NCBI RefSeq assembly: GCF_002355635.1
Contig: NZ_AP017558.1
Span: 1,488,001-1,552,000, forward strand
Origin: Halopenitus persicus
Lineage (GTDB): Archaea > Halobacteriota > Halobacteria > Halobacteriales > Haloferacaceae
Length of the DNA stretch: 64,000 nt
Direction of reading: 5' to 3'
Within the stretch, counting starts at the first letter, position 1. Every line of letters starts with the position of its first letter. This document shows positions 1 to 64,000 of the stretch, piece after piece. The translations under genes were made by a program, and so were the position numbers. The notes beneath the pieces are model-generated. The model searched no databases, was not told the DNA's origin, and saw only the letters and a list, made by a program, of their open reading frames with translations.

Positions 1-754
1 CCGTCCAGGTGCCGGTCGAGCCGCCGGCGACGTGGTCGGCGACGTCGCCCAGGTCCGAGCCCTCCTCGCGGAAGGCCTCCTCACACAGCTCCAGCAGCCA
101 CGACCGGATCACCGCGCCGTTGTTCCAGGTCCGGGCGACCGACTCCATGTCGAGGTCGAACCGCCCCTCGTGAAGCAGCTCGAACCCCTCGCCGTACGCC
201 TGCATCAGCGCGTACTCGACGCCGTTGTGAACCATCTTCACGTAGTGGCCCGCCCCGGACTCACCCATCCGGTCGTGGCCATCGGGTCCGGTTGCGACGG
301 CATCGAAGACGGGAACCAGTTCCTCGTAGGCCCACGCCGGCCCGCCGATCATCAGCGAGAAGCCCGTCTCGGCGCTGGCGGGACCGCCGGAGGTGCCGCA
401 GTCGAGGTAGGCCGCGTCGGTCGCCTCGGCACGCCGAACCGAGGCCTGAAAGCGGGAGTTCCCGCCGTCGACGACGACGTCGTCGCTCCCGAGGTGCGGC
501 TCGAGGTCGTCGAGCGTGGCGTCGACCGCCTCGCCCGCGGGAACCATCAGCCAGATCCGCTTGCCGGCCTCGCCGCCCGAATCGAGCCGGTCACAGAGGT
601 CGGCCACCGAGTCCGCCGGCTCGGCACCGGCCTCGGCCGCGGTCGCGGTCGCCTCCGCCGAGAGGTCGAAGGCCACCACGTCGTGGCCCGCATCGAGACA
701 CCGGTCGACGACGATCCGTCCCATCCGACCCAAACCGATGACGCCCAGTTGCAT
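1..754 (-). CDS. gnd: 6-phosphogluconate dehydrogenase (decarboxylating), 3' end cut by window
   Basis: Oxidises and decarboxylates 6-phosphogluconate to ribulose-5-phosphate, the haloarchaeal route to pentoses. The translation starts MQLGVIGLGRMG, a Rossmann NAD(P) motif (GxGxxG), and continues with the family signature GGPASAETGFSLMIGG and the catalytic-lysine stretch GAGHYVKMVHNGVEY. The ATG (cat at 752-754) is followed at once by the Rossmann strand, so the start is well supported. The reading frame is open to base 1; the C-terminal helical domain is only partly present, so this is a fragment because of the window edge, not a broken gene. It is co-directional with pstA but separated from it by about 160 bp containing a tandem repeat. 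Confidence 0.9.
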   Translation of the reverse strand, partial: MQLGVIGLGRMGRIVVDRCLDAGHDVVAFDLSAEATATAAEAGAEPADSVADLCDRLDSGGEAGKRIWLMVPAGEAVDATLDDLEPHLGSDDVVVDGGNSRFQASVRRAEATDAAYLDCGTSGGPASAETGFSLMIGGPAWAYEELVPVFDAVATGPDGHDRMGESGAGHYVKMVHNGVEYALMQAYGEGFELLHEGRFDLDMESVARTWNNGAVIRSWLLELCEEAFREEGSDLGDVADHVAGGSTGTWT

Positions 755-822
755 ACGCGGGAGGTCGGGAGGCCGGTCCCTAGTGGTTGCGATCGGTGGC
801 GGGCCAGGGCAGGTCACGGTCG

Positions 823-899
823 AAAAACGCGGCGAACGACGTTCCGGAGGAAAAACCGGCGAACGACGTTCCGGAGGAAAAACCGGCGAACGACGATGG
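823..899. repeat. 27-bp tandem repeat downstream of pstA
   Basis: About 2.8 copies of a 27-bp unit (aaaaaccggcgaacgacg followed by ttccggagg). The first copy carries a one-base length variant. It lies about 15 bp past the pstA stop codon and before gnd. No coding role is seen. It belongs to the set of gene-end tandem repeats seen across the window. Confidence 0.9.
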
Positions 900-914
900 C
901 GGTGGCCGTCGTCC

Positions 915-1892
915 TCAGGTGTCGCTGCGCTGGTACCGGTTGCGCAGCAGGATCGCGGTCGCGTTGAGCAGGATCATCGTCGCGAGCAGGACGACGACGC
1001 CGGCGGCGACCACGCCGTAGCGGAACTCCGGCTGCGGCCGGGCCCGCCAGTTGTAGATCTGCATCGGCATCGCGCTCACGCTGTCGAAGAGCGTGGTCGG
1101 CACGCTGAAGACGCTCGTGGCGGCGCCGATCATGATGAGCGGCGCGGTCTCGCCGATGGCGCGACCCAGCGCGAGGATCGTTCCGGTGAGGATCCCCGGC
1201 AGCGCCTGCGGGAGCGTGACGTTCCGGAGCGTCTGCCACTCGCTTGCGCCCATCCCGCGGCTCGCCTGTCGGTAGGAGTCGGGGACGGCGCGCAGCGCCT
1301 CCTGGGAGGAGACGATGACGATCGGCAACACGAGCAGGCCGACGGTCAGCCCGCCGACGAGGACGATCCCGCTATCGAAGCCGATCCCGCGCACGAAAAC
1401 GGCGAGGCCGAGCAGCCCGTAGACGACCGAGGGAACGCCCGCGAGGTTGGCGATGTTGATCCGGACGATCCGAGTGATCCGGTTCTCGGGCGCGTACTCC
1501 TCCAGGTAGACCGCCGCCCCGATCCCGATCGGGAAGACGGCGAAGACCATCACGACCAGGATGAGCAGCGACCCGACGATCGGGGCGAGGAACCCGGCCT
1601 CGGCCGGGGTCCGCGAGGGGAGACTCGTGAGGAACTGCCAGTCGACCCAGGAGCTATGCGCGGGATCGAGGAGCGAGAAGGCGTCGACCGCGACGTACGC
1701 GAGGAGGATGAACACCATCGCGATCCCGGAGAGCGCGGCGAACAGGAGCGCGTACGCGAACGCCTTGTCGCGGAGCGCACGGTACAGCGGACCCCAGCCG
1801 CTTCGGGCGAACGGGTTGGTCCCCGATCCGGCTGCGGTCCCGTCCGCGGAGGCCCCCTCGCCGGCGGTTTCCGGATCCGGCTCGACGCTCAT
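915..1892 (-). CDS. pstA: Phosphate ABC transporter permease PstA
   Basis: Second membrane subunit of the high-affinity phosphate importer. 325 aa, hydrophilic N-terminal 35 residues, then six hydrophobic segments. The inner-membrane permease EAA loop is visible as EALRAVPDSYRQASRGMGAS followed by LPQALPGI, where the ATPase would dock. The ATG overlaps the pstC stop (ATGA), implying translational coupling. The next gene on the strand is gnd, not pstB, so the ATPase subunit must come from elsewhere. Confidence 0.93.
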   Translation of the reverse strand: MSVEPDPETAGEGASADGTAAGSGTNPFARSGWGPLYRALRDKAFAYALLFAALSGIAMVFILLAYVAVDAFSLLDPAHSSWVDWQFLTSLPSRTPAEAGFLAPIVGSLLILVVMVFAVFPIGIGAAVYLEEYAPENRITRIVRINIANLAGVPSVVYGLLGLAVFVRGIGFDSGIVLVGGLTVGLLVLPIVIVSSQEALRAVPDSYRQASRGMGASEWQTLRNVTLPQALPGILTGTILALGRAIGETAPLIMIGAATSVFSVPTTLFDSVSAMPMQIYNWRARPQPEFRYGVVAAGVVVLLATMILLNATAILLRNRYQRSDT

Positions 1893-2833
1893 CGGTACTC
1901 CTCCCGGAGCCGGTCACGGATGACCTCGGCGCCGATGTTCAAACTGAAGGTGAACACGAACAACACGAGCCCGAGCGCGAACATCGAGTAGTAGGCCGGC
2001 GTGCCGCCGCCGCCCTCGGCGTGGGCGACGTTGACCATCGCCGCCGTGATCGTCTCGCTCGACTGCAGCAGGTTCTGATCGATGTTCAGGATGCTCAACA
2101 TCCGCGGGGTCTGGCCGGCCGCGACGGTGACGGCCATCGTCTCCCCGATGGCTCGCGAGAGCGCGAGGACGAACGAGGAGAAGATGCCGGAGATCGCCGC
2201 GGGAACGACGACGCGCACCGAGGTGTCGAACTTCGTCGATCCGAGCCCGTAGGCAGCCTGCCGGAGGTCGTCGGGAACCGCCGAGAGCGCGTCCTCGGAG
2301 ATCGACGAGACCATCGGAATGATCATCACGCCGACCACGATCGAGGCGGACAGCGCGTTGAACGTGTCCACCGGGATGCCGGCCCAGCTGAGGAACGGCG
2401 TGATGTACACGAGCGCGAAGTAGCCGTAGACGATCGTCGGGATTCCGGCGAGGATCTCGAGGGCCGGTTTGAGCACCGACCGCGTGGTTTCGGAGGCGAA
2501 CTCGGAGAGGTACAGCGCGGCCGCGAGGCCGATCGGGAGCGCGATGACCGCCGAGACAACGGTGATCAGTATCGTGCCGCTCAACAGCGGCAGCACGCCG
2601 AACTTATACTCGCCGTCCCCCGTGAGCTGCGTCGGTTTCCACTCGGTTCCCGTGAGGAAATCGGTGACCGGAACCTGCGCGAAGAAGGTCGTCGCGTCCC
2701 GAAAGAGGGTGAGGATGATCCCGACGGTGATCAGGACCGTGAGGACCGCACACGCCAGGAAGACCCCCTTGACGACGCGCCCGGCTCGGCGTTCGCGGTC
2801 CGACCGTTCGCCGATCGCAGTGCTGGTCGTCAT
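1889..2833 (-). CDS. pstC: Phosphate ABC transporter permease PstC
   Basis: First membrane subunit of the phosphate importer, 314 aa with about six membrane segments. A typical EAA loop is seen (EDALSAVPDDLRQAAYGLGS, then VVVPAAISGIFSS) with the family motif LSRAIGETMAV. It starts 4 bp after the pstS stop and overlaps pstA by four bases, so pstSCA is one transcription unit. PstC and PstA form the heterodimeric channel that receives phosphate from PstS. Confidence 0.93.
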   Translation of the reverse strand: MTTSTAIGERSDRERRAGRVVKGVFLACAVLTVLITVGIILTLFRDATTFFAQVPVTDFLTGTEWKPTQLTGDGEYKFGVLPLLSGTILITVVSAVIALPIGLAAALYLSEFASETTRSVLKPALEILAGIPTIVYGYFALVYITPFLSWAGIPVDTFNALSASIVVGVMIIPMVSSISEDALSAVPDDLRQAAYGLGSTKFDTSVRVVVPAAISGIFSSFVLALSRAIGETMAVTVAAGQTPRMLSILNIDQNLLQSSETITAAMVNVAHAEGGGGTPAYYSMFALGLVLFVFTFSLNIGAEVIRDRLREEYR

Positions 2834-2837
2834 TGGG

Positions 2838-3818
2838 TCACTCGCTCACGGCCTCGTCGATCTTCGAGAGGTTGTTCTGGATCTCCTCGTCGTTCATCGG
2901 GACGTAGCCGATGTCGTCGGCGACGATCGACTGGTCGCCGGTCAACTCGATCGCGAACCGTATGAACGGCTCCAGCGCCGGATTCTCGGTCAGCCGGTTC
3001 CCGTTGACGTACCAGAAGATCGGCCGCGAGAGGGGATATTCACCGGTCGAGGCACCCTCCAGGCTCGGCGGCGTACAGCCGTCGCCGGCGTCGATGTTGA
3101 GCGCCTTCACCTGGTCCTGGTTGTTCGTGTAATACGAGAACGGGAGGTAACCGTGTGCGTATCGGCTCCCCTCGACGCCGGAGGCGATGATGTCGTCCTG
3201 TTCGGTGCCCTCGAAGTCGTCGCGGATCTGGCGGAACTTCCCGATGACCTCCTCGGTCCAGTAGTCGAAGGTCCCACTGGTCGTCGCGGGACCGTACAGC
3301 TCGAAGGGTTCGTCGGGCCACTCGGAGTTGACGTCCGACCACAGTTCGTTCTCCGCGTCGGGGTCCCAGATCTGACCCAGCTCCTCCATCGTCATACAGT
3401 CGACCCAGTCGGCCTCGTTGTTGGCGATCGCGGTCAGCGCGTCGCCGGCACACTGGATCTCGATCGGCTCGAAGCCGTTCTCCCGGCACCGCTCGACCTC
3501 CTCCTCGAGGATGGGTCGCGAGGCGCCGTTGATGTCGCTGTCGCCCGGAATGAAGAACTGTTCGAACCCGCCGGTCGTCCCGTCCGAGGAAACCGAGAGG
3601 TTCACGCCGTCGTTCTCCTGCTGATACTCCTCGGCGACGGCCTCGGAGAGCGGGAAGACCGTACTGCTACCGGTGATGCGGATCTCCCGTTCGTTGCCAC
3701 CGCCCAGACAGCCGGCGAGGCCGACGGTCGCCGCCGCGCCCGCCGTCGTGAGGAACCGACGTCGCGTTCCGAACCTCGTTCGATCGCCGCGGTTGGACAC
3801 GTCCATCATCCGGGACAA
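2838..3818 (-). CDS. pstS: Phosphate-binding lipoprotein PstS
   Basis: Extracellular substrate-binding protein of the phosphate importer, 326 aa. The N-terminus has a twin-arginine signal (TRRRFLTTAGAAATVGLAG) ending in a lipobox cysteine (LAGC), as usual for haloarchaeal Tat lipoproteins. The mature part begins with the PstS strand ITGSSTVFPLSEAVAEEY and contains a phosphate-loop-like ATTSGTFDYW. Two other in-frame ATGs lie 9 and 12 nt inside, so the exact start is uncertain. First gene of the pstSCA operon. Confidence 0.93.
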   Translation of the reverse strand: MSRMMDVSNRGDRTRFGTRRRFLTTAGAAATVGLAGCLGGGNEREIRITGSSTVFPLSEAVAEEYQQENDGVNLSVSSDGTTGGFEQFFIPGDSDINGASRPILEEEVERCRENGFEPIEIQCAGDALTAIANNEADWVDCMTMEELGQIWDPDAENELWSDVNSEWPDEPFELYGPATTSGTFDYWTEEVIGKFRQIRDDFEGTEQDDIIASGVEGSRYAHGYLPFSYYTNNQDQVKALNIDAGDGCTPPSLEGASTGEYPLSRPIFWYVNGNRLTENPALEPFIRFAIELTGDQSIVADDIGYVPMNDEEIQNNLSKIDEAVSE

Positions 3819-3839
3819 GTCGAGACGGAGGGATGAACG

Positions 3840-3890
3840 CTACTATTAGCGGTATCTATTCGACATATCCCTATATAGTCCAATATAGAC
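3840..3890 (-). promoter_or_regulatory. Promoter region of pstS
   Basis: AT-rich island in a GC-rich background, upstream of pstS. Read on the minus strand it holds TATA-like elements: ctaatagta at 3841-3849, about 27 nt before the start and fitting a leaderless mRNA, and gactatatag at 3871-3880 further up. The two elements may mean a second start site or an overlapping phosphate-responsive operator; no operator was proved. Confidence 0.5.
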
Positions 3891-4043
3891 ACGGCAGTGA
3901 GTATTGTGAATCGCTCGAGGTCACGCGGTTCGAGACGCAACCCGTCAGCACGGAACGCGGGAGCGTTCCGTCCGATCCCGAGGCACTCGGGCCGCTCGAC
4001 CCGTATATCGGGCGAAATCGAGGACGAGATGAAACCGGTCGAG

Positions 4044-4106
4044 ACGAAAACGGGCACGGTGGACGAAACGACCGAGACGGAGGGCGAAACGACCGAGACG
4101 ACCCGA
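4044..4106. repeat. Degenerate tandem repeat downstream of hisS
   Basis: Imperfect repeats built on gcgaaacgaccgagacg (two good copies and one weaker copy) just beyond the hisS stop at 4116-4118. Same type of gene-end repeat as elsewhere in the window but more eroded. Confidence 0.6.
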
Positions 4107-4115
4107 GCAACGAGC

Positions 4116-5432
4116 CTAGGCGTAGTCGTCGTACGTCGGTCGCCCCGATTCGGGCGGGAACTCCGTGACGGGAACGGTGGTCTGGTCGCCGCTCGCCATC
4201 GACTTGACCGTCACCTCGTCGTTGGCCAGGTCCTGCTCGCCGACGATGACGGTCGTTTCGGCGTTGATCGAGTCGGCGTAGCCGAGCTGGCCGCCGAAGC
4301 CGCGGTCCACGAGGTCGGACTCGACGACGTGTCCGAGCGCGCGCAGGTCGCGGGCGATCCGGGCGGCCTCCTCGCGGGTGTCGCCGACCGAGAGCACGTA
4401 GTAGTCGGTTTCCAGCGTCTCCTCGGGCCAGACGCCGGCCCGCTGACAGAGCAGCTTGAGGGTCGCGTGTCCGGGCGCAACCCCGACCGCGGGAGTGGGC
4501 TGGCCGCCGAAGCTCTCGATGAGGTCGTCGTAGCGCCCGCCGCCGAAGACCGACCGGGAGACCTCGCCGGTCGAGTCGAAGCACTCGAAGACGACGCCGG
4601 TGTAGTAATCGAGCCCGCGGGCGGTGGTCAACGAGACGTCACAGTACTCGCCGGCGCCGAAGTCGTCGGCGGCCGCCAGGACCGCACGGAGGTTCTCGAC
4701 GGCGGCCTCGACGTCCGCCCCGCCTGCCTCGGCGACCGCGTCCAGATCGTCGACGCCATCGACGCCGACGATGAGGTCATCGAACTCGCGGGCGGTCGAC
4801 CGGTCGATTCCGGCCTCCGAAAGCAGCGTCAAGTACTCGGCGTCGTCGATCTTCGCGCGCTTGTCGACCGCCCGGATCGCCGCGGCGGTGTCGACCGCGT
4901 CCGGATCGTCGGCCAGCGCCCGCACCAGTCCGCCGAGGACGTCCCGGTGGGAGACCCGAAACTCGAAATCGTCGCCGGTCAACCCGAGGGACGTGAGCGC
5001 GTCCGCCGCGACCGCGAGAACCTCCGCGTCGGCCTCCGGCTCCGCGGACCCGAAGACGTCGATGTTGGTCTGGTAGAACTCCCGGAATCGCCCCTGCTGG
5101 ACCTGCTCGTATCGCCAGAACGGGCGGGTGGAAACCCACTTGATCGGCTTCGAGAGCTCCTGACCCCTCGCGACGACCATGCGCGCGACGGTCGGGGTGA
5201 GCTCGGGCGTCAACGCGACGTCGCGACCGCCCTGGTCGGTGAAGGAGTAGAGCTCCTCGACGATCCCCTCGCCGGATTTGTCCGTGTACATTCGGGTGCG
5301 CTCGAGCGCGGGCGTGGCGATCTCGCGGAAGCCGTACCGCTTGGCGGCGGCCTCGATCGTGTCGGTCACCTCGCGGCGAGCCGACTGCTCGCCGGGATAG
5401 AAGTCACGAAATCCCTTGAGTCGGTCGTACAT
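4116..5432 (-). CDS. hisS: Histidyl-tRNA synthetase
   Basis: Class II synthetase charging tRNA-His, 438 aa from MYDRLKGFRDFYPGEQ. This start was chosen over an upstream in-frame ATG at 5495 because the family begins right at the FRDF motif. Motif 1-like and motif 2 (RYEQVQQGRFREFYQTNID) are present, as are the HisRS-specific LTTARGLDYYTGVVFECF and the class II motif 3 region GVAPGHATLKLL. The C-terminal anticodon-binding domain follows. Gene ends near a degenerate repeat. Confidence 0.95.
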   Translation of the reverse strand: MYDRLKGFRDFYPGEQSARREVTDTIEAAAKRYGFREIATPALERTRMYTDKSGEGIVEELYSFTDQGGRDVALTPELTPTVARMVVARGQELSKPIKWVSTRPFWRYEQVQQGRFREFYQTNIDVFGSAEPEADAEVLAVAADALTSLGLTGDDFEFRVSHRDVLGGLVRALADDPDAVDTAAAIRAVDKRAKIDDAEYLTLLSEAGIDRSTAREFDDLIVGVDGVDDLDAVAEAGGADVEAAVENLRAVLAAADDFGAGEYCDVSLTTARGLDYYTGVVFECFDSTGEVSRSVFGGGRYDDLIESFGGQPTPAVGVAPGHATLKLLCQRAGVWPEETLETDYYVLSVGDTREEAARIARDLRALGHVVESDLVDRGFGGQLGYADSINAETTVIVGEQDLANDEVTVKSMASGDQTTVPVTEFPPESGRPTYDDYA

Positions 5433-5506
5433 ACGCCGCGGTTCGACCAGCGGGCGCTTGAAACCATCCCTTCGGGATCGACGGGAACCTGACAAAAGGA
5501 GCCGAC

Positions 5507-6100
5507 TCAGCCGATTCGACCGCGAACGTAGGTCTGTTCGTGGTCGGGGAAGACCGCCGTGACCGCCGCCTCGCCGTGCGTCTCCGCGAGGAGAGCGCGG
5601 AGCTCGTCCTCGTAATCGGCCTTGGCGATCTCCTCGCTCGGGCCGGTCTCGACCTCGAAGGTCTCCTCGACGAGCCGGTCGACGGCGTGGCGGCCGAACC
5701 CCGACAGCGGAGCCAGGTAATCGACGTCGTGACGGTCCTCGAGGCTCTGCGCCTGGGCCCGGGAGACGGTCGGAACGCGGTCGTCCCGCCGGGTCCCGTC
5801 GGCGATCGCGTCGACGTCGAGCGCCGCGATGGCTTCGAGGGCGTGTTCGTGGACGTGTTGGATGCCGTTTCGCGGATAGCCGTCCTCGTGCATCCGGTCG
5901 ACCGCCTCGCGGGCGACCGACTCCTCGAGGGCGACGCGCTCGAAGGGGAACCCGAGCGCGTCGGCCGCCCGTTCCGCGTGTTGCCAGTCATCGGTGATGC
6001 CGAAGCTGCCGGTGACACACCGAACGTCATAAAAGCGGTCGAGCAGCACGGCCGCGAGCGAGGAGTCCTTGCCGCCGCTGTACAGGAGGGCCAGCTCCAT
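5507..6100 (-). CDS. PP-loop ATPase superfamily protein (DUF7411-like)
   Basis: 197 aa. The N-terminus ELALLYSGGKDSSLAAVLL is a textbook PP-loop (SGGKDS) that binds ATP pyrophosphate in adenylating enzymes such as tRNA-thiolation and asparagine synthase-like proteins. A second conserved patch, DAIADGTRRDDRVP, fits the nucleotide fold. Substrate is unknown. It sits 2 bp after the PDCD5 gene on the same strand, so they are likely cotranscribed; this pairing is common in haloarchaea. The DUF number is recalled, not searched. Confidence 0.8.
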   Translation of the reverse strand: MELALLYSGGKDSSLAAVLLDRFYDVRCVTGSFGITDDWQHAERAADALGFPFERVALEESVAREAVDRMHEDGYPRNGIQHVHEHALEAIAALDVDAIADGTRRDDRVPTVSRAQAQSLEDRHDVDYLAPLSGFGRHAVDRLVEETFEVETGPSEEIAKADYEDELRALLAETHGEAAVTAVFPDHEQTYVRGRIG

Positions 6101-6102
6101 CC

Positions 6103-6453
6103 TCAGCGCCGGCGGATGTCGAAGCTCTTCTGCTCGGGCTGGAGCTCGCGCAGGAGCTCCTTCATCTGGTCCTCGTCGATCCGACCCTGCACGCGACCGC
6201 TCTGGGCCAGCGCCGCGACCTGCTTTTTCACCTGCGCGGCGAAGTCGGGTTTCGACATCTCGACCGCGTTGAGCCGCTGGCGGGCCCCGTCGGTGAGGTG
6301 CTGTTTGAGGACGGCCTCCTGTTGGGCCTCCGCCTGCTGGCGGGCCGCCTCCTGGGCCTCCTCGTTCCCGCCGCCCTGGGCGCGATCCTGGAGTTCCTGT
6401 CGCTTCTGTTCACGGAGTTCCTCGAGCCGATCGTCGTCGGGATTGCCGCTCAT
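6103..6453 (-). CDS. PDCD5-family DNA-binding protein
   Basis: 116 aa, highly charged. The first 60 residues form a long Gln/Glu/Arg-rich helix. The C-terminal half carries the family core [20 protein letters not shown] and ends with [14 protein letters not shown], which closely fits archaeal homologues of human PDCD5. The archaeal protein binds nucleic acid in vitro; its role is not settled. Two bases separate it from the PP-loop gene. The S19e ribosomal gene often found upstream in other archaea is not here. Confidence 0.9.
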
Positions 6454-6563
6454 ACGGATCCCTTTCGGCTACTCGCGAAAAACGATTTCGGAGGCGAAGA
6501 CCGATCGGAGCGATCAACGGGACGATCCGTCCGGGTGATCGAAGCGACGACCGAACCTCGGGG

Positions 6564-7955
6564 TCACCCGGAAAAGAGGCTCGAGTGAACCGGCGCGTGC
6601 GAGGCGCCGGACCCGTCGGTCACCGGCTCCGCGGGTTCGGCGGCGTCGACGACCGACTTGCCGTCGGTCCCGGACCGGATGAAATCGCGGACCGGCGGCC
6701 CGACGCTCTCGGGTTCGACGAGGAACGCGTCGTGGCCGTGGTCGGAGTCGATGCGGTGGTGGGCCACCGGCACGTCGGAGTCGCGGAACGCCTCGGCGAG
6801 GTCGACGGACTGGTCGACGGTGAAATGCCAGTCCTGCGAGAAGGACATCACCAGCGCCTCGCCGGTGAACGCCGCGAGGGCGTCCGCGTCGTCAGCGTAC
6901 CCGCCCGCGAGGTCGTACTCGTCCATCGCGCGGGTGAGATAGAGGTAGCTGTTCGCGTCGAACCGCTCCGCGAACGACCCGGCGTTGTAGTCCAGGTAGG
7001 ACTCGACCTCGCGGTACGGGAAGAAGGCGGCCGTCGGGTTCTCGGGAACGTCGAGTCCCTCCCCGCGCGTCAGCGAGTCGCGGCCGGCCGACCGCCGGCC
7101 GAACTTGCGGTCCATCGAGGACTTCGAGAGGTACATCACGTGGCCGATCTGCCTGGCCAATCCGAGCCCGGTGTCCGGCGTGGGGCGGTCGCCGTAGTAG
7201 TCGCCGCCGTTCCAGTTCGGGTCCGACCGGATGGCCCGCCTCGCGATCGCGTCCAGCGCGAGACACTGCGGGTCGAGGCGGGCCGCCGTCGCGATCGCGA
7301 TCAGGTAGTCGGCGTCGTCGGGATACCGTTTCCCCCAGTCGAGCACGTTCATCCCGCCGACGCTGCCGCCGACGACCGCCCGGAGCCGGCCGACGCCGAG
7401 GTGATCGAGCAGCCGGCGCTGGGCGCGGGTCCAGTCGGCGACCTGTACGGGCGGGAAGTCGAGCGCCCAGCGGTCGTGGTCGACCTCCCTGTCGGAGTCG
7501 ACGTCGTCCGGTCGCCGGCTCGCTGGCCCGGAGCTGCCGTAACACGACCCCGGAACGTTCGCGCAGACGACGTAGTACTCGGTGGTGTCGATCGCCTTGC
7601 CCGGTCCGACGACGTCGTCCCACCACGCCCGGGCCTGGCCGGCCTGGTTCGGCGACTCCTCGTCGGCGTCACCGGCGGCAGCGTCAGTGCTCGCGTCCCC
7701 GTTTTCGTCGGCGGCCGCGTCCACGGTTCCGTCGGCGGCCGCGCCGGCGCCCCCGCCCGTCTCCGGGTCCCGGATCTCCGGCGTCCGCGCGACGTTCTGG
7801 CTGCCGGTCAACGCGTGACAGACGAGGATCGCGTTGTCGCCGGTGAACTCCCCGTAGGTCTCGTAGGCGATCCGCAACTCGGGGATCGATCGGCCACATT
7901 CGAAGGTGTACTCCCCGAGCGAGGCGATCCCGGCGTCGTGTGGTGTCGTTGTCAT
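6564..7955 (-). CDS. metX: Homoserine O-acetyltransferase
   Basis: Transfers acetyl from acetyl-CoA to homoserine, the activating step of methionine synthesis. 463 aa alpha/beta hydrolase fold. The start [20 protein letters not shown] leads into the family strand [12 protein letters not shown]. The nucleophile elbow is GGSVGGMN (Ser) and the catalytic His lies in [10 protein letters not shown]. An Ala/Asp/Gly-rich stretch of about 45 residues near residues 65-110, absent from bacterial enzymes, looks like a haloarchaeal linker insert. Downstream of metY with a 96-bp gap; the pair makes homocysteine by direct sulfhydrylation. Confidence 0.93.
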
Positions 7956-8051
7956 CGGTTGGCTATGAGTGGGACGTTCGTTCGGGCGACGTCGGAGGAC
8001 GGGTCGATGATGCCGTCCGAGTCGGGAACGATCATCCGTCGATCCTGGCGG

Positions 8052-9371
8052 TCATCGGTCGGTCCCGACCGGCGAGGCGTCGTCTTCGGCGCCGGCGGTC
8101 GATCCGGCCGCGAGGCCGGCATCGAGGTCGGCGAGGAGGTCCGCGGGATCCTCGAGGCCGACGGAGAGACGCAGCATCTCCGGGAAGACGCCGGCCGCGC
8201 GCTGGGCCTCGCGGTCCATCTGTGCATGCGTGGTGGAGGCGGGGTGGATGATTAACGATTTCGCGTCGCCGACGTTGGCGAGGAAGCTCGTCAGCTCGAC
8301 GGACTCACAGAGCGTCTTGGCCGCCTCGTAGCCGTCCGCGACGCCGAAGGTGACCATCCCGCCGTAGCCGTCGAGGTATTTCGAGGCGTTGTCGTGGGTC
8401 TCGTGGCCCTCGAGGCCGGGGTACGCGACCCACTCGACGCGGTCGTCGTCCTGCAGGAACTCGGCCACCGTCCGGGCGTTCTCGCAGTGGCGATCCATCC
8501 GCAGCGGAAGCGTCTCGATCCCCTGGATCGTCTGCCAGGCGTCGAAGGGTGACTGCTGGCCCCCGGTCGGCCGGACGCCGCGCTGTCGGGCGACGTTCGC
8601 GAACGCGGCGTCGCCGAACCGCTCGACGAAGTCGATCGGGAACGCGGGGCTTTGCCCGGAGAGTTCGTCGTAGCCGGCGTCCGGGTGGTCCCAGGGGAAC
8701 GTGCCGCCGTCGACGACCACGCCGCCGACGGTGGTGCCGTTGCCGGTGATCCACTTCGTGGTCGACTCCCAGACGACGTCCGCGCCGTGTTCGAACGGGC
8801 GGCACAGCGCCGGGGTCGCGAACGTGTTGTCGACGACGAGCGGGACGGCGTGGTCGTGGGCGATCCCGGCCAACCGCTCGAGGTCCGGGGTCACGAGCGA
8901 GGGGTTGGCGATCGTCTCGACGTGGACGAAGGCGGTGTCCTCGTCGATCGCCTCGGCGTACGCGTCGTACTCGAGGGTGTCGACGAGCCGGGCCTCCACC
9001 CCGCGACGGTCGGCGATCGTCGTGAAATACGTGGACGTGCCGCCGTACATCTCCGCGGCCGCGACCACGTTGTCGCCCGCGGACGCGAGCACGGTCGTGA
9101 TCGCGTCGATCGCGGCCATGCCTGAGCCGGTCGCGACCGCATCGCTGCCGCCCTCGAGGTCGGTGATCCGGTCCTCGAGCGCGCCGACGGTGGGGTTCGA
9201 CAGCCGGGAGTAGATGTGGCCGTCGGCCCGAAGCGCGTACATCTCCGCCGTCGTGTCGGCGTCCTCGAAGACGTAGGAGGTGGTCTGATGGATCGGGATC
9301 GCGCGCGAGCCGGTCGCCGGATCCGGGTCGGCTCCGGCGTGGAGGCTCCGGGTCTGGAACCCTCGAGTCAT
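8052..9371 (-). CDS. metY: O-acetylhomoserine sulfhydrylase
   Basis: PLP enzyme making homocysteine from O-acetylhomoserine and sulfide, 439 aa. The start is GFQTRSLHAGADPDPATGSR; Cys/Met-metabolism signatures are visible: SRLSNPTVGALEDRI, GSGMAAID, and the PLP lysine in WESTTKWITGNGTTVGG. The C-terminus has the substrate-site LSVGLEDPADLLADL. First gene of metY-metX, with a clear TATA element about 30 nt before the ATG, so the mRNA is probably leaderless. Confidence 0.94.
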   Translation of the reverse strand: MTRGFQTRSLHAGADPDPATGSRAIPIHQTTSYVFEDADTTAEMYALRADGHIYSRLSNPTVGALEDRITDLEGGSDAVATGSGMAAIDAITTVLASAGDNVVAAAEMYGGTSTYFTTIADRRGVEARLVDTLEYDAYAEAIDEDTAFVHVETIANPSLVTPDLERLAGIAHDHAVPLVVDNTFATPALCRPFEHGADVVWESTTKWITGNGTTVGGVVVDGGTFPWDHPDAGYDELSGQSPAFPIDFVERFGDAAFANVARQRGVRPTGGQQSPFDAWQTIQGIETLPLRMDRHCENARTVAEFLQDDDRVEWVAYPGLEGHETHDNASKYLDGYGGMVTFGVADGYEAAKTLCESVELTSFLANVGDAKSLIIHPASTTHAQMDREAQRAAGVFPEMLRLSVGLEDPADLLADLDAGLAAGSTAGAEDDASPVGTDR

Positions 9372-9393
9372 GTACTATACGCATATCACTCAG

Positions 9394-9410
9394 GATATCT
9401 ATAACCCACA
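9394..9410 (-). promoter_or_regulatory. Promoter of metY-metX
   Basis: On the minus strand the sequence reads gggttatagatatcc, a strong TATA-like box about 26-34 nt before the metY ATG. Spacing fits a leaderless transcript. Confidence 0.6.
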
Positions 9411-9666
9411 GTTACGGCAAGATCTGCCGCACCCCGATCGTGGTGCCATACGGCACGAACCGCGGCCGTCCACTCCGTGCTCGAGCGTCGGACCGCCGCC
9501 GCCGCGCCGCTTGAGCACGGCCGATAGAACTATGTGATTTACTTACACACTCAACAAGAAGGCGAAAAGGAGGACGTCGATCAGGACGCGGTGGGGGATC
9601 AGGGAGGATGGAGGGGATCGAACGAGACGTTCCCACGGGAAACGTCTCCGGGAGGACTAACAACGA

Positions 9667-10467
9667 ATGACGACATCGAAATCGGTCGAGGACGCCGTCG
9701 AGGCGTTACGACAGTTCGGACTCCGAGAGTACGAAGCGAAGTGTTTGGTCGGATTGATGCGGCTCGGGTCGGGAACCGCAAAGGACATCAGCGAGAGAGC
9801 CGACGTGCCACGGACGCGCGTCTACGACGCGGTCCGCGTATTGGAGGCTCGCGGACTGGTCACGACCCAGCACTCGAGCCCCAAGCAGTTTCGGTCCGTC
9901 ACGCCGGAGGAAGCGATCCGGACGTTCCGGGAACGTGACAAGCGGGAGCTCGAACGGCTGTCGGCGTCGCTCGAGACGGTAACGGGCGCCGGGGAAACCA
10001 CCGAGCTGCCCGACGTCTGGACCGTGACCGGACGGGAACGCATCGAGGAACGACTCCGACGGCTGAGTCGTGATGCGACGACCGAGATCGTGTTCGTCGT
10101 CGGCGACGGACCGGTCCGCACGGGAGAGCTGATCGAGACCCTCACGGGCGTGAGCGACGACGTGTCGCTGCTGATCGGCGGGGTCGACGACGCCATCCAG
10201 CGTCGGATCCGGGACGCGGTCCCGCGAGCTGAGACCTTCGCGTCGGGGCTCGAGTGGCTGGCGGACGGGAGCGGGACCGGCGAGGATCGGTCCATCGCGC
10301 GGCTCGTGCTGATCGACCGATCGGCGACGCTCATCAGCACCGTCGGAGCGAACGGTGACGACGAACACGCGATGTACGGTTCGGGCCCGGAGAACGGACT
10401 GGTGGTCGTCACTCGCCGGCTGCTCGCGCAGGACGGCCCCCTCCCGATCTCCCCGAACGAGGGCTAG
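9667..10467 (+). CDS. TrmB-family transcriptional regulator
   Basis: 266 aa. Residues about 5-75 form the TrmB winged helix-turn-helix: LRQFGLREYEAKCLVGLMRL, then GTAKDISERADVPRTRVYDA and VRVLEARGLV. The C-terminal part (about 125-260) resembles the phospholipase-D-like sensor region of short TrmB proteins rather than the sugar-binding domain of full TrmB. The target and ligand cannot be read from sequence. It is divergent from metY, whose start is about 300 bp away, so control of methionine genes is possible but unproved. Confidence 0.85.
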   Translation: MTTSKSVEDAVEALRQFGLREYEAKCLVGLMRLGSGTAKDISERADVPRTRVYDAVRVLEARGLVTTQHSSPKQFRSVTPEEAIRTFRERDKRELERLSASLETVTGAGETTELPDVWTVTGRERIEERLRRLSRDATTEIVFVVGDGPVRTGELIETLTGVSDDVSLLIGGVDDAIQRRIRDAVPRAETFASGLEWLADGSGTGEDRSIARLVLIDRSATLISTVGANGDDEHAMYGSGPENGLVVVTRRLLAQDGPLPISPNEG

Positions 10468-10566
10468 CGAACGGCAGTGCGGCGGCGTGCTGGCACCCGG
10501 TGGGACGTCGACCCTGGTGGGCCTTCCGGAAACGTGACCGGTTCGACGGCGTCCGAGAGCACGAGC

Positions 10567-10644
10567 AGTGGAGCCTAGCGCGGATCGCGAGCGGTGGAGC
10601 CTAGCGCGGATCGCGAGCGGTGGAGCCTAGCGCGGATCGCGAGC
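10567..10644. repeat. 26-bp tandem repeat (x3) covering the 3' end of the DUF7344 gene
   Basis: Three adjacent 26-bp units, two identical and the outermost with one mismatch; core gcctagcgcggatcgcgagc. The stop codon (cta at 10627-10629) and last four codons of the minus-strand gene lie in the innermost copy, so the other two copies are duplications of the gene end placed downstream. Confidence 0.95.
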
Positions 10645-11376
10645 GGTGGAGACGGCGAAAGCGATCGCCGAAAGGCTGATCGTCGCGACCACGAGGAGCG
10701 CCGACACGTGTCCGTGCTGGGAGAAGTAGGGGAGGTACCCGAGCGTCGCGGTCGTCACGAACGCGATCGAGACGGCGGCGAGTCCAAGCCAGTACTCGCC
10801 CCACGAGAGTTGGCCGTCGGAGATCGACTCGAGGTAGACGGTGCAGTTCTCCGCGGTGGGCGTCAACTCGACGGCCCCCGACCGTTTCTCGTACTTGACG
10901 ATCCCGTTGTCATCGAGGGTCGGCAGGTGGATCTGGTAGAGTGACGTGTAGACCCGTTTGCGTTGTTTATACGTCACCTCCCGTCGGGAGACGTCGTTCT
11001 CCTCGGCTGCGATCACCTCCGAGAGCTCGCGGATCGTCAGCCGACCGTCCTCGGCCTCGCTCAGGTGTTCGATGACGCGACGACGTCGCCGGTTCGACAG
11101 CATACCGAAGACCGTGTCCTTGGGGAGCGCTCGGTCAGCGGCGGCGTCCGTGTCGTCCGCGTCGCCCGTGTCGGCGGCGTCCGTGTCGTCCGCGTCGCCC
11201 GTGTCGTCCGCGTCGCCCGTGTCGGCGGCGTCCGCGGAGGCGTCGAATCCCTCGGAATCGATCGCGTGGCGTCCAGTCGCCAGCGCGAGGAGTCCCGTCA
11301 CGGCGTCCGCACCCCCGCCGACGGGATCGGAACGAGATCCGACGTTTGAAGGGACGATCCGGACGCAGTCGCGCAT
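10627..11376 (-). CDS. DUF7344-type winged-helix membrane protein
   Basis: About 249 aa from the chosen ATG (cat at 11374-11376). The centre reads DTVFGMLSNRRRRRVIEHLS, DGRLTIRELSEVIAAEEN and KQRKRVYTSLYQIHLPTLDD, a winged helix typical of haloarchaeal DUF7344 proteins. Two C-terminal membrane helices follow (WLGLAAVSIAFVTTATLGYL and SALLVVATISLSAIAFAV). Between residues 40 and 90 is an Asp/Ala/Thr repeat (TGDADD, TDAAD) encoded by short in-frame DNA repeats. The start is uncertain: a TATA-like catatatcc lies near 11590, about 200 nt above this ATG, and the frame stays open further upstream. Confidence 0.7.
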   Translation of the reverse strand: MRDCVRIVPSNVGSRSDPVGGGADAVTGLLALATGRHAIDSEGFDASADAADTGDADDTGDADDTDAADTGDADDTDAAADRALPKDTVFGMLSNRRRRRVIEHLSEAEDGRLTIRELSEVIAAEENDVSRREVTYKQRKRVYTSLYQIHLPTLDDNGIVKYEKRSGAVELTPTAENCTVYLESISDGQLSWGEYWLGLAAVSIAFVTTATLGYLPYFSQHGHVSALLVVATISLSAIAFAVSTARDPR

Positions 11377-11798
11377 TCGGGTGGTCGAGTCGACCGATAC
11401 TCGCAGTCGGGTCGGGACGATCGAGAGTGTGTGGGATGGAACATCGGCGCCATACGAGCGGAAACGGTCACTCCTCGGTTCGATACGTGGCTTGGGGATC
11501 GGGTCCGTGATTCCGACGACCACCTCCAACCGTGGTGAGTCCGCCGTCGGCGTTGCCAGGATGAGACCCAACGACCGAGAGACGGATATATGTGAGACAT
11601 TTTCACTCGATCCAAAAACGGAACGGGAGTGAGTGACGATCGGAGTCGGGTGGTCCGCAACCATCCCGGATCGGATCGCACGAACGGGGCGAAGGCGGCG
11701 GTTCCGAAACCGAATTCGGATCCGGAACGGAACGACTGGCGCACACGCGGAGCGACGGGAGCGTGCGTTTATCCCGGATGAGGGGCGTATATCCCGGT
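11377..11798. other. Intergenic region between DUF7344 gene and DHH gene (divergent)
   Basis: Contains a TATA-like cacatatatcc on the minus strand near 11585-11595, probably the promoter of the DUF7344 gene, and the start-proximal promoter of the DHH gene near 11768 (gtttatccc, about 30 nt before its ATG). No convincing small gene was found; the open frames seen here look like GC-rich shadows. Confidence 0.4.
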
Positions 11799-13211
11799 AT
11801 GTCCGCCGCCGACCCACCAGTGCCGGCCCTCGCGGAGCGCGCCGCGGCCTGCGCCGACCGTCTCCGGGCTGCCGACCGCGTCCTCCTCGCGTCCCACATC
11901 GACGCCGACGGGCTCACCAGCGGAGCGATCGCCTCGAGCGCGCTCGAACGCGCGGGGATCGATCACGAGACCGTCTTCGAGAAGCAGCTCGACGAGGAGT
12001 CGATCGCCGGGATCGCGACCCGCGAGTTCGAGACCGTCCTGTTCACCGACTTCGGGTCGGGGCAACTCGACGTCATCGCCGACCACGAGGCGGCCGGCGA
12101 CTTCACGCCGGTCATCGCCGACCACCACCAGCCCGCCGACGCCGACACGGAGTACCACCTCAACCCGCTGCTGTTCGGGATCGACGGCGCCGCGGAGCTG
12201 TCGGGGGCCGGCGCGAGCTACGTCCTCGCGCACGCGCTGGACCCGACCAACCGGGATCTCGCTGCGCTCGCCGTGGTGGGCGCGGTCGGCGATATGCAGG
12301 GCGGGACCGAGGGACTGACCGGGGCGAACGAGGGGATCGTCGACCACGCGGTCGCGGCCGGCGTCCTCGAGACGCGGACCGACATCGCCCTCTACGGACG
12401 ACAGACCCGACCGCTCCCGAAGCTGCTCGAGTACGCGAGCGACGTCCGAATCCCGGGCATCTCCAACGACGAGGCCGGCGCGATCGCCTTCCTCTCGGAT
12501 CTGGATCTCGACGTGAAAGCCGACGGCGACTGGCGACGCTGGGTCGACCTGGACGACGCGGAGCGGCGAACGCTCGTGAGCGCGCTGTTGCAGCGGGCCG
12601 TCTCCTCGGGGGTGCCCGCGAGCCGGATCGAGGAGCTCGTCGGGACCTCCTACACGCTCACCGCCGAGGAGCCCGGGACGGCGCTGCGTGACGTCAGCGA
12701 GTACTCGACGTTGCTCAACGCGACCGCCCGATACGAACGGGCGGACGTCGGCCTCGCCGTCTGTCTCGGCGAGCGCGGGGCGCCGCTCGAGCGCGCACGA
12801 ACCCTCCTGCGGAACCACCGCCGGAACCTCTCGGAGGGGCTCCAGTGGGTGAAAACCGAGGGCGTCGTCGAGGAGGACAACCTCCAGTGGTTCGACGCGG
12901 AATCGCGCATTCGGGAGACGATCGTCGGGATCGTCGCCGGAATGGCGATCGGATCGCCGGCGGTCGACCGGTCGAAGCCGATCGTCGCGTTCGCAGAGAA
13001 GGACGCCGAGCACGTCAAAGTCTCCGGCCGCGGCTCACACCAGCTGGTCCGACGGGGGCTGGACCTGTCGGCCGTGATGCGGGAGGCGTCGCGAGCGGTC
13101 GGCGGCGACGGCGGCGGTCACGACGTCGCCGCCGGCGCGACCATCCCGAGCGGAACCCGGCGGGAGTTCGTGGAGAGGGCGGACGCCATCGTCGGCGAGC
13201 AGCTCGGGTGA
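11799..13211 (+). CDS. DHH-family phosphoesterase (RecJ/GAN-like single-strand exonuclease)
   Basis: 470 aa. The N-terminal motifs are VLLASHIDADGLTSGAIAS (DHH motif I region, DxD), LFTDFGSG, and VIADHHQPADAD with the DHH triad residues, then VVGAVGDMQG. The C-terminal DHHA1-like part has KVSGRG and GGGHDVAAGATIPSG. Such proteins in archaea are RecJ-like nucleases; some associate with GINS/Cdc45-type replication factors. ATG at 11799 is preferred over an in-frame ATG 36 nt earlier because homologues begin there and a TATA-like element stands about 30 nt upstream. Confidence 0.88.
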   Translation: MSAADPPVPALAERAAACADRLRAADRVLLASHIDADGLTSGAIASSALERAGIDHETVFEKQLDEESIAGIATREFETVLFTDFGSGQLDVIADHEAAGDFTPVIADHHQPADADTEYHLNPLLFGIDGAAELSGAGASYVLAHALDPTNRDLAALAVVGAVGDMQGGTEGLTGANEGIVDHAVAAGVLETRTDIALYGRQTRPLPKLLEYASDVRIPGISNDEAGAIAFLSDLDLDVKADGDWRRWVDLDDAERRTLVSALLQRAVSSGVPASRIEELVGTSYTLTAEEPGTALRDVSEYSTLLNATARYERADVGLAVCLGERGAPLERARTLLRNHRRNLSEGLQWVKTEGVVEEDNLQWFDAESRIRETIVGIVAGMAIGSPAVDRSKPIVAFAEKDAEHVKVSGRGSHQLVRRGLDLSAVMREASRAVGGDGGGHDVAAGATIPSGTRREFVERADAIVGEQLG

Positions 13212-13305
13212 CGCAAAGTGGCGCCGCTGTGCGAAAGCGGCAACGCGGGGTAACTCCAAGGTATTACGTTCAGTATTTACGTGCCCGCAAGGTAACCACA
13301 CGCGG

Positions 13306-14757
13306 ATGAGTTACACCGGTCCGACTGACCTGTATATCGATGGCGAGTGGACGAGCGCCGACGACGGCGAGACGTTTACGACCGAGGATCCCGCGACGGA
13401 GGAGCCGTACGCGACCGTCGCGGAGGCGAGCGAGACCGACGTCGATCGCGCGGTCGAGGCCGCCCGGGCGGCGGCCGATCGGGACGCCGAGTGGCGGTCG
13501 CTGGACCCGCGGGAGCGCGGCCGGCTGCTCGAGTCGTTCGCGAACGCGATCGAGGACCGCAAGGACGAGATCGTCCGCGTCGAGTCCCGCGACAACGGGA
13601 AGACGCCCTTCGAGGCGACGCTCGACGTCGACATGGTCATCGACACGGTCCGGTACTACGCCGGCTGGACCGACAAGATCGAGGGCGACGAGGTGCCGGT
13701 TCCGGGCGACCGACTGAACTACACCGTGCGCGAACCCCTCGGGGTCACCGGCCACGTGATCCCGTGGAACTACCCCTTCCAGCTCGCCGGGCGGAGCCTC
13801 GCGCCGGCGCTGGCGTGCGGCAACACGGCCGTGCTGAAGCCCTCGAGCACGACGCCGCTGTCCGCGCTCTACTACGCGGCGGCGGCGGAGGAGGCGGGCC
13901 TGCCGGACGGGGTGGTCAACGTCGTTCCCGGTCGCGGCAGCGTCGCGGGCAACCGGCTGGTCGAACATCCCGACGTCGACCACGTCGCGTTCACCGGCAG
14001 CACCGGGGTCGGGAAGGGCGTGATGGAGCGGGCGGCACAAAACGTCACCGGCGTCACGCTCGAGCTCGGCGGGAAGGGACCGAACATCGTCTTCCCGGAT
14101 GCCGACCTCGACGCGGCGGCGGCCGGTTGTCACTACGGGATCTTCATGAACGCCGGCCAGATGTGCTGGGCGGGCTCGCGACTGCTCGTCCACGAGGACG
14201 TCCACGACGAGGTCGTCGACCGCGTGGTCGAGCGGGCGGAATCGACGCCCCTCGGGAGCGGGATCGACGACGACGGTCGGATGGGCCCGGTCGTCAGCGA
14301 GAGCCACCACGAGGAGGTCCTCGAGTACATCGAGACCGGCCGTCAGGAAGGCGCGACCGTCGCGACCGGCGGCGGCGTCCCCGACGGGAAGGACGCGGGC
14401 TACTTCATCGAACCGACGGTGTTCACCGACGTCACGAACGACATGACGATCGCCAGGGAGGAGATCTTCGGCCCCGTGCTGTCGGTCATCGAGTTCTCCG
14501 ACCGCGAGGAGGCCATCGAGATCGCCAACGACTCGCCGTACGGCCTGATGGCCGGTATCTGGACGAACGACCTGCAGACGGCACACGGCGTCGCCGACTA
14601 CCTGGATTACGGGATGGTCAGCATCAACGAATACCCGGTGACCCAGCCCCAGACCCCGTTCGGCGGGTTCAAACAGAGCGGCAACGGCCGCGAACAGGGG
14701 ACCGAGGCGCTCCACGAGTACACCCAGACGAAGAACGTCAACGTCAATCTAGAGTGA
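13306..14757 (+). CDS. NAD(P)-dependent aldehyde dehydrogenase (betaine-aldehyde dehydrogenase-like)
   Basis: 483 aa, full ALDH length. Conserved sites: GVTGHVIPWNYPFQL, cofactor-binding VLKPSSTTP, FTGSTGVGK, the catalytic Glu in TLELGGKGPNIVF, the catalytic Cys in NAGQMCWAGSR, and EEIFGPVLSV near the C-terminus. Oxidises an aldehyde to the acid with NAD(P). Closest in style to betaine-aldehyde or other broad dehydrogenases; substrate cannot be decided. No choline oxidase or transporter gene is adjacent. Its stop codon lies in a 19-bp tandem repeat shared with the convergent ligase gene. Confidence 0.9.
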   Translation: MSYTGPTDLYIDGEWTSADDGETFTTEDPATEEPYATVAEASETDVDRAVEAARAAADRDAEWRSLDPRERGRLLESFANAIEDRKDEIVRVESRDNGKTPFEATLDVDMVIDTVRYYAGWTDKIEGDEVPVPGDRLNYTVREPLGVTGHVIPWNYPFQLAGRSLAPALACGNTAVLKPSSTTPLSALYYAAAAEEAGLPDGVVNVVPGRGSVAGNRLVEHPDVDHVAFTGSTGVGKGVMERAAQNVTGVTLELGGKGPNIVFPDADLDAAAAGCHYGIFMNAGQMCWAGSRLLVHEDVHDEVVDRVVERAESTPLGSGIDDDGRMGPVVSESHHEEVLEYIETGRQEGATVATGGGVPDGKDAGYFIEPTVFTDVTNDMTIAREEIFGPVLSVIEFSDREEAIEIANDSPYGLMAGIWTNDLQTAHGVADYLDYGMVSINEYPVTQPQTPFGGFKQSGNGREQGTEALHEYTQTKNVNVNLE

Positions 14758-14839
14758 GCAGCGCAATCCGGTGCGAGCAGTGCAATCCGGTGCGAGCAGT
14801 GCAATCCGGTGCGAGCAGTGCAATCCGGAGTGAGCAGCC
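14753..14839. repeat. 19-bp tandem repeat between convergent gene ends
   Basis: About 4.6 copies of gtgcgagcagtgcaatccg. The first copy (variant agtgagcagcgcaatccg) contains the stop codon of the aldehyde dehydrogenase at 14755-14757; the last partial copy abuts the stop of the ligase at 14840-14842. The repeat fills the whole space between the two convergent genes. Confidence 0.95.
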
Positions 14840-16837
14840 TCACGCCCCGCCGGATGCGCTTTCCTCGTCGTAGAGGTCGGTGACTTCGGCGGCGAACCGG
14901 TCGAGGATGTCCCGGCGTTTCTTCTTCATGGTCGGGGTGAGCAGCCCGTTCTCCTCGGTGAAGGGCTCCGGGACGAGCCGGAATCGTTTGATCCGTTCGT
15001 GGGGCTCGAGGTCCGCGTTCAGCCGATCGACGTCCTGCTGAATTCGATCGTGGACGCGGTCGTCCCGAGTCATCGCGCCGCGATCGGCGGGGAGATCGAT
15101 CCCCTGCTCGGCGGCCCAGTCGCGGAGCGCCTCGGCGTCCGGGACGATGAGTGCCGAGACGAACTTCCGATCGTCGCCGACCACGAGACACTGCTCGATG
15201 ATCGCGGCGTCGGCGAACCGGTCCTCGATCGGCGCCGGCATCACGGTCTTCCCGGTCGAGAGGACGATCCGCCGGTCGGCGCGTCCCCGAAACTCGATGT
15301 AGCCGTCCGGTCGGATCGCGACGATATCGCCGGTCCGGAACCAGCCGTCGTCGGTGAACGCCGCGGCGGTGGCGTCGGGACGGTTCCAATAGCCCTCGGT
15401 CACCTGCGGCCCGCGTACCAGGAGCTCGCCGAGGTCGCCATCGACGTCGTCGGCCCGGCCGTCGCTCACCGCGGCGTCGTCGACGGCGACGTCCGTGTCG
15501 ACGACCGGCGGACCGATCGTTCCGGGTATCGGGGCCTCGGGCGGGTTGACCGAGACGACGGGCGCGGTCTCGGTGAGGCCGTACCCCTCGAGGATGGGAA
15601 GGCCCATCCCGTGATACAGCGCGCAGAGGTCGGGCGACAGCGAGCCGCCGCCCGAAATGAAGAAGTCGACGTTGCCCCCGAGCGCCTCCCGGACCGAATC
15701 GAAGACGAGTCGGTCGGCGATCGCGTGTTTGGCCGCGAGCACCGGGCCCGGATCGTCGGTCCGGTTGACCGTTCGGCCGACCGTGGTCGCCCACTCGAAG
15801 ACCCGGCGGGAGACCGCCGACTCGGCGGCCTGTCGGCGCATCGACGCGTAGAGCTTCTCGTAGACGCGGGGGACGCTCGTGGCGGTCGTCGGACGAACGT
15901 GCTCGAAATCCTCCCGGAGCGTGTCCGGGCTCTCGGCGTACGCGACCGTGGCGCCGGCGGCGAACATCAGGAAGTGGCCGGCGAGCCGCTCGAAGACGTG
16001 GGCAAGCGGGAGGAACGACAGCGTCGTCGTTCCGGAGTCGATCCGCGGAACGTCCGGAGCCTTGTCCGGGCGGGGACCGAGCCGTTTGTAACATTGCGTC
16101 AGGTTCGCCCGGAGGTTGTGGTGGGTGAGCGGGACGCCTTTGGGGCGGCCGGTGGTTCCGGACGTGTAGATGAGGGTTGCGAGGTCCGTCAGCGACCGCT
16201 CGTCGATCCACCCCTCGTAGGCGTCCCGGTCGAACGTTTCGCGGCCGCGCTCGTGAAGCGCGGCGAGCGGAACGACGGACGGATCGTCGCCCGCGTCGTG
16301 ATCGAGGTCCGGTTCCGCGTCCGGACCGTCGTCGATCGTGACGATCGCCTCGAGGTCGTGATCGAGAGCCTCGTGGACGTCGAGCACGCGATCGCGAAGC
16401 GCCGCGTTCTCGACCACGACGACGGTCGCTTCGGGGTCCTCGAGCAGGTACCGAAGCCGCGCGTCGGTGGCGGACGGGTAGACGGTCGTGACGACGCCGC
16501 CGGCCGCGAGGAGGGCGAAATCGACCTGCGCCCACTCCATCCGGGTGTGGGAGACGATCGCGACTCGAGTGTCGGCATCGACGCCGAGATCCCGAAAGCC
16601 GGCGGCGAGCCGCTCGACGATCGACCGCATCTCGGCGTAGGTGAGGTCCGCGTACTCGCCGTCCGAAGCCGCGGGGATCACGCCGCCGGAGACGAGCGAC
16701 CGGTCGGCGACGCCGCCCTTGTACCGCTGCGCGGTGCGGTCGGCGTGGCGCCGGGCGCTGCGATCGAAGGTCCGTGGAAGCGGCTCCTCGGCGATGGCCG
16801 GGTCCTCGAACTCGCGTTCCGCCTCCCGCCAGTTCAT
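14840..16837 (-). CDS. Long-chain acyl-CoA synthetase (AMP-forming)
   Basis: 665 aa, activates a fatty acid with ATP and CoA. The start MNWREAEREFEDPAIAEEPL was chosen because a TATA-like ggtttatcac lies about 27 nt upstream. Signature motifs: LATLIYTSGTTGRPKGVPLT (AMP-binding P-loop), ISGGGSLSPDLCALYHGMGL, EGYGLTETAPVVSVN, GWFRTGDIVAI and GRADRRIVLSTGKTVMP. The C-terminus MKKKRRDILDRFAAEVTDLY is typical of bacterial FadD15-like long-chain ligases. A 53-bp gap separates it from the upstream MBL gene, which has the same orientation. Confidence 0.92.
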   Translation of the reverse strand: MNWREAEREFEDPAIAEEPLPRTFDRSARRHADRTAQRYKGGVADRSLVSGGVIPAASDGEYADLTYAEMRSIVERLAAGFRDLGVDADTRVAIVSHTRMEWAQVDFALLAAGGVVTTVYPSATDARLRYLLEDPEATVVVVENAALRDRVLDVHEALDHDLEAIVTIDDGPDAEPDLDHDAGDDPSVVPLAALHERGRETFDRDAYEGWIDERSLTDLATLIYTSGTTGRPKGVPLTHHNLRANLTQCYKRLGPRPDKAPDVPRIDSGTTTLSFLPLAHVFERLAGHFLMFAAGATVAYAESPDTLREDFEHVRPTTATSVPRVYEKLYASMRRQAAESAVSRRVFEWATTVGRTVNRTDDPGPVLAAKHAIADRLVFDSVREALGGNVDFFISGGGSLSPDLCALYHGMGLPILEGYGLTETAPVVSVNPPEAPIPGTIGPPVVDTDVAVDDAAVSDGRADDVDGDLGELLVRGPQVTEGYWNRPDATAAAFTDDGWFRTGDIVAIRPDGYIEFRGRADRRIVLSTGKTVMPAPIEDRFADAAIIEQCLVVGDDRKFVSALIVPDAEALRDWAAEQGIDLPADRGAMTRDDRVHDRIQQDVDRLNADLEPHERIKRFRLVPEPFTEENGLLTPTMKKKRRDILDRFAAEVTDLYDEESASGGA

Positions 16838-16893
16838 ACTCGGCGGTGGTCCGGATCCGTGATAAACCATATGGGACGGAAGCCGCAGAAGCG

Positions 16894-17862
16894 TCACTCG
16901 TCCAGCATCGCGAGCACGCCGCGAACGTTGAGTCGCTCGTTGGCTTCGGCCCGCTCGGTCGTCCAGACCCCGTCGAGTTCGGTGGTTCGTTCGAAGTGGC
17001 GGATCACCGCCTCGTCGGAGTCGAGCTCGTCGCGTTTGCGTCGAACCGCCTCGACCCACTCGACGGAGGCGCGCTGGAACTCCTCGATGACCGCGGGTTC
17101 GAACGTCCGGGGGCCGAAGTGTGAGAAGCAGAGCACCGAGGGCTCGAGGTCGGCGATCGCGGCGGCGTCGGCGAGGGACTGGTCGAGGTCGAACTGCGGC
17201 GGCGGCGTCGTGGGGGTGACGGCGTCGATCTGTGGGACGTAGATCCCGGCCGCGTCGGCGGTGAAGACGACGCCGTCGTCGGGCTCGTGGAAGACGGTCT
17301 GGTGGGGCGCGTGGCCCGGTGCCTCGAGGACCGCGAGCCGCCGGTCGCCCAGATCGATCGTGTCGCCGTCGGCGAGCCCGTCGATCCGTGTTTCCGGGAT
17401 CGGTTCGGGATCGGTGTAATGGCGCCACTGGTCGCCGACGGCCGCCTTCGTTCCCTCGACGAGCCGGGACGGGTCGGTCAGGTGGCGGACGCCGCGGGAG
17501 TGAACGCGGACCGACGCCTCGGGATGGGCGTCGGCCAGCAGCCCGGCGCCGCCGGCGTGATCGAGGTGGACGTGGGTCGGAAGGATCCACGCGAGGTCGT
17601 CGGCCCCGATCCCGATCTCGGAGAGGGTCTCGAGCAGGCCGTCGACGTTCGCGCCGGTTCCCGTGTCGATCACCGCGGGCTTGGGAGTGTCGTAGACGTA
17701 TACCGATCCGTACCCGGGCGCGTCGAACATGCCGGTGTCGTGGTAGTAGAGGTCCTCGACGCCGCGAACCGCCTCGAACTCGCCGGGGGCAAGGCGGTCG
17801 ATGTCGGCGTCGTGGCGTCCGATCGCGCCGTCTCCGTCACTGCTCGCCTCATCGCGTGCCAT
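16894..17862 (-). CDS. MBL-fold metallo-hydrolase
   Basis: 322 aa metallo-beta-lactamase fold. The metal-binding signature is ILPTHVHLDHAGGAGLL (HxHxDH). Further ligands are probable in LEAPGHAPHQTVFH, in the Asp of VFTADAAG and the His of VLCFSHFGP. The family covers thioesterases, glyoxalase II and nucleases; the substrate is not set by the sequence. The neighbouring acyl-CoA ligase downstream hints at a thioester, but this is only context. Confidence 0.85.
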   Translation of the reverse strand: MARDEASSDGDGAIGRHDADIDRLAPGEFEAVRGVEDLYYHDTGMFDAPGYGSVYVYDTPKPAVIDTGTGANVDGLLETLSEIGIGADDLAWILPTHVHLDHAGGAGLLADAHPEASVRVHSRGVRHLTDPSRLVEGTKAAVGDQWRHYTDPEPIPETRIDGLADGDTIDLGDRRLAVLEAPGHAPHQTVFHEPDDGVVFTADAAGIYVPQIDAVTPTTPPPQFDLDQSLADAAAIADLEPSVLCFSHFGPRTFEPAVIEEFQRASVEWVEAVRRKRDELDSDEAVIRHFERTTELDGVWTTERAEANERLNVRGVLAMLDE

Positions 17863-17929
17863 TGTGATCGATGGAGGCGGTCTCGGGGTTAAGCGTTCGG
17901 TGCGTGCACCGACGTCGGCACAAGAGCGC

Positions 17930-18012
17930 CGAAGGGCGCCGACTATGGCTCGAAGGGGGGCCGACTAGAGGCCGAAGGGGGGCCGACTAGGGCTCGAAGG
18001 GCGTCGTTCAGG
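17930..18012. repeat. 22-bp tandem repeat at the 3' end of the methyltransferase gene
   Basis: Four degenerate copies of cgaaggggggccgactaggg plus two bases. The innermost copy (from 17996) contains the methyltransferase stop codon at 18008-18010. Extends downstream of the gene toward the start of the MBL gene. Confidence 0.9.
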
Positions 18013-18685
18013 GTGCGACGCCGACCGTAAGCAGGGTGCCCCAGGTACGATACCGGTCGACCATCGCCTCGCGGCTCCCCCAGTCGTCGGTCGGGAACGC
18101 TTCGGCGGGCGGGATCTCGATCTCCCGGTCCGGGATGGTGTCCTGGGCCGCCACGTGGAGCCCGGCCTCCCGGAAGGCCTCGCGGTACTGCGAACGGTCC
18201 CAGAGGGTCATCTCGATGTCGATCAACTCCTGCCACTCGTGGGTGTGTTCGCTCTCGGCGAAGTAGTTGACCGCGCAGTACCAGGTGCCGCCGGGCCGGA
18301 GGATCCGGCGGATCTCCGAGAGGGTGGTGTCGGGGTCGGCGGCGTAGTAGAACGCCTCCATCGAGACGACGTGGTCGACCGAGTCGTCGGCGAACGGGAG
18401 GGAATCGAAGTCGCCGACGAGGAAATCGATCCGGTCGTCGTCGGTGTAGGACCGGGCGTTCCGCACCATCTCGGGTGCGCCGTCGAGCCCGTACCCGCGG
18501 TCGATCCCGCGTTCGCGCAGCGCGCGCAGCGCGTATCCGGATCCGGTTCCGAGGTCGACGACCACGTCGTCGACCTCGACCGGCATCCGCGCCAGGACGT
18601 GCTTGGCGGTGTGCCAGTGTCGATCCTCCATCCCGCGGTCCTTGCCGGTCGTCGCCCACTCGTCGAACTCCTCGCGAACGCTCAT
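18008..18685 (-). CDS. Class I SAM-dependent methyltransferase
   Basis: 225 aa. The SAM-binding motif I is VVVDLGTGSGYALRALRERG, motif II GYGLDGAPEM, motif III DRIDFLVGDFDSLPFADDS, followed by FYYAADPDTTLSEIRRILRP. This is the ubiquinone/menaquinone-type methyltransferase fold (Methyltransf_11). A long insert with AVNYFAESEHTHEWQ and PPAEAFPTDDWG follows. Substrate unknown. Divergent from the DUF2391 gene with 117 bp between. Confidence 0.85.
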   Translation of the reverse strand: MSVREEFDEWATTGKDRGMEDRHWHTAKHVLARMPVEVDDVVVDLGTGSGYALRALRERGIDRGYGLDGAPEMVRNARSYTDDDRIDFLVGDFDSLPFADDSVDHVVSMEAFYYAADPDTTLSEIRRILRPGGTWYCAVNYFAESEHTHEWQELIDIEMTLWDRSQYREAFREAGLHVAAQDTIPDREIEIPPAEAFPTDDWGSREAMVDRYRTWGTLLTVGVAP

Positions 18686-18802
18686 ACGATCGCTCGGTTC
18701 GGGACCGTCAAAACAGGTTCGGGACGGCGGCTGCGACGGCGGTTTTGAAACAGCAGTCCGTTACGGCAGCGGGTTTTTAAATCCCGACGCCGGAGTGGGA
18801 GT

Positions 18803-19243
18803 ATGAAGCGGCCACGGGTGCGACGTCCGAACTTTCGGATCGCCGACTCCGCACAACAGACCGTCGGCGGGTTCCTGTTGGCCGGGCCGTTCGTCGTGAC
18901 CGAGGAGGTGTGGGGGCTCGCACAGGGGATGCACCCGATCCAGGCGGTGCTGACAGCGGGCGTCGTCGCCGCGATCGGCTACGCGGCGCTGTACCGCGCC
19001 GATACCGGCCGCGATCCGGACAGCGAGCAGGCGGTCGCCGGCATTCCGATCCGGTTTCTCTCGCTGATGACCGTCTCGTTCGGGTCGGTGCTGGTGCTCG
19101 CGCTCCTCTTCGACGCCCCGGACACGTTCCTCATTGACCAGGGAATGTCCGGGCGGGAGGTGTGGGTGACGACGGCGAAGGCAGTCACGATCGGGGCGGT
19201 CTTCAGCGTCGTCGGGGCCGCGACCGCCGACAGCGTGTTCTGA
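18803..19243 (+). CDS. DUF2391-family integral membrane protein
   Basis: 146 aa with four hydrophobic stretches (for example GGFLLAGPFVVTEEVWGL, AVLTAGVVAAIGYAALY, SLMTVSFGSVLVLALLF and AVTIGAVFSVVGAATADSV). The pattern and length fit DUF2391, small membrane proteins of unknown function. TATA-like gtttttaaatcc stands about 25 nt before the ATG, so the mRNA is probably leaderless. The stop codon is the first base block of a 24-bp tandem repeat. Confidence 0.75.
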   Translation: MKRPRVRRPNFRIADSAQQTVGGFLLAGPFVVTEEVWGLAQGMHPIQAVLTAGVVAAIGYAALYRADTGRDPDSEQAVAGIPIRFLSLMTVSFGSVLVLALLFDAPDTFLIDQGMSGREVWVTTAKAVTIGAVFSVVGAATADSVF

Positions 19244-19311
19244 TCGTCCCGGCCGACGCAATGCTGATCGTCCCGGCCGACGCAATGCTGATCGTCCCGG
19301 CCGACGCAAAA
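19240..19311. repeat. 24-bp tandem repeat (x3) starting at the DUF2391 stop codon
   Basis: Three copies of a 24-bp unit with core tgatcgtcccggccgacgca; the first copy includes the stop codon TGA at 19241-19243. The first two are identical and the third ends in aaaag. Confidence 0.95.
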
Positions 19312-19355
19312 GCGATCGCAACACAACTTAAGTTCGTCCGGCGGGTGCCGCCTGT

Positions 19356-19937
19356 ATGGAGTACTCGTTGGCGATCGAGAACGCGCCGGAGACGATTCCC
19401 GGAGGGACCGGGCTGTTGTTAGTACACCCGAGCATCGGCGAGACGGACCGGATCGACACGGACTTTCTGAAAACCGACACTGACTCCTTTCTCGTCGTCT
19501 CGACGCGAACGACGGCGCGGGAGGTCGAGCAGAAGCTCGAGTACTACGACGTCGACGAGTCGAGGGCGACCATCCTCGACACGATCTCGGTCGAGCGAGG
19601 CTACTCCCGCCGGTCCGGTGACGACGTCTACTACGTGGCCTCGCCGGACGACCTCGAGGGGGTCGTGGACTCGGTCGAGCGGTTCCTGACCGAACACGAC
19701 GGAAAGCGCCGCGTCTCGATCGATTCGCTCACGGAGATGGCCTATTATGCGGACGAGGAGGCGGCCTATCAGGCCGCCGCCGCGATCCTCGAACTGCTCG
19801 CGGAACACGACGCAGTCGGGCTGTTCCATCTCTCGAAGGAGGTCCACGACGAGGCCGTGCTCGAGCGGTTCGAGACGCTCTTCGACGGCGTCATCGACCT
19901 GAGCGAGGACGGGGACGTGACGTCGTCATTTACGTAG
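19356..19937 (+). CDS. Haloarchaeal RecA/KaiC-like protein without P-loop
   Basis: 193 aa. The beginning, NAPETIPGGTGLLLVHPSIG, has the layout of KaiC/GvpD-type ATPases, where a glycine-rich strand is followed by the Walker A GKT, but here the Lys-Thr is missing. Later parts, RVSIDSLTEMAYYADEEAAY and VGLFHLSKEVHDEAVLERFE, resemble the Walker B and following helix of that fold. So it is likely a non-hydrolysing relative, function unknown. A palindromic TATA region (aacttaagtt) lies about 26 nt before the ATG. Confidence 0.6.
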   Translation: MEYSLAIENAPETIPGGTGLLLVHPSIGETDRIDTDFLKTDTDSFLVVSTRTTAREVEQKLEYYDVDESRATILDTISVERGYSRRSGDDVYYVASPDDLEGVVDSVERFLTEHDGKRRVSIDSLTEMAYYADEEAAYQAAAAILELLAEHDAVGLFHLSKEVHDEAVLERFETLFDGVIDLSEDGDVTSSFT

Positions 19938-19955
19938 TTCCAGGACGGCCGGCGC

Positions 19956-20789
19956 TTACGACGACTCCGACGTCCCCGACGACTCCGACGTCTCAAGCGC
20001 CTCGAACGTTTTCTCGGCCCACCGGACCGCGTAGTCCGCGCCGTGGTCCGCGTAGGTGGCGGTGTCGAGCGCGGCGAACGGGGTCGGGAGATCGAGGTCA
20101 TGCCGGACGGCCGAGCAGGCGTACTCGGTCGCGTCGGGGAAGGTCATCTCGCCGCGGGCCATCCGGCTCGGGAGGGCTTCGAGCCGGTCGGTGAGACGCT
20201 CGCCGGCGTCGACCCACGCGTCGTGGAGTCGGTCATGTTCGCCGGCCCAGCCCGCAAAGATCTCGCGGGTTCGGAGCCCGACCCAGGCATCGAAGAGGGC
20301 GTTCGCGATCTGGTAGACGTCGACCGGACCGAGATCGCCCGGGACGTCCGGGCCGCGGATCGCCGCGTCGAGGTCCCGGTACCGGTCGCCGAAGAACGGG
20401 AGGAAGTGTTCGGGAACGTCGGCACCGATCTCGACGAAGGCACGGGCGATCAGGAACGCCAGAAAGTCCTCCGGAGTGGTTTCCGCGCGTCGTTTACAGA
20501 TCACCGTCGGCGGGTCGGTCTGGGCGGTCCAGACGACGGTGCCGTCGCCGGGGGCACCGACGGTGAACGTCGACCCGCGGTACCGGTCGAGGACCGCGGG
20601 TGCGTCCGCCGGGAGCCAGTCCGCGGGATAGCCCGCCGGCTCGAGCCGGTCGACGAAGAGTCCGAGGTCCTCCGCCGCGGCCGGCGGGATCGTCTCGAAG
20701 TCCGAGTCGGCGTCGAGGACCGGCGTGTCGGGCGCGTGCGTCGATCGAACCGTCTCGAGGTCGGCGGGCAGCTCGCGCCGGGAGAACAT
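19956..20789 (-). CDS. Haloarchaeal conserved protein (DUF7089-like)
   Basis: 277 aa soluble, acidic protein, mainly helical, with conserved-looking patches such as DLGLFVDRLEPAGYPADWLP and DVYQIANALFDAWVGLRTRE. No catalytic motif is recognised. The C-terminus has two in-frame copies of a Ser/Glu-rich repeat (ETSESS-like), again a gene-end repeat. It follows the 29-codon membrane peptide gene with no gap, so both are probably on one transcript. DUF number recalled only. Confidence 0.6.
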   Translation of the reverse strand: MFSRRELPADLETVRSTHAPDTPVLDADSDFETIPPAAAEDLGLFVDRLEPAGYPADWLPADAPAVLDRYRGSTFTVGAPGDGTVVWTAQTDPPTVICKRRAETTPEDFLAFLIARAFVEIGADVPEHFLPFFGDRYRDLDAAIRGPDVPGDLGPVDVYQIANALFDAWVGLRTREIFAGWAGEHDRLHDAWVDAGERLTDRLEALPSRMARGEMTFPDATEYACSAVRHDLDLPTPFAALDTATYADHGADYAVRWAEKTFEALETSESSGTSESS

Positions 20790-20879
20790 TCAGGCGAAGG
20801 CGTACGACAGGATCGTGAGGATCGAGAGGATCGCGGCGCTTCCGACCGTTCCGAGGACGACCTTCGTTGGGGTGCTCAT
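20790..20879 (-). CDS. 29-aa single-pass membrane peptide
   Basis: The frame reads MSTPTKVVLGTVGSAAILSI then LTILSYAFA and stops. The stop codon is directly followed by the ATG of the next gene. One hydrophobic helix of about 20 residues covers most of it. A TATA-like element (ggatttaag on the minus strand, near 20905) lies about 26 nt before the ATG, the usual leaderless spacing, which supports this as the true first gene of a two-gene unit. Function unknown. Confidence 0.65.
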   Translation of the reverse strand: MSTPTKVVLGTVGSAAILSILTILSYAFA

Positions 20880-21000
20880 ACCGGACGTGTGGGTGCCGGT
20901 CGCTTAAATCCATTCAGTTCGGCTGGAACCACGGCTTCCGTTCGGTCGGGACGGTGATCGCGGGCGAGGCGTTTAAGTTACCATCGACCGATCACCGACC

Positions 21001-21534
21001 GTGCGCGTACGAGACGCCGTCGAGGCCGACGCGGAGGCGATCGCCGCGTTGGCTGAGCAGCCGGTCGACGCGACGCGGGAGGTCATCCACGACCGGTCGG
21101 TCCGCGTCGCGATCCCCGAGGAACCGACTTCGTCCCGCGAGGAACCGACTTCGTCCCGCGAAGAACCGACTTCGTCCCGCGAGGAACCGACGTCCAACCC
21201 GGAACGACCGGACCCGGAAAGCCCAACCGACGCCGAGTCGACGGCTCCGACCGGCTCAGAGCCGACGAATCCGACCGCCTACGTCGCGTTCGACGCGCAT
21301 CGTGAGGCGGTTCACCTGACCGGATTCGGGGGCGAGAAGGCGGCGCTTGAGCGGCTCCTCGAGGAACCCCGCCGGTTCGCCGACCGGGAAGGGATGGCGG
21401 TCGAGGCGATCGTCGACCGGGACGACGACGAGCGGCGGTCGATCGTCGAGTCGGTCGGGTTCGAGGAGACGGGAGCGGGACCGCGGTTCGACGGCTCCGA
21501 GACGGTTCGATATCGGATCCCGCGAAGCGAGTGA
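21001..21534 (+). CDS. GNAT-like acetyltransferase-related protein with repeat insert
   Basis: 177 aa from a GTG start. It opens with RVRDAVEADAEAIAALAEQP, the usual first strand and helix of GNAT acetyltransferases, and ends with ERRSIVESVGFEETGAGPRF, the usual last helix and strand. The middle carries an Arg/Glu/Ser/Pro-rich insert of about 50 residues encoded partly by 21-bp direct repeats (EEPTSSR three times). The acetyl-CoA-binding P-loop is not obvious, so activity is doubtful. TATA (tttaag at 20971) is about 30 nt upstream, fitting a leaderless GTG start. Confidence 0.6.
   Translation: MRVRDAVEADAEAIAALAEQPVDATREVIHDRSVRVAIPEEPTSSREEPTSSREEPTSSREEPTSNPERPDPESPTDAESTAPTGSEPTNPTAYVAFDAHREAVHLTGFGGEKAALERLLEEPRRFADREGMAVEAIVDRDDDERRSIVESVGFEETGAGPRFDGSETVRYRIPRSE
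21119..21196. repeat. 21-bp in-frame tandem repeat in the GNAT-like gene
   Basis: About 3.7 copies of gaaccgacttcgtcccgcga plus one base, giving the peptide EEPTSSR three times. Copies differ by one base at most, so the expansion is recent. Confidence 0.9.
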
Positions 21535-21580
21535 TTCCGGTTCGGTGCCCGAAACGGAGTGACCGTCGCATTCCACGGCG

Positions 21581-23455
21581 TCAGGCGAACTTCCGGACGG
21601 TCATGTCCAGGGTGTCGAGGTCGAGGATCGGCGCGAATCCGCAGTCGGGATCGATGTTGACGGACTTCTGGAAGTCGGTCTGTTCCTGCCAGCAGCCGGA
21701 GTTGACGGCGAGGACGTTGTGGTATTTCCCCCAGCCGAGCTTGTGAACGTGGCCGGTGTGGAACACCTCCGGGACGTCCTCGATAACGAGGTGGTCCTGC
21801 TCCTCGGGTGCCACTCGGGTATGTCCGCCGAACTGTGGGGCGACGTGTCGCTTCTTGAGCAGGTGGTACATCGCCTTGTGGGGGTCGTCGTAGCTGGCCT
21901 TTCCGGCGGGGAGTTCGGCGATGACCTCGTCGAGGGAGACGCCGTGGTACATCAGGACGGAGACGCCCTCGACCGTGACCGCAGCCGGGTTCGAGACGAT
22001 CCGGGAGTCGTGTGCGGACATCAGATCGCGGAGCTCCTCGTCGAAGGCGGGTTGGGGTTCCGCGAGGCGGACGGCGTCGTGGTTCCCCGGGATCATCACG
22101 ATCTCGAGGTCGCCGGGGACGTCCTTGAGGTGCTCCGAGAACCGTTCGTACTGCTCGTAGATGTCGACGATGTCGAGCTCTTCGTCCTGGTCCGGATAGA
22201 CGCCGACGCCCTCGACCATATCCCCGGCGAGTAGCAGGTACTCGACCGCCGCCGCGTCCTCGGTGTGCAGCCAGTCGGCGAACGACTCCCAGGCGTCGCG
22301 CATGAACTCCTGGGACCCGACGTGGACGTCCGAGATGAGTGCTGCCTGCACGTGTCGGTCGGCGTAGCTCGGCTGGAACGTCCGGGGAACGTCCGGGAAA
22401 TGGACCGCGTCGGCGAAGAGGATCCCGGAATCGTCCGCCAGCGTTCCGTCGACGGCGATGCACTCGTCGAGGAGGATCTCGTCGACGACGTCCGCGATCC
22501 CCTTGTCCTTCATGATCAGCGCGGGGAACGTCCCGGTCGTGTCCTCGAGCTCGACGAGCCAGTGGCCCGACCGGGTCGACCGGACGTCGTTGACGAGCCC
22601 GATCATCGCCGCGTCGCTGCCGCCGGGCATCTCCGCGATCGCGCTCGCCGGCCGATGGTTGACGCGGCCGCGGAGGATCTTCGAGAGGCGTTCGTACCGG
22701 TCCCGGAACGTCCGGACGAAGTCGGCGTACTCGCCCGTGCCGGTGCTGTGGCCGGTCATATCGTTTGCGACCTCGAGCGACCGACGGTCGGCGTCAGCCG
22801 ACCGATCCGACGTGTCCGTTTCGGTCCTCGGTTCGGCTTCCGGTGCAGTTCCCGAACCGGTTCTCGGTTCAATTCCCGGTTCGGTTTCCGTTTCGGGCCT
22901 CCCCGCTCCAGCCTCCGCTTCCGATTCCGGTCCGGATTCCGAATCCGGTCGAGGTTCCGAATCCGGTCGAGGTTTCGAGTCCGGTCGAGGTTCCGAATCC
23001 GGTCGAGGTTCCGAATCCGATCGGGAACCGGACCTCGGTCGTGAAGTCGACTCGTTCGATTGCCGGGGCTCCACCGTAGTTGCGCCGGATGGCTCGGTTG
23101 ATCCGGATGGCTCGGTTGATCCGGATGCTTCGTGTTCCGTGTTGGTCTTTACCGACCCCTTTGTTTCGACTGGAGATCCCTTCTGATTCGGTGTGTTTCT
23201 CGAACGATCCGACCCAGTCGAAACGGAGGGATCGGCATCGATCGTGGACCGGATGTGGTCGCTCGTGATACGAAGCGTATCCTCCGGAACGTGGTCAACC
23301 ACGGCCTCGATCGTGGCGTGTGGGTCGTCGGTTCCCGCGATGAGGGTGATCGCCTCCCGATCGGCGTTGTAGCCCCGCTCGGTGAGCTCCATCACGATCC
23401 GCGACGACGTCTCCAGTGGCACGGATCGCCGAACGGTTAGCGTGGACAAAAGCAT
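21581..23455 (-). CDS. polB: DNA polymerase D small subunit (DP1)
   Basis: Exonuclease subunit of the archaeal replicative polymerase D, about 624 aa from MLLSTLTVRR (an ATG four codons upstream is also possible). The catalytic calcineurin-type phosphoesterase motifs are in order: LISDVHVGSQEF, LLAGDMVEGVGV, MIPGNHDAVR, and FHTGHVHKLGWGK. An OB-fold part with WLVELEDTTGTFPALIMKD precedes them. Residues about 70-230 form a low-complexity Ser/Pro/Glu/Arg linker with many in-frame repeats (RPDSEP). Divergent from the signal peptidase gene. Confidence 0.93.
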   Translation of the reverse strand: MLLSTLTVRRSVPLETSSRIVMELTERGYNADREAITLIAGTDDPHATIEAVVDHVPEDTLRITSDHIRSTIDADPSVSTGSDRSRNTPNQKGSPVETKGSVKTNTEHEASGSTEPSGSTEPSGATTVEPRQSNESTSRPRSGSRSDSEPRPDSEPRPDSKPRPDSEPRPDSESGPESEAEAGAGRPETETEPGIEPRTGSGTAPEAEPRTETDTSDRSADADRRSLEVANDMTGHSTGTGEYADFVRTFRDRYERLSKILRGRVNHRPASAIAEMPGGSDAAMIGLVNDVRSTRSGHWLVELEDTTGTFPALIMKDKGIADVVDEILLDECIAVDGTLADDSGILFADAVHFPDVPRTFQPSYADRHVQAALISDVHVGSQEFMRDAWESFADWLHTEDAAAVEYLLLAGDMVEGVGVYPDQDEELDIVDIYEQYERFSEHLKDVPGDLEIVMIPGNHDAVRLAEPQPAFDEELRDLMSAHDSRIVSNPAAVTVEGVSVLMYHGVSLDEVIAELPAGKASYDDPHKAMYHLLKKRHVAPQFGGHTRVAPEEQDHLVIEDVPEVFHTGHVHKLGWGKYHNVLAVNSGCWQEQTDFQKSVNIDPDCGFAPILDLDTLDMTVRKFA

Positions 23456-23529
23456 GCCGACCGGCATCGAACCGGCCGCTTCCCCCGAAGCCAGAACGTT
23501 CAAACCCGAAGCCGCGAAAGTCGAACCAA

Positions 23530-24852
23530 ATGGGATCCGGGAACGATCGGTCGCAGGGACCGTCGGACGACGATCGACGGTCCGAGGACGACCGAGTCGA
23601 CGATTCCCGTGAACGCCGCCCTCCAAAAGATAGAGACGGGAACGGGAACGGTGACGAGCACGACGCCGAGTACGATGACGAATACGGGTTCGAAGACGGA
23701 TTCGAGGAATCCGACGAAGACGACGGTAGCAACCGAAAGTTCGGCCCGGATGCCGATCGAGGATCGGGGGATTCCGAGGACGGGTTCACGTGGCAGAAAC
23801 GGAACCGAACGGACGATCGGGAGGTGCCACGGACACCCGACGGAAGACGTGATGATGACGGCCGTCGGGCGCGACCGACGGACGAACGACCGGCACCGGA
23901 GACGACGGACGAACGACCGGCACCGGACGATCAGCGATCGTCGACTGATTCCACGCACCCGCCCTTCGGCGGTTCCGGCGAGGGTTCCGGCGAGGGCCCC
24001 CCGCCGGAGCCGGGAACGACCGCGGCCGCCGATCGGGGCCGACGACGTGATCGTGGACGATCGTCGGGAGATCAGGGGATCGTTCGGCGGTTTCTGACGG
24101 CACAGGAGGGACCGGCGGTGTGGATCCGGGACGTCGTCACGAGCGTCGTGATCGTCCTCGCGATCGGGGCGCTGCTGTTCGCGGTGAGCGGGGTCTGGCC
24201 GCCGATGGTCGCGGTCGAGTCGGGGAGTATGGACCCGAATATGGAGAAAGGCGACCTGATCGTCGTGACCGAGCCGGGTCGGTTGGCGCCGGACGCGGCC
24301 ACGAACGACGTCGGGGTCGTGACCCAGGAGGTCGCCGAACGGGAGGGTTATCGGTCCTTCGGCGCTCCCGGCTCGGTGATCGTGTACACCTTCCCCGGTC
24401 GGGTCGGGTCGCCGATCATCCACCGATCGATGTTTCACGTCGAGGCGGGCGAGAACTGGGTCGATCGGGCCGACCCGCGGTATCTGAACGGCGAGACCTG
24501 TGCGGACGTCCGGAACTGTCCGGCACCCCACTCCGGATTCATCACGAAGGGGGACAACAACGCTCGATACGACCAGGCGAGCGGCATCGCGCCGCCGGTG
24601 AAACCGGAGTGGGTGACCGGCGTCGCGCGCGTTCGACTCCCGTATCTCGGGTGGATCCGGCTGGTTGCCACCGGGCAGGCCACGACAGACGAGTTCATCG
24701 AAGCGGTGACCTCGGGAACGCTGGGTGCGGGCGGAACGCCGGGTGCGGGCGGAACGCCGGGTGTGCCGGAGCCGATGGGTGGTCCGAGCGCGATGGCGAT
24801 CGCGGGAGCTGCCGCCGTCGGCGTCACGGCAGTTCGGCGAACGCGTGGATGA
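23530..24852 (+). CDS. Signal peptidase I (archaeal S26B type)
   Basis: About 440 aa. Residues 1-195 are a very acidic, disordered region with repeats (ERPAPETTDERPAPDD). Then a membrane helix (VVTSVVIVLAIGALLFAVSG) leads to the catalytic Ser in VAVESGSMDPNMEKGDLIVV, the His in IIHRSMFHV replacing the bacterial lysine, and the Asp in GFITKGDNNARYDQ. The C-terminus has GTPGAGG repeats and a second hydrophobic segment with a basic end (AAAVGVTAVRRTRG). Cleaves Sec signal peptides. Start chosen at the ATG just above the acidic region. Confidence 0.88.
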   Translation: MGSGNDRSQGPSDDDRRSEDDRVDDSRERRPPKDRDGNGNGDEHDAEYDDEYGFEDGFEESDEDDGSNRKFGPDADRGSGDSEDGFTWQKRNRTDDREVPRTPDGRRDDDGRRARPTDERPAPETTDERPAPDDQRSSTDSTHPPFGGSGEGSGEGPPPEPGTTAAADRGRRRDRGRSSGDQGIVRRFLTAQEGPAVWIRDVVTSVVIVLAIGALLFAVSGVWPPMVAVESGSMDPNMEKGDLIVVTEPGRLAPDAATNDVGVVTQEVAEREGYRSFGAPGSVIVYTFPGRVGSPIIHRSMFHVEAGENWVDRADPRYLNGETCADVRNCPAPHSGFITKGDNNARYDQASGIAPPVKPEWVTGVARVRLPYLGWIRLVATGQATTDEFIEAVTSGTLGAGGTPGAGGTPGVPEPMGGPSAMAIAGAAAVGVTAVRRTRG

Positions 24853-24951
24853 GGGGCAGAGGAGGGGTGGAGGGAGCAGAGGAGGAGTAGGAGAGTCGAT
24901 GTCGAGTGGGGAAGGACGCGTAGGTGAGGACGGAAGGCCAAGAGCCGAATC

Positions 24952-27045
24952 TTAGTTGTCGAACCGCGCCTGAACGAACGGCTGAGCGTTCTCGATGTCG
25001 CCGAGCCGGGAGTCCGACAGGAGGACGGCCTCGGTCTCGTCGATGGGCACGGAGAGGCTCATCTCCTTGGTCCGGCCGTATCGGCCCTTCGAGACGACGA
25101 CCGCGTTGACGATCCCGAGCATATCGAGCTCGGAGATGAGGTCGGTGACCCGACGCTGGGTGAGCACGTCGGCGTCGATCTCCTCACAGAGGCGCTTGTA
25201 GATGTTGAACACCTCGCCGGTGTTGATGTTGTGGACGCCGTTCTGTTCGAGGAGGATGATCGAAAAGAGGACGATCTTGCTCTGGGTGGGAAGCGTACGG
25301 ACGACCTCGACGACGCGGTCGAGTTCGATCTTGTCCTGTGCCTGCCGGACGTGTTCCTCGCCGATGATCTCCGCCTGGGACCGCTCGGCGAGCTCGCCCG
25401 CGGTCCGCAACAGATCCAGCGCGCGGCGGGCGTCCCCGTGTTCCTGGGCCGCGAAGGCCGCACAGAGGGGGATCACGTCCTCGGTGAGCGCGTCGGGTTT
25501 AAAGGCGACGTCGGCGCGGTGTTGGAGGATGTCCCGGAGCTGGTTGGCGTCGTACGGCGGAAAGACGATCTCCTCCTCGCCGAGGCTCGACTTAACGCGG
25601 GGATCGAGGAAGTCGGTGAACTTCAGGTCGTTCGAGATGCCCATGATGGAGATCCGCGAGTTATCGAGCTCGGAGTTCATCCGCGAGAGGTTATACAGCG
25701 TGTCGTCGCCCGACTTCTCGACGAGTTTGTCGATCTCGTCGAGCATGATCACGGCCACGCGCTCGTGGTAGTCAACCGCGTCGAAGAACGTGGAGTAGAC
25801 GCGGTCGGTCGGCCACCCCGTCATCGGAACCTCCTCCATCGTCTCGGCGTCGTCCCGAAGCTGCTCGATCCGATCGTCGATCGCATCGAGATCGTCGAAG
25901 GGCGTGTTCCTGAGGGGTGCGTCGTCGGCCTCGCGGGATGCGTCATCGACCTCGCGGGATGCGTCGTCGACCTCGCGGGATGTATTCTCGATCTCGTGGG
26001 ACGCATCCACAACCTCGCTGGATGCGTCCTCGACCTCGCGGGATGCGTCGTCGACCTCGCGGGATGTATTCTCGATCTCGTGGGACGCATCCACAACCTC
26101 GCTGGATGCGTCCTCGACCCGGGATCGAAGCGTCTCGAGTTCGTCGATCCGGTCGGCGATCACCGCCTGGTTCTGCTGGATGAACTTGTTCGCGAGCTGC
26201 GCGAGCACGCGGTACTGGGTGTCGGTGACCTCACAGTTGATGTACTCGACCTCGCAGGGGACGTCGTACTTCTTGGAGGTCGATTCGAGCTCGTTGGAGA
26301 CGAACTTCGCGGAGGCCGTCTTTCCGGTGCCGGTCTTTCCGTATATCAGGATGTTCGACGGCGTGTCGCCGCGGAGCGCCGAGACGAGGATCGTCGCCAT
26401 TCGATTTATTTGGTCGGTTCGATGGGGGAGTTCGTGGGGGGTGTAGGAAGGGCGGAGGACCTCCTTGTTCTCGAAGATGGGTTCGCCGGACAGGAGGTCG
26501 TCGAACAGACCTTGACTCTCGTCCTCGTCGTCCGCGTCGTCCTGGAAGACGACGCCGTCCAGGTCGACGTCGGTCGACGACCGATCCCGGCTGGGCGAGG
26601 GATCGACCGCAACGTCCACGTTCGCGGAGGCGTTGGCATCGAGATCCGTCCCGGGGTCGGCGTCGGCATCGAGATCCGTCTTGGGATCGGTTTCGGAATC
26701 GGTTTCGGGATCGGTTCCGGAGCGAGCCGAATCGGACGGCACCGTTTCGGGTGGAGACATCCCCGTCGCCGAATCAGCGGGCTGATCGGGGGTTCGATCG
26801 GGGTTCGTCGTCCCGGGTCGAGATCCCTCCATACTGCCGGTCGGCCCGGCGTCATTCGGTCGTCGAGCGTCGGCTTCTGCGACGACATCGGCGGTCGTGA
26901 CGTCCTCGGCGGTCGTGACGTCTTCGGAACCCGGATCGGCGGCGCTGGCCGGATCCGTCCCGTCCGGGGACGGATCGTTTCGTCTCGAAGTCTCAGCGTC
27001 GGTCGTCTCGGATTCGTGTTCGGATGTCGTGTGTTCGGTTCCCAT
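24952..27045 (-). CDS. orc1: Orc1/Cdc6 replication initiator beside the origin
   Basis: 697 aa AAA+ initiator. Residues 1-170 are an acidic disordered extension. The AAA+ part begins near ENKEVLRPSYTPHELPHR; Walker A is YGKTGTGKT at about 235-243 and Walker B VIMLDEID at 432-439; sensor 1 is ISIMGISNDL, sensor 2 is in HGDARRALDLL. A winged-helix domain ends the protein (LTQRRVTDLISELDMLGIVN). Residues 309-377 are a heptad repeat (DASREVD-like) inserted between Walker A and B. Its position next to three ORB sites and oapABC marks it as the initiator of the main chromosomal origin. Confidence 0.95.
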   Translation of the reverse strand: MGTEHTTSEHESETTDAETSRRNDPSPDGTDPASAADPGSEDVTTAEDVTTADVVAEADARRPNDAGPTGSMEGSRPGTTNPDRTPDQPADSATGMSPPETVPSDSARSGTDPETDSETDPKTDLDADADPGTDLDANASANVDVAVDPSPSRDRSSTDVDLDGVVFQDDADDEDESQGLFDDLLSGEPIFENKEVLRPSYTPHELPHRTDQINRMATILVSALRGDTPSNILIYGKTGTGKTASAKFVSNELESTSKKYDVPCEVEYINCEVTDTQYRVLAQLANKFIQQNQAVIADRIDELETLRSRVEDASSEVVDASHEIENTSREVDDASREVEDASSEVVDASHEIENTSREVDDASREVDDASREADDAPLRNTPFDDLDAIDDRIEQLRDDAETMEEVPMTGWPTDRVYSTFFDAVDYHERVAVIMLDEIDKLVEKSGDDTLYNLSRMNSELDNSRISIMGISNDLKFTDFLDPRVKSSLGEEEIVFPPYDANQLRDILQHRADVAFKPDALTEDVIPLCAAFAAQEHGDARRALDLLRTAGELAERSQAEIIGEEHVRQAQDKIELDRVVEVVRTLPTQSKIVLFSIILLEQNGVHNINTGEVFNIYKRLCEEIDADVLTQRRVTDLISELDMLGIVNAVVVSKGRYGRTKEMSLSVPIDETEAVLLSDSRLGDIENAQPFVQARFDN
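25953..26117. repeat. 84-bp tandem repeat in orc1 made of 21-bp subrepeats
   Basis: Two copies of an 84-bp unit (for example gggatgtattctcgatctcg at 25977 and again at 26061), each built from four 21-bp pieces that encode seven residues. It codes for the heptad insert of the initiator. Confidence 0.9.
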
Positions 27046-27094
27046 TCATAACCCCCCTATTTCAGGTGGAGAACTCCGAGATGGCGCGTAGATG

Positions 27095-27380
27095 CCGCCG
27101 TTCAGCGGCGGATGGAGGCGTATTCATCGATGAAGCCACAACGGAGCGTCCAGATGATGCAATCGAAACAGATGTCCACATTCATTAAAAGCGTTGCCCT
27201 CTCCAGTAGAAAGGATGGTGTTGCAACCGGTGCCATCGGGTGCGTTGAACACATCGGACGGGGAGCTCCAGCGGAAACGAAGGGGTAGTCCACGAGGTGA
27301 AGTTGCGCGAACGAGGTTGAGAGACGGGGTGAGTGATGATCGAGCTGAGGGTTGACGTTCTTCCGCGCCTAAAGGCGCGG
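27095..27380. other. Two IS605-like hairpins inside the origin region (possible MITE remnant)
   Basis: ccgccg-ttcag-cggcgg at 27095-27111 and ccgcgcc-taaa-ggcgcgg at 27363-27380 look like the subterminal hairpins of haloarchaeal IS200/IS605 elements. The space between is 250 bp with no tnpA or tnpB that I can recognise, and it also contains ORB1. A decayed insertion is possible but weakly supported. Confidence 0.3.
27265..27288 (+). promoter_or_regulatory. ORB1, origin recognition box (weak match)
   Basis: ctccagcggaaacgaagggg, matching the ORB3 core gaaacgaagggg but with no long G-string (ends in gtag). Likely binding site for Orc1/Cdc6, nearest to the orc1 gene. Confidence 0.65.
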
Positions 27381-27505
27381 GTGTACTCCGTACTCTGTAT
27401 TATGCTCTTCGTGCTCTGTATATTCTCATCAGAATCAAAGGCGGATCGGATCGGTTAGAGAACGGAGACGAAACCGACGCGACGCTCAGTGAAACCAGAC
27501 GTCAC

Positions 27506-27525
27506 GAGGCGAGTTAACTCGCCTC
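27506..27525. repeat. 20-bp perfect palindrome in the origin
   Basis: gaggcgagttaactcgcctc reads the same on both strands. It sits just before the GGTACC direct repeats and could be a binding site for a dimeric regulator or a cruciform. Confidence 0.9.
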
Positions 27526-27526
27526 T

Positions 27527-27564
27527 GATATATGGTACCATAAATCACGATATATGGTACCATA
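27527..27564. repeat. Pair of gatatatggtaccata direct repeats in the origin
   Basis: Two exact 16-bp copies at 27527-27542 and 27549-27564, 22 bp apart (two helical turns). The second copy extends to a perfect 18-bp palindrome atatatggtaccatatat. AT-rich; could help unwinding or bind a protein. Confidence 0.9.
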
Positions 27565-27592
27565 TATTTCGTACCGTGCGTCTTTTTCGTTC

Positions 27593-27624
27593 GTCCCCCC
27601 CACCCCTTCGTTTCGTGTGGAGAC
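27593..27624 (-). promoter_or_regulatory. ORB2, origin recognition box (inverted)
   Basis: Minus strand: ctccacacgaaacgaagggg followed by tggggggg, the haloarchaeal ORB with its G-string. It faces ORB3 in opposite direction across the AT-rich segment. Confidence 0.88.
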
Positions 27625-27659
27625 CGTGGCGGAGATCCCCAGTAGGGCGAGAGCGGGAA

Positions 27660-27785
27660 TGATCAGTTAATAAGAAACGGATCCATATAGTTATTTTATA
27701 ATAATATAGCGTTGTATTCTTTCTCTGGACTGGAATACGGGTCCGTTTTATGAGTATTGCATATAAAACCACCGCTATTATAAGC
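27660..27785. other. AT-rich DNA unwinding element
   Basis: Lies between inverted ORB2 and ORB3 and contains long A/T runs such as ttattttataataatatag. In a genome this GC-rich such a stretch is exceptional; the position between inverted ORBs is where the origin is expected to melt. Confidence 0.75.
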
Positions 27786-27815
27786 ACCCCCCTCCCCCCA
27801 CCCCTCCCACAGAGA

Positions 27816-27844
27816 GTTCCACACGAAACGAAGGGGTGGGGGGG
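27816..27844 (+). promoter_or_regulatory. ORB3, origin recognition box
   Basis: ttccacacgaaacgaagggg followed by tggggggg, nearly identical to ORB2 over 28 bp but on the plus strand. G-strings of ORB2 and ORB3 both point away from the AT-rich segment. Confidence 0.88.
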
Positions 27845-28008
27845 TTCCCGTCAACGATACTTCATTCCGTGACCCCTGACTGGCCTCGGTTCCGTGACGG
27901 TCGAAAGACCGCGAAAGGGTGTCGTCGGCGTGTCTGACGCAGTTCTTAAGTGAGAGCGGCGTGGAACGTGCGATATATCCCCGCGCCGCCGCAGGGACGG
28001 AGGACAGG

Positions 28009-28650
28009 ATGGGACTGCTCACGAATCTCAAAGACAGCATCTCGAAGGTCTCTGACCGGCTGTTCGCGGACGAGGAGCCGAAGCGGATCGGCATCTACGG
28101 TCCGCCGAACGCCGGCAAGACGACGCTCGCGAACCGTATTGCCCGTGATTGGACCGGCGACGCCGTCGGTCCCGAAAGCCACGTTCCACACGAAACGCGC
28201 CGGGCCCGCCGCAAGGAGGGCGTCGAGATCGAGCGCAACGGGCGGACGGTCACGATCGACATCGTCGACACGCCGGGCGTCACGACCAAGGTCGACTACA
28301 AGGAGTTCCTCGACCACGATATGGAGAAGGACGACGCCGTCCGCCGGTCGCGTGAGGCGACCGAGGGCGTCGCGGAGGCGATGCACTGGCTCCGCGAGGA
28401 CGTCGACGGCGTCATCTACGTGCTCGACTCCTCGACCGACCCGTTCACCCAGGTGAACACGATGCTCATCGGCATCATCGAGTCCCAGGACCTCCCCGTT
28501 CTCATCCTCGCGAACAAGACCGACCTCCCGGAATCGAACATCCAGCGCGTCGCCAACGCCTTCCCGCAACACGAGACCATCCCCCTTTCGGCGCTCGAGG
28601 GCGACAACATGGATGAGGTCTACGACAAGATCGCGGAGTACTTCGGATAA
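28009..28650 (+). CDS. oapA: Origin-associated Era-like GTPase OapA
   Basis: 213 aa GTPase. G1 is GIYGPPNAGKTTLANRIA, G3 is IDIVDTPG (DTPG), G4 is ILANKTDLP (NKTD), and G5-like LSALEGDN. The start at 28009 (MGLLTNLKDSISK) was chosen over an upstream ATG because the helix before G1 begins here. Overlaps oapB by one base (TAATG). oapA-B-C next to oriC is conserved in haloarchaea; exact role not established. The codons for VPHETR contain a 15-bp match to the ORB core. Confidence 0.9.
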   Translation: MGLLTNLKDSISKVSDRLFADEEPKRIGIYGPPNAGKTTLANRIARDWTGDAVGPESHVPHETRRARRKEGVEIERNGRTVTIDIVDTPGVTTKVDYKEFLDHDMEKDDAVRRSREATEGVAEAMHWLREDVDGVIYVLDSSTDPFTQVNTMLIGIIESQDLPVLILANKTDLPESNIQRVANAFPQHETIPLSALEGDNMDEVYDKIAEYFG

Positions 28651-29108
28651 TGCCCGAAGCAACGCCTAACGTCGACGGCAGTGACGGATTCGACGACCCC
28701 GGAAACAACGATCCTGGAAACAACGACTCCGGAAACGGCGACGACGGGGACGGCGTCCGTATCGACCTAATAAGCGGCGCCCGGATGGAGGGGCTGACGA
28801 GCATGGAAAAGATCCGGCTCATCCTCGACGGCGTTCGCGACGGGAACATCGTCATCCTCGAGGAGGGGCTGTCCCCCGACGAGGAGTCGAAGCTCATCGA
28901 GGTGACGATGACCGAGATCAGTCCCGACGACTTCACCGGCATCGAGATCGAGACGTACCCGAAATCGGACGCGGGCGATCAGACCCTCCTCGACCGGCTG
29001 ATGGGCCGGGAGTCCGCACAGAAGCTGACCGTCATCGGTCCGGCCAACCAACTCAAGACCCTTCACAAGGACGAGACGCTCATCAGCGCGCTCGTCTCCC
29101 GCAAGTAG
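28650..29108 (+). CDS. oapB: Origin-associated protein OapB (DUF2073)
   Basis: 152 aa. The first 35 residues are acidic and contain three near-identical pentapeptide repeats (PGNND) made of 15-bp DNA repeats. The conserved domain has RIDLISGARMEGLTSMEKIR, DGNIVILEEGLSPDEESKLI and ESAQKLTVIGPANQLKTLHK, fitting DUF2073. The family name OapB comes from its place beside oriC in haloarchaea; some family members elsewhere are linked to RNase P RNA. Ends right before oapC (TAG ATG). Confidence 0.88.
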   Translation: MPEATPNVDGSDGFDDPGNNDPGNNDSGNGDDGDGVRIDLISGARMEGLTSMEKIRLILDGVRDGNIVILEEGLSPDEESKLIEVTMTEISPDDFTGIEIETYPKSDAGDQTLLDRLMGRESAQKLTVIGPANQLKTLHKDETLISALVSRK

Positions 29109-29912
29109 ATGCCCCACCAGTGTACGGTGTGCGGTCACGTCTTTCCCGACGGGTCCAAGGAGATGCTCTCGGGCTGTCCCGATTGCGGCGGCAACAAGTT
29201 CCAATTCAAACCCGGCTCGATCGACGAACCGTCGGCCGACGCGACGAACCGACCCGAGGGAGGGTCGGCGACCGCCGACGCCGCAACCGACGACGTCACG
29301 ATCGAGGCCGACCGCGAGACCACGCCCGACTCCGACCGCGGGACCACGCCCGACTCCGACCGCGAGACCACGCCCGACTCCGACCGTGACGCCGAGGTCA
29401 CGGTGGCTACCGACGCGCCCGCCGCCGACCCGAACGAGGCTCCCTCGGCCGACGCCGATACCCCCACCGACGCCGATATCCCCACCGACGCTGTCCCCCC
29501 GTCGAGCACGACCGAGGACGACGCGCAGGCGAGCGCACGATCCGAGGTCGTCAGCTCCGATGAGCTCTCGGTCACGAGCAATCCCGACGCCGGCACCTCC
29601 TCGTCCGGGGAGGACGCGTCCGGACCGCACGGGAGGAACGATGCCGCAACAGCCGACCCTGACGCTGCCGACACGATCGATGCATCCGATGCCGCCGAGC
29701 CGCGAACCGACGCGGACGACGACCGCCCCGGGCTGGACGCGCTTCGCCAGGAGCTCAACGACCAGTTCGAGAGCATCCGGATCGTCAGCCCGGGACAGTA
29801 CGAACTCAACCTGATGGAGCTGTACGACCGGCAGGAGTACATCATCTCGTTACAGGAGGACGGTCGCTACGTCATCGAGATGCCCGGCGATTGGGGCCCC
29901 GACGAGGAGTGA
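29109..29912 (+). CDS. oapC: Origin-associated zinc-ribbon protein OapC
   Basis: 267 aa. The N-terminus has a zinc ribbon, CTVCGHVF then GCPDCGGNKFQF (two CxxC pairs). Residues 45-190 are an acidic linker with Thr/Pro/Asp/Ser repeats, including three 21-bp copies encoding ETTPDSDR. The C-terminal part reads LNDQFESIRIVSPGQYELNL and IISLQEDGRYVIEMPGDWG, the conserved domain of OapC. Last gene of oapABC, starting on the base after the oapB stop. Confidence 0.85.
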   Translation: MPHQCTVCGHVFPDGSKEMLSGCPDCGGNKFQFKPGSIDEPSADATNRPEGGSATADAATDDVTIEADRETTPDSDRGTTPDSDRETTPDSDRDAEVTVATDAPAADPNEAPSADADTPTDADIPTDAVPPSSTTEDDAQASARSEVVSSDELSVTSNPDAGTSSSGEDASGPHGRNDAATADPDAADTIDASDAAEPRTDADDDRPGLDALRQELNDQFESIRIVSPGQYELNLMELYDRQEYIISLQEDGRYVIEMPGDWGPDEE

Positions 29913-30036
29913 CGGCGTCGGGGCGATCGACTCGGCGCGGGCCCGCCTCCATTGCGGCGACGAACGAACGTTTGCGGACAGTGGCTGCTTGCGGACGAGC
30001 ATCGATGGAGCGAAACCGCAAACCGTCCCGAGCCAG

Positions 30037-30630
30037 TCACTCGAGCGAGACCGTTCCCGCCGGCTCCCGGAAGTCCGGATCGTAGATCGTCAGCGACCGC
30101 GCGCGCCAGTCGATCCGGTCGATCTCCGACTCCGCGAGCGCCTGCGCCCGATCGACCGGCCCGCCGCGCGCGAGCGTGACGTGGGGAACGTATGCCTCGC
30201 CCTCGATCCCGGACACCGGCTCGAAGGCCCGACACAGCCGGCGATGTAACCGAACGAGGTCGTCGCCGTCGACCCGCAGGTACACCACGGGACCCGGTCC
30301 TCGAGCCGGCTCCTCGAAGTACCCGATCCCCGTGATCGACAGGTCCAGCGGATCGGTGCCCGCCAGCACCGGCCGCAGTCGCTCCCGAAGCCGCGTGACG
30401 GCGCGGTCCCGAGCCCGTCCGGGATCGCGATCCCCGCCACGGACCCCACCGCCGCCGTTGAACCCACTCCCGCCGTTGAACCCACCGCCGTCGTCGAGGA
30501 CAGCGCTCTCGAATCGCTTGCAGACGAGCGTGTGTCGTTCGCGGATCCGGTCGAACGCGACCAGGTCGGGATGGCGGTCGTTCGCGAGGCGATCGACGGC
30601 GGGCGGGAGCGGAACGTTGAGGCTGAACAT
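30037..30630 (-). CDS. 2'-5' RNA ligase / cyclic phosphodiesterase-like protein
   Basis: 197 aa 2H phosphoesterase fold. The two HxTx catalytic motifs are present: ERHTLVCKRF near residue 35 and YVPHVTLARG near residue 150. A Gly/Asn-rich insert (GGFNGGSGFNGGGG) after the first motif is coded by an in-frame repeat and is unusual. Members act on 2',3'-cyclic or 2'-5' RNA bonds; substrate here unknown. 16 bp downstream of the small membrane protein gene. Confidence 0.8.
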   Translation of the reverse strand: MFSLNVPLPPAVDRLANDRHPDLVAFDRIRERHTLVCKRFESAVLDDGGGFNGGSGFNGGGGVRGGDRDPGRARDRAVTRLRERLRPVLAGTDPLDLSITGIGYFEEPARGPGPVVYLRVDGDDLVRLHRRLCRAFEPVSGIEGEAYVPHVTLARGGPVDRAQALAESEIDRIDWRARSLTIYDPDFREPAGTVSLE

Positions 30631-30646
30631 CAGGTCCCCCGGCTGG

Positions 30647-30850
30647 TTAGAGGTTGTCGGTCAGCCACAGGACGATCACGACGACGATGACGATCCCGAT
30701 GATCGTCGGGAGCGCCCGCAATACCGCGAACGTGAGGTTCACCAGCTGCCCGACCACCTCGAGCACGAGCCAGACGATCACCAGCCCGAGGATCACCTTC
30801 AGTAGGTCCTCGACGTCGATCGATCCCCTGTCTTCGAGTTCCCGATCCAT
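30647..30850 (-). CDS. Small membrane protein (DUF7554-like)
   Basis: 67 aa. An amphipathic start (DRELEDRGSIDVEDLLKVIL) is followed by two adjacent membrane helices: ILGLVIVWLVLEVVGQLV and TIIGIVIVVVIVLWLTDNL. No known motif. Conserved small proteins of this layout occur across haloarchaea; DUF number recalled only. Cotranscribed with the RNA ligase-like gene downstream. Confidence 0.7.
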   Translation of the reverse strand: MDRELEDRGSIDVEDLLKVILGLVIVWLVLEVVGQLVNLTFAVLRALPTIIGIVIVVVIVLWLTDNL

Positions 30851-30984
30851 ATGCGGAGGTCATCGTCGAGCGATAAAAAGGTCTTCACGGGCCGAAGCCA
30901 TTCCCACTCCACACCTATTGGATCAGAAACACGTTCTGGCGCCGTGAGAAACCGATATACGCCGGGGAGACACAATCGATCGAT

Positions 30985-32382
30985 ATGACTCGCTCGCGGA
31001 CCGCACGGACTCGGATCGGCGTCATCGCTCTCGCGGTCGCCGTCGGCATCGTCGTGCTCGGCGTCACGTTCCTCGCGGCGCCGGGGATCGTCGGCCCCGA
31101 CGGCGCCGTCGACGTCACGAACGGGTCCGACGTCGGCACCGGATCCGATTCGACTGCCGTGACGTCCTCGTCGACCGCCAGTACCGGCGGCGGGTCCGTG
31201 GCCGCCCAGGCGGTCGACGCCGACACGGTGGCGATCCGGGTCGACATCAACGAGTCCGGCACCGCGAGGTGGCGCCTCGAGTACCGCGTTCGGCTGGACA
31301 CCGAGGAGCGCGAGAGCGCCTTCGAGAACCTCAGCGCCGACGTCGCGGCGAACGAGTCCGTCTACGCCGACCGGTTTGCGACGCGAATGGAGACGACGGT
31401 CGCCGCGGCCGCGAACGCCACCGGTCGGTCGATGTCGATCGACGACGTCGCGGTCGAGACGGACCGCCGGGAGCTCCCCGAATCCTACGGCGTCCTCCGC
31501 TACACCCTCGAGTGGAACGGGTTCGCGACCGTCGACGAGGACCGGATCGTCGCTGGCGACGCGATCGCCGGCCTCTTCCTGGATTCGGGCCACCGCCTCA
31601 CGATCGCGTGGCCCGACGGCTACGAGGTTGACACCGTCCGTCCGACGCCGGACGAAACGGGCACCACGTCGGCCACGTGGACCGGTCCCGCCGAGTTCGC
31701 CGACGACGAACCACGGATCGTCCTCGTTCCCGCCGCACCCTACGGGATCGGCGGGACCGCACTGGCCGGGATCCTCGTCGTTCTTCTCCTCGCGGCGGGT
31801 CTGGCGATCGTCGCGTATCGCCGCCGGGATCGCCTCGTCGAGACGTTCGCGGACGCTCCCGAGACCGCGGCCGGATCGGCGGCCAGCGACGATCCACCGC
31901 GTGGCGACCGGACACCCGCCGACGACCGATCGACCGCCGTCGATGCGGAGTCGGCTTCGGACGCCGGTTCGGACGCCGGTTCGGATGACCCTTCGGACGC
32001 CGGTTCGGATGACCCTTCGGACGACTCTTCGGACGCCGGCGCAGCCGCCGGTTCGACCGCGGATGCCGAGTCGAGCGAGTCCCCGCCGGAGGAGCTATTG
32101 AGCAACGAGGAGCGCGTCCTCCGGCTGCTCCGACAGAACGGCGGCCGGATGAAACAGCAGGACGTCGTCGAGGAGCTCGGCTGGTCGGACGCCCGAACGA
32201 GCCAGGTCGTTTCCGGGCTCCGGGAGGCGGGCAACCTCGACAGCTTCAGGCTCGGCCGCGAGAACGTGCTTCGGTTACCGGAAGCCGATGCCGTCGATTC
32301 CGGGGTGACTGACGAGTCCGGATCGGATGACTCCGAGACGAGGGATTCCGGAACGTCGACCGACGACTCGACTCAGGACTGA
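30985..32382 (+). CDS. Membrane-anchored winged-helix regulator (DUF7345/DUF7343 type)
   Basis: 465 aa. N-terminal membrane helix or signal (GVIALAVAVGIVVLGVTFLA), an extracellular beta-rich domain (residues about 75-250), a second membrane helix (TALAGILVVLLLAAGLAIVA), an acidic linker of about 100 residues with SDAGSD repeats, then a C-terminal winged helix (SNEERVLRLLRQNGGRMKQQ and SDARTSQVVSGLREAGNLDS). The DNA-binding domain is thus cytoplasmic and the sensor outside. Ligand and targets unknown. Stand-alone gene. Confidence 0.8.
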   Translation: MTRSRTARTRIGVIALAVAVGIVVLGVTFLAAPGIVGPDGAVDVTNGSDVGTGSDSTAVTSSSTASTGGGSVAAQAVDADTVAIRVDINESGTARWRLEYRVRLDTEERESAFENLSADVAANESVYADRFATRMETTVAAAANATGRSMSIDDVAVETDRRELPESYGVLRYTLEWNGFATVDEDRIVAGDAIAGLFLDSGHRLTIAWPDGYEVDTVRPTPDETGTTSATWTGPAEFADDEPRIVLVPAAPYGIGGTALAGILVVLLLAAGLAIVAYRRRDRLVETFADAPETAAGSAASDDPPRGDRTPADDRSTAVDAESASDAGSDAGSDDPSDAGSDDPSDDSSDAGAAAGSTADAESSESPPEELLSNEERVLRLLRQNGGRMKQQDVVEELGWSDARTSQVVSGLREAGNLDSFRLGRENVLRLPEADAVDSGVTDESGSDDSETRDSGTSTDDSTQD

Positions 32383-32636
32383 CGACTCGGTCGGAACCCG
32401 TCGCTCGGCCGGACTCATCGACCCGGCCTGGCCCTCTCGCGTCACTTCCGCGCATCAAGCTCCCGCGGCATCCGTCCTCGTCGACCGTCTCGTGTCGACG
32501 TCGGTCGGTTGACCACCGCCGAGGAGCGCCGTGGCTCGTCGGTTTCGTGTTTCGCTGTCCGGTCGTCACGTGTTCCGGTTGCCTTCCTCCGGCCACGTTT
32601 TAGAAATCGGTCGTGGTGCGTGGCGCGACCGACCGG

Positions 32637-32810
32637 TCACTCGTCGTTGAGTTCCTTGAACTGATTCAGGAGATCCTCGGTGGACTCGCCGGCCTCGTAG
32701 GTGATCGATCCCCGGTATTCGTTCCGCTCGTCATCGAACCCGGCGTCGACGACGCCCGTCTTCTGCTCGCGACGCTCGTGCTCGTCCTCGTCATAGGCAC
32801 CCATTGACAT
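32637..32810 (-). CDS. DUF5786-family small acidic protein
   Basis: 57 aa beginning MSMGAYDEDEHERREQKTGV, the typical start of haloarchaeal DUF5786 proteins, and ending in LLNQFKELNDE. Very acidic, no cysteine, function unknown. A TATA-rich stretch (tacatatatgta) lies about 25-35 nt before the ATG. Divergent from the DUF5784 gene. Confidence 0.85.
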   Translation of the reverse strand: MSMGAYDEDEHERREQKTGVVDAGFDDERNEYRGSITYEAGESTEDLLNQFKELNDE

Positions 32811-32958
32811 GCTACATTCATTCTATGAAACATCTATACATATATGTAACGGTCGTACACCGTCCACCGATCGCGTGGATCCGGGTGCGGGCGACGCCCT
32901 CGATCGTGGTCGTCGGCCACATCGGAACGCATTACCGTCACAGCGACCTACTTCGGCC

Positions 32959-34008
32959 GTGGCACGACCGCTTCGCTTTCGACGCGCCCCCCGCTCCTGG
33001 AGCGAGGGGGCCGTTCGAGGCGAGATCGAACGGCCGCTCGATGACAACCTCGGCGCGACCGCTCGCGCCCCCTGGTTCGCGCCGCCGCCCGACTACGAGG
33101 CCCGCCGCTTCGAGATGGACGACGGCTCGATCGCCCTCTTTTGCTGGACCGGCCACGATGCCGACCCGCCGGACGGCGTGCGTCCGGGGCCGACCGGCTA
33201 CTGGATCGGCAACACCGAGACCCCGAGCGCGCTCTGGAAGACCGACAAGTACGGGTTCGACGAGGTTCCGTATCCGGTTCGCCGGTGGGCCGAACGGGAG
33301 CTGCTCGCGGGGCTGATCGACGAGGAGCCGTGGCTGGAGGCGTATCCCCACATCGCGTGGTTCTTCCTGCCCGTCCTCTGCTCGAAGGACGGCGCCGATT
33401 CGACCCGGGAATTCTTCCGCGACCACGCCGCCGGCTTTCCCGACGTCGACCGCGATGCGGCGCTGTCGTTTCTCGAGGACGTCCTCCGGCGCGGCACCCT
33501 CGACCCGCACCGCTCGGTGATGGCCGGCAAGCTCGGGACCTCACCGCACGTCGATCTCGTCCGAATGCAGGCGGCCATCGCCGAGTACGTCGCCGCCGAC
33601 CTTCTGGTCCGCGCCGGTTACGAGGTCACTCCCGAGATCGAGGTGACCACCGGCCACTCGCTCGATTACCGCGCCGCGGACCCCGGCACCGGCGAGGCCT
33701 TCCTCGTCGAGGTCACCCGTCCCCAGCCCGTCTCGGGCCGGGTCGCGGGCACCCCGATCGCCGCCGTTCGCGACACCGTCGAGACCAAAACCGACGGCCA
33801 GCTCGAGGCTCACGGCGGCGGCGCGACGCTGTTCGTCGACTGCTCGTCGTTTCCCGACGACGACTGGCGAGCCGTGCTCGCGGAACGCCCCGAGGTCGAC
33901 CACCGTCCCGCGGTCGTCTACCGGGTCCGTCCCGGCGGCCGGATCGAGGGCTATCGACTCGGGTCGGTTCCGGTCGACGTCGGCGACGTCGTCGATCTGT
34001 CCGGCTGA
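32959..34008 (+). CDS. DUF5784-family protein
   Basis: 349 aa from a GTG start (ARPLRFRRAPRSWSEGAVRG), chosen because homologues in haloarchaea begin at this motif; the frame is open upstream but unsupported. The C-terminal part has GYEVTPEIEVTTGHSLDYRA, AFLVEVTRPQP and ETKTDGQLEAHGGGATLFVD, a pattern like a nuclease-type E-V-T-x5-K core, but function is not established. Divergent from the DUF5786 gene. Confidence 0.8.
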   Translation: MARPLRFRRAPRSWSEGAVRGEIERPLDDNLGATARAPWFAPPPDYEARRFEMDDGSIALFCWTGHDADPPDGVRPGPTGYWIGNTETPSALWKTDKYGFDEVPYPVRRWAERELLAGLIDEEPWLEAYPHIAWFFLPVLCSKDGADSTREFFRDHAAGFPDVDRDAALSFLEDVLRRGTLDPHRSVMAGKLGTSPHVDLVRMQAAIAEYVAADLLVRAGYEVTPEIEVTTGHSLDYRAADPGTGEAFLVEVTRPQPVSGRVAGTPIAAVRDTVETKTDGQLEAHGGGATLFVDCSSFPDDDWRAVLAERPEVDHRPAVVYRVRPGGRIEGYRLGSVPVDVGDVVDLSG

Positions 34009-34092
34009 CCGCCGGGTTTCCGATGCCAGCTCGCTGAGACCGGTCTCATCGACCGGTGCGTCAAAACGGGGCCGGGCCGCTCCGCGCGGCTT

Positions 34093-34380
34093 TTAAAAGG
34101 AGATCTGCGTCGGACCGTTCTCCCCGAGCGCGTCGGGGTCCCGGTCGGAGTAGAAGCGTCGGCCGACGCCCCGGTGGCAGACTCCGGTACGGATCGCGTC
34201 GTAGACGTCCTCGGGGCGCTCGAAGGTCTCTTCGCCGAGCCGCGAGAGCACGTCCTCGAGGCGCTCGGACCCGTCAGCGAGCTCCACGTGCGCGTTCCCG
34301 TGCGCCGTGATGATGTCCTGTGTGGTCGCCGGATACTGGTGCCGCTCGAGGCGTTCGTCGATGCCGTTCAATCGCATCAC
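34093..34380 (-). CDS. DUF5789-family small protein
   Basis: 95 aa: MRLNGIDERLERHQYPATTQ, ELADGSERLEDVLSRLGEET and YDAIRTGVCHRGVGRRFYSD. The first ATG and the next codon are both Met, so the start may be 34377. The sequence and length fit DUF5789, helical haloarchaeal proteins of unknown role. TATA-like cattaagaac lies about 25 nt upstream. Confidence 0.8.
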   Translation of the reverse strand: MMRLNGIDERLERHQYPATTQDIITAHGNAHVELADGSERLEDVLSRLGEETFERPEDVYDAIRTGVCHRGVGRRFYSDRDPDALGENGPTQISF

Positions 34381-34567
34381 TACCCCGTACCAGCCGCAGG
34401 TTCTTAATGATTGTCCATTCGGATCTTAAATCGATCGGGTTTTCTTTAATGGTCATTTATGACGCGGTAGAATCTACCACGAGAGGATATAACACGCTGA
34501 CCGGATCGTGGTCGTCGATGGACGCCGTCCCCGCGTTTCTTCTCCCGCCGGCCCCTTCGGCAAGGTG

Positions 34568-35437
34568 ATGGCTTCTCCCACCGGTTCGGGCGACGACGGC
34601 ACGGGCGATGACGCCGACCGATGCAACCGACCCCCCGAGCGAAACGACCCTCGGGTCGTCGCCGATCTCCACGTCCACACGACCGCCTCCGACGGGAGCC
34701 TCACGCCCGCGACGATCCCCGCCGTCGCCGACGAGGCGGGCCTCGAGTGGGTCGCCGTTACCGACCACGACCGGATCCATCCCGATCTCCCCGCCCCGGT
34801 CGTCGAACGCGGCGGGATCCGGATCGTTCGCGGGATCGAACTCCGCGTCGAGGCCTCGACGGGCCGATACGACCTGCTCGGCTACGCGGTCGAACGCACC
34901 GACGCGCTCGTCGCCGAGACGGACCGCCTCCAGGCCGACCGGATGGACCGCGGCCGGCGCATCATCGATCGCGTCGAGGACCGGACCGGCGTCGAGCTGG
35001 ACCTCGAGCCGCATCCCGGGCTCGGCCGCCCCCACATCGCGCGGGCGATCGCGGACTCCCCGGCGCCGTACGACTACGACGACGCCTTCGCCGAGCTGAT
35101 CGGCGGCGGCTGCCCCTGTTACGTCCCCCGCGAGATCACCCCGATCGATCGAGGCATCGACCTGCTCCGGGAGGCCTGCGCCGTCGTCGGGCTCGCCCAT
35201 CCGTTCCGCTACGGCGATCCGGATGCCGCACTCGCGGTCGCCCGCGATCTCGACGCGGTCGAACGCTGGTATCCCTACGGCTTCGAGGTCGACGGCGAGC
35301 GGATCGACAGCTTCGCGGCCGACGCGGGCCTCCTTCGGACCGGCGGAAGCGACGCCCACGACCGTGTCCTCGGAACGACCGGCCTCACCGCCGCGGCGTT
35401 CGAACCGATCCGCCGGGCGCTGCCGGATCCGGAGTGA
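34568..35437 (+). CDS. PHP-domain phosphoesterase
   Basis: 289 aa. Conserved metal-binding motifs of the PHP family: VADLHVHTTASDGSLTPATI (HxH and D), VTDHDRI, a Glu in RIVRGIELRVE, LAHPFRY and the late GGSDAHD. Likely a phosphatase or exonuclease of the TrpH/RNase AM type acting on 3',5'-bisphosphate nucleotides or RNA ends. An upstream in-frame GTG at 34508 is about 25 nt after a TATA-like gatataac, so the protein may be 20 residues longer. Its last codons and stop are repeated downstream. Confidence 0.85.
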   Translation: MASPTGSGDDGTGDDADRCNRPPERNDPRVVADLHVHTTASDGSLTPATIPAVADEAGLEWVAVTDHDRIHPDLPAPVVERGGIRIVRGIELRVEASTGRYDLLGYAVERTDALVAETDRLQADRMDRGRRIIDRVEDRTGVELDLEPHPGLGRPHIARAIADSPAPYDYDDAFAELIGGGCPCYVPREITPIDRGIDLLREACAVVGLAHPFRYGDPDAALAVARDLDAVERWYPYGFEVDGERIDSFAADAGLLRTGGSDAHDRVLGTTGLTAAAFEPIRRALPDPE

Positions 35438-35532
35438 CTGCGGGTACCGGATCCGGGGTGACTGCGGCCGGATCCGGAGTGACTGCGGCCGGATCCGGAG
35501 TGGCCGCCGCTGCTGGATCCGGAGCGGCTGCC
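35422..35532. repeat. 21-24-bp tandem repeat starting at the PHP gene stop
   Basis: Five copies of gccggatccggagtgactgc plus one base, drifting toward the right. The first copy holds the last codons and the TGA at 35435-35437. Later copies lie between this gene and the DUF6757 gene. Confidence 0.95.
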
Positions 35533-35627
35533 GATCGTCACGGGGCGCTGGATCGACGGATCGTCGGTGTATGGGAGGATCCTGCACGGAAAGCTACGTT
35601 TAACCGGTTCCGCACCGAACATCGAGT

Positions 35628-35792
35628 ATGTACTGCCACTACTGTGACCGCGAGGCGGCCTTCGAGGCGGAGTCCGACGGCGTCACCGTCGGGCTCTGTG
35701 AGGACCACTTCCGCGAGCGCGTGCAGGAACTGGCCGACTCCGACGAGCTCCAGGCCCTCAAGGAGCGCGTCGACGTCGAGGGTCCCGAGTAG
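35628..35792 (+). CDS. DUF6757-family small protein
   Basis: 54 aa: [20 protein letters not shown] with one CxxC, then [20 protein letters not shown] containing C-x2-H-like ligands, and a charged helix to EGPE. Cysteine and histidine spacing suggests a small zinc-binding fold. TATA-like gtttaacc is 29 nt upstream. Function unknown; family recalled, not searched. Confidence 0.8.
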
Positions 35793-35938
35793 TCCGTCCT
35801 TCCGCCGATCCGTTTGCCGTCCTCCGTCACCGAGTTCGATCACCCTCCATCACCGACCCCCGTCACCCCCTGTCATCGATCCCAGTCGTCGTCGTCGTCG
35901 AACGAACCCTACAAGGCCTCCGACGGCCAATCCGGCGT

Positions 35939-36919
35939 ATGGTACTGACGGACCGTCCCCGCCGGCTCAGAACCGACGGCGTTCGGTCGCTCGTTCGGGA
36001 GACGTCGCTGTCCGCCGCCGACCTGATCGCTCCGGTGTTCGTCGACGCCACCGCCACCGAGCGCGTGCCGATCGACTCGATGCCGGGCCACGAACGCGTG
36101 CCGGTCGACGAGGCGGCCGACCGCGTGTCGGAGGTCCGCGAGACCGGCGTGGAGGCGGTCATCCTCTTCGGAATCCCCGAGTCGAAGGACCCGACCGGGA
36201 GCCGCGCGTACGCCGCTGATGGCGTGATCCAGCGGGCCACTCGGCAGATCTCGGCCGAGACCGACGCCTACGTCATCGGCGACGTCTGTTTGTGTGAGTA
36301 CACCGACCACGGCCACTGCGGCGTGCTCGAGCCCGACGCGGCCGAGAACCCGACGCTCACCGTGCGAAACGACGAGACGCTCGACCTGCTCGCACGAACC
36401 GCGGTCGCCCAGGCCGAGGCCGGCGCCGATATGGTTGCTCCCTCCTCGATGACCGACGGCATGGTCGCCGCGATCCGGGAGGCACTCGACGACGCCGGCT
36501 TCGATCACGTCCCGATCCTGAGCTACGCCGCGAAGTACGAGTCGGCCTTCTACGGCCCCTTCCGCGAGGCGGCCGACGGGGCGCCCGCCTTCGGCGACCG
36601 CCGGCACTACCAGATGGACCCCGCAAACCGTCGCGAGGCGCGCCGCGAGGCGGCCCTCGACGTGACGGAGGGTGCGGACGTGTTGATGGTCAAGCCCGCC
36701 CTTCCGTACCTCGACGTCGTTGGCGACCTCCGGCGGGAGTTCGACCGGCCGATCGCCGCCTACAACGTCTCCGGCGAGTACGCGATGTTGCAGGCCGCCG
36801 CCGAGAAGGGCTGGCTCGACCTCGAGTCGGTCGCGCTCGAGTCGCTGCAGTCGATCAAGCGCGCCGGTGCCGACCTGATCGTCACCTACTTCGCCGAGGA
36901 CGTCGCCGAGCAGTTATAA
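35939..36919 (+). CDS. hemB: Delta-aminolevulinic acid dehydratase (porphobilinogen synthase)
   Basis: Condenses two 5-aminolevulinate molecules to porphobilinogen for haem and cobamide synthesis. 326 aa. The metal site is [14 protein letters not shown] (three Cys), which indicates the zinc type. The two catalytic lysines are in [17 protein letters not shown] and [14 protein letters not shown]-terminal [10 protein letters not shown] is typical. Stand-alone gene. Confidence 0.95.
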
Positions 36920-36953
36920 GGCCGGCGCCGACCCGCCCGCGGCTCGCCGTCGC

Positions 36954-37202
36954 TCAGACCACCTGCTCGCCGTCGTCGTCGTACACCGCGATCGCGTCCA
37001 CCGGACAGACACGGGCCGCCATCTCCGCGTCGAACTCCTCGCCCTCGGGGACGGTCAGCTCGTAGACGTCGTCGCCATCCTCGACCGGCTTGCCGCCGAC
37101 TAGGTCCGCCTTCCCGGCGTCCACGTTTCGCTCGAACCGGTCCCACTCCTCGACGCACTGATACATCCCGATGCAGGTGTCGCGATCGAAGACGACCTTC
37201 AT
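36954..37202 (-). CDS. Small ferredoxin with three cysteine ligands
   Basis: 82 aa from MKVVFDRDTCIGMYQCVEEW. Cysteines lie at 10, 16 and 66 (RVCPVDAI). Position 13, second Cys in the CxxCxxC motif of 4Fe-4S ferredoxins, is Met here, so a 3Fe-4S cluster is probable. Long acidic stretch between. An electron carrier, partner unknown. An in-frame ATG nine codons upstream is less likely since the strand motif begins here. Confidence 0.85.
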   Translation of the reverse strand: MKVVFDRDTCIGMYQCVEEWDRFERNVDAGKADLVGGKPVEDGDDVYELTVPEGEEFDAEMAARVCPVDAIAVYDDDGEQVV

Positions 37203-37363
37203 GGCGTGCCGTTCGTGGGTGGGAACCATATCAATGGCGGCTAACGTATCGGTGGCGGCTGGGATCCATTGACATCGGCGACGGTTGGACTCCGTCGATG
37301 GCGGTGTGGGTCGGATCGACGACGGTGCGGACTCCGGTGACGACGGTGCTGATCGTCGATCGC

Positions 37364-37400
37364 TTATAAACCCACGCGAGCGCCGCGATTCCGCTTATAA
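37364..37400 (+). promoter_or_regulatory. Two TATA-like cgcttataaa elements
   Basis: Identical cgcttataaa boxes 25 bp apart, upstream of the VOC gene. The nearer one would give a leader of about 50 nt. Both could act as promoters; no transcript evidence. Confidence 0.45.
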
Positions 37401-37474
37401 ATGGCCGCCCGTGGGGCAACCCAACCTGCTCCGCACGTCGGTAAACGCAAGGCCCTCGAGGTGCTACCGGGGCT

Positions 37475-38086
37475 ATGGAGCCAGACGTCACCGCGGAACG
37501 ACCCGACAGCCCGTTTCACACGGTCGGCACCGACCACATCACCGTCATCGGCAGCAACGTCGAGGACACGATCGAGTACTACCGCGACCTGCTCGGGATG
37601 TCGCTGGTCCTGCGTCAGCCCAACCTCGACCAGCCGGAGGTGACTCACCTCTTCTTCGACACCGGCGACGGCCGGATCCTCACCTTCTTCGTCACCGACG
37701 ACCGGCCCTCGAATCCGAACCCGCAACGAACCGGACTCGGGCAGGTCCACCACCTCGCGTTCACGATCGAGGCCGAGCGACTCGAGGAGATCAAGGCGGC
37801 GCTCGACGACGCCGGCTACGGCTACAACGAGTTCGACCGCGGCGCGTTCCACTCGCTGTACACCCGCGACCACAACGGCCTCACGATCGAGCTCGCGGTC
37901 GACAAGTACGAGATCCCCGACGACCGCCGCGGCGAGGTGCTCGCGCGCGCCCAGCAGGCCCGCGTCGAGGCCGGCGCGGAGTACGTCGACGACGAGCATA
38001 TGGAGGCGGCCATCGAGGCGCTCGGAATGGAGGTCGTCCGCAACGAGACCCCCGACGCCGACAGCGGCGTCGGCGGCGTGAACTGA
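37475..38086 (+). CDS. VOC-family (glyoxalase/dioxygenase-like) protein
   Basis: 203 aa. Two beta-alpha-beta-beta-beta modules: GTDHITVIGSNVEDTIEYYR and GQVHHLAFTIEAERLEEIKA. Metal ligands would be His in GTDHIT, His in QVHHLAF and Glu in GLTIELAVDK. Fits extradiol dioxygenase or glyoxalase-like haloarchaeal proteins. Substrate not known. A 30-residue tail with EYVDDEHMEAAIEALGMEVV is added at the end. Confidence 0.8.
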   Translation: MEPDVTAERPDSPFHTVGTDHITVIGSNVEDTIEYYRDLLGMSLVLRQPNLDQPEVTHLFFDTGDGRILTFFVTDDRPSNPNPQRTGLGQVHHLAFTIEAERLEEIKAALDDAGYGYNEFDRGAFHSLYTRDHNGLTIELAVDKYEIPDDRRGEVLARAQQARVEAGAEYVDDEHMEAAIEALGMEVVRNETPDADSGVGGVN

Positions 38087-38167
38087 CCGCGTCCGCGCCC
38101 ACCCCGTCTCCCGGTCGTCGACCCCGGACGGAAACGCTTACTCGCCGGGGGCGCGGATCCGAAGTCG

Positions 38168-39070
38168 ATGGATACCGACTCGAACGCGGACGCGAACGCC
38201 GCCGGTCCGGCCGGCTTCTTCGACCGGCTTGCGGACCGGATCGCGGCGGTCGACAGCGTCGTCTCCGTCGGCCTCGACCCGGACCCGAACCGGCTCCCTG
38301 AGTTTCTGGCCGACGCGGACCTGCCCCGATGGGCGTTCAACCGGCGGATCATCGACGCGACCCACGAGCACGCGGCCTGTTACAAGCCGAACGCCGCCTT
38401 CTACGAGGACCCGGACGGCTGGCGCGCGCTGCGCGAGACCATCGCGTACGCGCACGGGAAGGACGTCCCCGTCCTGCTCGACGCCAAGCGCGCCGACATC
38501 GGGAACACGACGCGGCGGTACGCGAGCGCGCTCGACGACGCGGACGGGCTGGGCGCGGACGCGATCACGGTCAACCCGTACATGGGCCGCGACTCCCTGC
38601 AGCCGTTCCTCGACCGGGCGGCCAAGGGCGTCTTCGTGCTCTGCCGGACGTCGAATCCCGGCGGGAGCGACCTCCAGGACCTCGAGCTCGCCTCGGGCGA
38701 GCCGGTCTACGAGCGGGTCGCCGCCCTCGCGGACCTGTGGAACGACCACGGCAACGTGGGGCTCGTCGTGGGTGCGACCGCGCCCGCGGAGCTCGAGACC
38801 CTCCGGGAGGCGGTCCCCGACCTGCCGTTCCTCGTTCCCGGCGTCGGGGCCCAGGGCGGCGACGCCGAGGCCGCGGTCGAACACGGCCTCGCCGCCAGGC
38901 CGGGCCACGACGTGAACGTCGGGCTCGTCAACTCCTCGCGCGGGATCATCTTCGCGGGCGAGGACGCCGTGGCCGGGGCGGATGCCCGCAACGGCGAGGA
39001 AGCCGCGTACTTCGGGGCCGCCGGCGACGCGGCGAAGCGACTGAAACGCCGGTTGAACCGGCATCGGTGA
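38168..39070 (+). CDS. pyrF: Orotidine-5'-phosphate decarboxylase
   Basis: Last step of UMP synthesis, 300 aa of the type found in actinobacteria and haloarchaea. The substrate-site DSVVSVGLDPDPNRLP, the catalytic VPVLLDAKRADIGNT (K and D), VNPYMGRDSLQPF and GVGAQGGD are seen. A hydrophilic leader of about 15 residues precedes the first helix. The trmY gene begins 5 bp downstream, so the three genes to CHY appear to be one unit. Confidence 0.93.
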   Translation: MDTDSNADANAAGPAGFFDRLADRIAAVDSVVSVGLDPDPNRLPEFLADADLPRWAFNRRIIDATHEHAACYKPNAAFYEDPDGWRALRETIAYAHGKDVPVLLDAKRADIGNTTRRYASALDDADGLGADAITVNPYMGRDSLQPFLDRAAKGVFVLCRTSNPGGSDLQDLELASGEPVYERVAALADLWNDHGNVGLVVGATAPAELETLREAVPDLPFLVPGVGAQGGDAEAAVEHGLAARPGHDVNVGLVNSSRGIIFAGEDAVAGADARNGEEAAYFGAAGDAAKRLKRRLNRHR

Positions 39071-39075
39071 CTCCG

Positions 39076-39669
39076 ATGCGCCAGTTCGTCATCGTCGCCC
39101 ACGAGCTCGATCCGGCCGCGAACGTGTCGCTCGATGACCTCCCCGGGACCGGCCGGCTCGACCTGCTGTGTCGGTGTGTTGGTGCGGCGGTGTTCCTCTC
39201 CCACGGGATCCGGGAGTCGGTTCGGGTGCATCTCGCCGTCGACGACGCCTACACGGTTCGGTTCGACGCCGACCGCCTGCGGCACCTCCATCCCGACGAA
39301 CGCAACGTCGCCGCCCGGATCCGGGACGCCCTTCAGGTCCGTGAGGACGCGATCGGCCACCAGCCCGCGGACGTCTCGCCGGGCGTCGAGATCTACCGAA
39401 TGGGCTTCTCGGAGACGATCGACCGCCTCGCCCGCGAGGGGACCGTCGTTCAACTACACGAGGACGGCACGCCGCTGGCGGCGGAGACCCCGCCGACCGA
39501 CCCCGTCTTCGTCCTCTCGGACCACCGTGACTTCACCGCGGACGAGCGCGGGACGCTCGCGGACGTCGCCGAGCGCCAGGTCCGGCTGGGCCCGGAGACG
39601 CTGCACGCCGACCACGCGATCACGGTCGCGCACAACTGGCTCGACACGGACGGCTATGCCTCCTACTGA
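39076..39669 (+). CDS. trmY: tRNA (pseudouridine(54)-N1)-methyltransferase
   Basis: 197 aa SPOUT methyltransferase making m1-pseudouridine at tRNA position 54. MRQFVIVAHELDPAANVSLD is the family start; other motifs are LSHGIRESVRVHL, GVEIYRMGFSETIDRLAREG and VFVLSDHRDFTADER, which form the SAM-binding knot. ATG at 39076 immediately follows pyrF, although the frame stays open upstream. Overlaps the CHY gene by 14 bp. Confidence 0.93.
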   Translation: MRQFVIVAHELDPAANVSLDDLPGTGRLDLLCRCVGAAVFLSHGIRESVRVHLAVDDAYTVRFDADRLRHLHPDERNVAARIRDALQVREDAIGHQPADVSPGVEIYRMGFSETIDRLAREGTVVQLHEDGTPLAAETPPTDPVFVLSDHRDFTADERGTLADVAERQVRLGPETLHADHAITVAHNWLDTDGYASY

Positions 39670-40063
39670 CCCCGACGCCGACGATTCCGCTGCCGCGACC
39701 GACTCCGGAATCGATGCCGACGTCGGCGCCGCGGCCGACCGATTCGACGTCCCCGTCCGTGGCGTCGACGTCGACCCCGAAACGCGGTGTGCCCACTACC
39801 GGAGCGACGTCGACGTGGTCACCTTCCGGTTCGCGTGCTGTGACGCGTACTTCCCCTGTTTCCGATGTCACGCCGAGACGACCGCCCACGACGCGGTCCC
39901 GTGGCCCCGCGACCGGTTCGACGAGCCGGCGGTGCTGTGTGGCGCCTGCGGCGAGACGTTGGCGCCGACCGCGTACCTCGCGGCCGACCACGCCTGCCCC
40001 GCCTGCGGGGCCGCGTACAATCCCGGCTGTCGGGCTCACCACGATCGATACTTCGAGGTTTGA
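39656..40063 (+). CDS. CHY zinc-finger protein
   Basis: 135 aa. After a 30-residue acidic start, the CHY domain is seen: TRCAHYRSDVDVVTFRFACC, YFPCFRCHAE, LCGACGETL, and CPACGAAYNPGCRAHHDRYF. Cys and His ligands bind probably three zinc ions. Role unknown in archaea; the eukaryotic CHY/RING proteins are E3 ligases but no RING is here. Start overlaps trmY, suggesting coupled translation. Confidence 0.88.
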   Translation: MPPTDPDADDSAAATDSGIDADVGAAADRFDVPVRGVDVDPETRCAHYRSDVDVVTFRFACCDAYFPCFRCHAETTAHDAVPWPRDRFDEPAVLCGACGETLAPTAYLAADHACPACGAAYNPGCRAHHDRYFEV

Positions 40064-40178
40064 GCCCGTCCGACTTCCGGGTCACACGCGGCTGGAACGT
40101 CGATGAATATGCGGGACCACGCCACGGTCTGTGGCGGTTCGGAAGCGTTAAAGGAACGACTGACGTTGGTCCGAATGC

Positions 40179-40251
40179 GGGCCGGTGGGGTAGCTTGGTA
40201 TCCTTCGGCCTTCGGGTGGCCGTAACCGCGATTCGAATTCGCGCCGGCCCA
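40179..40251 (+). tRNA. tRNA-Pro (CGG)
   Basis: Acceptor stem gggccgg pairs with ccggccc, discriminator A. Anticodon arm cggcc-ttcgggt-ggccg gives anticodon CGG. T arm is cgcga-ttcgaat-tcgcg. All arms fold without an intron. The 3' half is repeated about 100 bp downstream. Confidence 0.93.
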
Positions 40252-40280
40252 CTTCTCCCGCATTTCAACTTCGAACAGTG

Positions 40281-40410
40281 TATTCTTCGGCCTTCGGGTG
40301 GCCGGAACCGCGTTCTCGTGAGCGAAGCGAACGAGAGCCAGCGAGACGAGCGGAGCGAGTCTCGCGTGGTTCGAATTCGCGCCGGCCCACTCCCCGCATT
40401 TCGATTTCGA
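40281..40410 (+). pseudogene. Broken partial copy of the 3' half of tRNA-Pro with a hairpin insert
   Basis: Begins with the anticodon arm (ttcggccttcgggtggccg), runs to aaccgcg, then is broken by about 57 bp made of two palindromes (ctcgtgagcgaagcgaacga and gcgagac...gtctcgc), then continues with the T arm and acceptor end (ttcgaattcgcgccggccca) and about 20 bp of the original flank. The 5' half and the D arm are missing, so no functional tRNA. Possible relic of integration or local duplication. Confidence 0.85.
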
Positions 40411-40415
40411 GCTCG

Positions 40416-40718
40416 TCACTCCGCTGGCGTTTGTGCGTTCGTCGCCGCGAGGTGCTCCCAGGCGAACTCGATGACCGCCCAGGCGACCAACCACGCGAAC
40501 ATCAGGACGAAGGCGATCACGGTCGTCGAGAGACCGCCGAACGGTTGCGACACCTCCAACAGCATCGGCAGCGCGAGCAGGACGGCGATCACCGCCGTGG
40601 TGCCCCCGAGCAAACAACAGAGATACGTCGACAGCGTGTCACCGGCTGCGGGCGCGTCCGCGATGCTCGGGGCGGTCCGGTCGTATTCCTCCGTCCCTGC
40701 TCTGTATGGTGTGTGCAT
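40416..40718 (-). CDS. Small two-helix membrane protein, unknown
   Basis: 100 aa. Two membrane helices: GGTTAVIAVLLALPMLLEVS and VIAFVLMFAWLVAWAVIEFA; soluble ends with a conserved-looking start HTPYRAGTEEYDR. The stop region lies at the end of the tRNA-Pro partial copy. Upstream, atttaaat and ttataac are near 40733-40760. Family not recognised, but the clear two-helix pattern argues it is real. Confidence 0.7.
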   Translation of the reverse strand: MHTPYRAGTEEYDRTAPSIADAPAAGDTLSTYLCCLLGGTTAVIAVLLALPMLLEVSQPFGGLSTTVIAFVLMFAWLVAWAVIEFAWEHLAATNAQTPAE

Positions 40719-40890
40719 ACATACCTCCCTCCATTTAAATATGGCAATTGATCGTTATAAAGATGTCTCGTGGGAAGGGTCGCAATCGCGGTCATTCACC
40801 TCGAGGACCGTCTCGACGCGACCCTCTCCGCCTCTCGGGATCCGCTGAGCCAACCGAACACCCATTGTGTAGTAGCTTCTATACCGGTCA

Positions 40891-41775
40891 ATGCGTGTCC
40901 TCGTCGTTGGAGCGACCGGGTTCGTGGGCGGCCGACTCGTCGAATCACTGCGCTCGGCCGGCCACGACGTCGTCGCCTTCTCCCGAAGCGCGAGCCGGTC
41001 GAGGTTCCCGGATGACGTCGAGCTGTTCGAAGGCGACCTCGACGATCCGGCATCGGTCGAGGGGCTCTGTGAGGGCGTCGACGTCGCCTACTACCTGATC
41101 CACTCGCTGACGGCCGAGAACTTCGCGGAGCTGGACCGAACCTACGCCCGTCGGTTCCGGAACCTGGCGTCGACGGCCGGCGTTGACAGGGTAATCTACC
41201 TGAGCGGCATCAGCGGCGACGAGCGGAACCTCTCGCCACACCTTGCCTCCCGCCGCGAGGTCGAGTCGGTGCTTGAGGCCGGGAGGTTCGATCTGACCGT
41301 CCTCCGGGCGGCGATCATCATCGGTGCCGGCAGCGCGAGCTTCCGGATCGTCGACGACCTCACCGACCGGCTGCCCGTGATGACGGTCCCGAAGTGGGTT
41401 CGGACGCCGTGTCAGCCGATCGGCATCGACGACGCCATCGCCTACTTGGTCGGCGTCCTCGCCGTCGACGAGACTCGGGGCCGGATCTACGACATCGGCG
41501 GGCCGACGGTGTGGTCATACGAGTCCCTGCTGAAGCTGACCGCCGAGGAGAAGGGAAAGCGCGTCCTGATCGTGCCGGTGCCGGTGATGTCCCCGAGACT
41601 CTCGTCACACTGGCTCCGACTGACGACGGACGTGCAGTACGCCATCGCCCAGCCGCTTGTGGAGAGCATGCGGAACCCCGTGACGGTCGATCCCGAGCGG
41701 GACCTGCAGTCGGTCGTTCCCATCGAGCGGACGCCGATCGAGATCGCGATCCGACGAGCGCTTGCGGAGGGCTGA
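40891..41775 (+). CDS. NAD(P)-binding atypical SDR protein
   Basis: 294 aa. The N-terminal Rossmann motif is MRVLVVGATGFVGGRLVESL (GxxGxxG), followed by VELFEGDLDDPASVEG and VAYYLIHSL, VDRVIYLSGISGD. Classical YxxxK is absent, as in atypical SDRs of the NmrA/NDUFA9 type. The C-terminal half reads YDIGGPTVWSYESLLKLTAE. Likely a quinone- or complex I-related or isomerase-like protein; substrate unknown. Confidence 0.85.
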   Translation: MRVLVVGATGFVGGRLVESLRSAGHDVVAFSRSASRSRFPDDVELFEGDLDDPASVEGLCEGVDVAYYLIHSLTAENFAELDRTYARRFRNLASTAGVDRVIYLSGISGDERNLSPHLASRREVESVLEAGRFDLTVLRAAIIIGAGSASFRIVDDLTDRLPVMTVPKWVRTPCQPIGIDDAIAYLVGVLAVDETRGRIYDIGGPTVWSYESLLKLTAEEKGKRVLIVPVPVMSPRLSSHWLRLTTDVQYAIAQPLVESMRNPVTVDPERDLQSVVPIERTPIEIAIRRALAEG

Positions 41776-42204
41776 TCAGGGCTCCTCAGCGGACGCCTCC
41801 TGGACCGGTATCTCCCGGACTTGGCGGAGCTCCGTGAGGTGGGCTGCGGCCTCGGCCGACAGCGGGAACGTTCCGTCGATATCCGCCACCGTCCGTCCGT
41901 GGAGCAGCCGGCCGACGGAGGCGCCCCACGCCGCGTAGGAGCGTTTCAACCCGGAAACGAGCGGGTCGGCGAGTCCTAGCCGGCTGAGAACCTGCCCGAC
42001 CGTTTCCGCTCCGACGTGGACGGAGTCGTCCTCGATCAGGATGAACGCGAAGGGACGGCCGTCGAACTGGGCTTCGAGGAACGCCTGTATCGGATCGGCG
42101 TCCCAGCGGACGGCCACCACTCCGTCTGCCCGACGGGTCACCGCCGTCACGGCCACCCGGAACAGCGAGTTGCTACCGTCGTAGACGAGGAGCGACTGCT
42201 TCAC
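41776..42204 (-). CDS. DCC (DUF393)-like protein lacking its cysteines
   Basis: 142 aa from a GTG start, with an alternative ATG at 42246. The beginning QSLLVYDGSNSLFRVAVTAV lines up with the DCC-family start, where D-G-x-C-x-x-C is expected, but here both cysteines are Asn/Leu-type residues. The rest, FAFILIEDDSVHVGAETVGQ and GLKRSYAAWGASVGRLLHGR, fits the family fold. A redox role is therefore unlikely. Convergent with the SDR gene and only 1 bp after its stop. Confidence 0.65.
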   Translation of the reverse strand: MKQSLLVYDGSNSLFRVAVTAVTRRADGVVAVRWDADPIQAFLEAQFDGRPFAFILIEDDSVHVGAETVGQVLSRLGLADPLVSGLKRSYAAWGASVGRLLHGRTVADIDGTFPLSAEAAAHLTELRQVREIPVQEASAEEP

Positions 42205-42477
42205 GTGTCGTTTAGGCGCGTCGGGGATTTGAGTGTTTGCGAGCACCCCCGGAGCGGTCCTTCCGGCTGGCTCGAGCGTCCGGAAGTTCGTTCGAACGGA
42301 TCGAGTCGGGTCGCGTTCGGTCCCCGCGGTCCGGCGCCGTCACCGTCCGGCGCGGTCGCCGTCTGGTCCCTCACCGTCCGCCTCTCGTATGCTGTGACGA
42401 GCGACACGCGATCCACGGGGCCCGCTCCCGTTGCTATGAAGAGCTCTCGCCGTCTCGCGGTTGGATTTAAAAGGTGA

Positions 42478-42552
42478 TGGGTTGGGGCGAATTTGAATCG
42501 CCGGCCTCCTCCATGTCAAGGAGGTGTCATAACCAGACTAGACCACCAACCC
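42478..42552 (-). tRNA. tRNA-Val (GAC)
   Basis: Minus strand: acceptor gggttgg pairs with ccaaccc, discriminator A. Anticodon arm cctcc-ttgacat-ggagg gives GAC. T arm ggcga-ttcaaat-tcgcc. No intron. Stand-alone gene between the DCC-like gene and the M24-like gene. Confidence 0.93.
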
Positions 42553-42753
42553 GTCCGTGGCTCGTCCGGCGCGTTTTCTGGTAACCCGGGAGTGTAATTG
42601 AACCTTTCGAATCGATGACGGCGGCGGTGGCGACCCCGTCCGCGGCACCGGTGTGGCCCGTTCGTCGCGCCGCCGACCTCGCACGGCGGATGTCACGCTC
42701 GGTCGCTCGGCCACACTCGCCCGGTTCAAGTGGCTCGACGGGCATCGCCACGT

Positions 42754-43935
42754 ATGGTCGACCGCTCCGCCCGCGCCGCTCGTCTCGACGACGTCCTGGA
42801 CGCCCGCGACCTCGAAGCGGTCTGGTTCGCGCGGCCGAACGGCTTCGCCTGGCTCCTCGGCGGCTCGAACGCCGTCGACCGGACGGCCGGCATCGGCGCC
42901 GCGGCGGCGGGGTACGACGGCGAGTTTCGCGTGATCGCCTCCGCCGGCGCGGCGGACCGGATCCGCGAGGAGGAGGTCCCGGACGACGTTCCGGTCGAGT
43001 CGGTTCCCTGGCACGCGTCCTCGCTGCCGTCGGCGATCGCGGACCGCTCGCCGATGCCGGCCGCCCTCGACGTCGACGCCGCGGGGTTCGAGCCGGTCGA
43101 CGCCGCGCGACTCCGGCAGCCCCTCACCGACGACGACGTCGAGCGGTACCGCGAGCTCGGCCGCGAGGCCGCCGCCGCGGTCGAGACCGTCTGCCGCCAG
43201 CTCGAGCCGACTGACCCCGAGTACGAGGTCGCCGCCGCGATCGAGATCGCGTTGGCCGCGCGGGACGTCTCCACGCCGGTCCTGCTCGTCGGCGGGAGCG
43301 ACCGCGCCTCGCGGTTCCGCGGTCCGACTCCGGGCGACGCGGAGCTCGGCGACTACGCGATCGTCTCGGTCACCGCCGAGCGAGCGGGACTGCACGCGTC
43401 GCTCACGCGCACGATCGTCTTCGACCCGCCGGCCTGGCTTCGGGATCGTCACCGTGCGGCCGCCCGGATCGAGGCCACCGCGGTCGCCGCCACGGAGGCC
43501 GCCGTCGGCCACTCGGAAACGGCGGTCGCGGGCTCGGAAACGGCGGTCGGGGACCCCACGATCGCGGCCGACGATTCGGACCGGATCACGGACGCCGCCG
43601 ACGTCTTCGACGCGATCCGGGACGCCTACGCGGCGGTCGGCCACCCGGACGAGTGGCGCGCACATCACCAGGGCGGCGCGGCCGGGTTCGCCGTCCGCGA
43701 GTGGCTCGCGCGTCCCGGCGGTGCGGAGCCGGTCACGGCGCCGATGGGATACGCCTGGAACCCGACCGTCGCGGGCGCGCGCAGCGAGGACACCCACCTC
43801 GTCGCCGCCGACCGGACCGAGCTCCTCACGAAGACCGGCCGCTGGCCGACCCTCGAGGTCGAAACGGCCGACGTCGATGGCGTTCCCTCCGGGCGGTACG
43901 ACCGCCACGCGCCGGTCGTGCTCTCGGACGAGTGA
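42754..43935 (+). CDS. M24 (creatinase/aminopeptidase) fold protein with degenerate metal site
   Basis: 393 aa. N-terminal creatinase-like domain (ARPNGFAWLLGGSNAVDRTA), C-terminal M24 pita-bread fold. Of five metal ligands four seem lost: the first Asp is Ser 205 in IVSVTAER, the second is Ala 215 in HASLTRT, the His of GHGIG is Gly 308 in HHQGGAAGF, and the EPG Glu is Ala 329 in VTAPMGYAW; the last Glu stays at 345 (RSEDT). Probably not a peptidase. A TATA-like ttcaag lies 27-30 nt upstream. Confidence 0.8.
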   Translation: MVDRSARAARLDDVLDARDLEAVWFARPNGFAWLLGGSNAVDRTAGIGAAAAGYDGEFRVIASAGAADRIREEEVPDDVPVESVPWHASSLPSAIADRSPMPAALDVDAAGFEPVDAARLRQPLTDDDVERYRELGREAAAAVETVCRQLEPTDPEYEVAAAIEIALAARDVSTPVLLVGGSDRASRFRGPTPGDAELGDYAIVSVTAERAGLHASLTRTIVFDPPAWLRDRHRAAARIEATAVAATEAAVGHSETAVAGSETAVGDPTIAADDSDRITDAADVFDAIRDAYAAVGHPDEWRAHHQGGAAGFAVREWLARPGGAEPVTAPMGYAWNPTVAGARSEDTHLVAADRTELLTKTGRWPTLEVETADVDGVPSGRYDRHAPVVLSDE

Positions 43936-44015
43936 TCCGCGCTCGGTCGGAAACGCCGCTCCCGACGGCACGATCGGGAAAGGTTTTTGTAGGAGAGCCG
44001 ACCTACAACCAGGTA

Positions 44016-44096
44016 ATGAGCGCGGACGCCCGCCGCGACGCTCGACTCTTCCGAGAGCGGCGAGCCCCGCGACCGCGACGACGACCGGCCCTTTGA
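44016..44096 (+). CDS. Possible Arg-rich 26-codon leader ORF before argG
   Basis: The frame reads MSADARRDARLFRERRAPRP then RRRPAL and stops. Ten of 26 residues are Arg, seven of them with the codon CGA. It is preceded by a small hairpin (gtagg...cctac, 43989-44006) and a weak ribosome site (aggt) five nt before the ATG, and ends 147 bp before argG. May be an arginine-sensing leader peptide or a chance frame. Confidence 0.35.
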   Translation: MSADARRDARLFRERRAPRPRRRPAL

Positions 44097-44198
44097 GGCC
44101 GATATTACCCATACCCCATCGTCGTCGCACGCCGCCGTTTCGTCCACAACGTCCAGTTTTCGGTCGGTTAGCGTTCGCCACCGGATTTTATTACAAAT

Positions 44199-44218
44199 CT
44201 TAAACCGCTGAATTTAAG
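44199..44218 (+). promoter_or_regulatory. argG promoter with inverted repeat over the TATA box
   Basis: cttaaaccgctgaatttaag is an inverted repeat (cttaaa / tttaag, 8-bp spacer). The tttaag half is 26-31 nt before the argG ATG and is thus the likely TATA box; the repeat could be the operator of an arginine regulator. Confidence 0.5.
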
Positions 44219-44243
44219 GGTCTAAGGGGCCCAGCACACGGTA

Positions 44244-45503
44244 ATGACACGTGTGGCACTCGCGTTTAGCGGGGGACTCGACACCACCGTCTGTGTACCG
44301 CTGCTCGAGGAGGAATACGGCTACGACGAGGTCATCGGCGTCACCGTCGACGTCGGTCAGCCCGAATCGGAGTTCGAGGAGGCCGAGGAGACCGCCGAGG
44401 CGCTCGGGCTCGATCTCCACGTCGTCGACGCCAAGGAGGAGTTCGCGGACCTCTGTTTCGATGCGGTCCGCGCGAACGCGACCTACCAGGGCTACCCGCT
44501 CGGGACCGCGCTCGCGCGCCCGGTCATCGCCGAGGCGATCCTCGAGGTCGCACTCGAGGAGGACTGCGACGCCGTCGCCCACGGCTGTACGGGCAAGGGG
44601 AACGACCAGCTGCGGTTCGAGGCCGTCTGGCGTGGCTCGGACCTCGAAGTGATCGCGCCCGTGCGTGAGCTGGGGCTCACCCGCGAGTGGGAGATCGACT
44701 ACGCCGCCGAGAAGGACCTGCCCGTCGAGGCCGGCGACGGCGGCGTCTGGTCGATCGACACGAACATCTGGTCGCGCGCGGTCGAGGGCGGCGAGCTCGA
44801 GAACCCCGATTACGTCCCGCCGGAGGACATCTACGAGTGGACCGCCGAGCCCGAGGGCGAGACCACCATCGAGGTGACCTTCGAGAAGGGCGTTCCCGTC
44901 GCGATCGACGGCGAGGAGATGGGGCCCGTCGAGCTCATCCAACACCTCAACGAGTACGCGGGCGGCTACGGCGTCGGCCGTACCGACGTGATGGAGGACC
45001 GGATGCTCGGCCTGAAGGTGCGCGAGAACTACGAGCACCCCGCCGCGACCGTCCTCCTCACCGCCCACTCGGCGCTCGAGGACCTCGTGTTGACGAAGGG
45101 CGAGCGCTCGTTCAAGACGGGCATCGAACAGGAGTGGTCCGAGAAGGCCTACCAGGGGCTCGTCTTCGCGCCCCTGATGGACGCGCTCGACGCGTTCATC
45201 ACCGAGACCCAGGACGTCGTCACCGGCAGCGCCACCGTGAAGGTGTCCGGCGGCAACTGCCGCGTCGTCGCCCGCGACAGCGAGTACGCGGTCTACTCCG
45301 AGGAGATGGCCTCGTTCAACACCGCCGACGTCGCCGGCATCGCCCAGGAGGACGCCACGGGCGTCGCGAAGTACCACGGCCTCCAGGAACGCCTCGCGAA
45401 CGCGGTCTCCGCCGGCGTCTCCGACCTCGAGATCGCCGCCGACGGCGGCGACGGGTCGGATGCCGAGGGATCCGACGGCGCCACCACCGACACGAACGAG
45501 TAG
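44244..45503 (+). CDS. argG: Argininosuccinate synthase
   Basis: Joins citrulline and aspartate with ATP, the first of the two final steps to arginine. 419 aa. The PP-loop AFSGGLDTTVC is at the N-terminus. Other signatures are ANATYQGYPLGTALARP, CTGKGNDQLRFE, SIDTNIWSR and GGYGVGRTDVMEDR. The C-terminal 25 residues are a Gly/Ser/Asp tail. Four bases separate its stop from argH. Starts the arginine cluster. Confidence 0.96.
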   Translation: MTRVALAFSGGLDTTVCVPLLEEEYGYDEVIGVTVDVGQPESEFEEAEETAEALGLDLHVVDAKEEFADLCFDAVRANATYQGYPLGTALARPVIAEAILEVALEEDCDAVAHGCTGKGNDQLRFEAVWRGSDLEVIAPVRELGLTREWEIDYAAEKDLPVEAGDGGVWSIDTNIWSRAVEGGELENPDYVPPEDIYEWTAEPEGETTIEVTFEKGVPVAIDGEEMGPVELIQHLNEYAGGYGVGRTDVMEDRMLGLKVRENYEHPAATVLLTAHSALEDLVLTKGERSFKTGIEQEWSEKAYQGLVFAPLMDALDAFITETQDVVTGSATVKVSGGNCRVVARDSEYAVYSEEMASFNTADVAGIAQEDATGVAKYHGLQERLANAVSAGVSDLEIAADGGDGSDAEGSDGATTDTNE

Positions 45504-45507
45504 ACGA

Positions 45508-46983
45508 ATGACCGACGGAACCCCCTCCGAGACGGCCGTCCGCCGCGACCGCTTCAGCGGCGGCCCCGCACGCGGGTTCCTCTCGAGCCTCGCGGCCGAC
45601 GAGGCGATCTTCGCGGCCGACCTCGCCGTCGACCGCGCGCACGTGGTGATGCTCGCTGAGCAGGGGATCGTCGAGGCCGACACGGCCGGAGCGATCCTCT
45701 CGGCGCTGGCCGACGTCGAGGACGCCGGCCACGGCGCCCTCTCGGAGGGCGAGGACGTCCACGAGGCGGTCGAGACCGCCGTCATCGACCGTATCGGTCC
45801 CGACGGCGGCCGGATGCACACCGCGCGTTCGCGAAACGACGAGGTCGCGACCTGCATCCGGTACCGGCTCCGGGAGGACCTGTTGGCGGTCGCCGAGGCG
45901 ACGGTCGCGCTGCGGGAGGCCCTCACGGCGGCCGCGGCCGAGCACGTCGAGACGACGATGCCCGGCTACACGCATCTCCAGCCGGCCCAGCCCACGACCG
46001 TGGCCCACCACCTGCTGTCCTACGAGGCGGCCGCGGCCCGCGAGACCGACCGGCTGCTCGACGCCTACGACCGGACGAACCGGTCGCCGCTGGGCGCCGC
46101 CGCGTTCGCGGGCACGCCCTTCGACGTCGACCGCGACCGCAGCGCCGAGCTGCTGGGATTCGACGGGATCGTCCGGAACGCGATGGACGCGGTCTCCGCA
46201 CGGGACTTCCTCCTCGAGGCCGCCGCGGCGTTCGCCTCCCTGTCGGTGACGCTGTCGGGACTGGCCGAGGACCTGGTCGTCTTCGCCAACAGGGACTTCA
46301 TCGAGCTCGACGACGACTACGCGTCGACCTCCTCGATCATGCCCCAGAAGAAGAACCCCGACACGCTCGAGCTGACGCGCGGCGTCGCGGGCGACGCGGT
46401 CGGCGAGCTGACCGGGGTGGCCACCGCCCTGAAGGGGCTCCCCCGGGCGTACAACCGCGACCTGCAGCGAGTCCATCCCGGGGTCTTCGAGATCGCCGGC
46501 GTCGTCCGGGACGCGACCGACGTGGCCGGCGGGGCCGTCGCCACCGCGTCGTGGCACGAGACCGCCCTCGAAGCCGCCGCCGGCGAGGGCTTCTCGACGG
46601 CGACCGGGATCGCGGACCTGCTGGCGATGGCGGGGCTGCCCTTCCGGTCGGCCCACGAGATCGTCGCGCACGCGGCGGCGTCGATCGACGACGCGACCGA
46701 CGCGACGGCCGCCGCCGCAAAACTCGATGCGGCCGCCGAGGACGTGCTCGCGGAGTCGCTGTTCGAGTACGTGAGCCGCGACGACGTGGAGCGCGCGCTC
46801 GACCCCGACGCCAGCGTCGCGAGCCGTGACTCCGCCGGCGGGCCCGCGCCCGCGGCGGTTCGGGACGCGCTCGCCGACGTCGACTCGCGGATCGCCGCGG
46901 ACGGCGACCGCGTCGCGGACCGGCACGCCGCGCTCGACCGGGCGAGTGACCGACTCGGGACGGAGGTGGCCACGTATGTCTGA
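45508..46983 (+). CDS. argH: Argininosuccinate lyase
   Basis: Splits argininosuccinate to arginine and fumarate. 491 aa. The superfamily signature STSSIMPQKKNPDTLELTR is intact with the catalytic Ser loop; other conserved sites are MHTARSRNDEVATCIRYRLR and GYTHLQPAQPTTVAHHL (catalytic His). The start MTDGTPSETAVRRDRFSGGP was chosen at the ATG right after argG. About 255 bp lie between this gene and lysW. Confidence 0.95.
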   Translation: MTDGTPSETAVRRDRFSGGPARGFLSSLAADEAIFAADLAVDRAHVVMLAEQGIVEADTAGAILSALADVEDAGHGALSEGEDVHEAVETAVIDRIGPDGGRMHTARSRNDEVATCIRYRLREDLLAVAEATVALREALTAAAAEHVETTMPGYTHLQPAQPTTVAHHLLSYEAAAARETDRLLDAYDRTNRSPLGAAAFAGTPFDVDRDRSAELLGFDGIVRNAMDAVSARDFLLEAAAAFASLSVTLSGLAEDLVVFANRDFIELDDDYASTSSIMPQKKNPDTLELTRGVAGDAVGELTGVATALKGLPRAYNRDLQRVHPGVFEIAGVVRDATDVAGGAVATASWHETALEAAAGEGFSTATGIADLLAMAGLPFRSAHEIVAHAAASIDDATDATAAAAKLDAAAEDVLAESLFEYVSRDDVERALDPDASVASRDSAGGPAPAAVRDALADVDSRIAADGDRVADRHAALDRASDRLGTEVATYV

Positions 46984-47237
46984 GGTCCGTTCCGCCGTCG
47001 TCCCCGACGTGCGGCAGCCGCGACGACCGCGGGCGGTGCGGCAGCCTCTCCCGCCGCGACCGCCGTACACGCCGCCGTCCCCGTGAGGGGACACATATTA
47101 CTACGAAATCTGACGTTTGATTTCGAACGACCGTGTTGACGCGTTCTGTGTCCGTTAGGTGATGCTCCGCCTATTGTGTATTCTTTGATAGGTTCGAAGG
47201 TTTTATGTATGAACGACGGTGATGTACGGATACGACA

Positions 47238-47408
47238 ATGACACAGGCAGAATGTGTCGAGTGCGGGGCCGACGTGGACCTGTACGACGACCTGGAAGTG
47301 GGAGAGATCATCGACTGTGGAACCTGCGGCGCCGAGCTGGAGGTCATCGACGTTTCCCCGCCGGTCCTCGATCGAGCCCCGGAGCTCGAAGAGGACTGGG
47401 GGGAGTGA
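47238..47408 (+). CDS. lysW: LysW amino-group carrier protein
   Basis: 56 aa carrier whose C-terminal Glu gamma-carboxylate is joined to the alpha-amino group of the substrate. The zinc ribbon has CVECGADV and CGTCGAEL, and the C-terminus EEDWGE is the family hallmark. Protects glutamate (arginine route) through argX, B, C, D and E. Ends 1 bp before argX. TATA-like gttttatg near 47195, about 40 nt before the ATG. Confidence 0.95.
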   Translation: MTQAECVECGADVDLYDDLEVGEIIDCGTCGAELEVIDVSPPVLDRAPELEEDWGE

Positions 47409-47409
47409 G

Positions 47410-48321
47410 ATGAAGGTCGGCATCCTCTACTCCCGGATTCGGAAGGACGAGAAGCTCCTCCTCTCGGAGCTGCGCGAACGCGGCCACGAGGTGACGAAGA
47501 TCGACGTCCGGAAGGAGCGGTTCGCCCTCGACTCGACGACGGCCGACGTCGCCGACCTCGACGTCGTCGTCGACCGGTGTCTCGCGACGAGCCGGTCGCT
47601 GTACGCGACGCAGTTCTTCGCGAGCTACGGCGTGCCCGTGATCAACGCGCCCGAGACCGCGGACGTCTGTGCCGACAAGGCGAAGAACTCGCTCGCGCTC
47701 GCGGAGGCGGGAATTCCCACGCCCGACACCGAGGTCGCGTTCACCACGGACGCGGCCCTCGAGGCGATCGAGGAGTTCGGCTATCCCTGCGTGCTCAAGC
47801 CCGTCGTCGGCTCGTGGGGCCGGCTGATGGCGAAGATCGACACCCGGAACGCAGCGGAGGCGATCCTCGAGCACAAGGCGACGCTCGGCCACTACGAGCA
47901 CAAGGTGTTCTACGTCCAGGAGTTCGTCGACAAGCCCGGCCGCGACGTTCGCGTCGTGGCCGTCGACGGCGAGCCCATCGCCGCGATGACCCGGACGTCG
48001 GACCACTGGCTGACGAACGCCGCCAAGGGCGGTCACGCCGAGGAGTTCGAGCTCGACGAGACGGCGCTGGACCTCGTCGAACGCGCCTCCGAGGCCGTCG
48101 GCGGCGGCCTGCTCGGGATCGACCTGATGGAGGTCGGCGGCGCCGGCTCGGGCGAGTACACCGTCCACGAGGTGAACCACACCGTCGAGTTCAAGGCGCT
48201 CAACGACGCCGTCGAGGCCGACGTTCCCGCCGCTGTCGTCGACTGGCTCGAGACGCGCGTCGCGGACGCGGAGGCCGAGGAGGGAAATGAAAAGCGGACG
48301 GGAGTGACGGCGACGGCATGA
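47410..48321 (+). CDS. argX: Glutamate--LysW ligase (ATP-grasp)
   Basis: 303 aa RimK/LysX-type ATP-grasp ligase attaching glutamate to LysW. MKVGILYSRIRKDEKLLLSE is the family start; the ATP site has CVLKPVVGSWGRLMAKIDTR and YVQEFVDKPGRDVRVVAVDG; substrate side is DLMEVGGAGSGEYTVHEVNH. Start follows lysW by one base. Its stop overlaps argC. It is ArgX rather than LysX by context (argB-F and no lysine genes). Confidence 0.93.
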   Translation: MKVGILYSRIRKDEKLLLSELRERGHEVTKIDVRKERFALDSTTADVADLDVVVDRCLATSRSLYATQFFASYGVPVINAPETADVCADKAKNSLALAEAGIPTPDTEVAFTTDAALEAIEEFGYPCVLKPVVGSWGRLMAKIDTRNAAEAILEHKATLGHYEHKVFYVQEFVDKPGRDVRVVAVDGEPIAAMTRTSDHWLTNAAKGGHAEEFELDETALDLVERASEAVGGGLLGIDLMEVGGAGSGEYTVHEVNHTVEFKALNDAVEADVPAAVVDWLETRVADAEAEEGNEKRTGVTATA

Positions 48322-49403
48322 GCGGCGCCGACGCCACCGCGACCGACGCCAGCCCGAACGACGCCGAATACACGGCCGGCGTGATCGGCGGGACCGGCTT
48401 CGCGGGTGGGGAGCTGCTCCGCCTGCTCGCCGGCCATCCCGACTTCTCGGTCGTGCAGGCGACCTCCCGCTCGGCCGCGAACAAGACCGTCGGGTCGGTC
48501 CACCCGAACCTCCGGTCGCTCGACCTTCGGTTCACCGAGCCGTCCGACCTCGAATCGGTCGACGTGCTGTTCGCCGCGACGCCCCACGGCGTCTCGATGG
48601 AGCGGATCGACGCGTACTTCGAGGCGGCCGACACCGTCGTCGACCTCTCGGCGGACTTCCGACTCCCGAGCGCCGAGCTGTACGACGAGTGGTACGAGGG
48701 CCACGACGCGCCCGAGTACCTCGAGCGCGCCGAGTACGCGCTGCCGGAGCTCAACCGCGAGAACCTCGCGGGCGCCGACCTCATCGCCGGCGGCGGCTGT
48801 AACGCCACCGCAACGATCCTCGGGCTGAAGCCCCTCGTCGACGAGGGGGTCCTCGGTCCCGAGACCGGCGAGGTCGTCGTCGACGTCAAGGTCGGCTCCT
48901 CGGAGGGCGGCGCCGGCGGCGGCGCGGCCTCCTCACACCCCGAGCGGTCGGGGGTCGTTCGCCCGTACGCGCCGATCAGCCACCGTCACGAGGCGGAGAT
49001 CGAGGCCTATCTCGGACTCGACGTCTCCTTCACCGTTCACGCGGTCGATATGGTTCGTGGCGCCTCCGCGACGTGCCACGTCTTCCCCGACGGACCCGTC
49101 TCCAAGGGCGACCTCTGGGGAGCCTACCGCGGCGCCTACGAGGACGAACCGTTCATGCGACTCGTCTCCGGCGGCGGCGGGGTGTATCGCTATCCCGAGC
49201 CCAAGGCGGTCGCCGGTACGAACGCCGGCGAGGTCGGGTTCGAACTCGACGCCAGCAACAAGCGCGTGGTCGTCTTCTCCGCGATCGACAACATGATGAA
49301 GGGATCCGCCGGGCAGGCGGTCCACGCAGCGAACGTCGCGCTCGGCCTCGAGGAGACGGCCGGGCTCGGATTCCAGGGGCTTCACCCGGTGGGATCGCCG
49401 TGA
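48318..49403 (+). CDS. argC: N-acetyl-gamma-glutamyl-phosphate / LysW-phosphate reductase
   Basis: NADPH-dependent reductase producing LysW-glutamate semialdehyde, 361 aa. GxxGxxG motif in AGVIGGTGFAGGELLRLLAG; the catalytic Cys is in IAGGGCNATATILGLKPLVD; substrate-binding HRHEAEIEAYLG. Twenty acidic N-terminal residues precede the Rossmann strand. Overlaps both argX (4 bp) and argB (GTG inside its last codons). Confidence 0.95.
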   Translation: MSGADATATDASPNDAEYTAGVIGGTGFAGGELLRLLAGHPDFSVVQATSRSAANKTVGSVHPNLRSLDLRFTEPSDLESVDVLFAATPHGVSMERIDAYFEAADTVVDLSADFRLPSAELYDEWYEGHDAPEYLERAEYALPELNRENLAGADLIAGGGCNATATILGLKPLVDEGVLGPETGEVVVDVKVGSSEGGAGGGAASSHPERSGVVRPYAPISHRHEAEIEAYLGLDVSFTVHAVDMVRGASATCHVFPDGPVSKGDLWGAYRGAYEDEPFMRLVSGGGGVYRYPEPKAVAGTNAGEVGFELDASNKRVVVFSAIDNMMKGSAGQAVHAANVALGLEETAGLGFQGLHPVGSP

Positions 49404-50320
49404 GCGCGGCCGAATCCACCGACCCACCCGTCGTGGTCAAGGTCGGCGGTGCGAAGGCCGTCGACCCGGCAGGCGCGATCGGCGACGTCGCGCGACTGGT
49501 CGCAGAAGGTCGCGAGGTCGTCGTCGTCCACGGCGGCTCGACCGCGGTCGACGAGACGCTCGATCGGCTCGGCATCGAGCCCGAGTACGTCGAGTCCGCC
49601 TCCGGCGTCACCGGCCGGTTCACCGACGCGGAGACGATGGAGGTCTTCGAGATGGTGATGGCCGGCAAGCTCAACACCGAACTGGTCGCGTCGCTGCAGG
49701 AGGCCGACGTCGACGCGGTCGGTCTCTCGGGCGTCGACGGCGGGCTCCTCTCGGGCCCTCGAAAGTCGGCGGTCCGCGTGATCGAGAACGGGAAGAAGAA
49801 GATCCGTCGCGGCGACCACTCGGGCAAGCCCGAGTCGGTCAACGCCGCGCTGCTCGAGGGACTCGCCGCGGACGGCTACGTCCCCGTCGTCTCCCCGCCG
49901 ATGGCGGGCCAGGAGCGCGACGGGGGCGTCACGCCCGTCAACACGGACGCCGACCGCGCCGCAGCCGCCATCGCCGGCGCTCTGGGCGCGGAGCTCGTCC
50001 TGCTGACCGACGTCTCCGGGGTCTACGCGGACCCCGACGATCCCGCGACGCTGATCGGATCCGTCTCGACGCCGGCCGACCTCGAGGCGCTCGAGTCGGC
50101 CGCCGAGGGCTTTATGGGCAAGAAGGTCATGGCGGCCGAGGAGGCGCTCTCGAGCGGCTCCCCGCGCGTCATCGTCGCCGACGCCAACGCCGCGGATCCG
50201 ATCGTCGACGCGCTCGGCGGGGGCGGCACGCACGTCCACGCGAGCGCGCTCACGGATGCGGAAACACGAGCCGAACGATCGGGACAAACGGACGCCGACA
50301 CGACGACGGAGGGTGCCTGA
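49400..50320 (+). CDS. argB: Acetylglutamate / LysW-glutamate kinase
   Basis: 306 aa amino acid kinase phosphorylating LysW-glutamate. It starts at GTG 49400, overlapping the argC stop (GTGA). VVVKVGGAKAVDPAGAIGDV and VVVVHGGSTAVDETL are the family motifs; the ATP-binding part has LLTDVSGVYADPDDPATLIG and FMGKKVMAAEEALSSGSPRV. The C-terminal 30 residues are a charged tail. Overlaps argD by one base. Confidence 0.94.
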   Translation: MSAAESTDPPVVVKVGGAKAVDPAGAIGDVARLVAEGREVVVVHGGSTAVDETLDRLGIEPEYVESASGVTGRFTDAETMEVFEMVMAGKLNTELVASLQEADVDAVGLSGVDGGLLSGPRKSAVRVIENGKKKIRRGDHSGKPESVNAALLEGLAADGYVPVVSPPMAGQERDGGVTPVNTDADRAAAAIAGALGAELVLLTDVSGVYADPDDPATLIGSVSTPADLEALESAAEGFMGKKVMAAEEALSSGSPRVIVADANAADPIVDALGGGGTHVHASALTDAETRAERSGQTDADTTTEGA

Positions 50321-51459
50321 TGTCCGGATTCGTCTTCTCCGAGAAGCCGATCACGATCGAGTCGGGCGAGGGGGCGACCCTCGTCGCCGACGACGGCACG
50401 GAGTACCTCGATTTCGGCGCGAGCTACGCCTGCACCCCGCTCGGTCACTCCCACCCCGTCGTTACGGACGCGGTCCAGGAGCAGGCCGCCGAACTCACCT
50501 ACGTGCAGGCGTCGTATCCCGTCGAGACGCGTACGGAGACCTACGAGAAGCTCGCCGCGCTCGCTCCCGGGGACCTGGACAACGTCTGGCTGTGCAACTC
50601 CGGAACCGAGGCCAACGAGGCCGCGATGAAGTTCGCGCGGGCGGCCACGGGCGAGGAGAAAATCGTCGCGACCAAACGCGCGTTCCACGGGCGCACGCTC
50701 GGCGCGCTCGCGATGACCTGGAAGCGGAAGTACAAGGCGCCCTACGAGCCCCTCGCGGGGGGCATCGAGTTCGTCGAGTACGGCGACGCCGAGGCGCTCG
50801 CGGAGACGGTCGACGAGGACACCGCCGCGGTGTTCCTCGAGCCCGTGCAGGGCGAGGGCGGGATCCATCCCGCCGCGGTCGAGTATCTCCGACACGCCCG
50901 CGAGGTGACCGCCGCCGCCGGGGCTGCGCTGGTCTTCGACGAGATCCAGACCGGCGTCGGCCGGACCGGGACGCTGTGGGCCTGCGAGCAGGCCGACGTC
51001 GTGCCCGACCTCCTCACGACCGCGAAGGGGATCGCCAACGGGCTCCCGATGGGCGCGACCCTGTGTGCCGACTGGATCGCCGAGGACTTCGGCGACCACG
51101 GCTCGACGTTCTCCGGCGGGCCGGTGGTCTGTGCGGCCGCCAACGCGACCCTCGAGACGGTCGTCGAGGAGGACCTGCCGGCCCACGCGGCGGCGGTCGG
51201 CGACGATCTCCGCCAGCGGCTCCAGACGGCGGTCGACGACCACGACCTTCCGGTCCGCGACGTCCGCGGGTCGGGGCTGATGGTCGGCATCGAGGTGAAA
51301 CGCGGAGCCAACCGGATCCTTCGCGACCTGGCGATCCACCAGGACGTGCTCGCGCTGCCCGCGGGGCGCTCGGTGGTCCGGCTGCTCCCGCCCCTCATCG
51401 TCGACGAGCCCGAGACCGAGCGGTTCGTCGACGCGTTCGTGGAGGTGCTCTCCGAGTGA
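50320..51459 (+). CDS. argD: Acetylornithine / LysW-ornithine aminotransferase
   Basis: 379 aa class III PLP aminotransferase. GSTF motif, the PLP lysine in DLLTTAKGIANGLPMGATLC and the Asp in ALVFDEIQTGVGRTGTLWAC are conserved; WLCNSGTEANEAAMKFARAA binds phosphate. Converts the semialdehyde to LysW-ornithine with glutamate. The stop overlaps argE (TGATG). Confidence 0.95.
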   Translation: MSGFVFSEKPITIESGEGATLVADDGTEYLDFGASYACTPLGHSHPVVTDAVQEQAAELTYVQASYPVETRTETYEKLAALAPGDLDNVWLCNSGTEANEAAMKFARAATGEEKIVATKRAFHGRTLGALAMTWKRKYKAPYEPLAGGIEFVEYGDAEALAETVDEDTAAVFLEPVQGEGGIHPAAVEYLRHAREVTAAAGAALVFDEIQTGVGRTGTLWACEQADVVPDLLTTAKGIANGLPMGATLCADWIAEDFGDHGSTFSGGPVVCAAANATLETVVEEDLPAHAAAVGDDLRQRLQTAVDDHDLPVRDVRGSGLMVGIEVKRGANRILRDLAIHQDVLALPAGRSVVRLLPPLIVDEPETERFVDAFVEVLSE

Positions 51460-52643
51460 TGACCGACTTCGAGGCGGCCGGGTCCGGCGGATCGGATCGC
51501 GACGGGACCGCCGATCGCGAGATCGTCGCCGGCGGCGAGGGATCGTATCCCGACGCCTGCGACACGCCGGCTCGTAAGCTGCTGTTCGACATGGTCTCGA
51601 TCCCCTCTCCGTCCGGCGAGGAGGACGCCGCGGCCGACCGGCTGCGCGCGTTCTTCACCGCCAACGACCGGGAGGCGTGGATCGACGACGTCGGCAACGT
51701 CCGCGCGCCCGCGGACGATTCCGTCCTTTTGACCTCCCACATCGACACCGTACCGGGGGACATCCCGGTCGAGGTGAAGCCGGCGGACGGGGACGCGTAC
51801 GATCTCGACGCCCTGGCCGAGGCAGACGGCGACGTGGTCCCCGACGACGCGCTGTGGGGTCGCGGCTCCGTCGACGCGACCGGCCCGCTCGTCTCGATGG
51901 CGGTCGCCGCGGTCCGGACCGGCGTCTCCTTCGTCGGCGTCGTCGGCGAGGAGACCGACTCCCGGGGCGCACGTCACCTCGTCGCGGATCGCTCGGCCGA
52001 ACCGGACGCGGTCGTCAACGGCGAGCCCTCGGGCTGGAACGGCGTCACGCTCGGCTATCGCGGTTTCCTGGCGGGCACCTACGTCAACACCAGCGAGTCC
52101 GGCCACTCCTCGCGGCCCGAACCGAACGCGATCCAACACGCGATCCGCTGGTGGGCCGGCGTCGAGGACGTCTTCGACCCCGACGACCCCGACACCCCGG
52201 TCTTCGAGCAGGTGACGACGAAGCCGGTCTCCTTCGACGGCGGGCTCACGGAGGACGGACTCGCCGTCGAGGCGACCGTCGCGGTACAGCTCCGCGTGCC
52301 GCCCTCACGAACCGTCGACGAGGTCCACGAGATCGCGGAGGGACGGCTGACGACCGGAACCGTCCACTGGAAGGAGCCGATCCCGCCGGTCATGGAGAGC
52401 CCAAGAACCCCGCTTGCGCGGGCGTTCCGCGTCGCGATCCGCGAGGGGGGTGGCGACGTCAGGCTGCTCCGGAAGACCGGAACCAGCGACATGAACCTGT
52501 TCGCCGCCGCCTGGAACTGTCCGATGGTCACCTACGGCCCGGGGAACTCCGACCTCGACCACGCGCCGAACGAACACCTTCCCCTCGCGGAGCTCGACCG
52601 CGCCGTCGACGTTTTGACCGCGGTCTGCCGTGACCGGCGATAA
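51459..52643 (+). CDS. argE: LysW-ornithine hydrolase (M20 peptidase)
   Basis: 394 aa. M20 metallopeptidase, LysK/ArgE type, that frees ornithine from the carrier. Metal ligands in LLTSHIDTVPG (His), WGRGSVDATGPL (Asp), FVGVVGEETDSRGARHLVAD (Glu-Glu) and the late KTGTSDMNLFAAAWN. About 30 extra acidic residues precede the catalytic domain. Start overlaps argD. No LysW-lysine route is otherwise seen here. Confidence 0.92.
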   Translation: MTDFEAAGSGGSDRDGTADREIVAGGEGSYPDACDTPARKLLFDMVSIPSPSGEEDAAADRLRAFFTANDREAWIDDVGNVRAPADDSVLLTSHIDTVPGDIPVEVKPADGDAYDLDALAEADGDVVPDDALWGRGSVDATGPLVSMAVAAVRTGVSFVGVVGEETDSRGARHLVADRSAEPDAVVNGEPSGWNGVTLGYRGFLAGTYVNTSESGHSSRPEPNAIQHAIRWWAGVEDVFDPDDPDTPVFEQVTTKPVSFDGGLTEDGLAVEATVAVQLRVPPSRTVDEVHEIAEGRLTTGTVHWKEPIPPVMESPRTPLARAFRVAIREGGGDVRLLRKTGTSDMNLFAAAWNCPMVTYGPGNSDLDHAPNEHLPLAELDRAVDVLTAVCRDRR

Positions 52644-52686
52644 CCGGCTTCTCGGGTCCCGATTACCACCACATACCACTCCACTG

Positions 52687-53580
52687 ATGGCACTCGCAAC
52701 GACCGACTTCCTCGACATCGACGACCTCACGCCGGCGGAACTCGACCGCGTGCTCGAGCGCGCGGCCGCGATGAAGGCCGGCGAGGACGACGCACAGCTG
52801 TCCAACCACACGCTCGCGATGATCTTCGAGAAACCCTCGACGCGAACGCGCGTCTCCTTCGAGACCGGCATGACCGACCTCGGGGGCCACGCGATGTTCC
52901 TCGGCCCGGACGACATCCAGCTCGGCCACGGCGAGCCGCTTCGTGACACCGCCCGGGTGCTCGGTCGGTACACCGATGGCGTGATGGCGCGGCTGTTCGA
53001 CCACGACGACGTCGAGGTCCTCGCGGAACACGCCGACTGCCCGGTGATAAACGGCCTCACGGACGAGGCCCACCCCTGTCAGACGCTCGCCGACCTGTTG
53101 ACGATCCGCGAACACGCCGGCGAGGACGTCCGCGTCGCGTGGGTCGGCGACGGGAACAACGTCGGCCAGTCGTTCGTCGTCGGCGCGGCGATGGCCGGGA
53201 TCGACGTGACGGTGGCCACCCCGGCCGAGTACGCAATGGACGAAACGGTCTTCCATCGCGCCGCCGACTTCGGGGCCGACCCGACGGTGACGACCGATCC
53301 GGCGGCCGCGGTCGCCGACGCGGACGTCGTCTACACCGACGTGTGGATCTCGATGGGACAGGAGAGCCGACGGGAGCGAAAGCTCGCGGCCTTCGACGGC
53401 TTTCAGGTGAACGAGTCGCTGCTTGCCGGCAGCGACGCCGCGGTGATGCACTGCCTGCCGGCCCACCGCGGCGAGGAGATCACGAACGACGTGCTCGAGT
53501 CGGACCGCGCGCTCGCGTGGGATCAGGCGGAAAACCGGCTCCACGCGCAGAAGGCGCTCCTCGTCGAACTCCTCGCGTAG
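52687..53580 (+). CDS. argF: Ornithine carbamoyltransferase
   Basis: 297 aa. Carbamoyl-phosphate signature EKPSTRTRVSFETGM, ornithine part DEAHPCQTLADLLTI, and MHCLPAHRGEEITNDV with the Cys of the HCLP loop are all present. Makes citrulline for argG. 43-bp gap from argE. The start at 52687 was chosen where homologues begin (MALATTDFLDIDDL). Last gene of the cluster. Confidence 0.95.
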   Translation: MALATTDFLDIDDLTPAELDRVLERAAAMKAGEDDAQLSNHTLAMIFEKPSTRTRVSFETGMTDLGGHAMFLGPDDIQLGHGEPLRDTARVLGRYTDGVMARLFDHDDVEVLAEHADCPVINGLTDEAHPCQTLADLLTIREHAGEDVRVAWVGDGNNVGQSFVVGAAMAGIDVTVATPAEYAMDETVFHRAADFGADPTVTTDPAAAVADADVVYTDVWISMGQESRRERKLAAFDGFQVNESLLAGSDAAVMHCLPAHRGEEITNDVLESDRALAWDQAENRLHAQKALLVELLA

Positions 53581-53633
53581 CACGTCGGTCGACGGCGGTT
53601 CGAGAGACACCGGCTCCGACCGTCCCCGCCGAT

Positions 53634-53837
53634 TCAGAAGTCGTGTTCGAGCTCCTCCGGGTCGGAGTCGGCCTTCTGGATGATTATCTTCCCGTCGCGG
53701 ACGCGAACGAACACCTCGTCGCCGATCTCCATACCCGCGACCGCAAGCTCGTCCTCGTGAAGGTTCACGTGGACGTTGTGGTACTCGCCATCCTCGTCTT
53801 TGGTTCCACTCGGGCTGAGCTTCTTCTTACGAACCAT
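53634..53837 (-). CDS. AbrB/SpoVT-like small protein
   Basis: 67 aa beginning MVRKKKLSPSG, then HVNLHEDELAVAGMEIGDEV and FVRVRDGKIIIQKADSDPEE. This is the strand order of the AbrB swapped-hairpin DNA-binding fold found in many small haloarchaeal proteins. Target unknown. TATA-like acttatgtatc (minus strand, 53870-53881) is about 35-40 nt upstream. Divergent from MC1 by 352 bp. Confidence 0.75.
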   Translation of the reverse strand: MVRKKKLSPSGTKDEDGEYHNVHVNLHEDELAVAGMEIGDEVFVRVRDGKIIIQKADSDPEELEHDF

Positions 53838-53918
53838 CGGCGGGTTTCTGCGTGGGAGTTCACCGTACGAGATACATAAGTGTTGTTTCCCCCGCCGATC
53901 GGCGGCGTTCCGGAACGA

Positions 53919-54004
53919 CGCGGATCGATCCGCGCGACCGGAGCGGTCGTCCTCGACGGATCACGGGGCGTTCACTCGCCGTTCGTCCCGCGGATCGATC
54001 CGCG
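53919..54004. repeat. Two copies of the palindrome cgcggatcgatccgcg
   Basis: Perfect 16-bp palindrome at 53919-53934 and 53989-54004, 70 bp apart. A near-identical ggcggatcgatccgcc lies on the other side of the rRNA operon at 60656-60671. Confidence 0.9.
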
Positions 54005-54138
54005 CGCGCCAGCGTTCGAGGCCCCGATTCCCCCGTGAATCGGGCGTTTTCGCGCCGCCATCGCCGCTTCACCCCGTCCGATACCCCCCGATCACGGGCC
54101 ACATCGACGCTTCATGCCACTCTCATCCCCGTTTCCCC

Positions 54139-54155
54139 GATATATTTATAACAGA
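54139..54155 (+). promoter_or_regulatory. MC1 promoter
   Basis: cgatatatttataacag, a strong TATA box about 35-50 nt before the MC1 ATG, giving a short leader of about 20-25 nt. Confidence 0.6.
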
Positions 54156-54189
54156 TTATGTGCTGGAGTGCCATGGAGGTCAACAAACC

Positions 54190-54507
54190 ATGGTACGTGA
54201 CGACGGTAAGCGAAACTTCGCGCTGCGGGAGGGCGACGGATCGGAATCGAGCGTGTTCTCCGGCAACACACCGCGGCAGGCAGCTCTCAAGGCCGCCCGG
54301 CGGATCGACCCCGCCTCCTCGGAGTCGAACGCCGACCGGAAGAAACTCCGGCTCCGTGAGAAGGGTACCGACAAGGTACACGTGTATGAGGGGTGGGCCT
54401 GGGAGGAGGAACCGCCCGAGAACAGCCCGGACTGGCTCGAGGACCAGGACGCGATCACCGAAGCGAACGTCTCGAAGCAGGGCATCAAGCATCTCGACGA
54501 GGAGTAG
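54190..54507 (+). CDS. Chromosomal protein MC1
   Basis: 105 aa DNA-bending architectural protein. The sequence (for example DDGKRNFALREGDGSESSVF, SGNTPRQAALKAARRIDP, EKGTDKVHVYEGWAWEEEPP) matches MC1 closely. Compared with methanogen MC1 it is more acidic, as expected for a halophile. The Trp and Arg/Lys residues of the DNA face are kept. A T-run (cgtttttcg, near 54529) after the stop may end transcription. Confidence 0.92.
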   Translation: MVRDDGKRNFALREGDGSESSVFSGNTPRQAALKAARRIDPASSESNADRKKLRLREKGTDKVHVYEGWAWEEEPPENSPDWLEDQDAITEANVSKQGIKHLDEE

Positions 54508-55323
54508 CACGTCGCGTTCAGTTCGCGTTTTTCGACGGCTTCTTCCGATCGGCAAGCCGAGGCTCCCGGTGCACGGCTGCCACCCGGTGGGACGGTCCGT
54601 GTCCGCGGCGGATGACCATCCGGCCTCCGGCCGTGACACATTCTCGGCGCTCCAGCGGTGATACGTTCTCGACGCTCCGGACACGTTCTCGACGACGGGC
54701 GCGAGAGTCGCACTCCGCCAACAGTCCATGCCTTGATCGCCGCTCGGACGGCCTGCAACCGAGCGCTGATGGGACGGAACCGTTCCCGTTCGCCCCGACG
54801 CAGCCACCGGGGATCGTCACCGCCGGATCGCCACCGACGTGTGTGAACGCTACCCTATGAAATCGCCTGACGCGGCGCGGATGGAACGACGGGGTTAAGT
54901 AATAACCTCCCTTCGGTTGTATTGCAACGGTCGCCCCGTCCGGGGCGCCCGGCCGGCCGCTCCGCGGTCGGTCGAAACTCGTTCCGACGCCCTTATCAAC
55001 GGGCGACGATTCGGAACGTAATGCGAAGAACGACGCGCGAACTCGGACCGTTCAACCCGGTCCGGTTTCGCCGGACTCGGTGTGCAGGTTCGATGGGCTT
55101 ATCACCCGTCGACCCGAAACACCGGGTCCCCAAGGAATGAGGATGTCGCCTCTGCGGTCCGCCGTCAGCCGACATCTGATGTGAGCTCGATGGTCCGGTG
55201 TCATCCGGCGCTGCCGGCGACACCGGGCTCGGACCATGCAATACAACGGTGATCGACAACGTTCATACCGAACGTTCGACATCCCGCCACCCCCTCGTGC
55301 GGGGAATCACGCACGAGGAACCC
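54508..55323 (+). other. rRNA operon leader with tandem promoters
   Basis: Holds three TATA-like sites: ttaagtaat at 54895, cccttatcaac near 54990 and gggcttatcaccc near 55095. The last two share the pattern cga-N4-cttatca, like known haloarchaeal rRNA promoters. The part near 55180 (tgtgagctcg) can pair with cgagctcacc after the 16S gene (56821-56830), the expected processing helix. Weak repeats (cgttctcgacg) occur at 54640-54700. No gene seen. Confidence 0.6.
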
Positions 55324-56794
<1,471 letters not shown>

Positions 56795-56942
56795 ACAGAC
56801 CGAGACTCGCCCACCACGGGCGAGCTCACCACTCATCTGCAGCGTATTGCACACCCCGAACCCACCCGCCGCCACGCCGGACACCAAACGACCATCGAGC
56901 TCACACCAACACGCCAACACACCAGCCCACCACCTGGTGGGC

Positions 56943-57014
56943 GGGCCCGTAGCTCAGTGGGAGAGTGCCTCCCTTGCAAGGAGGATGCCCTGGGTTCGAA
57001 TCCCAGCGGGTCCA
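56943..57014 (+). tRNA. tRNA-Ala (TGC) in the rRNA spacer
   Basis: Acceptor gggcccg with cgggtcc, discriminator A. Anticodon arm cctcc-cttgcaa-ggagg gives TGC. T arm ctggg-ttcgaat-cccag. Spacer position between 16S and 23S is standard for haloarchaea. Confidence 0.96.
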
Positions 57015-57235
57015 TGCAACCCACGACCGGCTCGAAACCGTCCCCTTAAATGGCGACGGACGAAACCGGACGTGACGCAACGACCGATGCACTACCCCGG
57101 GAAACCGCGGGTAGGAAGGGTCCGACGAACACGCCCGACTCACACCTCGGGGTGATTCGATGACGACCGTGTATACGTGCGATCCAGACGCCCACTGAAC
57201 TCGGCGGACGAGTTCGTGGACGTATAGTAACAACT

Positions 57236-60140
<2,905 letters not shown>

Positions 60141-60291
60141 TCATACGCGTCCACGGTCGGACGCCGAGTTCAGGCGGTAACTGGATCGCACGTAGACACG
60201 GTCGTCACGTTCACGTTCGAGAGAACGTGCGGACCACCGACACTGGCGTCGACGCAGTCGCGTCGTTCCGGTTCGACTCCGGAAGTCGGCA

Positions 60292-60413
60292 TGAAGGCGG
60301 CCAGAGCGGCAGGGAAAGACCCGTACCCATTCCGAACACGGAAGTGAAGCCTGCCAGCGTACCAGCCAGTACTGGAGTGGGAGACCCTCTGGGATCGCTG
60401 GTTCGCCGCCTAC
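60292..60413 (+). rRNA. rrf: 5S ribosomal RNA
   Basis: About 122 nt: 5' part ggcggccagagcggcaggga, cccgtacccattccgaacac and the 3' part ggttcgccgcc pairing with the 5' end. Ends are estimated. Confidence 0.93.
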
Positions 60414-60426
60414 CCACTCATACTTT

Positions 60427-60454
60427 CATTCATTCATTCATTCATTCATTCATT
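60427..60454. repeat. CATT tetranucleotide repeat (x7) after 5S rRNA
   Basis: Seven uninterrupted CATT units 13 bp beyond the 5S gene, followed by tttcacc. Such a microsatellite is unusual in a GC-rich archaeal genome and may mutate quickly. Confidence 0.95.
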
Positions 60455-60811
60455 TTCACCGACCAGTGACAACTCCCGACCGGACGGCCCGAGACGGGAC
60501 GGCAGGCTCCGCGCGTGCCAGTGATCACGACCCACGCGTACCATCGCCCACGACCCAACCGGGAGAACGAAAGCCGTCGGAGCAGTCACGACCCAACCCG
60601 AGAGGACGTGAGCCGTAACCGAACGATCTGATCGACGAGAGTGACCGCTCGGGACGGCGGATCGATCCGCCATCGGCCACGCCGCCGAGTGGCGACGCCA
60701 TCCCGACCGATCGCATCACGGTGATACGACGCGCTCGCTGACTGCGGAACGACGATGACTCTGCTGGTCGACCGCTAGGCTTAAGCGCGCGACGTGGCTA
60801 CGACCGGACGC
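60455..60811. other. Spacer between 5S rRNA and tRNA-Cys
   Basis: About 360 bp, longer than expected for this junction. Holds two imperfect copies of a cacgacccaacc-containing segment (near 60550 and 60590), the palindrome ggcggatcgatccgcc at 60656-60671 and a TATA-like ggcttaagcg about 30 nt before tRNA-Cys (60778-60787). No ORF of note. Confidence 0.5.
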
Positions 60812-60887
60812 GCCAAGGTGGCAGAGTTCGGTCAGACGCAGCGGCCTGCAGAGCCGCCCCACGCCGGTTCAAATCCGGCCCTTGGCT
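60812..60887 (+). tRNA. tRNA-Cys (GCA)
   Basis: Acceptor gccaagg with ccttggc, discriminator T. Anticodon arm gcggc-ctgcaga-gccgc gives GCA. T arm gccgg-ttcaaat-ccggc. Distal tRNA of the rRNA operon in haloarchaea, here probably with its own promoter because of the long spacer. Confidence 0.95.
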
Positions 60888-61013
60888 TGCTACGTTTCGG
60901 TTCGGGTTACGGAGAACACAGTTCTACGGCATCCGCGGTCGCACGGCGTGGTCGTCGGCGGTTCGGCGCGATGGGATAATGAGCGACCGTCCCCAAGCGT
61001 CAGCCGACGGGCA

Positions 61014-61484
61014 ATGCTCTTCCCGACACACGTCCTCGCGGGCTACGTCGTGGGGTACGAGCGTCGACTACCGCCCGTTCCGGCGGCGGCCGGCGCCGCG
61101 CTCCCGGACCTGATCGATAAGCCCCTCGCCATACTGGGCATCATCGAGATCTACCATTCGGTTGGCCACTCCGCACTCGTTCTCTCGGCGGCGCTGCCGG
61201 TCGTCCTGTTCGGACGTGCCTGGCTCGCGGTCTGGCTGGGCTGGGCGTCGCATCTCGTTCTCGACGTCGCCCATATGGTCGTCAACGCCCGTCCGGGGGA
61301 CGCCGTCTTCCTGCTGTGGCCCGTCGTCGTGCGGGAGTCCTCGCTGGGGCTCGCTCCCGTTTCGTTCGTCGACCACTATCTCTGGACACCGGGATTCTTC
61401 CTCGAGTTTCCGATCTGGATCGCGTTCGGCTACGTCGTCCGACGGCAGTACGCCGCCGGCGATCCCCCGATGCCCGGCTCGTGA
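61014..61484 (+). CDS. YdjM-like membrane-bound metal-dependent hydrolase family protein
   Basis: 156 aa. The start MLFPTHVLAGYVVGYERRLP and later LPDLIDKPLAIL, YHSVGHSALVLSAALPVV and WASHLVLDVAHM show the His/Asp pattern of the YdjM (LexA-binding, inner membrane) family. About four membrane segments. The activity is not shown for archaeal members. Convergent with the FkbM gene (33 bp gap). Confidence 0.82.
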   Translation: MLFPTHVLAGYVVGYERRLPPVPAAAGAALPDLIDKPLAILGIIEIYHSVGHSALVLSAALPVVLFGRAWLAVWLGWASHLVLDVAHMVVNARPGDAVFLLWPVVVRESSLGLAPVSFVDHYLWTPGFFLEFPIWIAFGYVVRRQYAAGDPPMPGS

Positions 61485-61517
61485 CGCTCGGCCGGCGTTC
61501 GGGCACCGCACCGGGGG

Positions 61518-62276
61518 TCACGCCCGCGGGTCAGCCCGCCAGAACCGGTCGTCCTCGTCGATCACGTAGTCGGCCGCCGCGAGTTCCTCACGGATGGCCG
61601 CGGTCCGATCCCCCGGGAGTCCCTCGCGGTGGACTTCGAGGAACACCGCCGGCCGATGGGTACGAAGTGTCTCGCGGGCGCCGCGGAGGACGGCCGCGCC
61701 GGCTCCCTCCACGTCGATCTTGAGAACGTCGGGTGCGGGCCGGTCGCGGGTCTCGTCATCGAGACGCCGGACCGGAACGGGCTCCGTGGCGGCCACGCTG
61801 GCCCCCCAGCGCGTTGCGCTCTCGCGGTCGAAGCTCGAGAGCTCGGGGTACGTCGAGACGTAGAATCGTCGGGTGCCGTCGGTTGCGCCCAGCCCGACCG
61901 GGCGAATCGTCACCCGATCGCCGCAGTCGTTTCGCTCGCAGTTGGCTTGCAGGCGCTCGACGGTCGGGGGAGCCGGCTCGTAGGCGACCACGCGACGGTC
62001 CGGGCTGCCGGCCGCGACCGCGAGGGCGTAGACGCCGACGCTCGCGCCGACGTCGTAGACCACGTCGTCCGGCCCGCATCGCGCACAGAGCGCCCGGAGC
62101 ATCGCTTGGCGCCCGTGCCGGTTGTACAGTTCGTAGGTCCGAATCCGCCCGCCGGGGGTCGTTCGGGGTACCGCGAGCAGTCGGCGATCGTAGTTCCAGC
62201 CCGCGACGCGATCGGAGGTTCCGTAGCGGCGTCGCTCGAGCCACGTTCGGATTCGATCGAGCACGCCGTCGGTCAC
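61518..62276 (-). CDS. FkbM-family methyltransferase
   Basis: 252 aa from a GTG start (TDGVLDRIRTWLERRRYGTS); the frame is open further upstream but unsupported. SAM motif in DDVVYDVGASVGVYALAVAA and VVAYEPAPPTVERLQANCER; FkbM signature PDVLKIDVEGAGAAVLRGAR and RPAVFLEVHREG. Methylates hydroxyl groups on sugars or lipids in other organisms. Role here unknown; the neighbouring genes also act in membrane or lipid chemistry. Confidence 0.85.
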   Translation of the reverse strand: MTDGVLDRIRTWLERRRYGTSDRVAGWNYDRRLLAVPRTTPGGRIRTYELYNRHGRQAMLRALCARCGPDDVVYDVGASVGVYALAVAAGSPDRRVVAYEPAPPTVERLQANCERNDCGDRVTIRPVGLGATDGTRRFYVSTYPELSSFDRESATRWGASVAATEPVPVRRLDDETRDRPAPDVLKIDVEGAGAAVLRGARETLRTHRPAVFLEVHREGLPGDRTAAIREELAAADYVIDEDDRFWRADPRA

Positions 62277-62509
62277 GTCCGGATCCTGGTGGCCGGACGA
62301 CTTGCCAATTACGCCCCGATCGCCGCGATCCGGGCCGAACTGGTGGGGCTCCCGTGATGCCGGCCCCTCCGGACGTGCTCGTGATCGGCGGTCTGCCCCG
62401 CGTGGCTCGCGCGCAGTCACCGGAGCCGGACGTCACGCCGACGCCATCCCCGTGCGCAGCCGCGATCTCGGGGCAAACACTATCCCTTCGGGAAGCGACC
62501 GGACTGGGT

Positions 62510-62893
62510 ATGGGCGTCGTTGACGATCACCTCGACCTCGAAACGCTCGATCGCCGCCACCGGCTCGGGATCGGGCTGGCGGCAGTGACGGGCGCGATCC
62601 ACCTGGTATTGGGGATGGGAGCGCCAACCACGCCGATCGGGGTGGCGTCGATCCTGGCGGGGATCGGCTACGCCGGAGCGATCGTCCTCGTGCTGGTGGG
62701 ATACCGCCGGCGGTTGGTCGCCGCGGTCGGCATCGTCTACGTCGGCAGCCAGATCGTCATCTGGTACGTCGTCAACCGGCCAGCGTCGCTGGCGGCGGTT
62801 TCGCCGGCCGCGATGGTCGACAAGCCGGTTCAGGTGTTGCTGATCGCCGTCTGCGTCGCGATCGTGCGACGGAGCGGAGCTGCGGGGGAGTAA
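62510..62893 (+). CDS. Four-helix membrane protein, haloarchaeal
   Basis: 127 aa with four hydrophobic segments: RLGIGLAAVTGAIHLVLGMG, VASILAGIGYAGAIVLVLVG, LVAAVGIVYVGSQIVIWYVV and DKPVQVLLIAVCVAIVRR. Acidic first 15 residues. Function unknown. The following phosphatidyltransferase starts 7 bp after the stop, so they are likely cotranscribed. Confidence 0.7.
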   Translation: MGVVDDHLDLETLDRRHRLGIGLAAVTGAIHLVLGMGAPTTPIGVASILAGIGYAGAIVLVLVGYRRRLVAAVGIVYVGSQIVIWYVVNRPASLAAVSPAAMVDKPVQVLLIAVCVAIVRRSGAAGE

Positions 62894-62900
62894 ACCGGTC

Positions 62901-63656
62901 GTGAGTGGGGAACGTCTCACTCGCGTCGATCCGCTCGCCGCGAGCCTCCTCACGGCGGTCGGGGGCGTCGTGGGCTGGCTCGCCGTTGTCGGCGTCCTGG
63001 CGTCGGGAGGCTATCCGTTTCCGTTCCTCACGGCAGTAGCCGGTCTGCTCGCGCTGCAAGCCGCGGTGCTTGCGGCCATCTATCGCCCCGCTGCCGTGGC
63101 TGACGGGCGCCCCTCGTTTACGCTGCCGACGGTACTCACGATCGTTCGAGGCGGCGCGATCGCCGTCCTCGCCGGGTTTCTCCGTGCGACCCCGGAGGGC
63201 GTCGTCGTCTGGGTGCCCGCCCTCCTCTATGCCGCCGCTGCCAGTCTCGACGCGGTCGACGGCTTCCTCGCCCGATCGACCGGGACGGTCACCGACGTGG
63301 GCGCGCGGCTCGACACGGAGATGGACGCGCTGGGTCTGCTCGTCGGCGCCGCCGTGGCGATCTCGGTCGGGATGGCACCCGCGATCTACCTGCTCGTCGG
63401 CCTGGCGCGCTACGCGTTCGTCGCCGGAATCGAGCTCCGACGGTGGCGCGGTGACCCCGTCAGCAGGTTGCCCGAGAGCCGCCTGCGGCGGCTCAACGCC
63501 GCGGGACAGATGGCCGTGCTGATCGTCGTGCTTGCTCCCTGGCCGGGGACGGCCGCGTCGCGTCCGATCGCGACCGTCGCCATGGTGCCGTTTCTGCTCG
63601 TCTTCGGTCGGGACTGGTTGCTTGCCACCGGTCGCCGCGAGGGGCCGGTTCGGTGA
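62901..63656 (+). CDS. CDP-alcohol phosphatidyltransferase family protein
   Basis: 251 aa, six to seven membrane segments, GTG start. The family signature D-x2-D-G-x2-A-R-x8-G-x3-D-x3-D is intact as SLDAVDGFLARSTG followed by VTDVGARLDTEMDALG. Catalyses transfer of a phospho-lipid from CDP-lipid to an alcohol, an archaeal polar-lipid headgroup step; acceptor not decided. The stop codon is at the start of a tandem repeat. Confidence 0.88.
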   Translation: MSGERLTRVDPLAASLLTAVGGVVGWLAVVGVLASGGYPFPFLTAVAGLLALQAAVLAAIYRPAAVADGRPSFTLPTVLTIVRGGAIAVLAGFLRATPEGVVVWVPALLYAAAASLDAVDGFLARSTGTVTDVGARLDTEMDALGLLVGAAVAISVGMAPAIYLLVGLARYAFVAGIELRRWRGDPVSRLPESRLRRLNAAGQMAVLIVVLAPWPGTAASRPIATVAMVPFLLVFGRDWLLATGRREGPVR

Positions 63657-63743
63657 GTTCGGATCGGTTCGGTGCGTTCGGATCGGTTCGGCGCGTTCGG
63701 ATCGGTTCGGTGCGTTCGGATCGGTTCGGCGCGTTCGGATCAG
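63643..63743. repeat. 19-bp tandem repeat beginning at the phosphatidyltransferase stop
   Basis: Four full copies of ttcggatcggttcggtgcg with alternating t/c at one site (63658-63733), plus partial copies on both sides. The left partial (ggttcggtgag) holds the TGA at 63654-63656. Confidence 0.95.
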
Positions 63744-63813
63744 TCTGGTCACCCCGGACTGACTCGGTGACGTGAGGGGAATTCCTAAGAGACCGCCGGG
63801 TGAATCGGTGTTC

Positions 63814-63906
63814 ATGACGGTCTCATTCCACGCTGCCGGCGGCCGAATCGTGTCCGTACCCGTCCCGACTTCGACGACCGCGTGCTCGTCGGATGCCGCG
63901 TTATGA
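63814..63906 (+). CDS. Possible 30-aa ORF coupled to the dehydrogenase gene
   Basis: The frame reads MTVSFHAAGGRIVSVPVPTS then TTACSSDAAL and stops with TGA overlapping the next start (ATGA). A TATA-like tcctaag sits 26-30 nt before its ATG, so a leaderless mRNA would start here. No known family. May be a small protein or a leader that couples translation. Confidence 0.3.
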   Translation: MTVSFHAAGGRIVSVPVPTSTTACSSDAAL

Positions 63907-64000
63907 GTGCCCGCACCGTCCGTTTCACCGGCGACGAGGCGGTCGAGGTCGCACACGAACCCGTTCCCGAAGTGACGCCGCAGACGGTCCTGGTCGAGAC
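63903..64000 (+). CDS. MDR-type alcohol dehydrogenase-like protein, cut by window end
   Basis: Only the first 32 residues are visible: SARTVRFTGDEAVEVAHEPV and PEVTPQTVLVE, the usual first strands of zinc-type medium-chain dehydrogenases. Catalytic motifs lie outside the window. Context suggests a link with the lipid genes, but it is an inference. Confidence 0.6.
   Translation, partial: MSARTVRFTGDEAVEVAHEPVPEVTPQTVLVE

Follow-up and report, generated by a model that had tools for sequence, protein, structure and literature searches.

The closest described counterparts of the locus reported here are the attachment (att) sites of archaeal tyrosine recombinases, which have been reviewed (PMC8371274). 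As presented in passages of that review, the attL and attR sites of SNJ2-type and pNOB8-type integrases resemble the locus in having a direct repeat of the tRNA 3′ end with its flank, and an integrase by one of the copies is found in relatives of the locus as well. The locus differs from the known attL/attR duplications in that no element is present between the copies, and in that a pair of hairpins splits the att copy. Partial tRNAs are also known from Haloferax gibbonsii LR2-5, the genome of which contains 11 of them as remnants beside a complete copy of the same tRNA (PMC7921747). These likewise lie next to a full tRNA, but hairpins, an inverted T-arm box, spacing and a count across genomes are not given in the relevant passages of that paper. 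Haloarchaeal PATEs and small mobile repeats are dispersed, gene-less, palindrome-rich sequences with near-terminal palindromes or terminal inverted repeats (PMC3119063); judging from the passages describing them, the unit studied here is similarly short, gene-less and palindromic, but, unlike them, it is bound to a tRNA core. Its assignment to PATEs or IS605-type elements was rejected, since it has no body between the palindromes and occurs as a single copy in the genome. Partial tRNAs adjacent to full ones are, according to the passages cited, already in print. A literature search of titles, abstract openings and passages yielded no description of a hairpin-split att copy or of regular units; this is no proof of absence from print, and within these sources the hairpin units are apparently undescribed.

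Structure of the tRNA-Pro(CGG) locus

The window analyzed here is a 64,000-nucleotide stretch of the haloarchaeal chromosome of Halopenitus persicus (genome G000), with an archaeal rRNA operon at 55–60 kb. It contains an intact tRNA-Pro(CGG) gene (40179–40251; reported by ARAGORN as tRNA-Pro(cgg), 40179–40252), and a copy of the 3′ half and flank of this gene (40280–40410) that starts 28 bp past the tRNA end. The features of the locus are as follows.

40179..40251, + strand: intact tRNA-Pro(CGG) gene (ARAGORN)
40232..40251, + strand: att-like core copy 1 (T loop, 3′ T stem, acceptor 3′ strand, discriminator); identical 20-mer at 40370–40389; the same core bounds live elements
40252..40274, + strand: 3′ flank copy 1; recurs at 40390–40410
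40280..40312, + strand: left fragment of the second copy (D-loop end, anticodon arm, variable loop, 5′ T-stem strand CGCG); 31/33 identical to 40198–40230
40314..40336, no strand: hairpin 1 (fold; covariation helix 2, 6/6 pairs changed on both sides)
40338..40369, no strand: hairpin 2, ending at the T loop (fold; covariation helix 3, 4/6 pairs changed on both sides)
40370..40389, + strand: att-like core copy 2, candidate solo attR core; identical to 40232–40251
40390..40410, + strand: 3′ flank copy 2 (direct repeat)

The second copy begins in the D loop, slightly ahead of the anticodon arm, and is related to the first by three direct repeats: 40198–40230 and 40280–40312 (31/33 identical), 40227–40253 and 40365–40391 (25/27), and 40257–40274 and 40393–40410 (16/18), with the 20 bp from the T loop to the discriminator the same in both. 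The best 33-bp match at a spacing of 20–200 bp had 31 identical positions, while the maximum in 60 mononucleotide shuffles was 22. ARAGORN, the direct repeats and the shuffle control thus confirm the preliminary description of a tRNA-Pro followed by a broken copy of its own 3′ half with flank. The interruption, 57 bp in length (40313–40369), is located exactly between the 5′ T-stem strand (CGCG) and the T loop and consists of two neighboring hairpins, which correspond to the two palindromes of about 57 bp described previously. The fold of the insert has a z of −2.26, with 4 out of 200 shuffles equally good. An intron-containing or split tRNA was rejected as an explanation: the copy lacks the acceptor 5′ strand and the greater part of the D arm, and ARAGORN calls the first copy only. 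At the gathering threshold, the Rfam scan of the window detected only rRNA and tRNA, and the ORF downstream of the second copy (40416–40718, minus strand) had no Pfam match. The search for the palindrome pair proposed in the preliminary description returned similar pairs from relatives, whereas in G000 itself the hairpin-split unit occurs once, and the hairpin-2 pattern, at up to 3 mismatches, has a single match.

The tRNA-Pro locus in relatives

In genomes G040 and G051, an element of 20 kb and 37 kb, respectively, lies between tRNA-Pro(CGG) and a split copy of the same kind, and both element ends are related across the two genomes. In each, a gene for a tyrosine integrase (Phage_integrase) adjoins the split copy. 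This integrase matches only Phage_integrase/SAM models and is 42% identical to the SNJ2 integrase; the att site is found upstream of the integrase start in the elements described here, but in the records of SNJ2 and Halfgib1 it lies beyond the 3′ end of the integrase. Among 293 sampled genomes of the order, 241 had a match to the integrase, and 30 loci of its relatives were read, the layout being judged by eye from 530–560 bp per locus. All seven loci with an integrase at least 93% identical (L082–L088) have the layout [CCGTAACCGCG][hairpin 1][hairpin 2][core] at the integrase-side element end, where [CCGTAACCGCG] is a variable-region fragment and the core extends from the T loop to the acceptor. 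The same layout with unrelated hairpin sequences is present at tRNA-Pro(CGG) in L089, L091, L093 and L096 (integrase 53–60% identical), and with cores of other tRNAs in L095, L106 and L108. In total, the split layout was recognized by eye at 14 of the 30 integrase loci and was absent from the 530–560 bp read at the other 16.

The comparison with related strains, which the preliminary description had recommended in search of an integrated element, was informative in congener G001, where an integrase-encoded element end is present at this site. Foreign DNA starts immediately past tRNA-Pro on one contig (L024), while another carries the integrase-side end with the core, followed by DNA 88% identical to the downstream flank of the window (L090); presumably, both contigs belong to one element. 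In G099, a live element end is followed directly by a solo unit of the window type (L084). In the window, the left fragment starts in the D loop and measures 33 bp; that of live elements is shorter, at about 11–13 bp. The only relative of the integrase in G000 itself, 43% identical, is located elsewhere, and it also adjoins a T-arm core with hairpins, as judged by eye. The IMG/VR pattern scan for free attP sites in viruses gave 0 matches, and the IMG/VR integrase scan gave 1 relative.

The locus was also searched for in 60 genomes, including G000. A match was found in 55, and the stretch behind tRNA-Pro was readable in 52 (G005, G007 and G043 were left out; G010 and G044, which are counted, probably represent another isoacceptor). 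A core copy is present within 620 bp behind tRNA-Pro in 25 of the 52 genomes, and copies with an inverted T-arm box in 10. An anticodon-arm copy like that of the window is found in 10 out of 52, namely G000, G002, G003, G004, G025, G027, G030, G038, G056 and G059 (the script label 'A' of G011, G024 and G026 was disregarded); in three of these, G002, G025 and G059, the core is lost. A pattern scan of contigs detected 11 loci, four at element ends and seven with solo units by an intact tRNA-Pro, the latter in Halobellus salinus, Halovenus salina (two units), Natronomonas sp. LN261 (two), a Halobacteriales MAG, Halobellus sp. Atlit-31R (three identical 131-bp copies), Halorientalis regularis and Halomicrococcus gelatinilyticus (two). 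Tandem solo units of two or three copies are found in Halovenus, Natronomonas, Halomicrococcus and Halobellus. In Halobellus salinus (L132), about five copies of a short, TTTGTGAYGGCTTTCA-like tandem repeat are located between tRNA-Pro and the hairpin unit.

Hairpin covariation and the origin of the second copy

Inserts were folded in 33 rows, nine of which were dropped as artefacts (start upstream of the tRNA or of the left fragment), leaving 24 inserts, 22 of them distinct. All 24 fold into two hairpins. Relative to dinucleotide shuffles, the energies are mixed, with z of about −2 to −6 for most solo units and divergent elements, and −0.3 to −0.9 for the L082–L088 inserts, the latter values being weak because these inserts are built of repeated motifs. 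Units with unrelated hairpins are split at the same T-stem/T-loop boundary. Alignment of 15 units showed that 12 of the 16 stem pairs (both hairpins and the T stem) are changed on both sides and 99.2% of cells are paired, a value that none of 500 shuffles reached. The T-stem part is weaker evidence than the hairpins, since the cores match the tRNA variant of their own host and covariation of this stem also follows from such matching. Only 3 of the 240 pair cells are G–U, which suggests that the hairpins are palindromic DNA rather than RNA under selection. The covariation of the T-stem strands and both hairpins could also be expected of a functional structured RNA, or a tRNA-like decoy, co-transcribed with the tRNA. 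Such a role is very improbable, given the scarcity of G–U cells, the lack of the acceptor 5′ strand in the copy, the restriction of the anticodon-arm copy to 10 of 52 genomes with decay in G002, and a fold of the whole copy no better than that of shuffles (z −1.19).

The identity of the window's hairpin insert amounts to 93% with the solo unit of G099, a member of another family, and to 85–88% with element ends. With the corresponding unit in congener G002 it is only 65%, even though G000 and G002 share 85% identity in the DNA preceding the tRNA. Being closer to distant units than to that of the congener, the hairpins of the window point to acquisition by spread with elements or by turnover rather than by simple descent.

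The locus thus shares with att sites the direct repeat of a tRNA 3′ end, including discriminator and flank, and the same copy ends integrase-bearing elements at the same tRNA (L082–L089, L091, L093, L096). Only 28 bp of flank, and no integrase element, lie between the copies of the window, so that an att unit there could only be a relic. Based on the split layout at live element ends, the element end in the congener, the hairpin identities, the tandem solo units and the covariation, we consider it probable, with moderate confidence, that the second copy is a relic of an attachment site (a solo unit of attR/attP type) of SNJ2-type tyrosine-integrase elements at tRNA-Pro(CGG) that has lost the element body. 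The hairpins are then favored to be a part of the att end of the element and not a chance insertion. Of the earlier suggestion of an attachment-site duplication with the element lost, the first half is favored, as the same split copy ends live elements at tRNA-Pro in other genera, whereas the loss stays conditional, with no integrase, element body or left-end remnant found in the window. Next to their integrase, such elements have a portion of the tRNA 3′ half whose 5′ T-stem strand and T loop are kept apart by two adjacent hairpins. Strand exchange by the integrase would take place inside the shared core, from the T loop to the acceptor plus flank, so that the tRNA remains intact and the element's opposite end receives the hairpin-split copy. 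From the window, the body would since have disappeared, with one end left and the duplicated flank lying between that end and the tRNA. The hairpins may serve recombination as a binding site or a barrier. An integrase that excised the element cleanly would have removed the second copy as well, which counts against a relic. So do the longer left fragment in the window, the 16 integrase loci at which the layout was not recognized, the low identity and remote position of the only integrase relative in G000, and the similar hairpin pairs found away from tRNA genes.

Units behind other tRNA genes

For each tRNA gene, a copy of its own 19-nt T-loop-to-acceptor end was searched for 10–600 bp downstream with up to 3 mismatches. 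Such a core copy was found behind 31 of the 129 haloarchaeal tRNA genes examined: 12/60 in G000 (the Asp unit being counted twice because of tandem Asp genes), 6/14 in G046 from another family (14 of 44 Rfam matches), and 9/29 in G001 and 4/26 in G002 (29 of 53 and 26 of 45 Rfam matches), the last two rates being biased upward, as ten regions of each were selected in part for having a G000 counterpart with a unit. In five phylum mates (other, non-halophilic Euryarchaeota, taken as not haloarchaeal from their position outside the order), 1 of 46 tRNA genes (of 232) had a copy, and the swapped-core control gave 8/2944. In 24 of the 31 cases the copy is located at 73–120 bp, and in 28 an inverted T-arm box is found 38–74 bp ahead of the core, with hairpins between. 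The unit of the window belongs to the less common type, which has a direct anticodon-arm fragment instead of the inverted box; in G000, tRNA-Leu(caa) is followed by a similar unit. Behind Glu(ttc), G000 has a unit with duplicated flank that is missing from both congeners, and the tRNA-Leu(tag) of G000 is followed by at least three further core copies (L124, with one sub-threshold Rfam match to HgcC), compared with a single unit in G001.

Two further observations were made among tRNA genes. The one control tRNA with a core copy, Ala-cgc of G306 outside the order, has a perfect one at +119 (L233); units of this class may thus extend beyond haloarchaea. Outside the window, about a dozen divergent tRNA genes, some of them low-scoring, are closely packed (G000:C1:1153325–1155000; L071, L113) in what looks like a virus-type tRNA array.

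Twenty further places with similar hairpin pairs were fetched from relatives, and 17 of them were judged by eye to be non-tRNA; the tRNA-linked units are L160, L163 and L166. In several haloarchaea, a dispersed non-coding element of about 200 bp contains a hairpin pair almost identical to that of the window unit, in a conserved context other than a tRNA gene (L145–L147, L153–L157); its copies on plasmids of DL31, Halolamina sp. CBA1230 and Natrinema halophilum (L145–L147) matched no Rfam family. The palindrome pair as a dispersed mobile repeat was rejected, since the 20 places comprise tRNA-linked units and other dispersed elements (e.g., L153–L157). These non-tRNA places would nevertheless suit a simple tandem duplication of the 3′ half of the tRNA together with its flank, followed by insertion of a palindromic mobile repeat with no role of an integrase, and so would the repeat geometry, with the 57-bp insertion flanked by CGCG. 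This origin is unlikely, considering that the same split forms the end of integrase elements, that its position recurs with unrelated hairpins, and that as many as 31 of 129 tRNA genes have copies. The one-off palindrome insertion into a tandem duplicate, the other possibility raised in the preliminary description, is accordingly not supported: the elements carry such hairpins as part of their att layout, and many tRNA genes are followed by comparable units.

A relic of an attachment site accounts for the repeat with its flank, for the live counterparts and for the site being occupied in the congener, but not well for the small, regular size of the units, and their uniform offset is odd for random decay of 10–40 kb elements. 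It is conceivable, if doubtful, that the unit is instead a gene-less mini-cassette, a circle of about 100–140 bp composed of core and hairpins that is inserted, excised and stacked in trans by the integrases of other elements. The offset of 73–120 bp, the identical copies in Halobellus sp. Atlit-31R and the two-copy arrays elsewhere, the Glu(ttc) unit absent from the congeners, the varying array length at Leu(tag) and the match of cores to the tRNA variant of the host would all agree with such units. On the other hand, neither a free circle nor a unit outside tRNA sites was seen, nor any recombination, and unequal crossing-over between cores also yields tandem copies. In its general form, the proposal is still more tentative: haloarchaeal tRNA genes would be docking sites for such mini-cassettes (T-arm core and hairpins, commonly in the order inverted box, hairpin, direct core), moved in trans by resident tyrosine integrases, perhaps as folded single-stranded DNA, with the unit of the window as one of them.

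Integron attC arrays consist of tandem units behind one primary site. The units described here are similar in tandem arrangement and, in their common type, in having a hairpin between an inverted and a direct core box, but they differ in having no cassette genes, no integron integrase in sight, and boxes that are tRNA T-arm sequence. Identity with attC was rejected, as the linked integrase has no models other than Phage_integrase/SAM and units of about 100 bp hold no gene.

The broken tRNA-Pro copy is therefore one case of a widespread, regular feature, as about one in four of the haloarchaeal tRNA genes examined is followed by a hairpin-carrying attachment unit. Should the hairpins prove to be a component of the integrase site, they would represent an att architecture that is absent from the passages of the review of archaeal systems (PMC8371274). 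If the units move by themselves, they would be among the smallest integrative elements known. Under either reading, the units mark preferred integration sites and past mobile elements.
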